This document shows, piece after piece, positions 1 to 50,460 of a stretch of DNA of 50,460 nucleotides. Each line of letters opens with the position of its first letter. The stretch's first letter is position 1. Location of the stretch: positions 1 to 50,460 of the forward strand of contig NZ_MTSB01000026.1 of the NCBI RefSeq assembly GCF_002093745.1, given 5' to 3'. Source of the stretch: Pseudomonas graminis. GTDB taxonomy: Bacteria; Pseudomonadota; Gammaproteobacteria; Pseudomonadales; Pseudomonadaceae. Both the position numbers and the translations under genes were made by a program. The notes below the pieces were generated by a model. That model had not been told where the DNA came from. It did no database searches and saw nothing but the letters and a program-made list of their open reading frames with translations.

Positions 1-1
1 G

Positions 2-493
2 TTCTCTGACGGCAGCTCCTTGGCGTTTGAGGATCTTGTCACGATGAAGGATCAGCTGCTAGAGATCAAGAATTCGACCGGGACCTTCGGGAATGACACG
101 CTGAATGGATCGGCTCGCGCCCAGACCTTTGATGGCAAGGGCGGCCAGGATGTGATCCACGGTGGCGGTGGCAATGACACCTTTATCTACAATGCTGGTT
201 ATGGCTACCTGGAGATAGATAACGCATATGCCGCCGGTGACGTGCCCGTTCTGAAGTTCGGCGCCGGTATCACAGCGGCGTCATTGACGGTTACAACCAC
301 TCCATCCGGCAATAGTATGGTGATTACCGACGGCATCGAAGGAGATCAGGTCGTGCTGGACTACAGTCTTCTTTATCCTAACAATGGTGTTAAGCAGATT
401 CAGTTTTCAGACGGTAGTAATATGACAGATTCTCAGTTGATAGATTTGATTGGGATTAATTCCCATGAGAATGTTGTAGATCACGTAAGTTAA
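2..493 (+). CDS. RTX / hemolysin-type calcium-binding protein, C-terminal fragment
   Basis: The frame is open from the left edge, so only the C-terminal ~163 residues are present. The fragment begins with an FSDGSSLAFEDL segment typical of the haemolysin-type calcium-binding related domain. A nonapeptide-like glycine/aspartate stretch follows (FGNDTLNGS, FDGKGGQDVIHGGGGNDTF), which in RTX proteins forms the calcium-binding parallel beta-roll. A second FSDGSNMTDSQLIDLIG unit lies near the end. RTX proteins are normally secreted by type I systems through an uncleaved C-terminal signal. The activity of the whole protein (toxin, lipase, protease or adhesin) cannot be judged from this piece. It lies on the left side of a recombinase that faces away from dusA, so it may be cargo of an integrated element; that is inference. 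The family call is firm, the function open. Confidence 0.8.
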   Translation, partial: FSDGSSLAFEDLVTMKDQLLEIKNSTGTFGNDTLNGSARAQTFDGKGGQDVIHGGGGNDTFIYNAGYGYLEIDNAYAAGDVPVLKFGAGITAASLTVTTTPSGNSMVITDGIEGDQVVLDYSLLYPNNGVKQIQFSDGSNMTDSQLIDLIGINSHENVVDHVS

Positions 494-763
494 CATATGC
501 TGCAGCCTAGTTTCAGCGAAGGTGCTAAGGAACTAAGCTGCACAATAATAGTCAGTTAGGTTAAGTTTGAAAAGTGCATAAGTAAATTGGTCGAGCTTTG
601 CTTGACGTTTCTGGTCAGAGGAAAAGTGAATATGATGATTTCATCTCTGCCAATTGACACCATGGTTCCTACTCGGAGGGATTCCATTCTCAGGACAAAT
701 GAGGTGTAGCGCTTTTAACTGCGTGAATTGAGTTATAGTTAAGCCAAATTTACGCAAGATTAA
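494..763. other. AT-rich intergenic gap without a recognisable gene
   Basis: About 270 nt between the RTX stop and the hairpin behind the recombinase. It is visibly richer in A and T than the rest of the window. I see no ORF with a plausible ribosome site, no tRNA and no clear promoter. The composition suits foreign or element-borne DNA. Confidence 0.5.
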
Positions 764-788
764 AAAGACTTTTAAAATAAAAGTCTTT
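764..788 (-). terminator. Hairpin terminator behind the integrase
   Basis: A perfect 10-bp inverted repeat (AAAGACTTTT / AAAAGTCTTT) with a 5-nt loop. Read on the minus strand it lies about 50 nt after the integrase stop and is followed directly by a run of T, as in a Rho-independent terminator. The stem is AT-rich and therefore weak. Confidence 0.5.
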
Positions 789-840
789 CTTCAATTTTTT
801 GGTTCGCCGCGGGAACGTCGCCGCGAGGTTTATTGCTGTG

Positions 841-2040
841 CTAGTGCTGTTTTACGCGTACGCCAAGGTCAACTTCTGCGTTCACAATCTTTTTGAGCCA
901 CCCCCAGCTCTGGTAGGGGTCACCGCGTCCTCGCAGGTGCGTGTACCGGCGTAGCGAATTCCAGTCACGATGGCCTGAGACGCTCGATACCCTAGGTATA
1001 TCCCAGTCCATTTCGAAAAGCCTGCTTATGCCGTCATGTCGCATGTCATGAAAGCGCAGATCTTTCAGCTCTAAATACTTACAAGCTCGCGTGAATGCGG
1101 CAGATATCGAATCTGAGTTGTAGGGAAAAATCTCTAGGCACCCTTTAGGCATGCTCTGCAGGATCGCCCAGGCTTCGTCAGGAACGTGGCACCAGACGTC
1201 GTTGCCGATCTTCTGTCCAGGATTCTTCATGTCTCTGACCAGCACAGCCTGGCGTTTTTCATCCAGATCGTCCCAGCGAATGCGAGTGATTTCTTCCTGC
1301 CTACGCGTGGAAAATATTGCGAACCCCAGTACTTTGGGCATATTGATCGAAGACGGCTTACGTATCTGCATCTCAAAAAAATGAGTAAACAGAGCGTCGA
1401 GCTCGTCCTTCGTAGGTCTCCGAGTACGCTCTTTGCTCTTGCTGACCATTCCCAATTTACGCAGGACGATCCGCGCGTCCGACATCGCGTGAGGGGCAAC
1501 GTCGTATCCCCATGCTGGCTTTGCTACGGACAGCACCGCTCCGAGATGCGACAGATCATTGCCTACGGTTTGCGCCTGGACTCCGCCGCCTTCCTTGCCC
1601 ATTCTCCACTGCGCATACTCAACCAGCTTCTGACTGGTCAAATCTGAATCTGCTAACTCTCCCAGCCAGCTCTCGCTGATGGCGGTAAGGGTCGCCCGCT
1701 TGGTCTTACCCAGAAGGCGAACCTTCTTGTACTCGTCAAGGTATCGATCAATCATCTGTTTGACGCTGACCGTCTTGCGGTTCATGCGCTCAATCGCACC
1801 CGGTACGGCCAGCTCTGCCTCAGGTCGCTCCATCCACGCTTGATCGACCTGCTTGCGCTCGAACGTTTGAGTTTCCTGATAAACTCGCTGATCGTCTCGG
1901 TTGGTCCGCATCTGCGTGCAGTAAGCAGTACTGTCCTCGCGCTTGCGTGGTCTGATCGCTGCCCTTTTTGAATGGGTACATTTCTGATTTGAGCTGTTAG
2001 ACGTACCGACAGCTCTCGGAAAACAAGCAAAAATGGCCAT
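841..2040 (-). CDS. Tyrosine recombinase (phage-type integrase), dusA-associated
   Basis: Site-specific tyrosine recombinase that cuts and joins DNA through a 3'-phosphotyrosine. The 399-residue frame shows the catalytic set: Arg247 (STRRQEE), Lys272 (DMKNPG), His331 and Arg334 (HDMRHDG), His357 (SGHRDW) and the nucleophile Tyr366 (RRYTH). The N-terminal part (IRPRKRED, then QETQTFERKQV) resembles the arm and core DNA-binding region of dusA-targeting integrases. Relatives usually begin about where residue 26 lies here (Met-Ala-x-Ile-Arg), but that codon is AGG (1963-1965, complement), so either the start has been lost or translation begins at the upstream ATG ending at 2040. The first ~25 residues do not look like part of the family. 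Only 27 nt separate this start from dusA, which runs the other way, the hallmark of dusA-associated elements. Catalytic residues are intact; whether it is expressed is uncertain. Confidence 0.85.
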   Translation of the reverse strand: MAIFACFPRAVGTSNSSNQKCTHSKRAAIRPRKREDSTAYCTQMRTNRDDQRVYQETQTFERKQVDQAWMERPEAELAVPGAIERMNRKTVSVKQMIDRYLDEYKKVRLLGKTKRATLTAISESWLGELADSDLTSQKLVEYAQWRMGKEGGGVQAQTVGNDLSHLGAVLSVAKPAWGYDVAPHAMSDARIVLRKLGMVSKSKERTRRPTKDELDALFTHFFEMQIRKPSSINMPKVLGFAIFSTRRQEEITRIRWDDLDEKRQAVLVRDMKNPGQKIGNDVWCHVPDEAWAILQSMPKGCLEIFPYNSDSISAAFTRACKYLELKDLRFHDMRHDGISRLFEMDWDIPRVSSVSGHRDWNSLRRYTHLRGRGDPYQSWGWLKKIVNAEVDLGVRVKQH

Positions 2041-2067
2041 AAACCGCTGCCTTAAAGATCAGTATTG

Positions 2068-3087
2068 ATGAGCATCGAAAAAATAGAAGCCCCAGCAACA
2101 ATCAGCGATTCGGCTGCGGCACTGTCCCGCCGCTTCTCCGTCGCCCCCATGATGGACTGGACCGATCACCATTGCCGCTACTTCATGCGTCTGCTGTCCA
2201 AACACGCATTGCTGTACACAGAAATGGTCACCACGGGGGCCTTGCTGCATGGTGACCGTGAGCGGTTTCTTCGTCATCACGAGGCGGAGCATCCGTTGGC
2301 GTTGCAGTTGGGCGGTAGCACGGCGGCGGACCTGGCGGCGTGTGCGCGGCTGGCTGAAGAGGCGGGCTATGACGAGGTCAACCTGAACGTCGGTTGCCCG
2401 AGTGACCGGGTGCAGAACAACATGATCGGCGCATGCCTGATGGCTCACCCGCAGTTGGTGGCTGATTGCGTGAAAGCCATGCGTGACGCGGTAGGTATTC
2501 CGGTCACGGTCAAGCACCGGATTGGCATCAATGGCCGTGACAGCTATGCCGAGTTATGTGATTTCGTCGGCACGGTGCAGGAAGCGGGTTGCCAGAGTTT
2601 TACGGTTCACGCGCGCATTGCGATTCTTGAGGGGCTGTCACCCAAGGAAAACCGGGATATCCCGCCGTTGCGTTATGACGTGGTTGCGCAGTTGAAGTCC
2701 GACTTTCCTGATCTGGAAATCGTCCTCAATGGCGGTATCAAGACGCTGGAGCAGTGCAGCGAGCATTTGCAGACCTTTGAGGGTGTGATGCTGGGCCGCG
2801 AGGCCTATCACAACCCGTATCTGCTGGCGCACGTGGATCAGCGGTTGTTCGGCAGTGTCGCGCCGGTCATCAGCCGTCACGAGGCACTGGAGGCGATGCG
2901 GCCTTACATTGCGGCGCATATCGCCAGCGGTGGCAACATGCACCACGTCACTCGGCATATGCTCGGCCTCGGTCTGGGGTTCCCGGGCGCACGACGTTTT
3001 CGTCAGTTGCTGTCGGTCGATATCCACAAAGCGGAAAATCCGATGCTGCTGCTCGATCAGGCGGCGAAGTTTCTCGAAGGCCATTGA
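2068..3087 (+). CDS. dusA: tRNA-dihydrouridine synthase A
   Basis: FMN-dependent enzyme that reduces uridine to dihydrouridine in the D-loop of tRNAs (U20/U20a in the DusA class), using NADPH. The 339-residue length is normal. Visible family signatures: FSVAPMMDWTDHHCRYF near the N terminus (flavin site), NLNVGCPSDRVQ with the catalytic cysteine, VKHRIG (phosphate-binding lysine), and LNGGI plus MLGREAYHNPY at the end of the TIM barrel. I start at ATG 2068; the TTG just before it is possible but unneeded. The ribosome site is weak. The first ~20 residues before RRFSVAP are likely specific to this copy because the adjoining element supplies the upstream DNA. The gene is intact, as expected when an element rebuilds the 5' end on insertion. 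Confidence 0.95.
   Translation: MSIEKIEAPATISDSAAALSRRFSVAPMMDWTDHHCRYFMRLLSKHALLYTEMVTTGALLHGDRERFLRHHEAEHPLALQLGGSTAADLAACARLAEEAGYDEVNLNVGCPSDRVQNNMIGACLMAHPQLVADCVKAMRDAVGIPVTVKHRIGINGRDSYAELCDFVGTVQEAGCQSFTVHARIAILEGLSPKENRDIPPLRYDVVAQLKSDFPDLEIVLNGGIKTLEQCSEHLQTFEGVMLGREAYHNPYLLAHVDQRLFGSVAPVISRHEALEAMRPYIAAHIASGGNMHHVTRHMLGLGLGFPGARRFRQLLSVDIHKAENPMLLLDQAAKFLEGH
2128..2170. other. Probable attachment site in the 5' end of dusA
   Basis: The bases encoding RFSVAPMMDWTDH form the conserved 5' part of dusA, which is the reported target of dusA-specific integrases. The integrase gene lies just upstream and faces away, so this would be one junction of an element extending to the left. The matching repeat at the other end is outside the window, so the exact core cannot be read here. 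Confidence 0.45.
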
Positions 3088-3200
3088 TCGACCGCGCCGA
3101 GGGTGCCGGTTGTTGCGGGTCAAAAGAAGCGCTTATTCCAGTGGCGGCGCTGTCGGGCTCGGGCTATGTTGTGGGTATAACCCCACAAGGAAAACCCCAC

Positions 3201-3632
3201 ATGCACAAAGTCCTGGTCCCTTTTGACGGCTCGGAGCACGCCATGCGAGCCCTCGGTTACGTCATCGAGCTGTCTGGCGATCTCACCAAGTCACTTGAAG
3301 TGCATGTGCTGAACGTGCAGGCCAGCCCCATCGATTACAGCCTCTATCTGGCGCCTGACATGATCGAGGGTGTGAAAGCCGGGCTCACCAATGAAGGCAA
3401 GCGCGTGCTGGACGATGCCGTGGCTCTTCTGGCAGCCGCTGGCGTGCCGTTTGAGGCCCACGTCGATCTGGGCAACGTCGCCGAGCAGGTCGAAGCCGCC
3501 GTTCAGCGGCTCGGTTGCGATGCGGTGGTGATGGGCACTCGCGGGCTTGGCAACTTCGGCGGCCTGTTGCTGGGCTCGGTGGCCACGCGCGTGATCCATG
3601 AAGTGTCGGTGCCCGTGACGCTCATCAAATAA
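3201..3632 (+). CDS. Universal stress protein, UspA family
   Basis: Small cytoplasmic alpha/beta protein of 143 residues, the normal length for a single Usp domain. The N terminus (MHKVLVPFDGSEHAMRAL) is the first beta strand and loop. The C-terminal part has the ATP-binding pattern G-2x-G-9x-G-(S/T) in GTRGLGNFGGLLLGSV, followed by the last strand VPVTLIK, so nucleotide binding is likely. ATG 3201 is preceded by AAGGA at a good distance; a longer in-frame extension upstream overlaps dusA and lacks family sequence. It converges with the receiver gene, with 9 nt between their stops. The specific stress it answers cannot be told from sequence. Confidence 0.9.
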   Translation: MHKVLVPFDGSEHAMRALGYVIELSGDLTKSLEVHVLNVQASPIDYSLYLAPDMIEGVKAGLTNEGKRVLDDAVALLAAAGVPFEAHVDLGNVAEQVEAAVQRLGCDAVVMGTRGLGNFGGLLLGSVATRVIHEVSVPVTLIK

Positions 3633-3641
3633 GAGGTTGCC

Positions 3642-4106
3642 TCACTGCTGCGCAGGCGTTCGTGTCTGGCGCAGCAACTCGATGTGTTCCGGTGGCACCA
3701 GTTTGCGCAGAGATTTGTACAGCGCGCGGGTTTCCAGCAGGTTCCAGATGCGCAGCATGGTTTCCAGGGCATCCAGCGGTTTGCTGATGAAGTCCCGCGC
3801 GCCCAGTGCCAGGGCACGCAGGCGGGTGTCGCGTGTCGCATCGGCGGTCAGGACCATGATCGGCAGGTAGTCATTGGCCGGGATGCGGCGGTTGAGCTGT
3901 TCCAGCACCGCGAAGCCATCGAACTCGGGCATGTGCAGATCCAGCACCACCAGGTCGGGCTCGAAACTGTTGAACAGGTCCAGCGTGCGCAATGGCTCGG
4001 TGCTGCTCAGCACATTGGTCAGTCCCTCTCGGGCGAGCAACTGTTCCATCAGGTCGAGGTTGGGCCGCTGGTCGTCAATGATCAGGATACGAAAGTCTCC
4101 GCTCAT
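3642..4106 (-). CDS. Stand-alone response-regulator receiver protein
   Basis: 154 residues: one CheY-like receiver domain (about 5-125) and a short C-terminal tail with no output domain. Acidic pocket DD (LIIDDQRP), phospho-acceptor Asp in VVLDLHMPEFDGF, Thr in VLTADAT and Lys in ISKPLD are all present, so it should accept phosphate. The tail (RALYKSLRKLVPPEHIELL) resembles the linker that precedes HD-GYP or other output domains in larger regulators, so this may be a shortened relative. Its ATG overlaps the stop of the hybrid kinase by 4 nt (ATGA), so the two are probably translationally coupled, and the kinase is the obvious phosphodonor. Confidence 0.85.
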   Translation of the reverse strand: MSGDFRILIIDDQRPNLDLMEQLLAREGLTNVLSSTEPLRTLDLFNSFEPDLVVLDLHMPEFDGFAVLEQLNRRIPANDYLPIMVLTADATRDTRLRALALGARDFISKPLDALETMLRIWNLLETRALYKSLRKLVPPEHIELLRQTRTPAQQ

Positions 4107-6430
4107 ACGGGCTCCGGCAAGTACTGGTCCAGGAGGGCAAGAAACACCGGCACCTGAATGGGTTTGATCAGAATGGCCGTGGCTCCGGCCTGTTTCAGTT
4201 CGCGTTGGGTGTTGACGCTGGCGTCGGCAGTAATCATCAGAACCGGCGTGTTGACCGTCGCCGGCAAGCGCCGCAACCGCTGCAGCACCTCCATGCCCTT
4301 GAGGTCCGGCAGGTTGAGGTCCAGCAAAATCAACTGGGGCGCATGCTGGCGGGCCAGGTCCAGACCGAGCTGGCCTTGCATGCTCGACAGCAGTTGAATG
4401 CCCGGTCTGCGCTGCAGCAGCGTTTCGATCAGGGCCATGCTCGACAGGTTGTCTTCAATGCACAGCAACTTGCCATGATACGCCGGACGGGCGGCGGGCC
4501 GGGAGGCCGGGGCCGTATCAGGTGCGCGCGGCACCGGGACGGCGGGCGGGTGTACCAGCACACACGGCAATTCAAGGGTGAAGCGGCAGCCTTCGTTCGG
4601 TGTGGTGTCCACTGACAGCCCGCCGTGCATCATTTCCAGCATGCTCTTGCTCAGCGCCAGGCCCAGGCCGGTGCCTTCGACGCTCGGGTTGGCATCCAGC
4701 CGTTCAAAGGGCTTGAACAACTGACCGATACGTTCTGGCGCAATCCCGTAACCGGTGTCCACCACGCTTACCGTGACTCGTTCTTCTGATTGCCCGACCT
4801 CAATCCACACCTTGCCATCGGGCCGGTTGTACTTGATGGCGTTGGACAGCAGATTCAGCAACACCTGAATCAGGCGCTGGCGGTCAGCGACCACGCCGAG
4901 TTCGTCAGGCAGTTGTGGCGATTCGCGCAGCTCGATGTTGGCGTCGGCAGCCATCGGCGAGACCAGCACCAGCGCCTCTTTGAGCACGCTCGACAACGGC
5001 ACGGGTTCGAGGCTCAGGGACACATGCCCGGCTTCGATTCTGGCGATGTCGAGGACTTCATTGATCAGCTTCAGCAAGTGCTGGCCCGCTCGCAGAATGT
5101 GCCCCACCTGGGGTCTCTGGCTGGCGGGCGAGTCCATGTCCAGCAACTGGGCAAAACCCAGAATGGAGTTCAGGGGCGTGCGCAGTTCGTGGCTCATGCG
5201 CGAGAGGAATTCACTTTTTGCCCGGCTGGCACGCTCGGCCTCTTCGCGGGCGGTGCCCAGAGCGATTTCGGCCACACGGCGATCGCTGATGTCACGGGTT
5301 ATCTTGGAAAAGCCGCGCAGTTCATCATGGCTGTCGTATTGCGCGGTGATGACCACGCTGGCCCAGAAACGGCTGCCGTCCTTGCGGCGGCGCCAGCCTT
5401 CTTCGGTGTATCGCCCGTTGACCGTGGCTTCGTGCAACGCCATGTCGGGGTGTTGCGGGCATTCCTGAGGCAGGTAAAAGACCGAGAAATGCTGGCCGAT
5501 GATTTCCTGTTCGGTGTAGCCCTTGATACGTTCGGCACCCGCGTTCCAGGTGGTGACGTAACCCTCGCGGTCCAGCGCGAAAATACCGTAATCCTTGACG
5601 CCTTCGATGATCAGGCGCAACCGTTCTTCGTTATCGCGCAGCGCACGCTCGCGTTCGGCCAGCAATTGACCGGCCTCGACCAGGCGCGTACCGAGTTGAC
5701 CGATCTCATCTTTTTCCGGGGGCTGCGGTAATAAAGGGTGGCCCAGAGCCAGGCGCTGAGCATTGCGCTGCACCTGATGCACCCGCGCCACAATGCCTTT
5801 GGACAACATCAGCACCGCGAGAATGGCGCCGAAGATGCCGCAGGCTGCGGCCAGCAGCGTCGAGCGCAACAATCGCTCGCGGGTGGCCGCCGCCGCTTCC
5901 GTACGTTCGGCGAGCAGGGCGTCTTCGCGCTCGCGCATGATGCCGATCCGTTCGCGCAACTGATCAAGAACGTACTTGTTTTCAACCAGAATGCTCGCAA
6001 CGGTTGTGCGGTCCTCCATGCTCATCGAGCGCAGCTTTTCCAGGCCGTCGACTTTGGTGTGAATCAGCGGGTCGATGGCTTTCAGGTGTTCACGCATCTG
6101 CTCGTCACGCACATTGGTGTTGAGTCGGGTCAGCGCTGCATCGATACGCGGTTGCGCGTTGATGTAGCCGGGCAGAAAGTCTTCCTGATGGGTCAGCAGA
6201 TAGCCACGCACACCTGCCGCCGCTTCTGCGATCTGAGTATGAAGCGTCTGAATGTCGCCCTGGACCAGCAGCACGCGCCGCACATCTTCCTCCGCCTGCG
6301 CGGTCTGGCGTTCGGCGATGTAGATGAGCACCAGCGAAAACATGAGCATCGCCAGCGGCAGGGAAATCGCCACCAGCGCCTTGCCTCGCAAGGGAAGGTC
6401 TTCCCAGCGGCTGCTGCCCGATGCACTCAT
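4103..6430 (-). CDS. Hybrid sensor histidine kinase (CHASE3-HAMP-PAS-HisKA-HATPase-REC)
   Basis: 775-residue inner-membrane kinase. Order seen: cytoplasmic lead, TM1 (~19-42), periplasmic CHASE3-like helical domain (~45-185), TM2 (~190-213), HAMP-like linker, a PAS domain (~270-385; DYGIFALDREGYVTTWN and ERIKGYT with a PAC-like tail), HisKA with the phospho-acceptor His in MSHELRTPLNSIL (~residue 412), HATPase boxes (NLLSNAIKYN, VVDTGYGI, GTGLGLALS), and a C-terminal receiver with Asp in LILLDLNLPDL. The intramolecular receiver suggests a phosphorelay or feedback control. It sits third in a tightly overlapping four-gene operon with two regulators and another kinase. The ligand is unknown; CHASE3 domains have no common ligand. 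Confidence 0.9.
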   Translation of the reverse strand: MSASGSSRWEDLPLRGKALVAISLPLAMLMFSLVLIYIAERQTAQAEEDVRRVLLVQGDIQTLHTQIAEAAAGVRGYLLTHQEDFLPGYINAQPRIDAALTRLNTNVRDEQMREHLKAIDPLIHTKVDGLEKLRSMSMEDRTTVASILVENKYVLDQLRERIGIMREREDALLAERTEAAAATRERLLRSTLLAAACGIFGAILAVLMLSKGIVARVHQVQRNAQRLALGHPLLPQPPEKDEIGQLGTRLVEAGQLLAERERALRDNEERLRLIIEGVKDYGIFALDREGYVTTWNAGAERIKGYTEQEIIGQHFSVFYLPQECPQHPDMALHEATVNGRYTEEGWRRRKDGSRFWASVVITAQYDSHDELRGFSKITRDISDRRVAEIALGTAREEAERASRAKSEFLSRMSHELRTPLNSILGFAQLLDMDSPASQRPQVGHILRAGQHLLKLINEVLDIARIEAGHVSLSLEPVPLSSVLKEALVLVSPMAADANIELRESPQLPDELGVVADRQRLIQVLLNLLSNAIKYNRPDGKVWIEVGQSEERVTVSVVDTGYGIAPERIGQLFKPFERLDANPSVEGTGLGLALSKSMLEMMHGGLSVDTTPNEGCRFTLELPCVLVHPPAVPVPRAPDTAPASRPAARPAYHGKLLCIEDNLSSMALIETLLQRRPGIQLLSSMQGQLGLDLARQHAPQLILLDLNLPDLKGMEVLQRLRRLPATVNTPVLMITADASVNTQRELKQAGATAILIKPIQVPVFLALLDQYLPEPV

Positions 6431-7095
6431 TGCCAGTCGCTCGTCGATTGGCTCACCAGACCGAGTGCCACACCGCGCACTGCCGCCTGGGTGCGGTCCG
6501 AGGCGCCCAGCTTGCCGATCACTTTTTCCACGTGCGCCTTGGCGGTGCCGGTGGTGATGCCGAGTTTTTCGCCGATTTCCCGGTTGCTGAAGCCGCCCGC
6601 CACCAGCCCCAACACCTGGCGCTCGCGAGGCGTCAGGGCGACCGGCGCGCTCCCGCCACCGGTGTTGCGTTCGGTCATGCGCCGCAGCAGGCGCGCACTC
6701 ACGGCGCTGTTCAACGCTTCTTCGCCACGTGCCACGCGTTGCAGGCCTGCAATCACTTCATCGCGGCTCGCGTCCTTGAGCAGATAGCCCACCGCGCCCG
6801 CGCTGATGGCGGCTTCCAGGTGGTCGGTGCTGTCGTCCATGGTGAAAATCACCACTTTCAGGCCCGGCATGCGCTGCTGAAGAATGCGTGCGGCGCCGAG
6901 TCCGTTGAGCACCGGCATGCGGATATCGAGAATCGCGATGTCCGGTTGCAGCGCCTGGCACAAGTCGATGGCCTGCTGGCCGTCTGCCGCCTGACCGACC
7001 ACCTCGAATTCCGGATGGCCCGCCAGCAGCGAGACGAACCCGGTTCGGGTCACTTCATGATCGTCTGCCAGAACCAGTCGCACGGTGTCAGTCAT
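6427..7095 (-). CDS. NarL/FixJ-type two-component response regulator
   Basis: 222 residues: receiver domain (about 1-120) with DD (LVLADDHEV), phospho-acceptor Asp in IAILDIRMPVLNGL, Thr in VIFTMDD and Lys in YLLKDASRDE; then a C-terminal LuxR-type helix-turn-helix (LTPRERQVLGLVAGGFSNRE, then EKLGITTGTAKAHVEKVIGKL). A DNA-binding transcription regulator, probably activated by the histidine kinase encoded just upstream, whose stop overlaps this start by 4 nt (ATGA). Its own stop overlaps the hybrid kinase start in the same way. Target genes are not evident; the divergent exported protein at 8469 is a nearby candidate. Confidence 0.92.
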   Translation of the reverse strand: MTDTVRLVLADDHEVTRTGFVSLLAGHPEFEVVGQAADGQQAIDLCQALQPDIAILDIRMPVLNGLGAARILQQRMPGLKVVIFTMDDSTDHLEAAISAGAVGYLLKDASRDEVIAGLQRVARGEEALNSAVSARLLRRMTERNTGGGSAPVALTPRERQVLGLVAGGFSNREIGEKLGITTGTAKAHVEKVIGKLGASDRTQAAVRGVALGLVSQSTSDWQ

Positions 7096-8276
7096 GTCAT
7101 TGCCTTGTCTGCGTTGAAAGGGACGATGGCGCGTAATCGTGTGCCACGCCCGGGACGGCTGACGCAGGTCAGGTGGCCGCCCAGAAGGCTGGCGCGTTCC
7201 TGCATGGCCACCAGCCCCAGTTTTTGAACGCCAGCGCCATTGAGTGGCTTTTCGGTAATAAAACCACGGCCGTTGTCTTGCAGCCTGAGTGAGAGCTTGT
7301 CCTCACTCAGTTCCAGCGCCAATTCTACGCAACTGGCGTGGGCGTGCTTGAGCACATTGTTGATGCCTTCCTGAGCAATGCGAAACAGCGCGATCTCCAG
7401 GTGGCTGGGCAAGCGGGTCAGGGAGCGCGCGGTCCACTGCACGGCGATTCCCGCTTCACGCAGCCGGTCGGCTTCCTTGTCGACCGCCTGCAGCAGGCCG
7501 AAATCATCCAGCACACTCGGGCGCAGGCCACTGATCAACTGCCGTCCTTCGCCAACGCAATGCTGCGCCAGCTTGAGAATGGCTTGCAGGTCGGCGTCCA
7601 GCGGTTCGGGCAGGTCCGGGCAACGACCGGCGAAACCCTGCAGGCGCTGGTGCAGCCCGGCGAGGGTCTGGGCCAGCCCGTCATGCAGGTCGTAGGCCAC
7701 GCGTTTGCGTTCGTCTTCCTGCGCGGTGAACAACTGACGAACCAGCTCGGACATGGTTCGCTCCCGGGCCACCAGCGCGTCGAGCAGACGGTTGTTCTCC
7801 AGGTGCGCTGCGAGCAGCGTGGCGAGCAGTTGCAAAGACTCGATGTCTTCGTTGTCGGGCGGGTTGATGGCGACACTATTGGCCAGCAGCAGCGCACCGA
7901 AAGCCCCGTCGTCAGCACCGCGCAACGGCAACAGCAGCACACTGGGCGAGTCGGTGCCGGAGCGTTCCAGCCACTGTGGGCCGATAACCCGCGGGTCGGC
8001 GACGGTTTCAAGGCTGTTCAGGCGTTCCCCGCTGCCGTGGCTGGCGGTGGTCTGCACGCCGTTGCCGGCCCCCCATTCCAGCAACAGACCGTGGTCCATG
8101 GCCACGAACGCGCAAGCGCGCTGCAAGACGCGCTGGCGCATGGCTTCAGGTGGCAGCTGGGTCAGTTCCTGGCCGGTGTCGACCAGCAGACGCAGGCGCG
8201 CGGCGCGACTTTGCGACTGGCGATACTGATTACGGATGGCCAGCGCACTTGCCGGATCGTGGGGAGGGCTTTGCAT
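7092..8276 (-). CDS. GAF-domain histidine kinase, NarX/DegS-like (HisKA_3)
   Basis: 394 residues, without a transmembrane segment, so probably cytoplasmic. An N-terminal GAF-like sensor domain (~25-165) is followed by a coiled-coil linker, a HisKA_3 dimerisation domain with the phospho-acceptor His in RKRVAYDLHDGLAQTL, and a HATPase_c domain (EGINNVLKHAHA, LQDNGRGF, GLVAMQERA). HisKA_3 kinases pair with NarL-type regulators, exactly what the next gene encodes. ATG 8276 is preceded by GGAG at a good distance. First gene of the four-gene operon. The GAF ligand cannot be read from sequence. Confidence 0.9.
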   Translation of the reverse strand: MQSPPHDPASALAIRNQYRQSQSRAARLRLLVDTGQELTQLPPEAMRQRVLQRACAFVAMDHGLLLEWGAGNGVQTTASHGSGERLNSLETVADPRVIGPQWLERSGTDSPSVLLLPLRGADDGAFGALLLANSVAINPPDNEDIESLQLLATLLAAHLENNRLLDALVARERTMSELVRQLFTAQEDERKRVAYDLHDGLAQTLAGLHQRLQGFAGRCPDLPEPLDADLQAILKLAQHCVGEGRQLISGLRPSVLDDFGLLQAVDKEADRLREAGIAVQWTARSLTRLPSHLEIALFRIAQEGINNVLKHAHASCVELALELSEDKLSLRLQDNGRGFITEKPLNGAGVQKLGLVAMQERASLLGGHLTCVSRPGRGTRLRAIVPFNADKAMT

Positions 8277-8468
8277 GAGGGACTCCAGCGAAGGTCTGTC
8301 AGTGCGGGCATAGGGGGAAGTGACGCTATTAGAACTCTATCAGGAGGTAAAGCCCATCTGCCGGTTGGCATACACAGATAACCCCGGTTGGCCGATGGCG
8401 CGCCGGGGCGGGGCGGGCAAAGTAGCACTCACTGAATCCCTGAACAGATCCCCCGTAGGAGAGTAGCG

Positions 8469-8993
8469 ATGAAAACCAAATTGACCGCCCTGGCCCTGTT
8501 GCTGGTTGTGAGCGCCCCGATGGTACAGGCCGCTGCCCAGCCGTCCGGCTACACGTACCGCATGGTGGCCGAGCAGCCAAGCAACGTGAATGACAAGGAA
8601 ATCGCCGGCTTGTTCGACCGCTGGAACAAGGCCCTGAAGACCGGGAACTCGCAAACGGTCGTTTCCCTCTACACGCCGGACGCCGTCCTGCAGCCCACGG
8701 TCTCGAACAAAGTGCGTGCAACGCCGGCTGAGATCAAGGACTACTTCGATCACTTCCTGGCGCTCAAGCCGGCCGGTGAGATCAACTACCGGGAAATTCG
8801 TCGGCTGGGCCCGGACGCGGCCGTGGACAGCGGTGTCTACACGTTCACCCTGACGGCCGCTGACGGCAAGAAAAGCACGGTGCAGGCGCGTTACACCTTC
8901 CTGTACCACCGCGTTGGCAATGAGTGGAAGATTCTCAACCACCACTCCTCGGCCATGCCGGAAGTGCAGCCTGAATATCAGGTCAGCCGCTGA
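8469..8993 (+). CDS. Exported NTF2-like (SgcJ/EcaC-type) protein
   Basis: 174 residues beginning with a clear Sec signal peptide (MKTKLTALALLLVVSAPMVQA, cleavage likely after the AAA region near residue 22-24). The mature part is a single NTF2-like cone (SnoaL / CaMKII-association type): EIAGLFDRWNKALKTGNSQTVVSLYTPDAVLQPT, then a strand-rich half ending WKILNHHSSAMPE. Proteins like this are often annotated SgcJ/EcaC family oxidoreductase, but no catalytic residues are established and the role is unknown. A strong ribosome site (TAGGAGAG) precedes ATG 8469. It is divergent from the signalling operon across 192 nt, where I see no clear promoter, and is closed by a good terminator. Confidence 0.85.
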   Translation: MKTKLTALALLLVVSAPMVQAAAQPSGYTYRMVAEQPSNVNDKEIAGLFDRWNKALKTGNSQTVVSLYTPDAVLQPTVSNKVRATPAEIKDYFDHFLALKPAGEINYREIRRLGPDAAVDSGVYTFTLTAADGKKSTVQARYTFLYHRVGNEWKILNHHSSAMPEVQPEYQVSR

Positions 8994-9020
8994 TCGATCA
9001 ACAGACCGTCAGGCTGAAAC

Positions 9021-9053
9021 AAAAAAACCGGAGCCAGTGCTCCGGATTTTTTT
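9021..9053. terminator. Bidirectional Rho-independent terminator
   Basis: A-tract, then a perfect 7-bp GC-rich stem (CCGGAGC, loop CAGT, GCTCCGG) and a run of T. It ends the plus-strand NTF2-like gene; because of the A-tract on the left it can also end pvdS arriving from the right (pvdS stop at 9075). Confidence 0.9.
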
Positions 9054-9074
9054 GCGTGCGTGAATGTTCCGCGA

Positions 9075-9611
9075 TCAGGCTTCGGCGCTGGCGCCATTGA
9101 CCTTGCGGCAATGAATCAGCGCATCGCGAATCATGAAGTTGACCAGTGTCGGCGATACGCCCAGCTCTTTGGCGATGTCTTTCTGCGGCACGCCGTGCAG
9201 GCGGTACATTTCGAACGCGTAGCGGGTGCGGGGCGGCAACTCGCCCAATGCATCGGCAATTTTCTCCAGGCTGGAGAAGTTGATGTGTGAGGTTTCTGGC
9301 GACGCACCCTGAATCACCACGTTCAGCCCCTCGGCCTCAGGGCCGGTGTATTTCTGTTCCAGTGCCTGCTTGCGGTAATGGTCGATGGCCAGGTTGCGCA
9401 CGATCTGAAACAGATAGCTGAGTTGCGCCTTGAAGGTCAGCGTGGCCTGGGGCGCGGAACGCAGTCGGAAGAACGCATCCTGCACCACGTCTTCGGCGCG
9501 GGACCGGCAGCCGACGATGCGCGCGGCAATCTTGACCAGCAGCAGGTAGTTATCAACGAACGCCTGGAGTAACGGTGAGTCGCACTTACTTGTGATTACG
9601 TGTTCCGTCAT
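9075..9611 (-). CDS. pvdS: ECF iron-starvation sigma factor PvdS
   Basis: 178-residue extracytoplasmic-function sigma factor that directs RNA polymerase to pyoverdine promoters when iron is scarce. The N terminus (SPLLQAFVDNYLLLVKIAARIVG followed by RAEDVVQDAFFRL) is sigma region 2 and very close to P. aeruginosa PvdS. The C-terminal half (LPPRTRYAFEMYRLHGVPQKDIAKELGVSPTLVNFMIRDALIHC) is region 4, the -35-binding helix-turn-helix. I use ATG 9611, which has an AAGGTG ribosome site; the GTG at 9620 would add three residues and lies within that site. In Pseudomonas PvdS is controlled by Fur and by the anti-sigma FpvR; a Fur box lies 80 nt upstream here, and no fpvR gene is in the window. Confidence 0.97.
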   Translation of the reverse strand: MTEHVITSKCDSPLLQAFVDNYLLLVKIAARIVGCRSRAEDVVQDAFFRLRSAPQATLTFKAQLSYLFQIVRNLAIDHYRKQALEQKYTGPEAEGLNVVIQGASPETSHINFSSLEKIADALGELPPRTRYAFEMYRLHGVPQKDIAKELGVSPTLVNFMIRDALIHCRKVNGASAEA

Positions 9612-9690
9612 GGAATTCACCTTGCTGCAAAACCAATGGGGGGGAGGGCCGCAAGAGGAGCAGCGCCGTCACATGGGGCAACAAATTAGC

Positions 9691-9709
9691 CTTAATGATA
9701 ATTATTGTC
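9691..9709 (-). promoter_or_regulatory. Fur box upstream of pvdS
   Basis: The 19 bases match the Fur consensus (GATAATGATAATCATTATC) at 15 positions, with the core AATGATAAT intact. It lies 80 nt before the pvdS start, the right place to repress it in iron-replete cells. The site is in the 316-nt divergent region shared with pvdG but is further from the pvdG promoter box. Confidence 0.85.
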
Positions 9710-9783
9710 AAATGCGAAAGCCAATCAGCGCACTTTAAAAGGGCGGCGCTGTGCATTGCGCGCCAGCAACGGACACCCTCCAC

Positions 9784-9807
9784 TAATTATTTGCAGACGC
9801 CATCCGT
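9784..9807 (+). promoter_or_regulatory. PvdS-dependent promoter (iron-starvation box) for pvdG/pvdL
   Basis: TAATT, exactly 16 nt, then CGT, matching the PvdS box TAAAT-N16-CGT with one change. It lies 58 nt before the small leader ORF at 9866 and 120 nt before pvdG, leaving a 5' leader long enough to hold that ORF. Confidence 0.75.
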
Positions 9808-9865
9808 TCTCATTGGTGACAGGCCCGACCACGGTTGCGGCCAAGGAATACCTCAGGAGAACCCC

Positions 9866-9931
9866 ATGCGTTTCGATCACGCGCATCGCCGCTTTTACAT
9901 CCGCGCCCACCACCGGACGGTTTCGATATGA
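9866..9931 (+). CDS. Possible 21-residue leader peptide upstream of pvdG
   Basis: ATG at 9866 follows AGGAGA at an ideal distance, the best ribosome site in this stretch. The ORF encodes MRFDHAHRRFYIRAHHRTVS plus Ile and stops with TGA at 9929-9931. Its last bases overlap the pvdG ATG (ATGA, 4 nt), so ribosomes finishing here could restart on pvdG, whose own ribosome site is poor. The peptide holds five Arg and four His. It is either a translational coupler or a regulatory leader, or a chance ORF in the 5' leader. No homologue is known to me. Confidence 0.45.
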   Translation: MRFDHAHRRFYIRAHHRTVSI

Positions 9932-10686
9932 GCACGCCCGTGAGCCTGACGCTGTTCTGCCTGCCGTTCTCCGGCGCCAGCGCGATGTTCTACAGCCCCT
10001 GGCGTCGCAAATTGCCCGAGTGGCTGAACGTGCGACCGCTGGAACTCCCCGGTCGTGGCATGCGCATGGATGAACCGTTGCAGACCGACATCGTGCCACT
10101 GGCCAACCATCTGGCCGACCAGATCAGTGCCGAACTGGACAAGCCCTATGCGCTATTCGGCCACAGCCTGGGCGGGCTGTTGGCCTTCGAACTGGCGCAT
10201 GCGCTGCGCGAGCGAGGCCTGCCCGCGCCACTGGCGTTGTTTGCCTCGGCCACTGCCGGCCCGGTGCGCCGCGACGTTAGCGAATACGCCATTGCCAAGA
10301 CCGACGAACAACTGATCGCCCGATTGCGCACGCTCAAGGGCACCCGCGAAAACGTCATCGCCAACGAAGAACTGATGCAGTTGATGTTGCCAATCCTGCG
10401 CGCTGACTTTCTGCTGTGCGGCAGCTTTGTGTACGGCGAGCGCGAGCCGTTGAGCGTGCCGATTCATGTGTTCGGCGGCAAGCAGGACAGCATCAGCGTC
10501 GAGCAACTGCTCGACTGGCAGGAAGAAACCTGCACCGGCTTCTCGCTGGACATGTTCGAAGGGCATCACTTCTATCTGGTCGACGAACAAGCGCCATTGC
10601 TGCGTCATCTGCGACGGTATTCCGAGCAGCACCTGGCCCGTTGGCGCAACAGCATTTCACGGCAATTGAACCGGGCCGCCGGTTGA
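9928..10686 (+). CDS. pvdG: Type II thioesterase PvdG of pyoverdine synthesis
   Basis: 252-residue alpha/beta hydrolase of the external (type II) thioesterase class, which clears misprimed or stalled acyl groups from carrier domains of peptide synthetases in the cytoplasm. Landmarks: LFCLPFSGASAMFYSPWRR at the N terminus, LPGRGMRMDEP, nucleophile Ser in FGHSLGGLLAFELA (GxSxG), and the catalytic His in EGHHFYL. The start is ATG 9928, matching the N terminus of PvdG (MSTPVSLTLFCLP); the open frame extends upstream without ATG or family sequence. It overlaps a small leader ORF by 4 nt, lies behind a PvdS box, and is followed by pvdL after 105 nt, with which it probably forms an operon. Confidence 0.95.
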   Translation: MSTPVSLTLFCLPFSGASAMFYSPWRRKLPEWLNVRPLELPGRGMRMDEPLQTDIVPLANHLADQISAELDKPYALFGHSLGGLLAFELAHALRERGLPAPLALFASATAGPVRRDVSEYAIAKTDEQLIARLRTLKGTRENVIANEELMQLMLPILRADFLLCGSFVYGEREPLSVPIHVFGGKQDSISVEQLLDWQEETCTGFSLDMFEGHHFYLVDEQAPLLRHLRRYSEQHLARWRNSISRQLNRAAG

Positions 10687-10708
10687 CCGTTTCCGGCTCT
10701 TTTGCCTC

Positions 10709-10744
10709 ACGCGCGGCCCCACCCCAAGGGCGCGCGTCTTTCTT
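10709..10744 (+). terminator. GC-rich hairpin between pvdG and pvdL
   Basis: A 7-bp stem (ACGCGCG / CGCGCGT) with a 15-nt loop followed by CTTTCTT. The T-tract is broken, so it would be a leaky terminator at most, perhaps lowering pvdL expression relative to pvdG, or an RNA-stability element. I see no separate PvdS box before pvdL. Confidence 0.3.
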
Positions 10745-10791
10745 GACATTCAGATCTTATCTGGCACGCCGGATCTAGCAGGAACCCCATC

Positions 10792-23802
<13,011 letters not shown>

Positions 23803-23824
23803 TCAGCCTCTGGTCGGCGTGCTG

Positions 23825-23869
23825 GCGCTGCGGATAAAAAACTCGTCACCGGGTGTAAATCCGCAGCGC
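23825..23869. promoter_or_regulatory. Inverted repeat overlapping the pvdH promoter
   Basis: GCGCTGCGGA and its perfect complement TCCGCAGCGC are separated by 25 nt. The right arm begins on the last T of the PvdS box TAAAT and fills most of the spacer. There is no T-tract directly after it, so a simple pvdL terminator is less likely than an operator or a transcript-end structure. Confidence 0.5.
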
Positions 23870-23879
23870 GCTGGCGCGT
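23856..23879 (+). promoter_or_regulatory. PvdS-dependent promoter for pvdH
   Basis: TAAAT, exactly 16 nt, CGT: a perfect match to the iron-starvation box, ending 86 nt before the pvdH start. It gives pvdH its own promoter despite lying behind pvdL on the same strand. Confidence 0.85.
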
Positions 23880-23965
23880 TTTCAAGGGAAGAAACAAACG
23901 CCTGAACCGGCATGACCCACCGTCATGCATCAGGTCATTCAGCCAGCGTATTGAGGGTTGCACAG

Positions 23966-25378
23966 ATGTCAGTCGCTACCAGGTTTATCGATGAGCCGTT
24001 GAACCGGATATCTCCGGCAGCGACCGAGACGCTCTATCAGTTCGACGAGTCGCCATTGCTGGCCCGGCAGAGCCGCCAGGAATCCAATGCGCGCAGCTAC
24101 CCACGGCGTATCCCGCTGGCGCTCAAGCGCGCCAAGGGCATTCACGTCGAGGACGTCGAAGGGCGGCGTTTCATCGATTGCCTGGCCGGCGCGGGCACAC
24201 TGGCGCTGGGGCATAACCATCCGGTGATCATCGAAGCAATCCAGCAAGTGATCAGCGATGAATTGCCACTGCACACCCTGGACCTCACCACACCGGTCAA
24301 AGACCGGTTCGTGCAGGACCTGTTCGGCCTGCTGCCGCAGGCGCTGGCCAGCGACGCGAAAATCCAGTTCTGCGGCCCGACCGGCACCGATGCGGTGGAA
24401 GCAGCGTTGAAACTGGTGCGTACCGCCACCGGGCGCAGCACCGTGTTGTCGTTCCAAGGCGGTTATCACGGCATGAGCCAGGGCGCGTTGAGCCTGATGG
24501 GCAGCCTGGGGCCGAAAAAACCGCTGGGTGCCTTGCTCAGCAGTGGTGTGCAGTTTTTGCCGTACCCCTACGATTACCGTTGCCCGTTCGGGCTGGGTGG
24601 CGAACAGGGCGTGCGCGCCAACCTGCATTACCTGGAAAACCTGCTGAATGACCCTGAAGCGGGCGTGCAGTTGCCGGCAGCGGTCATTCTTGAAGTGGTG
24701 CAAGGCGAGGGCGGGGTGATCCCTGCCGACCTCGACTGGCTGCGCGGTGTGCGGCGTATCACCGAAAAGGCCGGGGTGGCGCTGATCGTCGATGAAATCC
24801 AGAGCGGCTTTGCGCGCACCGGCAAGATGTTTGCCTTTGAGCACGCCGGGATCATTCCCGATGTGGTGGTACTGTCCAAAGCCATCGGCGGCAGCCTGCC
24901 GCTGGCGGTGGTGGTTTACCGTTCATGGCTCGACACCTGGCTGCCCGGCGCTCATGCCGGGACCTTCCGTGGCAACCAGATGGCGATGGCGACCGGTTCG
25001 GCGGTGATGCGCTATCTCCAGGAACACAATGTCTGTGAACACGCGACGGCGATGGGCGCTCGTCTGGTCGGTCATCTGCAATCGTTGCAGCGCGACTTCC
25101 CGCAACTGGGCGACATTCGCGGTCGCGGGCTGATGCTGGGTGTCGAACTGGTCGATCCGGCAGGGGCGCTCGATGCGCAAGGTCATCCACCGGTCTTTGC
25201 CCGTCTGGCCCCGCTGATCCAGCGCGAATGCCTCAAGCGCGGGCTGATTCTGGAACTGGGCGGCCGGCATGGCAGCGTGGTGCGCTTTCTGCCACCGCTG
25301 GTGATCACTGCCGAACAGATCGACGAAGTCGCCGCCCTCTTTGGCCGTGCCCTCAACGCCGCCGTCGCACAGCTTTAA
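23966..25378 (+). CDS. pvdH: L-2,4-diaminobutyrate:2-oxoglutarate aminotransferase
   Basis: PLP-dependent class III aminotransferase (470 residues) that makes L-2,4-diaminobutyrate from aspartate semialdehyde and glutamate, the third residue of the chromophore precursor assembled by PvdL. Signatures: FCGPTGTDAVEAALKLVR (cofactor phosphate), FQGGYHGMSQG, the Asp of VALIVDEIQSGFARTGKMFAFE, and the Schiff-base Lys in VVLSKAIGGSLPLAVVVY. The protein closely follows P. aeruginosa PvdH from MSVATRFIDEPLNRISPAAT onward, so I start at ATG 23966, which has GAGGG upstream; ATG 23912 would add 18 unlike residues. It has its own perfect PvdS box, and its stop codon overlaps the box of the next gene. Confidence 0.96.
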   Translation: MSVATRFIDEPLNRISPAATETLYQFDESPLLARQSRQESNARSYPRRIPLALKRAKGIHVEDVEGRRFIDCLAGAGTLALGHNHPVIIEAIQQVISDELPLHTLDLTTPVKDRFVQDLFGLLPQALASDAKIQFCGPTGTDAVEAALKLVRTATGRSTVLSFQGGYHGMSQGALSLMGSLGPKKPLGALLSSGVQFLPYPYDYRCPFGLGGEQGVRANLHYLENLLNDPEAGVQLPAAVILEVVQGEGGVIPADLDWLRGVRRITEKAGVALIVDEIQSGFARTGKMFAFEHAGIIPDVVVLSKAIGGSLPLAVVVYRSWLDTWLPGAHAGTFRGNQMAMATGSAVMRYLQEHNVCEHATAMGARLVGHLQSLQRDFPQLGDIRGRGLMLGVELVDPAGALDAQGHPPVFARLAPLIQRECLKRGLILELGGRHGSVVRFLPPLVITAEQIDEVAALFGRALNAAVAQL

Positions 25379-25399
25379 TTTTTCGACGTAGCAATACGT
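25376..25399 (+). promoter_or_regulatory. PvdS-dependent promoter for the MbtH-like gene
   Basis: TAATT, exactly 16 nt, CGT. The TAA of the box is the stop codon of pvdH. It ends 60 nt before the MbtH start. Bases inside and after it are strikingly like those of the hydroxylase promoter at 32332 (both continue TTTC and both have CGTTCAATC). Confidence 0.8.
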
Positions 25400-25459
25400 T
25401 CAATCCCTATAGCGGCTGCGAATTGGCGCAGCGGCACTGAACAATCACGGAGAGCAGCA

Positions 25460-25678
25460 ATGACTTCAGTATTCGATCGGGAAGACATCGTCTTTCAAGT
25501 GGTGGTCAACCACGAAGAACAGTATTCGATCTGGCCCGACTACAAAGCCATCCCCAACGGCTGGCGCACCGTGGGCAAAAGCGGCTTCAAGAAAGAATGC
25601 CTGGCCTACATCGAAGACGTCTGGACCGACATGCGCCCCCTGAGCCTGCGCCAGAAAATGGAAGCACAGACGGCTTGA
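25460..25678 (+). CDS. MbtH-like protein of the pyoverdine locus
   Basis: 72-residue MbtH-family protein, which binds adenylation domains of peptide synthetases and supports their folding and activity. The family signature is complete: [19 protein letters not shown], then [23 protein letters not shown] 25460 follows GGAG at a good distance. It has its own PvdS box and sits right after pvdH, as in other pyoverdine loci. The last 44 nt, from the TDMRP region through the stop, are repeated 123 bp downstream in non-coding DNA. Confidence 0.95.
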
Positions 25679-25802
25679 TTGCCAGGTTGGCCTATCGTGC
25701 GACGCTCCGCGTCGCCATGCCGTTCTGGACGCTCCGCGTCCTCTTTGCGACGACACGCCCCCCTGAGCCTGCGCCAGAAAATGGAAGCACAGACGGCTTG
25801 AT
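25636..25802 (+). repeat. Duplicated 3' tail of the MbtH gene
   Basis: The final 44 bp of mbtH, including its TGA (25636-25679), recur perfectly at 25759-25802. The 79 bp between hold two copies of a GACGCTCCGCGTC-type motif (around 25695 and 25730), a short repeat family common in P. syringae intergenic DNA. The second copy has no start codon and is presumably not translated. Confidence 0.9.
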
Positions 25803-25822
25803 CGAGCGTGATACACAAGTCT

Positions 25823-25845
25823 TGTGGGAGCGAGCTTGCTCGCGA
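25823..25845. repeat. REP-type palindrome
   Basis: TGTGGGAGCGAGCTTGCTCGC plus GA, the classical Pseudomonas repetitive extragenic palindrome with an inner GCGAGCTTGCTCGC stem. It lies in the 237-nt gap between the convergent mbtH and fpvF genes and could act as a shared transcription end. Confidence 0.85.
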
Positions 25846-25868
25846 AGAGGCCGGTACAGCCTTGACTC

Positions 25869-25915
25869 TCGTGCGACGCAGAGCGTCTTGAACTGCATTC
25901 CTGCGTTGGAGCCTC
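25869..25915. repeat. Short intergenic repeat of the GTGCGACGC family
   Basis: TCGTGCGACGCAGAGCGTC followed by a CATTCCTGCGTTGGAGC segment. It is a degenerate copy of the element seen again at 34230-34305, where it ends with GGCACGATGAG. It abuts the fpvF stop. Confidence 0.6.
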
Positions 25916-26833
25916 TCACCCCTTGCCAGCCAGTGCCTTTACAATCCCCTGAATATCCCCCTGCAACTCCACCAGCGGATCAGCGCCATCGATCCCCAGC
26001 ACCAGCAGCTTGCTGCCTGCCGCTTCAATCGCAGCCTTGACCGGCTCTGGCGGCTGACGATGATCCAGCACCAGCGCCACGTCGTTGTCCTTGAGGGTGG
26101 CGCTCAGCGTACTCAATGCCTCGGGCGTCCACTGTTCATCGGTCAGTACCTGGCTGTCGATCAGCTCCAGATTCAGCCCGCTGATCAAATAACCAAAGCG
26201 GTCCGACAGACTCACCACACTCAAATTGTCGGCACTGGCCAGCGCCGCTTCGCTGCTGGCGCTGAGCTTGAGCAACTGCTGCTTGAACGCCGCCAGATTG
26301 GCTTCGATCTTCGGCTTTGCACTCGGTGCCAAACGCACCAGGTCCGCTGCCAGCACATCCGCCATGCGCCCCATGTTGTTGCTCGCCAGCCACGGCTGGC
26401 TGTTCAGCCCGTCGGTGCCTTGACCCGGCTGCACGGCAATCCCCGGCAAACTGCCGTCCACCGGACGGGCCGCATCGATCTCGACGATGCGGATATTGCT
26501 GCGGCGAGCGTTGGGGTAGAGCGGGTCGTCGGCCCAGATGGAGCGCAAGCCGATCACCGCGTCGGCGCTGTTCGCCAGCCCGCGCAGGGCATCAGCGCCA
26601 CGCCCGGTGAAGTACGCGGTCTGGCGCGAACCGGGCAGGTTGGCGGCCGCTGCGCGCTCCAGCGCCACGCCGCTGTCCTTGAGCAGCATCTCGCCCAGCC
26701 CATAGGTGATCGGCAGGCTGGCCAGCACCCGAACCGGTTGAGCGTTGTCGGTGTTGGCGTCGGCGGCCTGCAGGCTGTTGCTGAACAGGCCCGTCATGGT
26801 CAGCGCCAGGGTCAAGGTACGTAAAGTAGGCAT
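25916..26833 (-). CDS. fpvF: Periplasmic metal-binding protein FpvF
   Basis: 305-residue periplasmic protein of the ZnuA/cluster 9 substrate-binding fold, with a signal peptide (TLALTMTGLFSNSLQAA). It is the second of two binding proteins in the fpvCDEF ABC system. In P. aeruginosa FpvC and FpvF take part in iron removal from ferripyoverdine in the periplasm; FpvF is reported to bind pyoverdine. The usual string of metal-ligand histidines of ZnuA is not obvious (one candidate is LVLDHRQPP), consistent with binding a siderophore complex rather than a bare ion; that is inference. The start directly follows the fpvE stop with no gap, and it is the last gene of the operon. It converges with mbtH. 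Confidence 0.88.
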   Translation of the reverse strand: MPTLRTLTLALTMTGLFSNSLQAADANTDNAQPVRVLASLPITYGLGEMLLKDSGVALERAAAANLPGSRQTAYFTGRGADALRGLANSADAVIGLRSIWADDPLYPNARRSNIRIVEIDAARPVDGSLPGIAVQPGQGTDGLNSQPWLASNNMGRMADVLAADLVRLAPSAKPKIEANLAAFKQQLLKLSASSEAALASADNLSVVSLSDRFGYLISGLNLELIDSQVLTDEQWTPEALSTLSATLKDNDVALVLDHRQPPEPVKAAIEAAGSKLLVLGIDGADPLVELQGDIQGIVKALAGKG

Positions 26834-27733
26834 TTATCCAATATTCCCTTTCAGGCCGGGCAGTGTGCCGCGAGCGATGGCGGCCAGGGCGAAGGCAACG
26901 CCGGCCACCAGAATGATCGCCGCGCCAGACGGCACCGGCAGGTCGAAAATGATAGGCAGCAGAATGCCGCACAGGGTACTGACGGTCGCGATGGCCACCG
27001 AGATCCAGAAGAAGCCTTTCAGCGACTGGCTCAGCAGCCTGGCCGCTGCCGCCGGAATCACCAGCAGAGCACCGACCAGAATCGCGCCGATGACTTTCAC
27101 CGCCGCGACGGTGATCAGCGTCACCAGAATCACGAACAGGTAGTCCAGCGTCTTCACCGCCACACCGCGCACCGCGGCCAGTTGCGGGTTGAAACTGGCC
27201 AGCATGATGCGGTTGTACAGGGGCAGGCTCAGGCCCATGACCAGCGAGCCGACGATCAGCAGCACCAGCAGGTCGTTGCCGTTGACGGTCAGGACCGAGC
27301 CGAACAGCACGTTCTCCAGAATGTGAACGTTGATCTTGCCGGCCAGCACCAGCAGCAGGCTCGCGCCCAGTGCCAGCGACACCGACAGGAACACACCGAT
27401 CAGTGTGTCCGGTGCCAGCCCGGTGCGGTTGCGCAGGTAATTGAGGACGATGCCGAACAACAGGCAGTAACCGAACAGGGCGCCATACGGGCCGGTGTAG
27501 GGTTCTCCAAGCAGAATGCCGATGGCCACGCCGGTCAGCGCCGCATGGCCCACCGCTTCAGAGAAAAACGCAAAGCGCTTGACCACCACCAGCGTGCCCA
27601 GACCGCCCAGCACCGGGCCAATCAACAGCCCGGCCAGCAGGGCATTGACCACAAAGCCATAGGCCAGCGCTTCGGGCAGATAACCGGATGAAGCGAGGCC
27701 CTGAATGAACAGGCGAAACGTTTCGTAATCCAT
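26834..27733 (-). CDS. fpvE: ABC transporter permease FpvE
   Basis: 299-residue inner-membrane permease of the ZnuB/ABC-3 family with about eight or nine hydrophobic segments (for example LLAGLLIGPVLGGLGTLVVV and the C-terminal AAIILVAGVAFALAAIA). It forms the membrane channel with the FpvD ATPase for the iron freed from pyoverdine by the FpvGHJK proteins. I start at ATG 27733, which shares one base with the fpvD stop (TGATG); the GTG one codon upstream is also possible. It is followed without gap by fpvF. Confidence 0.92.
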   Translation of the reverse strand: MDYETFRLFIQGLASSGYLPEALAYGFVVNALLAGLLIGPVLGGLGTLVVVKRFAFFSEAVGHAALTGVAIGILLGEPYTGPYGALFGYCLLFGIVLNYLRNRTGLAPDTLIGVFLSVSLALGASLLLVLAGKINVHILENVLFGSVLTVNGNDLLVLLIVGSLVMGLSLPLYNRIMLASFNPQLAAVRGVAVKTLDYLFVILVTLITVAAVKVIGAILVGALLVIPAAAARLLSQSLKGFFWISVAIATVSTLCGILLPIIFDLPVPSGAAIILVAGVAFALAAIARGTLPGLKGNIG

Positions 27734-28497
27734 CACACAGCGCTCCCGTTAACGGCATCCGCGGTACGGGGATGGGCAGAAAACAGCGTCAACAGACGCT
27801 CCGGCGTCAGTGCCGTGGCGGCCGGCTCGTCGAACAGCACCCGGCGATTGAGCCCGGTCACCTGATCCGCCAGCCGTCGCACCGCGTCCAGATCGTGCTC
27901 GATCCACAGCACCGTGATGCCGCTGCGACGCCAGTCGCCGAGCAGACGCTCAAACACCTGAATGCCCGCTTCATCGAGCGCCGACATCGGCTCATCCAGC
28001 ACCAGCAATTGCGGCGCCGGAATAAGCCCCTGCGCCAGCAGCACACGCTGCCGTTCGCCACCGGACAGCGCGCCCATGCGCCGCTTGCGCTTGTCTTGCA
28101 TGCCGACCCGTTCCAGCGCTTCGCCAATCGCGGCCGCGTAGTGCTTCGACAAGCCCAGAAACGCCGGACGCCGCTGACACATCGCAGCCATGAAATCGTC
28201 GACGGTCATGGGCAGGCCGCGATCAAACTCCAGCGCCTGCGGCACGTAGCCCGTCAGGCCCGGCGCGGCAGGCCATTGCAGGCTGAGCTGGCCCTGATGC
28301 GGCGTCTGCCCGAGCAGGGTCTTGATCAGCGAGCTTTTGCCGCCGCCGTTCGGCCCGACCAGCGCGTGTACGCTGCCCGCGCGCACGTTGAAATGCACCC
28401 GGTCAAGAATCGTGGTGCGGCTCAGGGTCAGGCTCACCTGATTGAACGCGATGTCCGGCCCCTGGCTGACGATGTCGAGGTGCTGTGCAGCGGTCAT
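27733..28497 (-). CDS. fpvD: ABC transporter ATP-binding protein FpvD
   Basis: 254-residue cytoplasmic ATPase of the ZnuC type. Walker A is GPNGGGKSS, the Q-loop lies near YVPQALEF, the signature is LSGGERQRVLLAQG, Walker B is LLVLDEPMSALDE, and the H-loop is WIEHDLD. It powers the FpvE permease. The ATG overlaps the fpvC stop by 4 nt (ATGA), and its own stop touches the fpvE start, so the transporter genes are coupled. The final ~35 residues extend beyond the core ATPase. Confidence 0.93.
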   Translation of the reverse strand: MTAAQHLDIVSQGPDIAFNQVSLTLSRTTILDRVHFNVRAGSVHALVGPNGGGKSSLIKTLLGQTPHQGQLSLQWPAAPGLTGYVPQALEFDRGLPMTVDDFMAAMCQRRPAFLGLSKHYAAAIGEALERVGMQDKRKRRMGALSGGERQRVLLAQGLIPAPQLLVLDEPMSALDEAGIQVFERLLGDWRRSGITVLWIEHDLDAVRRLADQVTGLNRRVLFDEPAATALTPERLLTLFSAHPRTADAVNGSAV

Positions 28498-29426
28498 GCG
28501 CCAGACTCCTGAATCGCCCGCACCACGGTGTCGAGGTTGCCGGCCATCTCCTTCTCGTACTTGTCAGCGGTGTATTCGCCGTAGGAAATGTGCGACAGCG
28601 GGTACAGCTTGACCCCGGATTCGCGCTGGATGGTATCGACATAGGTGGACGGGAAGTCCATCTCCGAGAAGATCACCTTCACGTCCAGTTCGCGCAGTTG
28701 GTCGATGGTCTTTTTCAACTGGCTGGGGCTGGGTTCGATGCCATGCGCCGGCTCCACTACGGCGGTCACTTCCAGGCCGAACTCGCGCAGCAGGTAGTCG
28801 TAGGCCGCATGCACCGTGGCCACGCGCAGGTCGGCGTTGGGGGCCTTGGTCAGTTTGGCCAGGGCGTCGGCGCGCATCTGCCGCAGGCGCTTGCCGTACG
28901 CACGGGCATTGGCGGTGTAGGTTTTGGCGTTGTCCGGGTCCAGCTTGCCCAGTTCGCGGGCAATGTTATTGACCTGGGCGATGGAGGCGCTGATCGACAG
29001 GAACGTGTGCGGGTTGACCACTTTGCCGGCGCCACGTGCTGCAACCCCGGTGGCGGCCAGCAGCGGTACGTCGGCGTTGGCTTCGATGGTCTTGATGTGC
29101 GGCGTTTCGCTGGCGGCGATCATGCGGTCGGCAAAATCGTCATGACCCACGCCGTTGAGCACGATCACGTCCAGCGAACCGATGCGCTTGATGTCCTCGG
29201 CGCGGGGTTCGTAGGCGTGCGGGTTGAAACCGGCCGGGATCAGCGGCACGACTTCGGCCTTGTCGCCGACGATGTTGCTCACGTAGCTGTAATACGGGTG
29301 CAGGGTGATGCCGATGCGCAGACGTTTGGCCGGGTCGGCGGCGTAGCTGGACGGGGCCAGCACGGCGGCAAACAGGCTCACCAGCAGAACGCGAAGGAAA
29401 GGGCGGCGTTTGAATGAAATAGGCAT
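28494..29426 (-). CDS. fpvC: Periplasmic metal-binding protein FpvC
   Basis: 310-residue binding protein of the ZnuA/cluster 9 family with a signal peptide (RRPFLRVLLVSLFAAVLAPSSYAA). Metal-ligand histidines are visible in GITLHPYYSYV, NGVGHDDFA and NPHTFLSI, with a late acidic ligand in FSEMDFPS, so it probably binds the iron ion taken from ferripyoverdine and passes it to FpvDE. I prefer ATG 29426 because the signal peptide then has a normal N-region; the frame opens at a TTG seven codons earlier. It starts about 36 nt after fpvK, the largest gap inside the operon. Confidence 0.92.
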   Translation of the reverse strand: MPISFKRRPFLRVLLVSLFAAVLAPSSYAADPAKRLRIGITLHPYYSYVSNIVGDKAEVVPLIPAGFNPHAYEPRAEDIKRIGSLDVIVLNGVGHDDFADRMIAASETPHIKTIEANADVPLLAATGVAARGAGKVVNPHTFLSISASIAQVNNIARELGKLDPDNAKTYTANARAYGKRLRQMRADALAKLTKAPNADLRVATVHAAYDYLLREFGLEVTAVVEPAHGIEPSPSQLKKTIDQLRELDVKVIFSEMDFPSTYVDTIQRESGVKLYPLSHISYGEYTADKYEKEMAGNLDTVVRAIQESGA

Positions 29427-29461
29427 AGGCAAGCGGTCTTCTTTCAAAGGAGTGCGGAGTT

Positions 29462-30034
29462 TCAGTGCGAGCGCTGACGGGTCACGCCAGCATCGAATTG
29501 CGCAACGATTTGTTTCCAGCCTGCGTCGATCAAGGCCTTGTCGCCAAGGTCGCTGACAGAGGCTGCGGAGGCGCTGCGGTTGATCCAGATGTCGGGCTGC
29601 TCGCCACGGGATGAGTCGACGCGCATCAGAAACGACCCGGCGACGCTCTTCGCATGGCTCAAGCCCAGGTAGGACTGCTCGACCATTTGCCAGGCATGAT
29701 CGCCACGGCTGACCGAACTGGCGTCCTGAGCAAACGGTGCAAAGCCTTCCTCACCCAGTTGCTGCGGGGTGATCGGCGTTTGCTGTTCTTCTGCCAGCAG
29801 GCGGATCTCATCCAGCGTTACACGCAGGTCGGCGTAGATGCCCTGTTCGGCAGCGGTCAGGTCGCGGCGGGCATCGAGTTGGTGGCTGGCGATGCTCTGC
29901 ACATCCTGCGTTTCGCGGTGCAGGCTGACCACGCCGGCAGCGATGCCGAGGATCAGCAGGCACAGCAGCAGGACGTACAGGGTTTCATGCCCGGCACCGG
30001 CCGGACGGACGATTTGTCGGGTGGGCGCACTCAT
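29462..30034 (-). CDS. fpvK: Inner-membrane protein FpvK of pyoverdine iron release (DUF6162-like)
   Basis: 190 residues: one N-terminal transmembrane helix (HETLYVLLLCLLILGIAAGVV) and a mostly helical periplasmic domain ending TRQRSH. Its position after fpvJ and before fpvC identifies it as FpvK, part of the FpvGHJK inner-membrane complex that reduces and releases iron from ferripyoverdine in P. aeruginosa. No catalytic motif is apparent. ATG 30034 overlaps the fpvJ stop by 4 nt; a longer open frame upstream runs through fpvJ in another frame and is not real. Confidence 0.85.
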   Translation of the reverse strand: MSAPTRQIVRPAGAGHETLYVLLLCLLILGIAAGVVSLHRETQDVQSIASHQLDARRDLTAAEQGIYADLRVTLDEIRLLAEEQQTPITPQQLGEEGFAPFAQDASSVSRGDHAWQMVEQSYLGLSHAKSVAGSFLMRVDSSRGEQPDIWINRSASAASVSDLGDKALIDAGWKQIVAQFDAGVTRQRSH

Positions 30035-30363
30035 GGGGTCGGGATGTCCGCCTGATCGATTTCCACCACATGGCCGGGACCTGCGTCGAACAGCACGTAG
30101 AACTCGGAGGCCGGGCGCTTGAAGGTCACGGTCGAGTCCTCGCCCAGCTTGCCCGGCACCAGAATGGTTTCGTCGTAGCCGATCACATCGAGGGTCACGC
30201 CCGGCGCGCCGCTGCCGTCGGAAAACCCACCGGTGCAGCGGATCTGCTCGTTGTCGATCTGTTTGCATTCGCACATCGGGTTATGCGCCAGGGCGTTGCC
30301 GCTCAGGCCGATCAGGCACAGGGCACTGGCCGTCAGCCAACGCAGGGAAGGGCGGGCACTCAT
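30031..30363 (-). CDS. fpvJ: Small exported protein FpvJ of pyoverdine iron release
   Basis: 110 residues with a signal peptide (LRWLTASALCLIGLSGNALA, cleavage near AHA/N). The mature part begins with a cysteine-rich stretch (HNPMCECKQIDNEQIRCTGGF) and continues with a compact beta-rich region (TLDVIGYDETILVPGKLGED). The clustered cysteines could bind metal or form disulfides. Position and size match FpvJ in the fpvGHJK iron-release set. The start overlaps the fpvH stop by 4 nt and its stop overlaps the fpvK start. Confidence 0.85.
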   Translation of the reverse strand: MSARPSLRWLTASALCLIGLSGNALAHNPMCECKQIDNEQIRCTGGFSDGSGAPGVTLDVIGYDETILVPGKLGEDSTVTFKRPASEFYVLFDAGPGHVVEIDQADIPTP

Positions 30364-30902
30364 GGTTTGGCTCCTTGTTTTTTCAGCCACGCCACCGTAG
30401 TGGGCGAAGCCTGTTGCAGAGGGATGGAAGTCTGATGCACGGTGCCGTCCCAGCCTTCCAGGGTGATCCACAGTTCCGAGTCGGGGCTGGTGGTCTCGGG
30501 AATCTGCATGAACGCGCTCATGCGGTAGCCGCCGCCGAAGAAAATCACCCCGGCGGTGCGCAGGCTGCGCGGCTTGCCGATGCGCAGGTAGGTGGCTTTG
30601 ACCCGGTCGATGCAGGCGTTGCACAGCGCCGCGTTGAAGCTTTTCATGTAACCCGACGGGCCGGACAGGCGCGGGGCTTCGTTGCGGTCTTCTGCGAGGC
30701 GCAGGCTCCACGGGCCGACCTGAATCTCGCCGACCTCGCGCTGGCCGAGGCCCTGATCGCCGCGATCCAGCGAGACGTCGGAGAAGTACTTGGGCATGAA
30801 GCCCAGCGGGATCAGCACCAGCAGCACGTTGATGTGGAAGCGCCACGTGTGCCAGAAACGGCTCAGCGACGATGCAGGTTGTGCGACAGCGACCTTGCTC
30901 AC
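30360..30902 (-). CDS. fpvH: Membrane-anchored protein FpvH of pyoverdine iron release
   Basis: 180 residues with a single N-terminal transmembrane helix (HINVLLVLIPLGFMPKYF) and a periplasmic domain containing a CNAC pair (FNAALCNACIDRV). It lies between fpvG and fpvJ with 4-nt overlaps on both sides. In P. aeruginosa FpvH modulates the FpvG reductase. The CxxC may bind iron or haem or be redox-active; this is inference from the motif only. Confidence 0.87.
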   Translation of the reverse strand: MSKVAVAQPASSLSRFWHTWRFHINVLLVLIPLGFMPKYFSDVSLDRGDQGLGQREVGEIQVGPWSLRLAEDRNEAPRLSGPSGYMKSFNAALCNACIDRVKATYLRIGKPRSLRTAGVIFFGGGYRMSAFMQIPETTSPDSELWITLEGWDGTVHQTSIPLQQASPTTVAWLKKQGAKP

Positions 30903-32113
30903 AGGCTGTTCTCCGGGGTGCGAGTCGCCAGTGGCGAAGTGTGTGTGTCCGGGGTGTACGCGGCGGGCCTGGTTTTGGCTTCACGCTTGAGGGCGTTAAG
31001 CGTCGCCAGCGCGGTGCGCTTGCTCCAGATCAACAGGCCGCTGAGGACCATCATGCTCAGCAACAGGCCGAAGAACGCCCAGATCAGCTTGATCCAGATG
31101 CCGCCGAAATCACCGGTGTGCAGCGGGCGCATGGATTCGGTGACGAACTCCAGCTTGTTGCGGTCCGACAGCAGGTGCGAGGCGGCTATTTCGCCGCTGT
31201 ACGGGTTGATTTCGGCGGTCTGGAACATCAGCGGATACCAGCTGCGTCCACCCACTTGCATGTTGCTGTAGGCGTTGAAAGGCGGGGTGATGAAGCTCGC
31301 CTCAAGGCCCGGAATCCGCTCTTTGGCGATGGCCACGGCTTTTTCCAGGCTGATGGTCGGCGCGGGGCTGCCGTCGGCAGTCAGCGGCACGGCGCTGTGC
31401 GGGATGATCGACGCGACCTGGGATTTGCTGGAAATACTGATCTGGTTATCGCCAAGAATCGCCTGAATCAGAAACCAGGTGCCGGTGATGGAGATCACTG
31501 CGATGAACCAGATCGACCACACGCCGCTGAGCCGATGAATGTCGCCCCAGAAAATCCGCGGCCCCTGGCTGAAACGCACGGGTTTGAAAAAGCCGCGCCA
31601 GAATTTCTTGTAGACCACCAGCCCCGTCACCAGCGACGCCAGCAGCGGCAGGCCGAGAATCGACACCAGATACCAACCCCACGAGTAGCCATTGGTGAAC
31701 GGCACCAGCCACCAGCCGTGCAGGGCACGGGTGAAGCGGCGGAAATCGAACGACGGCGTGAGGCCTTGAATCACGCCGTTGTACGGATTGACGTAGGCCG
31801 GCACCGAGCGGCCGTCCGGGTACGTCACGAACACGCTCAGGGCAAAGTAGTCGCCGTCAGGCTGCATGATCGTGCCGACGATCAGGTCCGGCTCGTTGCG
31901 TTCGATGGTGGCGCGAATCTGCTCGAAACTCATGCGTTGCGCGTCGTCGGAGGGACGGTTGTCACGCATCTCGGGGTTGGCCAGCCACATGATTTCCTTG
32001 CTGACCACGGCCAGCGTGCCGGTCACGCACACGATCAGCACGAAGAACCAGATGGGCAGGGCAAGCCAGCTGTGGACGAGAAACCAGATTTTTGAACGGG
32101 ACTTCTTCGACAT
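30899..32113 (-). CDS. fpvG: Inner-membrane ferripyoverdine reductase FpvG (PepSY-TM family)
   Basis: 404-residue PepSY-associated membrane protein with helices near the N terminus (WFLVHSWLALPIWFFVLIVC), in the middle (LVSILGLPLLASLVTGLVVY and SIWFIAVISITGTWFLIQA) and near the C terminus (LIWAFFGLLLSMMVLSGLLIW), and histidines inside or beside them (LVHSW, ALHGWW) that could ligate haem. FpvG is reported as the reductase that turns ferripyoverdine iron to Fe(II) in the periplasm. First gene of the fpvGHJK-CDEF operon. I start at ATG 32113 (MSKKSRSKIWFLVHSW, as in the family); a GTG at 32134 would add seven residues. Confidence 0.9.
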   Translation of the reverse strand: MSKKSRSKIWFLVHSWLALPIWFFVLIVCVTGTLAVVSKEIMWLANPEMRDNRPSDDAQRMSFEQIRATIERNEPDLIVGTIMQPDGDYFALSVFVTYPDGRSVPAYVNPYNGVIQGLTPSFDFRRFTRALHGWWLVPFTNGYSWGWYLVSILGLPLLASLVTGLVVYKKFWRGFFKPVRFSQGPRIFWGDIHRLSGVWSIWFIAVISITGTWFLIQAILGDNQISISSKSQVASIIPHSAVPLTADGSPAPTISLEKAVAIAKERIPGLEASFITPPFNAYSNMQVGGRSWYPLMFQTAEINPYSGEIAASHLLSDRNKLEFVTESMRPLHTGDFGGIWIKLIWAFFGLLLSMMVLSGLLIWSKRTALATLNALKREAKTRPAAYTPDTHTSPLATRTPENSL

Positions 32114-32331
32114 GGATAAACAATCTCGATTCACGATGTAGCGCCGGCAAGGCCGGGCTCTATGTTCTATTTACGTGCGGGTCTGTACGCGCGGGCGGTA
32201 TAAAGCCTCGCATTCAGTTAAAGACGAATGAGAACGGGATTCCTGTAGGAATATTTTGCGTTTAAATGAAAAAAATTGTTTCAGAGGTGCCGGGGATGAA
32301 GCGCGGCGGGGTTGAAACGGCGTAAGGCGGC
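32114..32331. other. Divergent promoter region between fpvG and the hydroxylase
   Basis: Together with the box at 32332 this is a ~310-nt divergent region. The part near fpvG holds a TAAAT on the minus strand (32169-32173) but the base triplet 16 nt later is CCT, not CGT. I see no convincing Fur box. The fpvG promoter is therefore not assigned. Confidence 0.4.
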
Positions 32332-32355
32332 TAATTTTTCAACCGCGAAGTACGT
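32332..32355 (+). promoter_or_regulatory. PvdS-dependent promoter for the aspartyl hydroxylase
   Basis: TAATT, exactly 16 nt, CGT, ending 70 nt before the hydroxylase start. The sequence before and after is nearly the same as the MbtH promoter at 25376. Confidence 0.8.
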
Positions 32356-32425
32356 TCAATCTGGACATGGGTGTTGCGCCAGACCGCAGGGGTCAGGGCG
32401 CTTTTGCCACCAAGGGAGAGACATC

Positions 32426-33403
32426 ATGAGTCATGCGTTGAGTTTGGATATCCGGCCGCTGCTGGAGGGGGCGGGCAGTTTGCCGATGGTGGTGCAGGCG
32501 CCCGAGCCCGGTCTGGACTTGATGGAAGCGCTGGGCGAATTCAAACCACTGGTGGCCGACCACCTGTACAGCGCAGGCGGCATCCTGTTTCGCGGTTTCG
32601 AGGTCGGCGGTGCCGAAGCCTTTCGTGAGTTTGCCGCAGGCTTTGGTGATCCGCTGCTCAATTACGAATTCGGCTCCACCCCGCGCAGCAACGTGACCAA
32701 AGGGGTCTACACCTCCACCGAATACCCGGCACACCAGAGCATCCCGCTGCACAACGAACAGGCCTACACGCTGGATTGGCCAATGAAAATCTGGTTCTAC
32801 AGCATGATCGCGGCGCAGACCGGCGGCGAAACGCCGATTGCCGACAGCCGCGAGATCTACCGGCGCATTCCGGCGCGCATCCGTGATCGTTTCATCGAAA
32901 AAAAGCTGATGTACGTACGCAACTACGGCAACGGGCTTGATGTGGAATGGAGCCAGGTGTTCAACACCGAAGATGAACGCGTGGTCGAGGCCTACTGCCG
33001 GGCACACCGCATCGAATGCGAGTGGAAAGACGACGGTGAACTGCGCACCCGGCAGATCTGCCAGGCCGTGTCCCGACATCCGGTGACCCAGGATACGGTC
33101 TGGTTCAATCAGGCGCACCTGTTCCACATCTCCAACCTGCAACCGGAAGTGCGCGAAACCTTGCTGGATGTCGTGGATGAGGAAGACCTGCCGCGCAACG
33201 TCTATTACGGCGACGGCTCGCCCCTCGAAGAAACCCTACTGGACGAGATTCGCGGCGTGCTCGACGCCTGCACCGTCAGCTTCCCGTGGCTGGAAAACGA
33301 CGTGCTGATGCTCGACAACATGCTCACCGCCCACTCCCGCGCGCCGTTCACCGGCAAACGCAAAGTCGTGGTGGCCATGGCGCAAGGGCATTCGGATAAG
33401 TAG
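32426..33403 (+). CDS. SyrP-type Fe(II)/2-oxoglutarate aspartyl beta-hydroxylase (TauD/TfdA family)
   Basis: 325-residue non-haem iron dioxygenase that most likely hydroxylates carrier-bound aspartate to beta-hydroxyaspartate, a hydroxycarboxylate iron ligand in P. syringae pyoverdines. The TauD/TfdA fold is clear: metal ligands His109 and Glu111 (IPLHNEQAYT), distal His303 in TAHSRAPFTGKRKVVVAM, with Arg312 a likely 2-oxoglutarate anchor. SyrP performs the same reaction in syringomycin synthesis. The partner Asp module is the first module of the 2,619-residue synthetase downstream. ATG 32426 follows GGGAGAG; an open frame reaching further upstream runs through the promoter. The last ~75 bp, including the codons for His303 and Arg312 and the stop, are repeated several times downstream. 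Confidence 0.92.
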   Translation: MSHALSLDIRPLLEGAGSLPMVVQAPEPGLDLMEALGEFKPLVADHLYSAGGILFRGFEVGGAEAFREFAAGFGDPLLNYEFGSTPRSNVTKGVYTSTEYPAHQSIPLHNEQAYTLDWPMKIWFYSMIAAQTGGETPIADSREIYRRIPARIRDRFIEKKLMYVRNYGNGLDVEWSQVFNTEDERVVEAYCRAHRIECEWKDDGELRTRQICQAVSRHPVTQDTVWFNQAHLFHISNLQPEVRETLLDVVDEEDLPRNVYYGDGSPLEETLLDEIRGVLDACTVSFPWLENDVLMLDNMLTAHSRAPFTGKRKVVVAMAQGHSDK

Positions 33404-33435
33404 CTGTTTGCGGGTGCTTGTGCCAATGCTCGGTT

Positions 33436-33526
33436 TGTGGGAGCGGACTTGTCCGCGAAGGCTCTCGTTCAGTCGATGCATGTTGAAAGATGTACGGGCC
33501 CTTTCGCGAACAAGTTCGCTCCCACA
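33436..33526. repeat. REP-like palindrome, unit 1
   Basis: 91-bp imperfect inverted repeat: TGTGGGAGCGGACTTGTCCG at the left and CGAACAAGTTCGCTCCCACA at the right, with a loop containing GTTCAGTCGATGCATGTTG. Lying 32 nt after the hydroxylase stop it may serve as its transcription end. Confidence 0.85.
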
Positions 33527-33623
33527 AGATCTCAACTACCGTGCGATAAACGCCCACTCCCGAGCGCCGTTCACCGGCAAGCGCAAAGTAGTTGTTTGCG
33601 GGTGCTTGTGCCAATGCTCAGTT

Positions 33624-33702
33624 TGTGGGAGCGGACTTGCCCGCGAAGGCTCTCGTTCAGTCGATGCATGTTGAAAGATGTACCGGCCCTTTCGCGAACA
33701 AG
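33624..33702. repeat. REP-like palindrome, unit 2 (right arm truncated)
   Basis: Same left arm with one change (CTTGCCCG for CTTGTCCG). The right arm stops at GCGAACAAG, losing TTCGCTCCCAC, so the outer stem cannot form. Confidence 0.85.
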
Positions 33703-33832
33703 ATCTCAACTGCCGTGCGATAAACGCCCACTCCCGAGCGCCGTTCACCGGCAAACGCAAAGTCGTGGTGGCCATGGCGCAAGGGCATTCGGATAAGTAG
33801 CTGTTTGCGGGTGCTTGTGCCAATGCTCGGTT

Positions 33833-33978
33833 TGTGGGAGCGGACTTGTCCGCGAAGGCTCTGGTTCAGTCGATGCATGTTGAAAGATGTACCGGCCCTT
33901 TCGCGAACAAGGGCTCTGGTTCAGTCGATGCATGTTGAAAGATGTACCGGCCCTTTCGCGAACAAGTTCGCTCCCACA
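33833..33978. repeat. REP-like palindrome, unit 3 (internal 55-bp duplication)
   Basis: Both outer arms are present, but GGCTCTGGTTCAGTCGATGC through CGCGAACAAG occurs twice in tandem, giving 146 bp instead of 91. Confidence 0.85.
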
Positions 33979-34110
33979 AGATCTCAACTGCCGTGCGATA
34001 AACGCCCACTCCCGAGCGCCGTTCACCGGCAAACGCAAAGTCGTGGTGGCCATGGCGCAAGGGCATTCGGATAAGTAGCTGTTTGCGGGTGCTTGTGCCA
34101 ATGCTCGGTT

Positions 34111-34201
34111 TGTGGGAGCGGACTTGTCCGCGAAGGCTCTCGTTCAGTCGATGCATGTTGAAAGATGTACGGGCCCTTTCGCGAACAAGTTCGCTCCCAC
34201 A
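34111..34201. repeat. REP-like palindrome, unit 4
   Basis: Same 91-bp length and, as far as I can read, the same sequence as unit 1, including the ACGGGCCC centre that differs from units 2 and 3 (ACCGGCCC). This suggests unit 4 derives from unit 1 or was homogenised with it. Confidence 0.85.
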
Positions 34202-34229
34202 AGATCTCATGCTCACCGCCCACTCCCGA

Positions 34230-34305
34230 CGCTTTGCGTCCGATCTTGAGCGTGCGACGCAGAGCGTCACCCAAGGCATCCCCACGCTGGAGCGTGAGGC
34301 ACGAT
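34230..34305. repeat. Short intergenic repeat of the GTGCGACGC family
   Basis: GACGCTTTGCGTCCGATC, GAGCGTGCGACGCAGAGCGT, then CCCACGCTGGAGCGTGAGGC and ACGATGAG. Two small stems (GACGC/GCGTC and CACGCT/AGCGTG). A second, poorer copy lies next to fpvF. It is a separate family from the GTGGGAGCG palindromes and closes the repeat region. Confidence 0.7.
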
Positions 34306-34312
34306 GAGTGTC

Positions 34313-34335
34313 TAAATATTTCCCCGCCAATTCGT
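34313..34335 (+). promoter_or_regulatory. Candidate PvdS promoter for the first side-chain synthetase, 15-nt spacer
   Basis: TAAAT, 15 nt, CGT, followed by TC as at other boxes, 55 nt before the start codon. The spacer is one base shorter than the 16 nt of the other four boxes. It sits immediately after the repeat region, so it would free the synthetase genes from read-through across the palindromes. Confidence 0.55.
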
Positions 34336-34390
34336 TCTTGTTGATACGACCCCGCCTGACGGTCAGCCCCATTCAGCAAGGATCCCGCCC

Positions 34391-37300
34391 ATGAACCCCG
34401 AACATGCCCAGAAACTCGCTCGTCGTTTTGTCGAGTTACCCCTTGAAAAACGTCGCCTGTTTCTTGAAGGCATGCGCAAGGAAAACATGGATTTCGCGCT
34501 GTTCCCGATTCCGTCCTGTGAAGGGCTGGCCGAGCGCGACGGGTTGTCCTATGCCCAGCAGCGCATGTGGTTCCTCTGGCAACTGGACCCGCACAGCGCA
34601 GCCTACAACCTGCCGATGTCGGTGTGCCTGAACGGCCCGCTGGAGCTGCCGCTGCTGGAGCGGGCGTTCAGTGCGCTGGTCGAGCGTCATGAAAGCCTGC
34701 GCACCACCTTCGGTCAGGACGGCGACCGGGCGTTTCAACGTGTTGCGCCGCCCACTCCGGTAAACATCCGCCTCATAGACCTGAGCCTGCTGCCGCCCGA
34801 GCAGCGCTGGTCGAACGCGCGGCAGGCGATGGCCGAGCAGGCGGCGCAGACCTTCGACTTGCAGCGCGGGCCGTTGTTTACCGTGCAGGTGCTGCGCCTT
34901 GCCGAGCAGGAACATGTGCTGCTGCTCAACCTGCACCACATGATCACCGACGGCTGGTCGATGAACGTGTTGATCGACGAATGGCTGCGTGGTTACGACG
35001 CGCTGCTGGCCGGCAAGCCGCTGCCATTTCAGCCGTTGCTGGTGCAGTACCGCGATTACGCCGTCTGGCAACGCAGTTGGCTGGAGGCTGGTGAACAGGA
35101 GCGCCAGCTGGACTATTGGCGCAAGCACCTGGGTGAAGAGCATCCGGTACTCGAACTGCCCACAGACCGCCCGTACCCGGCATTGCCCAGCCACGACGGC
35201 GCGCGCCTGGAGCTGGCGCTGGCGCCCGAGCTGCTGCGCCACCTTAAATCCCTCGCGCAACGTCAAGGCGTGACCCTGTTCGTGGTGCTGCTGGCGACCT
35301 TCAAAAGCCTGCTGCACCGCTACAGCGGGCAGACCGATATCCGCGTCGGCGGGCTGATTGCCAACCGCACACGCAGTGAAACCGAAGGGTTGATCGGCTG
35401 CTTCATCAACACCCAGGTATTGCGCAGCGAAGTCACGGCGCAGACACGCTTTGTCGATTTGCTGCACACCGTGCGCGATGCCTCGACCGGCGCCCAGGCG
35501 CATCAGGAATTGCCGTTCGACGCGATCATCGACGCCTTGCAACCGGAGCGCAGCCAAAGCCACAACCCGTTGTTCCAGGTGATGTTCAACCATCAGCCGG
35601 TGGTGGCCGATCTGCTGGACAAACAACTGAGCGGTGGCCTGCGCGTGGCCAACCTGCCCGCCGAACAACAAGCACTGGCCCAGCGTTCACATGCCGCCGC
35701 CAGTGACCTGATGCTCGCCACCAGCGGAGAAGGCGAGCAACTGAACGCGGCCTTCACCTACGCCACCGATATTTTTGACGAATCGACCATCGCTCGTCTG
35801 GCCGCGCATTGGCGCAACCTGCTGACGTCGGTCTGCGCCGATCCGCTGCAAACCATCGCCGAGCTGTCGATGCTCTCGGCCGATGAGCGCACACACCTGC
35901 TGGATGTCGACAGCAGCACCCAAACCGACACCACAACCCCCGCGCATTGCCAGTTCGAAGCGCAAGTGCAGCGCACACCGGACGCCCTCGCGTTGATCCT
36001 TGCCGGCGAAGGCCATTCGCCGCGCCTGACCTACGCCGAGCTGAACGAGCGCAGCAACCGTCTGGCCTGGCAACTGCGCGAGCAGGGCGTTGGCCCTGAC
36101 GTGCTGGTCGGCGTGGCGTTGGGCCGTTCGCTGGACATGCCGGTCGCGCTGCTGGCCGTGCTCAAGGCGGGCGGTGCCTACGTGCCGCTGGACCTCAGCG
36201 CGCCAAGCGACCGTTTGCGCCATGTGCTGCAAGACAGCGGCCTGAAACGGCTGCTGACCCACAGCGAACAGCGGCCGACGCTGCCTGAACTGGCTGGTAT
36301 TCAGTGCTTGTGCATCGATCAGATGAACAGCGACGCCGCCAGCGCGCAAAACCTGAATGTCGCCGTTGCCCCGGCCAATCTGGCCTACGTGATCTACACC
36401 TCGGGTTCGACCGGCCGGCCAAAAGGCGTGGCGATCAGTCATGGCGCGCTGGCCGAATTCGTCAGCCTGGGCGCGGGCTACAGCGACCTGCGCGAAGGCG
36501 ACCGGGTTCTGCAATTTGCGACTCAGAGCTTCGATGGCTTTGTCGAACAGTTCTACCCGCCGCTGTGCCGTGGCGCGGCGGTGGTGCTGCGTGACGAGCG
36601 TTTATGGGACAGCGCCACCTTCCATCAAGTCATTCTCGAACACGGTGTGACCCTGGCTGACTTGCCTGCGGCCTATTGGCTGACCCTGGCCCAGGATTTT
36701 GCCGACCGCCCGCCCGCGCATTACGGCGTGCTGCGGCAGGTTCACGTCGGCGGCGAGGCGATGGCCGTCGAAGGTCTGCGACTGTGGCACCAGGCAGGGC
36801 TCGGGCATGTGCGCCTGCTCAATACCTATGGCCCGACCGAAGTCACCGTGGTGTCGAGCCTCCACGATTGCAGCGCGCTGACCCCGGAACAGGTGTCCTG
36901 GCGCGGCGTGCCGATCGGCAAAGGCCTGGCGGGGCGTCGTTTGTACGTGCTCGACGATCAACTGAACCTGCTGCCGCAAGGTGCGGTGGGCGAGCTGTAC
37001 ATCGGCGGGCCGGGTCTGGCGCGGGGTTATCACGCCCAGCCGGGCCTGAGCGCCGAGCGTTTTGTGGCGGATCCATTCGTGGCAGGGCAACGTTTGTACC
37101 GCACCGGCGACCGTGCCCGACTGCGTGCTGATGGCGCCATCGAGTACATCGGCCGGGTTGATCATCAGGTGAAAATTCGCGGTTTCCGCATCGAACTGGG
37201 CGAAATCGAGTCGCGCCTGCAGCAATGCACGGGCGTTCGCGAGGCTGTGGTGCTGGCGGTTGCGCTGGCAGGCAGTAAGCAACTGGTTGCCTACGTGGTG

Positions 37301-37801
37301 CCGCAGGTCGCGGCGAACAGCGACGCCGAGCAACTGGCTGTGCGCCAGAGCATCAAGAGCCAACTGCAAGCCAGCCTGCCGGATTACATGGTGCCGACGC
37401 ATGTGCTGCTGTTGGCAGACTTGCCACTCACGCCCAGCGGCAAACTGGACCGCAAGGCGTTGCCTGCGCCCGACTCAAGCCAGTTGCAGGCCCGTTATCG
37501 CGCGCCGCACAGCGAGGTGGAAATCTGCCTCGCGGCTGTCTGGCAGGAAGTCCTGCACGCGCAGCAGGTCGGGCTGGACGATCACTTCTTCGAGCTGGGC
37601 GGCCATTCGCTGCTCGCCGCGCAAGTCATCGCCCGAATCAAGACCCGGCTGGGCGTCAACCTGCCGCTGCGCGTGCTCTTCGAAAAACCGCTGCTGGGCG
37701 AACTCGCCGCCGAAGTGGCCCTGCTGACCGACAACACGACGGATAACGACTGGAGCGACATGGACCAGTTCATGGATTCACTGGAGGAATTTGGCGCATG
37801 A
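34391..37801 (+). CDS. Pyoverdine side-chain peptide synthetase, one module (probable Lys)
   Basis: 1,136 residues: C domain ~50-480 ([16 protein letters not shown]; active site HHMITDGWS at ~182), A domain ~515-1010 (YTSGSTGRPKGV ~669, [27 protein letters not shown]), carrier ~1063 ([13 protein letters not shown]). No E or TE domain. The N terminus before the C domain (MNPEHAQKLARRFVELPLEK) resembles that of the next synthetase and may help docking. Pocket residues read by eye are D-G-E-D-H-G-T-V-V, which I associate with Lys modules of pyoverdine synthetases; Lys is also the first side-chain residue in P. syringae pyoverdine. ATG 34391 follows AAGGA. The stop overlaps the next gene's ATG by 4 nt. 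Confidence 0.93.
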   Translation: MNPEHAQKLARRFVELPLEKRRLFLEGMRKENMDFALFPIPSCEGLAERDGLSYAQQRMWFLWQLDPHSAAYNLPMSVCLNGPLELPLLERAFSALVERHESLRTTFGQDGDRAFQRVAPPTPVNIRLIDLSLLPPEQRWSNARQAMAEQAAQTFDLQRGPLFTVQVLRLAEQEHVLLLNLHHMITDGWSMNVLIDEWLRGYDALLAGKPLPFQPLLVQYRDYAVWQRSWLEAGEQERQLDYWRKHLGEEHPVLELPTDRPYPALPSHDGARLELALAPELLRHLKSLAQRQGVTLFVVLLATFKSLLHRYSGQTDIRVGGLIANRTRSETEGLIGCFINTQVLRSEVTAQTRFVDLLHTVRDASTGAQAHQELPFDAIIDALQPERSQSHNPLFQVMFNHQPVVADLLDKQLSGGLRVANLPAEQQALAQRSHAAASDLMLATSGEGEQLNAAFTYATDIFDESTIARLAAHWRNLLTSVCADPLQTIAELSMLSADERTHLLDVDSSTQTDTTTPAHCQFEAQVQRTPDALALILAGEGHSPRLTYAELNERSNRLAWQLREQGVGPDVLVGVALGRSLDMPVALLAVLKAGGAYVPLDLSAPSDRLRHVLQDSGLKRLLTHSEQRPTLPELAGIQCLCIDQMNSDAASAQNLNVAVAPANLAYVIYTSGSTGRPKGVAISHGALAEFVSLGAGYSDLREGDRVLQFATQSFDGFVEQFYPPLCRGAAVVLRDERLWDSATFHQVILEHGVTLADLPAAYWLTLAQDFADRPPAHYGVLRQVHVGGEAMAVEGLRLWHQAGLGHVRLLNTYGPTEVTVVSSLHDCSALTPEQVSWRGVPIGKGLAGRRLYVLDDQLNLLPQGAVGELYIGGPGLARGYHAQPGLSAERFVADPFVAGQRLYRTGDRARLRADGAIEYIGRVDHQVKIRGFRIELGEIESRLQQCTGVREAVVLAVALAGSKQLVAYVVPQVAANSDAEQLAVRQSIKSQLQASLPDYMVPTHVLLLADLPLTPSGKLDRKALPAPDSSQLQARYRAPHSEVEICLAAVWQEVLHAQQVGLDDHFFELGGHSLLAAQVIARIKTRLGVNLPLRVLFEKPLLGELAAEVALLTDNTTDNDWSDMDQFMDSLEEFGA

Positions 37802-40800
37802 CCGGGACCCCTGCTGCACGTATCGCGAAACGTTTTGTCGGCCTTTCGCTGGAACAACGCCAACAGTTTCTCGCCCGCCTGCGTCAGGACGGCAAGGATT
37901 TCAGCCTGTTGCCGGTGCCGGTCAGTCGTCATGATTTCAGCGCGATTCCGCTGTCGTTCGCCCAGCAGCGTCTGTTGTTTCTCTGGCAACTCGATCCACT
38001 GAGCGACGCCTACAAAATGACCACCGGCCTGCGGCTGAAGGGGATTTTGAACGAGCCGGCCTTGCGGCGCGCTTTCGATCACCTGATCGAGCGCCATGAG
38101 GTGCTGCGCACAGTGTTCCAGACCGATGGCGATCAGGCGTTGCAAGTGCTGCTGCACGACCAGACCATCGCGCTGGACAGCATTGACCTGTCGGCCTTGG
38201 CGGACAGCGAACGGCGTGACGCCGAACTGGCGCGGCAAGTGACTGCGCTCACCCGTCAGCCGTTCGACCTGCGCACAGGTCCGCTGCTGCGCGCGCACCT
38301 GTTCCGCCTCGCCAGCGATGAGCACGTGCTGGTGGTGAACATGCACCATATCGTCTCCGACGGCTGGTCGATGGACGTCATGATTCAGGAGTTTGTCCAC
38401 TGTTATCAGGCGTATGTCGACGGTCGCGAACCGAGTCTGCCGGCGTTGCCGCTGCAGTATGCCGACTACGCCATCTGGCAGCGCCGCTGGCTGGAAGCGG
38501 GCGAGGGTGAGCGTCAGCTGGATTACTGGCGCAGCCAGCTGGGCGACGAACAACCGTTGCTGGACGCCGCGCAGGACTTTCCACGCCCGGTCACGCAAAG
38601 CTTTCAGGGCGAACACCTGCGCTTCGATTTCGGCGCCGAGCTGTCGCACCAGCTCAACGCCTTCGCCCGCACTCAGGGCGTGAGCCTGTTCATGCTGGTA
38701 CTGGCGGGTTTTTCGCTGTTTTTGTCCCGCAAGGCCGGGCAGAGGGATATCCGTATCGGCGTGCCCAATGCCAACCGGGGTCGTGCGGAAACCGAAGGGT
38801 TGATCGGCTTCTTCATCAACACCCAAGTACTGCGCTGCCAGGTGGACGAGCGGCTGAGCTACCTCGATTTGCTGGCGCAGATTCGTGACACGTCGTTCGG
38901 CGCACAGGCGCATCAGGACGTGCCGTTCGAACAGCTTGTCGATCACCTCGCGCCGGAGCGCAGCCTGGGGCATAACCCGCTGTTCCAGGCCAAGTTCAAT
39001 CAGAACGTGGTCCTCAAACAGAAGACGGCCCTCAAGCTGGCGGGGCTGGAGGTCAGTGAATACGCCTTTGAAAAGCAGGGCGCGCATTTCGATCTGGCAC
39101 TGGACATTACCGACGACGGCACGCTGATCCACGGCGACATGACGTACGCCAGCGACCTGTATCGACGTGCGACCGTCGAGGGCTTCATTCCTGAGCTGCT
39201 TGATCTGTTTAAAACGCTGCTCAACGCGCCGAATGCGCCGCTGTTCAGCCTTGGCGCCTTGGCGGTCGAGCCGCCGCGCGACGTGCGCGAACCCGCCCCT
39301 CAGGTGCTGCAACTCTGGGACCGGCAGGTCGAAAGCCAGCCCGCTGCGCTGGCCGCCCGCTGCCTGGACAGCACCTTGACGACGCTGGAGCTGGATCAGG
39401 CTGCCAATCAACTGGCCCACCACCTGATCCGGCTGGGTCTGCGCGAAGGCCAGCCGGTCGCGGTATTGCTGGAGCGCTCGCTGGAATGGCTGACGGCGGT
39501 GCTGGCGATCTTCAAGGCCGGTGGCGTGTACATGCCGCTGGACGTCAAAGCGCCCGATGCGCGCCTGCAACAGATGCTGAGCAATGCCCGGGCCAACGTG
39601 CTGCTGTGTGCCGAAGGCGATGCGCGAGCGACTTCGCTGAACGTTGCTGGCTGTAAGGGCCTGGCCTGGACGCCTGCGCGGTGGCAAGACTTGCCGACCC
39701 ACCGCCCCGAGACCCGATTGACAGCCAACTCGGCGGCTTACGTGATCCACACCTCCGGCTCCACCGGCCAGCCCAAAGGCGTACTGGTCAGTCAAGGAGC
39801 GCTGGCCAGTTATGTGCGTGGCCTGCTTGAACAGTTGCAACTGGCCCCCGAGGCGAGCATGGCGCTGGTTTCGACCATCGCCGCCGACCTCGGCCATACC
39901 GTGTTGTTTGGCGCGCTGTGTTCGGGGCGAACGCTGCATGTGCTGACCGAATCGCTGGGTTTTGACCCGGATGCCTTCGCCGCGTACATGGCTGTGCATC
40001 AGGTTGGCGTGTTGAAAATCGTGCCGGGTCATCTGGCCGCACTGCTACAGGCCGGTCAGCCTGCGGATGTATTGCCGCAGCACGCGCTGATCGTTGGCGG
40101 CGAAGCCTGTTCGCCAGCGCTGGTCGAGCAGGTCCGCCAGCTCAAGCCGGGCTGCCGGGTGATCAACCACTACGGCCCGAGCGAAACGACGGTTGGCGTG
40201 CTGACCTACGAGGTGCCTGCTTCATCTGAGGTGAGTGCGATCCCACAAGGTTTATATCTATCCGTCAAGGTGCCGGTCGGTGCGCCGTTGCCGGGGGCCA
40301 GCGTTTACGTGCTGGATGACGTGCTGAACCCGGTCGGCACTCAGGTCGCGGGCGAGCTGTACATTGGCGGCGACAGCGTCGCACTGGGCTACCTCGGCCA
40401 GCCTGCGCTGACCGCCGAGCGCTTCGTGCCGGACCCGTTTGCGCAGGATGGCGCACGGGTTTACCGCAGCGGCGACCGCATGCGGCGCACTCATCAAGGA
40501 CTATTGGAATTCATTGGCCGCGCCGACGATCAGGTCAAGGTGCGCGGTTATCGCGTCGAGCCCGCTGAAGTGGTACGGGTGCTGCTGGGCCTGACGTCGG
40601 TCGCGGAAGCCAGCGTGCTGGCGTTGCCCGTTGACGAAGATGAATCCCGTCTGCAACTGGTGGCGTATTGCGTGGCGGCAGCCGGTGCGAGTCTCAATAT
40701 CGAAAGCCTGCGCGAGCAACTGGCTGCACGCGTGCCCGATTACATGGTGCCGGCGCAGATTCTGCTGCTGGATAAACTGCCGCTGACCGCCAACGGCAAG

Positions 40801-43800
40801 CTCGACAAACGCGCCTTGCCGACACCGGGCGTGATCAAGCAGCGTTATACCGCGCCAGTGGGCGAGATCGAGGAAAAGCTCGCGGCTGTCTGGGCGGATG
40901 TCCTCAAGCTGGAACAGGTCGGCAGCACCGACAATTTCTTCGAGCTGGGCGGCGATTCGATCCTCAGCCTGCAAATCATCGCCCGCGCCAAGCGCCAGGG
41001 CATCAAGCTCAGCCCCAAGCAACTGTTCGAAAAACAGACCATCGGCCAACTGGCTTCGGTGGCCAGGCTGATCGAGAAAAAGCCTGGTGCGGCGGTGGAG
41101 CACGTCAGCGGTTCGCTGCCGCTGCTGCCGATTCAGGCGCGCTTCTTCGAACTGGACATTCCCGAGCGTCAGCACTGGAATCAGGCGCTGATGCTCAAGC
41201 CCCTGCAAACGCTGGAGGCAACTGATCTTCACGCTGCACTGACCGCGCTGATCGAACAGCACGACGCGCTGCGCCTTGGCTTCACGCAACACAACGGCCA
41301 GTGGCAAGCCAACTTTGGCGCGCTGAACACCCACGAGCTGCTGTGGGTTCACGAACTGGACAGCCCGGAACGCTTGACCGACCTGGCGAACGAAGCGCAA
41401 CGCAGCCTGGACCTGAAAAACGGTCCGCTGTTGCGTGCAGTACTGGTCAACCTGCCGCAGGGCGAACAGCGTCTGTTGCTGGTGATTCACCATTTGGCGG
41501 TGGACGGCGTGTCATGGCGGGTGCTGCTGGAAGACCTGCAACAGGCCTACGCCGCGCTGGCAGCCGGTCAACCGCTCAAACTGGCAGCGAAAACCACGTC
41601 GCTCAAGGGTTGGGCCGAGCAATTGCAGCAGTACGCAAGCAGCGAAACGCTGACAGCCGAGCGTGATTACTGGCTGCACGCGTTACAGGGCGACGATCAG
41701 CCGCTGCCTCGCGACAAGCCCCAAGGCTCGATGCGCAACCGCGACGCGGCGCACGCGTCGTCGTGGTTGAGCAAGGACCTGACCCACAAACTGCTGAAAG
41801 TCGCGCCTGCCGCGTACCGGACACACGTGAACGACCTGCTGCTGACCGCGCTGGCGCAAGTGCTGTGCGAGTGGAGCCAGCAATCGTCAGTGCTGATCCA
41901 GCTGGAAGGGCATGGCCGCGAAGACCTGTTTGACGACACTGACCTCAGCCGTACCGTCGGCTGGTTCAGCAGCCTGTTCCCGGTACGCCTCACGCCGCAA
42001 ATCGCGCCGGGTGCGAGCCTGTGCGGGATCAAGGAACAATTGCGTGCCGTGCCGAACAAAGGCATTGGTTACGGGGTATTGCGATATGCAGGTGAATCCG
42101 CTTTTGCGCAGCAACTGGCCGCGTTGCCACAGGCGCGAGTCACCTTCAATTATCTGGGCCAGTTCGACGGCAGCTTCAACGCACAACAAGGCGCGTTGTT
42201 TGTGCCGAGCGCCGAAAAAGCCGGCACTGCGCTGTGCGAAGACGGGCCGCTGGGCAACTGGCTGAGCCTCAACGGTCAGGTGTTCGACGGCCAGTTGCAA
42301 CTGGACTGGACCTTCAGCCGCGAGGTGTATCAGGCCTCGACCATCGACACCCTGGCGCGCCGCTACGAGCAGGCGCTGACCACGCTGATCGAACACTGCA
42401 TCGCCGGGCATCAGGGCGTCACGCCGTCGGACTTCCCGCTGGCGCGCCTGACTCAGCCGCAACTCGACAGCCTGCCGCTGGCTGCCGGCGAAATCGAAGA
42501 CATCTACCCGCTGTCGCCGATGCAGCAGGGCATGCTGTTTCACTCGCTGTTCGACGAGGGCGCGGGCAATTACATCAACCAGATGCGGGTGAATATCAGC
42601 GGGCTGGATGTGCCGCGTTTCCAGAGCGCCTGGCAATCAGCGGTCAACCATCACGACGTATTGCGCAGCTGTTTTGTCAGCCAGAGTGAGCAGTCGCTGC
42701 AGGTGGTACTGCGTCAGGTGACGCTGCCGTTTGTCGAGCTGGATGCGCGAGGCAAGCCGCAAAGCTGGCTGGATGACTGGGCGCAGGCCGACCGTCAGCA
42801 AGGTTTCGATCTGGCGCACGGCCCGCTGTTGCGCCTGGCGGTGGTGCGCAGTGCCGATGACCGCTGGCACTTGATCTACACCAGCCACCACATCTTGATG
42901 GACGGCTGGAGCAGCTCGCGACTGTTGGGCGAAGTGCTGCAACGTTACAGCGGGCAGGCGCCGACGAAACAGGCAGGCCGCTATCGCGATTACATCCAGT
43001 GGTTGCAGGATCAGGACGCCGATGTCAGCGAACGTTTCTGGACCACAGAGCTGGCTGAACTGGACGAGCCGACCCGCTTGCTGCAAGCGTTCAAGTCTTC
43101 GCCACAGAGCGAGATGCCGTTACAAGGGCATGGCGATTACATTCAACTGATCGACGCCGATGGCACCCGCCGCTTGAGCGAGTTTGCCCGTGAGCAGCGC
43201 GTGACTCTCAATACGCTGGTGCAATCCGCCTGGCTGCTGTTGCTGCAACGCTACACTGGCCAGTCCAGCGTGACCTTTGGCGCGACGGTGGCCGGGCGTC
43301 CGGCTGAATTGCCGGGCGTCGAGGAGCAACTGGGTTTGTTCATCAACACCTTGCCGGTGATCGCCAGCCCGCGTTCGGAACAGACCGTCGGTGACTGGGT
43401 GCAGCAGGTGCAGGCGAAAAACATCGCCCTGCGCGAGCATGAACACACGCCGCTGTATGACCTCCAGCGCTGGGCGCGCCACAGCGGCGAGGCGTTGTTC
43501 GACACCATTCTGGTGTTCGAGAACTACCCGGTGTCCGAAGCCTTGCAGCGTGCGCCGGAGGGCCTGACCTTCAGCGACCTGCGCAATCAGGAACAGGCGC
43601 ATTACCCGCTGACGCTGGTGGTCGAGGCCAACGACGTGTTGTCGGTGCGCTTCAGTTATGACCGGCAACATTTCAGCGCCGAAGGCATTCTGCAACTGGC
43701 GGCGCACTTTGATCACCTGCTGCAAAGCCTCGCTGCTTGCGCGACAGCGCGTCTGGGTGAGCTGGCATTGCCGACTGCCTGGACGCAAAGCGTGCGGCGT

Positions 43801-45657
43801 TATCCGAGCGAGCACTGCGCCCATCAGCGGATCGAGATTCAGGCTGAACGCACCCCGCAGGCCATTGCCCTGAGCTGGGGCACTGAGCAATTGAGCTATC
43901 AACAGCTCAACAGCCGCGCCAATCAGTTGGCCCACAAACTGCGCGAGCAGGGCGTCGGCCCGGAGGTGCGTGTAGGGCTGGCCGCCGAGCGCAGCCTGGA
44001 CATGATGGTGGGCATGCTGGCGATCCTCAAGGCCGGTGGCGCCTACGTGCCGCTGGACCCGGATTACCCGCAGGATCGCCTGAGCTTTCTGATGCAGGAC
44101 AGCGGTATCGAATGGTTGCTGACTCAGGCGAATGTGCTGAGTCGGTTGCCGATTCCAGCCCACGTTCAGACGCTGGACCTGGCTGATGCGCTGGACGATT
44201 ACAGCACTGAAAACCCGATCCACCAGACCACGCCGGACAATCTGGCTTACGTGATCTACACCTCCGGTTCGACCGGCAAACCGAAAGGCACCTTGCTGGC
44301 TCATCACAACCTGATGCGCCTGTTTGCCGCCACGGACGACTGGTTCACATTCAGCGAAAAAGACGTCTGGACGCTGTTCCATTCCTTCGCTTTCGACTTC
44401 TCGGTGTGGGAGATTTTCGGCGCGCTGCTGCACGGTGGCCGACTGGTGATCGTGCCGCGTGACGTGACCCGTTCGCCAGAAGAGTTTCATGCGCTGCTGG
44501 TTGAACAGCGGGTAACGGTGCTCAACCAGACGCCGTCGGCGTTCAAGCAGTTGATGCACGTGGCCTGTGAGTCCACGTCGGCGCTATCGTTACAAAAAGT
44601 CATCTTCGGCGGCGAAGCACTGGACGTCGCCAGCCTGAAACCCTGGTTCGCACGTTTCGGCGATCAGACACCGCAACTGATCAACATGTACGGCATCACC
44701 GAAACCACCGTGCATGTGACGTACCGACCTATAAAGCAGGCCGACACGCAAAACCCGGCCAGCCCGATTGGCGAGGCGATCCCGGACCTGTCGTGGTACG
44801 TGCTGGACGCCGATTTCAACCCGGTCGCCCAGGGTTGCAGCGGCGAACTGCACATCGGTCATGCCGGGCTGGCGCGGGGTTATCACAACCGCGCGGCACT
44901 GACGGCTGAACGCTTTGTGCCGGACCCGTTTTCCAACGACGGCGGTCGTCTGTACCGCACCGGCGACCTCGCTCGCTATAAAACCGCAGGAAGCATCGAA
45001 TACGCCGGGCGCATCGATCATCAGGTCAAGATCCGGGGCTTCCGTATCGAACTGGGCGAAATCGAAGCGCGGCTGCAAGCGCACCCGGCTGTGCGCGAAG
45101 TGATCGTGCTGGCCCTCGAAGGGCAGCTGGCGGCGTATCTGGTGCCGGCTCAGCCTGATCAGGATCCGCACGCCCTGCGCGAATCGCTGAAAGCCGAACT
45201 GCGCACCCATTTGCCGGATTACATGGTGCCGACCCACTTCATCGTCCTCGACAGTCTGCCCCTGACCGCCAATGGCAAGCTGGACCGCAAGGCCTTGCCT
45301 GCGCCGGATGCCGGGCAGTTGCAAGCGGACTACGTCGCGCCCCAAGGCGAGCTGGAAGTGCAGATCGCGGCGGTCTGGGCCGAGGTGCTCAAGGTCGAAC
45401 AGGTCGGGCGCGGCGACAATTTCTTCGAACTTGGCGGCCATTCACTGCTGGCGGTGCAGATGCTGGTGCGGGTTCGCGAACAGTTGCAACGCGAGGTCAG
45501 CCTCAAGGACCTGTTCGAACAGCCGGTGCTGGCTGACTTCTGCGCCGCGCTTCAGGAAAAAAATGGCGAAAGTGACCATGCGCTGGACGAATTGACTAAA
45601 TCACTGGAGGCACTCAAACGTTTATCAGCGGAGGAAATTGATAATTTGATCGCTTAG
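37798..45657 (+). CDS. Pyoverdine side-chain peptide synthetase, two modules (D-Asp/OHAsp, Thr)
   Basis: 2,619 residues. Domains (approximate): C 50-480 (HHIVSDGWS), A1 500-1010, carrier ~1045 ([11 protein letters not shown]), epimerase 1108-1550 (HHLAVDGVSWR), C 1568-2000 of the type following an E domain (YPLSPMQQGMLFHSL; HHILMDGWS), A2 2007-2505, carrier ~2540 ([11 protein letters not shown]). A1 pocket residues read D-L-T-K-I-G-H-V-G, the aspartate code (ADLGHTVLFG, VLKIVPGH). A2 reads D-F-W-N-I-G-M-V-H, the threonine code. The Asp is probably hydroxylated by the SyrP-type enzyme encoded upstream and then epimerised. A2 is identical at DNA level to the A domain of the next gene. Starts inside ATGA with the preceding gene. 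Confidence 0.94.
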   Translation: MTGTPAARIAKRFVGLSLEQRQQFLARLRQDGKDFSLLPVPVSRHDFSAIPLSFAQQRLLFLWQLDPLSDAYKMTTGLRLKGILNEPALRRAFDHLIERHEVLRTVFQTDGDQALQVLLHDQTIALDSIDLSALADSERRDAELARQVTALTRQPFDLRTGPLLRAHLFRLASDEHVLVVNMHHIVSDGWSMDVMIQEFVHCYQAYVDGREPSLPALPLQYADYAIWQRRWLEAGEGERQLDYWRSQLGDEQPLLDAAQDFPRPVTQSFQGEHLRFDFGAELSHQLNAFARTQGVSLFMLVLAGFSLFLSRKAGQRDIRIGVPNANRGRAETEGLIGFFINTQVLRCQVDERLSYLDLLAQIRDTSFGAQAHQDVPFEQLVDHLAPERSLGHNPLFQAKFNQNVVLKQKTALKLAGLEVSEYAFEKQGAHFDLALDITDDGTLIHGDMTYASDLYRRATVEGFIPELLDLFKTLLNAPNAPLFSLGALAVEPPRDVREPAPQVLQLWDRQVESQPAALAARCLDSTLTTLELDQAANQLAHHLIRLGLREGQPVAVLLERSLEWLTAVLAIFKAGGVYMPLDVKAPDARLQQMLSNARANVLLCAEGDARATSLNVAGCKGLAWTPARWQDLPTHRPETRLTANSAAYVIHTSGSTGQPKGVLVSQGALASYVRGLLEQLQLAPEASMALVSTIAADLGHTVLFGALCSGRTLHVLTESLGFDPDAFAAYMAVHQVGVLKIVPGHLAALLQAGQPADVLPQHALIVGGEACSPALVEQVRQLKPGCRVINHYGPSETTVGVLTYEVPASSEVSAIPQGLYLSVKVPVGAPLPGASVYVLDDVLNPVGTQVAGELYIGGDSVALGYLGQPALTAERFVPDPFAQDGARVYRSGDRMRRTHQGLLEFIGRADDQVKVRGYRVEPAEVVRVLLGLTSVAEASVLALPVDEDESRLQLVAYCVAAAGASLNIESLREQLAARVPDYMVPAQILLLDKLPLTANGKLDKRALPTPGVIKQRYTAPVGEIEEKLAAVWADVLKLEQVGSTDNFFELGGDSILSLQIIARAKRQGIKLSPKQLFEKQTIGQLASVARLIEKKPGAAVEHVSGSLPLLPIQARFFELDIPERQHWNQALMLKPLQTLEATDLHAALTALIEQHDALRLGFTQHNGQWQANFGALNTHELLWVHELDSPERLTDLANEAQRSLDLKNGPLLRAVLVNLPQGEQRLLLVIHHLAVDGVSWRVLLEDLQQAYAALAAGQPLKLAAKTTSLKGWAEQLQQYASSETLTAERDYWLHALQGDDQPLPRDKPQGSMRNRDAAHASSWLSKDLTHKLLKVAPAAYRTHVNDLLLTALAQVLCEWSQQSSVLIQLEGHGREDLFDDTDLSRTVGWFSSLFPVRLTPQIAPGASLCGIKEQLRAVPNKGIGYGVLRYAGESAFAQQLAALPQARVTFNYLGQFDGSFNAQQGALFVPSAEKAGTALCEDGPLGNWLSLNGQVFDGQLQLDWTFSREVYQASTIDTLARRYEQALTTLIEHCIAGHQGVTPSDFPLARLTQPQLDSLPLAAGEIEDIYPLSPMQQGMLFHSLFDEGAGNYINQMRVNISGLDVPRFQSAWQSAVNHHDVLRSCFVSQSEQSLQVVLRQVTLPFVELDARGKPQSWLDDWAQADRQQGFDLAHGPLLRLAVVRSADDRWHLIYTSHHILMDGWSSSRLLGEVLQRYSGQAPTKQAGRYRDYIQWLQDQDADVSERFWTTELAELDEPTRLLQAFKSSPQSEMPLQGHGDYIQLIDADGTRRLSEFAREQRVTLNTLVQSAWLLLLQRYTGQSSVTFGATVAGRPAELPGVEEQLGLFINTLPVIASPRSEQTVGDWVQQVQAKNIALREHEHTPLYDLQRWARHSGEALFDTILVFENYPVSEALQRAPEGLTFSDLRNQEQAHYPLTLVVEANDVLSVRFSYDRQHFSAEGILQLAAHFDHLLQSLAACATARLGELALPTAWTQSVRRYPSEHCAHQRIEIQAERTPQAIALSWGTEQLSYQQLNSRANQLAHKLREQGVGPEVRVGLAAERSLDMMVGMLAILKAGGAYVPLDPDYPQDRLSFLMQDSGIEWLLTQANVLSRLPIPAHVQTLDLADALDDYSTENPIHQTTPDNLAYVIYTSGSTGKPKGTLLAHHNLMRLFAATDDWFTFSEKDVWTLFHSFAFDFSVWEIFGALLHGGRLVIVPRDVTRSPEEFHALLVEQRVTVLNQTPSAFKQLMHVACESTSALSLQKVIFGGEALDVASLKPWFARFGDQTPQLINMYGITETTVHVTYRPIKQADTQNPASPIGEAIPDLSWYVLDADFNPVAQGCSGELHIGHAGLARGYHNRAALTAERFVPDPFSNDGGRLYRTGDLARYKTAGSIEYAGRIDHQVKIRGFRIELGEIEARLQAHPAVREVIVLALEGQLAAYLVPAQPDQDPHALRESLKAELRTHLPDYMVPTHFIVLDSLPLTANGKLDRKALPAPDAGQLQADYVAPQGELEVQIAAVWAEVLKVEQVGRGDNFFELGGHSLLAVQMLVRVREQLQREVSLKDLFEQPVLADFCAALQEKNGESDHALDELTKSLEALKRLSAEEIDNLIA
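43816..45312 (+). repeat. 1,497-bp direct repeat, copy 1 (Thr adenylation domain)
   Basis: Identical, as far as I can compare by eye, to 47166-48662 (offset 3,350). It starts just inside the C-A linker (CAHQRIEIQAERTP) and ends just before the carrier linker (KALPAPDA), so it covers one entire A domain. Flanking sequence on both sides diverges at once. Confidence 0.95.
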
Positions 45658-45671
45658 CAGGAGAGACCCCA

Positions 45672-48600
45672 GTGCAACAGTTGCTTGACTCCGTTAAATC
45701 GCTGTCCGCCCGTGAACGCAAGGCGCTGGCGATCCTGCTCAAGCGCCAGGGGGTGAATCTCTACGGGGTCACGCCGATTGCCAGACGAGAGACGCAGGCA
45801 CCGTCGGCGCTCTCGTATGCGCAGCAGCGGCAATGGATCATCTGGCAACTGGAACCGCACAGCGCGGCTTACAACATTCCGCTGGCGCTGCGTCTGCACG
45901 GCATGCTGGATGTCGAGGCGCTACGGCGCAGTGTCGAACACCTGATCGAGCGGCACGAAACCCTGCGCACCACCTTCGAACAACAGGGTGACGAGGCGTT
46001 GCAGGTCGTGCATCCGGCGTCGTCGTTCAGGTTGAGCGTCGATCACCTGGCGGCTGGCGAAACGGTCGAGCGCTATGTGGATCAGGAAGTGCAGCGGCCC
46101 TTCGATCTGCAACACGGGCCGCTGTTGCGGGTCAGGCTGCTTGAGCTGAGCGAACAGCAGCACGTGCTGGTGCTGACCCAGCACCACATCGTCTCTGACG
46201 GCTGGTCGATGCCGATCATGGTCGACGAGCTGATGCAGTGCTATCAAGCCGCCACACTGGGACGCGAGGCCGAACTGGCGCCATTGCCGATCCAGTACGC
46301 CGACTACGCGATCTGGCAGCGCAACTGGCTGGAAATGGGCGAGCAGGAGCGCCAACTGGCTTACTGGAAACAGCAACTGGGCGATCAGCAGCCCGTTCTG
46401 GAACTGCCCACCGATCGACCACGCCCGGCGCTGCGCAGCTACGACGGTGCGCGCCTGAATATCGAACTGGACGCTGCACTGCTGAACACCCTCAAAGCAC
46501 TGGCGCGGCAGCAGGGCGTCACCCTGTTCATGCTGTTGCTGGCGTCGTTGCAGACCTTGTTGCACCGCTACAGCGGCCAGGCCGACATACGCGTCGGCGT
46601 GCCGGTCGCCAACCGCACCCGCAGCGAAACTCAAGGCCTGATCGGCTTCTTCGTCAACACGCAGGTGCTCAAGGCCGAGTTTGCTGCGCAGACCACCGTG
46701 GCCGAGTTGCTGCAACAGGTCAAACACACTGCGGTGCAGGCTCAGGCCCATCAGGACCTGCCGTTCGAGCAACTGGTCGAGGCCTTGCAGCCGCAGCGCG
46801 ACCTCAGTCGCAGCCCGCTGTTTCAGGTGGCTTATAACCACCAGAACGAAGGCCGCAATGAGGCCCGCGAACTGGCCGGTCTGCGCCTGGACTATCAGGT
46901 ATCGGACAAACACACCGCGCAGTTCGACCTGACCCTGGACACCTGTGAACGCGAGAGCGGCCTGGCGGCCTCGCTGACCTACAACACTGACCTGTTCGAC
47001 GCCGCAACCATCGCGCGCATGGCCGGGCATTGGCGCAACCTGCTGACCGGCATGAGCCACGATGCCAATCAGCGCATCGCCGACCTGCCATTGTTGAGCG
47101 TTGAAGAGCGGCAGAACACCCTGCGCGACTGGAACCAGAAGCTGGCGGTCTACCCGAGTGAGCAGTGCGCCCATCAGCGGATCGAGATTCAGGCTGAACG
47201 CACCCCGCAGGCCATTGCCCTGAGCTGGGGCACTGAGCAATTGAGCTATCAACAGCTCAACAGCCGCGCCAATCAGTTGGCCCACAAACTGCGCGAGCAG
47301 GGCGTCGGCCCGGAGGTGCGTGTAGGGCTGGCCGCCGAGCGCAGCCTGGACATGATGGTGGGCATGCTGGCGATCCTCAAGGCCGGTGGCGCCTACGTGC
47401 CGCTGGACCCGGATTACCCGCAGGATCGCCTGAGCTTTCTGATGCAGGACAGCGGTATCGAATGGTTGCTGACTCAGGCGAATGTGCTGAGTCGGTTGCC
47501 GATTCCAGCCCACGTTCAGACGCTGGACCTGGCTGATGCGCTGGACGATTACAGCACTGAAAACCCGATCCACCAGACCACGCCGGACAATCTGGCTTAC
47601 GTGATCTACACCTCCGGTTCGACCGGCAAACCGAAAGGCACCTTGCTGGCTCATCACAACCTGATGCGCCTGTTTGCCGCCACGGACGACTGGTTCACAT
47701 TCAGCGAAAAAGACGTCTGGACGCTGTTCCATTCCTTCGCTTTCGACTTCTCGGTGTGGGAGATTTTCGGCGCGCTGCTGCACGGTGGCCGACTGGTGAT
47801 CGTGCCGCGTGACGTGACCCGTTCGCCAGAAGAGTTTCATGCGCTGCTGGTTGAACAGCGGGTAACGGTGCTCAACCAGACGCCGTCGGCGTTCAAGCAG
47901 TTGATGCACGTGGCCTGTGAGTCCACGTCGGCGCTATCGTTACAAAAAGTCATCTTCGGCGGCGAAGCACTGGACGTCGCCAGCCTGAAACCCTGGTTCG
48001 CACGTTTCGGCGATCAGACACCGCAACTGATCAACATGTACGGCATCACCGAAACCACCGTGCATGTGACGTACCGACCTATAAAGCAGGCCGACACGCA
48101 AAACCCGGCCAGCCCGATTGGCGAGGCGATCCCGGACCTGTCGTGGTACGTGCTGGACGCCGATTTCAACCCGGTCGCCCAGGGTTGCAGCGGCGAACTG
48201 CACATCGGTCATGCCGGGCTGGCGCGGGGTTATCACAACCGCGCGGCACTGACGGCTGAACGCTTTGTGCCGGACCCGTTTTCCAACGACGGCGGTCGTC
48301 TGTACCGCACCGGCGACCTCGCTCGCTATAAAACCGCAGGAAGCATCGAATACGCCGGGCGCATCGATCATCAGGTCAAGATCCGGGGCTTCCGTATCGA
48401 ACTGGGCGAAATCGAAGCGCGGCTGCAAGCGCACCCGGCTGTGCGCGAAGTGATCGTGCTGGCCCTCGAAGGGCAGCTGGCGGCGTATCTGGTGCCGGCT
48501 CAGCCTGATCAGGATCCGCACGCCCTGCGCGAATCGCTGAAAGCCGAACTGCGCACCCATTTGCCGGATTACATGGTGCCGACCCACTTCATCGTCCTCG

Positions 48601-50460
48601 ACAGTCTGCCCCTGACCGCCAATGGCAAGCTGGACCGCAAGGCCTTGCCTGCGCCGGATGCCAGCCAGTTGCAGGTGGCCCATATCGCCCCGCAAGGTGA
48701 GCTGGAGCAGCAACTGGCGGCGATCTGGGCCGATGTGCTGAACATCGAGCAAGTCGGGCGCAGCGACAATTTCTTCGAACTTGGCGGCCACTCACTGCTG
48801 GCCACGCAAGTGATCTCGCGTATCCGTCAGCAACTGGACGTCGAGCTGTCGTTGCGCGACCTGTTTGAAGCGCGTGATCTGGCGGCTTTCGCGCAGGCGG
48901 CGGATGCAGGGCAGGGCAACCATGCGCCACGCTTTATCAAGGCCGACCGTAGTCAGCCGCTGGGCCTGTCCTACGCGCAGCAGCGCCAATGGTTCCTCTG
49001 GCAGCTCGATCCGGAAAGCACGGCTTACATTATTCCTGCGGCCCTGCGCCTGAGCGGCTCGCTGGACATTGCCGCGTTGGAGCACAGTTTCAGCGCGCTG
49101 ATTGCCCGTCACGAAACCCTGCGCACCACCTTCCGCCAGCAAGGCGAACAGGCGGTGCAGATCATCCATGCGCCGCGCGCCTTGACCTTGACGGTCGAAT
49201 CCGTGCCTGCCGGCCAGACCCTTGAAGCCTGCGTGCAGCAGGAAATGCAACGCCCGTTCGATCTGGAACAGGGTCCGCTGTTGCGGGTTCGCCTGTTGAA
49301 TCTGGCTGCTGACGAACACGTGCTGATCCTGACTCAACACCACATCGTCTCCGATGGCTGGTCGATGCCGATCATGGTCGATGAACTGGTGCGCCTGTAC
49401 GAAGGCTACAGCCAGGGCCGCGAAGTGCGGCTCGCTGAATTGAACATGCAATACGCCGACTACGCGCTGTGGCAGCGCAGCTGGATGGACGCCGGGGAGC
49501 AGGCGCGGCAACTGCAGTACTGGACGCAGCAACTGGGCGACCAGCAGCCGATTCTGGAGTTGCCCGCCGACCACCCACGCCCGGTCGTGCAAAGCCATGC
49601 CGGTGCGCGATTGGCGGTCGAGCTTGCGCCTGCGCTGATCGATGATTTGAAACAGGTCGCGCGGCAGCAGGGCGTCACCCTGTTCATGCTGCTGCTGGCG
49701 TCGTTCCAGATCTTGCTGCATCGCCACAGCGGCCAGCCTGACATTCGTGTCGGCGTGCCGATTGCCAACCGCACCCGCGCAGAAACCGAAGGCTTGATCG
49801 GCTTCTTCGTCAACACCCAAGTGCTGCGCGCCGGGTTTGACCTGCACACCACCTTCAGCGAACTGCTGCAACAGGTCAAACACACCGCGCTGCAAGCCCA
49901 GGCGCATCAGGAGCTGCCGTTCGAGCAACTGGTCGAAGCCTTGCAGCCGCAACGTAGCCTCAGCCACAGCCCGCTGTTCCAGGTGATGTTCAACCACCAG
50001 AGCCAGGCCAGCGCCGAGGTCCGCGCATTGCCCGGTTTGCAGGTCGAAGCGCTGGTGTCGGAGCGCTACCCGGCGCAGTTCGATCTGACCCTGAACACCG
50101 CCGAGCATGACGGCGGCCTCAGCGCAGGCCTGACGTACGCCACTGCGCTGTTCGAGCGCAGCACCGTCGAACGCATGGCCGGGCACTGGCTCGCGTTGTT
50201 GCAGGCCATTTGCGCCAATGTCAGCCAGCGCATTGCCGACGTGCCGATGCTTGGCACTGCTGAACAAAAACAGATTGTTCGCGACTGGAATGCCACGGCC
50301 GCCGACTTCCCGCACGAACACTGCCTGCACAGCCTGATCGAGGCCCAGGTACTGGCCACGCCGGAGGCCCCGGCGCTGATTTTTGCGGCTGAACAACTCA
50401 GCTATGCGCAACTCAACGCCCGCGCCAATCAGCTCGCCCATCGCTTGCGTGAAGCGGGTG
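45672..50460 (+). CDS. Pyoverdine side-chain peptide synthetase, 3' end outside the window (Thr, next)
   Basis: Open from GTG 45672 to the right edge (1,596 codons seen). The GTG follows AGGAG and encodes MQQLLDSVKSLSARERKALA, like the N terminus of PvdD/PvdI. Domains so far: C ~47-480 (HHIVSDGWS ~171), A1 ~499-997, carrier ~1033 ([11 protein letters not shown]), C ~1095-1530 (HHIVSDGWS ~1223), and the first residues of a second A domain. A1 carries the threonine pocket D-F-W-N-I-G-M-V-H and is the same DNA as the last A domain of the previous gene. No E domain follows module 1. The second module's substrate lies outside; Ser is expected from the known P. syringae pyoverdine. The gene begins 14 nt after the previous stop. 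Confidence 0.92.
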   Translation, partial: MQQLLDSVKSLSARERKALAILLKRQGVNLYGVTPIARRETQAPSALSYAQQRQWIIWQLEPHSAAYNIPLALRLHGMLDVEALRRSVEHLIERHETLRTTFEQQGDEALQVVHPASSFRLSVDHLAAGETVERYVDQEVQRPFDLQHGPLLRVRLLELSEQQHVLVLTQHHIVSDGWSMPIMVDELMQCYQAATLGREAELAPLPIQYADYAIWQRNWLEMGEQERQLAYWKQQLGDQQPVLELPTDRPRPALRSYDGARLNIELDAALLNTLKALARQQGVTLFMLLLASLQTLLHRYSGQADIRVGVPVANRTRSETQGLIGFFVNTQVLKAEFAAQTTVAELLQQVKHTAVQAQAHQDLPFEQLVEALQPQRDLSRSPLFQVAYNHQNEGRNEARELAGLRLDYQVSDKHTAQFDLTLDTCERESGLAASLTYNTDLFDAATIARMAGHWRNLLTGMSHDANQRIADLPLLSVEERQNTLRDWNQKLAVYPSEQCAHQRIEIQAERTPQAIALSWGTEQLSYQQLNSRANQLAHKLREQGVGPEVRVGLAAERSLDMMVGMLAILKAGGAYVPLDPDYPQDRLSFLMQDSGIEWLLTQANVLSRLPIPAHVQTLDLADALDDYSTENPIHQTTPDNLAYVIYTSGSTGKPKGTLLAHHNLMRLFAATDDWFTFSEKDVWTLFHSFAFDFSVWEIFGALLHGGRLVIVPRDVTRSPEEFHALLVEQRVTVLNQTPSAFKQLMHVACESTSALSLQKVIFGGEALDVASLKPWFARFGDQTPQLINMYGITETTVHVTYRPIKQADTQNPASPIGEAIPDLSWYVLDADFNPVAQGCSGELHIGHAGLARGYHNRAALTAERFVPDPFSNDGGRLYRTGDLARYKTAGSIEYAGRIDHQVKIRGFRIELGEIEARLQAHPAVREVIVLALEGQLAAYLVPAQPDQDPHALRESLKAELRTHLPDYMVPTHFIVLDSLPLTANGKLDRKALPAPDASQLQVAHIAPQGELEQQLAAIWADVLNIEQVGRSDNFFELGGHSLLATQVISRIRQQLDVELSLRDLFEARDLAAFAQAADAGQGNHAPRFIKADRSQPLGLSYAQQRQWFLWQLDPESTAYIIPAALRLSGSLDIAALEHSFSALIARHETLRTTFRQQGEQAVQIIHAPRALTLTVESVPAGQTLEACVQQEMQRPFDLEQGPLLRVRLLNLAADEHVLILTQHHIVSDGWSMPIMVDELVRLYEGYSQGREVRLAELNMQYADYALWQRSWMDAGEQARQLQYWTQQLGDQQPILELPADHPRPVVQSHAGARLAVELAPALIDDLKQVARQQGVTLFMLLLASFQILLHRHSGQPDIRVGVPIANRTRAETEGLIGFFVNTQVLRAGFDLHTTFSELLQQVKHTALQAQAHQELPFEQLVEALQPQRSLSHSPLFQVMFNHQSQASAEVRALPGLQVEALVSERYPAQFDLTLNTAEHDGGLSAGLTYATALFERSTVERMAGHWLALLQAICANVSQRIADVPMLGTAEQKQIVRDWNATAADFPHEHCLHSLIEAQVLATPEAPALIFAAEQLSYAQLNARANQLAHRLREAG
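47166..48662 (+). repeat. 1,497-bp direct repeat, copy 2 (Thr adenylation domain)
   Basis: Second copy of the segment at 43816-45312. Left flank here is WNQKLAVYPSEQ versus TQSVRRYPSEH in copy 1; right flank is SQLQVAHIAPQ versus GQLQADYVAPQ. The single base before the identical run differs (G here, C in copy 1). Confidence 0.95.

Follow-up and report, generated by a model that had tools for sequence, protein, structure and literature searches.

Partial 3' copies of a gene lying beside the active gene are known from the silent-cassette systems pilE/pilS and vlsE. In enterobacteria, the BIME-2 elements consist of alternating REPs amplified in tandem, which are extragenic and located behind genes; they are made of other REP families and possess short linkers instead of coding tails. 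The array reported here, located behind a hydroxylase gene, is like BIME-2 in its tandem REPs behind a gene and would be set apart from it by these two features. The tandem REPIN clusters of P. fluorescens SBW25 copy the REPIN "including the flanking sequences" (PMC3116915, 2011), and 16 of them were found in that one genome, the largest comprising four REPINs over >700 bp (Bertels and Rainey 2011, PMC3116915). In the portions of that paper on which we draw, neither a coding flank with its stop nor a differing allele in the copies is mentioned. Descriptions of tandem REPIN clusters speak of a REPIN with its flank; in the present cases, this flank is often the coding end of a gene together with its stop.

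The window, by which we mean the whole analysed stretch of 50,460 nt, belongs to a 5.69-Mb draft genome in 42 contigs that, judging by its relatives, is a Pseudomonas of the P. syringae group. At the locus, it is closest, among named relatives, to P. syringae pv. cilantro 0788_9 (93% over 2.5 kb) and to P. avellanae (91%). The active gene encodes a TauD/TfdA-family dioxygenase of 325 aa ("hydroxylase"; 32426-33403, plus strand; Pfam PF02668, E 2e-47), relatives of which are encoded at 80 related loci. When the protein is aligned with two TauD-like proteins of solved structure, His303 and Arg312, previously proposed as catalytic, fall on the conserved HSR...R, which makes the choice of residues plausible. 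Downstream, a domain search identified an NRPS gene with a C-A-T module (34391-37801, plus strand), and the hydroxylase and NRPS pair presumably belongs to a siderophore cluster. A search for a same-species strain carrying the hydroxylase array found none. One genome labelled "same species" (G020) is odd either in its label or at this locus, its best hydroxylase DNA match being 73% and its MsrA 85% identical, and on these values it was dropped as a sister strain.

Between the hydroxylase and NRPS genes there are four tandem units followed by a 19-nt stub, and the array was confirmed as real in the given sequence. Direct-repeat analysis with a reference unit of 214 nt returned four copies (89%, 63%, the reference itself and 99%) with start spacings of 188, 209 and 278 nt, and inverted repeats with 37-nt arms were present in the array. 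A full unit opens with the last base of codon 301 and the final 24 codons with their stop; a 31-nt spacer leads to the REPIN of 93 nt, behind which a right flank of 23 nt directly meets the next tail. In unit 1, the repeated gene tail covers 76 nt (33328-33403, plus strand; codons 302-325 plus stop and one additional base), where the initial annotation gave ~75 bp, and the REPIN, formed by a REP and an inverted REP in one hairpin and recognized by inverted repeat, DNA fold and REP-core matches, covers 93 nt (33435-33527, unstranded), so that the palindrome length of 91 bp given there had to be corrected. The right flank of this REPIN (33528-33550, unstranded) is like P. amygdali GATTTCAACTACCGTGCGAT with one base changed, plus a junction AAA.

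The distal units differ from this plan, in line with the four units and stub, with internal losses and gains, of the initial annotation. Unit 2 (33551-33724, plus strand) has lost 35 nt of the tail and 14 nt of the REPIN; frame and stop are gone from its tail remnant (33551-33591), and the 14-nt loss falls in the second REP. Unit 3 (33725-34002, plus strand) contains a whole tail (33725-33800) and a REPIN with an internal duplication of 55 nt (33857-33966), which is perfect and was the sole repeat reported by TRF. Unit 4 (34003-34209, plus strand) combines a whole tail (34003-34078) with a REPIN identical to that of unit 1 (34110-34202), and its right flank stops after seven bases, where it joins the terminal stub (34210-34228, plus strand). 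The stub is gene sequence from further upstream, TGCTCACCGCCCACTCCCG, with a different breakpoint, and at least two different joins of REPIN flank to gene tail occur within the array. Two of the three distal tails are whole, in agreement with the claim of at least two intact in-frame copies; those of units 3 and 4 are 75/76 identical to the gene, the sole change being a silent CGC to CGA at Arg305. Unit 1 is 99.5% identical to unit 4 over 207 nt and 98.4% to unit 3 over 187 nt. By unit likeness and hairpin fold, the array is far beyond what chance would give. The exact number of units is provisional, coming from a 42-contig draft with REPs at several contig ends.

The REPIN hairpin folded with a z-score of −6.5, none of 200 shuffles being as good, and the gene tail alone gave a z-score of +0.26. 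The REP core had 92 forward and 93 reverse exact matches in the genome, and a reversed-pattern control had 0. Two Y1-type (PF01797) transposase genes, RAYT-type by their match to the Y1 family, scored over the cut-off in this genome. Features of tandem REPIN clusters found here comprised the inverted REP pair in one hairpin, a high-copy REP, the Y1 transposase and copies that include the flank; presence or absence of the REPIN at the same site also varies among relatives, as it does in REPIN clusters. In the hydroxylase array, we see a tandem REPIN cluster that repeats a coding sequence as its flank.

Elsewhere in the genome, on contig C17, one RAYT-type gene was located about 200 nt from four REPs at 119-nt spacing (about 50984-51922; stretches L202 and L205), and this four-REP array extends to the contig end. 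Among the matches listed, REPs also lie at most about 80 nt from the ends of contigs C1, C3, C7, C8, C11 and C12. Given their position near contig ends, REP arrays probably broke the assembly.

We also carried out the comparison of the equivalent gap in relatives that the initial annotation had proposed, using collections with one genome per species. A single tail was present at 80 of 80 related loci, matches of at least 35 nt being counted, so that short stubs would be missed; three of these loci, including that of P. avellanae, hold just 160-255 nt behind the tail, and a longer array is possible there. None of the relatives examined has the array, which speaks against one fixed array shared by all of them. 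In a search of 398 same-genus genomes with at most 2 mismatches, the head-to-tail unit junction was found in 1, namely the source genome, with three matches. Whole-gap alignment with MAFFT misplaced the repeats and was used for the flanks only. In P. amygdali and P. avellanae, one tail is followed by one REPIN that starts 77 nt behind the stop, and in P. amygdali the right flank GATTTCAACTACCGTGCGAT was found as well. The REPIN at the hydroxylase site had no match in P. tremae or P. caricapapayae. In P. syringae pv. cilantro 0788_9, the REPIN is missing at that spot, where it was apparently lost by deletion between two identical 6-bp stretches, and another REP pair lies further along the gap. 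Since relatives have the REPIN and the array junction was found in 1 of 398 genomes, the REPIN is older than the array. The array itself would be young and private to the source lineage, as far as collections of one genome per species tell.

These observations are very probably explained by a tandem REPIN cluster that arose by slippage or template switching, together with exchange among units. The ancestor would have had a single REPIN 3' of the hydroxylase stop. A local duplication in the source lineage, probably set off at the REPIN hairpin by replication slippage or template switching, would have copied the REPIN with its flank up to 76 nt inside the gene; the copied flank would reach into the gene because the REPIN now starts only 32 nt behind the stop. 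Later slippage at short microhomologies and unequal exchange may then have shaped the four unequal units and the stub. The distal tails would be passengers, located in the gap behind the stop of the gene and before the following gene, a place that tolerates additional DNA. That the hairpin started the duplication, and that the array is neutral, are the parts of this explanation that we infer; the anatomy of the array, its absence from the relatives examined, the recurrence at other genes, the microhomology and the mosaicism were observed.

Microhomology was scored at five breakpoints chosen by eye, four in the array and one at the REPIN loss in a relative, and amounted to 2, 4, 5, 0 and 6 bp. 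For random junctions within that region, the mean was 0.69 bp, and a sum of 17 bp or more, as observed, had a P of 2.5e-5; this score leaves out the internal head-to-tail join and the join between stub and outer flank. The 55-nt duplication in unit 3 is the breakpoint with microhomology 0, which counts against the slippage model, and the internal head-to-tail junction carries an AAA absent from both parent sequences. The variants are distributed as a mosaic. At tail base 33340, the gene has C and units 2-4 have A; directly behind the stop, a T is found in unit 2 only, as in several relatives; and REPIN base 33496 is G, the derived state, in units 1 and 4, with units 2 and 3 sharing the C of P. 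amygdali. Unless bases changed twice, this mosaic is more readily given by exchange or re-copying among units than by simple end-to-end copying. Slippage or recombination, which the first reading of the locus had rated likelier, thus fits both the microhomology at four of the five breakpoints and the mosaic variants.

Inflation of a single or double tail by mis-joined reads is a natural concern in a draft of 42 contigs, several of which end in REPs, and the perfect 55-nt duplication inside unit 3 is what it might leave behind. We nevertheless consider such an artefact highly unlikely, given that the units show private substitutions, deletions of 35 and 14 nt and two kinds of junction, none of which would result from the mis-joining of identical reads, and that arrays of the same kind exist in closed genomes (see below). 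Gene-specific head-to-tail flanks, differing junctions and microhomology likewise need no transposase. This makes it quite improbable that a RAYT drove the amplification by excising the REPIN with its flank and re-inserting it beside itself, even though RAYT-type genes are present and one of them has a REP array at a contig end some 200 nt away.

A further proposal was that the distal copies are a store of tails able to act as donors in converting the C terminus of the active gene. Two distal tails that are whole and in frame, the exchange of variants among units and the finding that msrA and its tail copy are different alleles, the copy being 93/95 like P. avellanae (see below), would be in line with such a role. 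At the hydroxylase, however, a single silent difference is all that the copies contain, which leaves them nothing useful to donate; of the three distal tails, one is broken; and Arg305 is encoded in the gene by CGC, as in 15 of 17 relatives, the CGA of the copies being found in P. avellanae only. When gene and units were compared, and the 17 relatives at Arg305, no tract from a distal copy into the hydroxylase gene was seen. The P. avellanae-like base of the copies proves nothing by itself, because at other P. avellanae-specific hydroxylase sites the copies agree with their own gene. Diverse and open silent copies were not found either, the two whole distal tails being mutually identical; in contrast to pilE/pilS and vlsE, the whole copies here are nearly without diversity and give no sign of transfer into the gene. 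The tail-store claim is therefore unsupported at the hydroxylase, and we regard it as extremely improbable. Within 32200-34600, no Rfam match was obtained up to E 0.1, and pattern scans for sigma-70 promoters and intrinsic terminators returned 0 and 0, so that these scans lend no support to the array acting as a terminator. Copies of the same kind behind several other genes (see below) make the array look like a by-product of DNA instability.

The initial annotation had held that REPs do not normally carry coding tails with them. This did not agree with what we observed in the source genome, where 6 of 20 repeat stretches, among those listed, enter the 3' end of a Pfam-backed gene by at least 20 nt, and in two closed genomes. 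The own-genome stretches are a sample of REP-rich places among the matches listed; 24 were fetched and 22 examined, L183 and L184 being left out for having no direct repeat. Direct repeats were present in 20 of 22, some of them limited to two copies or lying at a contig end. The six genes with tails are those for the hydroxylase (76 nt), msrA (95 nt), a GntR/FCD regulator (34 nt), RsmE (29 nt), an alpha-2-macroglobulin-like protein (26 nt, diverged) and a penicillin-amidase-like protein (21 nt), the lengths being the union of repeats and the named cases having been inspected individually; for RsmE, a separate 57-nt piece of the 3' end is present in two units. Tails in ORFs with no Pfam match (L179, 83 nt; L198, 20 nt; L178, 10 nt) were not counted, nor were ORFs outside the Pfam search, e.g., those of L173, L180, L196, L199 and L200, most of which overlap other frames.

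In the closed genomes of P. cerasi and Pseudomonas sp. KUIN-1, 18 stretches were drawn from the REP matches listed; 16 had repeats near REPs and 4 had Pfam-backed tails of at least 20 nt, belonging to 3 genes. In P. cerasi, a 144-nt piece of an ABC-transporter gene, stop included, is duplicated together with a REP (232/241 positions equal), the tail of a luciferase-like monooxygenase gene amounts to 28 nt, and the tail of a YiiD-type thioesterase gene was aligned over about 51 nt in two further units. The monooxygenase array is shared by both genomes, with 4 exact REPs in KUIN-1 vs. 8 in P. cerasi. A 61-nt tail in a 506-aa ORF with no Pfam match, from another genome (L241), was not counted. 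Also in closed P. cerasi, at about 5518500-5520400 (L266), eight REPs stand at a spacing of exactly 222 nt. Tail arrays in closed genomes answer the worry about an artefact for this kind of structure, leaving aside the unit count at the hydroxylase.

Tail-bearing arrays are gene-anchored records of local duplication, and their recurrence suggests that REPINs destabilise adjacent DNA into coding sequence. They are also a warning for annotation and assembly, since they contain spurious ORFs and may fragment a draft assembly or inflate it. The searches made found nothing to the point in the literature on coding tails in REP arrays, and the claim reaches no further than these searches. The recurrence of coding tails is a part of these results worth following, as is the allele mismatch at msrA.

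At msrA (contig C1), two 243-nt units are present, with tails at L181:1636-1730 and 1879-1973. The units are identical at 148/148 noncoding positions and differ at 10/95 coding positions (Fisher P 6e-5). The tail copy is 93/95 like P. avellanae msrA and 85/95 (89.5%) like its own gene; values for the other 12 relatives were 83.9-88.4%, with 84.9% for P. syringae pv. cilantro 0788_9, and 16/95 positions differ from a more distant genome (G018). Two allele lineages of msrA thus stand side by side within one genome. Since the msrA gene of the source genome and both its flanks differ by about 9-10% from those of P. avellanae, either the gene has been replaced since the duplication or the copy took its coding part from another lineage. 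A reading of the copy as a fossil of a former gene allele was set aside because gene and flanks at that distance allow either direction. Compared in this way, the alleles show that an exchange involving tail copies has happened at msrA, in one direction or the other.

For RsmE, five sites separate the gene from its copies at L175:2232-2288 and 2455-2483. At four of them the copy base is found in 13, 7, 10 and 10 of 13 relatives and the gene base in 0, 1, 3 and 3, and at the fifth site all 13 relatives have the gene base. The copy at L175:2007-2063 shows three further sites, with the gene base in 13, 13 and 9 of 13 relatives, and the picture that these comparisons suggest is mixed. It is possible, and in our opinion unlikely, that tail-bearing REPIN arrays are recurring local archives of alleles that may now and then return an allele to the gene; they would keep alleles of other or earlier lineages, as at msrA, because the extra homology to the 3' end lets foreign DNA recombine with either tail.

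Behind the hydroxylase array, the motif TAAAT-N15-CGT at 34313-34335 (plus strand) is a candidate PvdS-type (iron sigma factor) box of the NRPS gene, by its resemblance to the PvdS consensus. The motif occurs 3 times in the window vs. 0.96 expected and is not significant alone. The stretch that contains it is alike in 9 of 10 relatives compared, the contig of the tenth ending before it; the array ends before this stretch, which fits a place that tolerates extra DNA. A second palindromic repeat, of the GACGCAGAGCGTC kind and other than the REPs studied, follows the array at 34229-34310 and recurs in the gaps of relatives.
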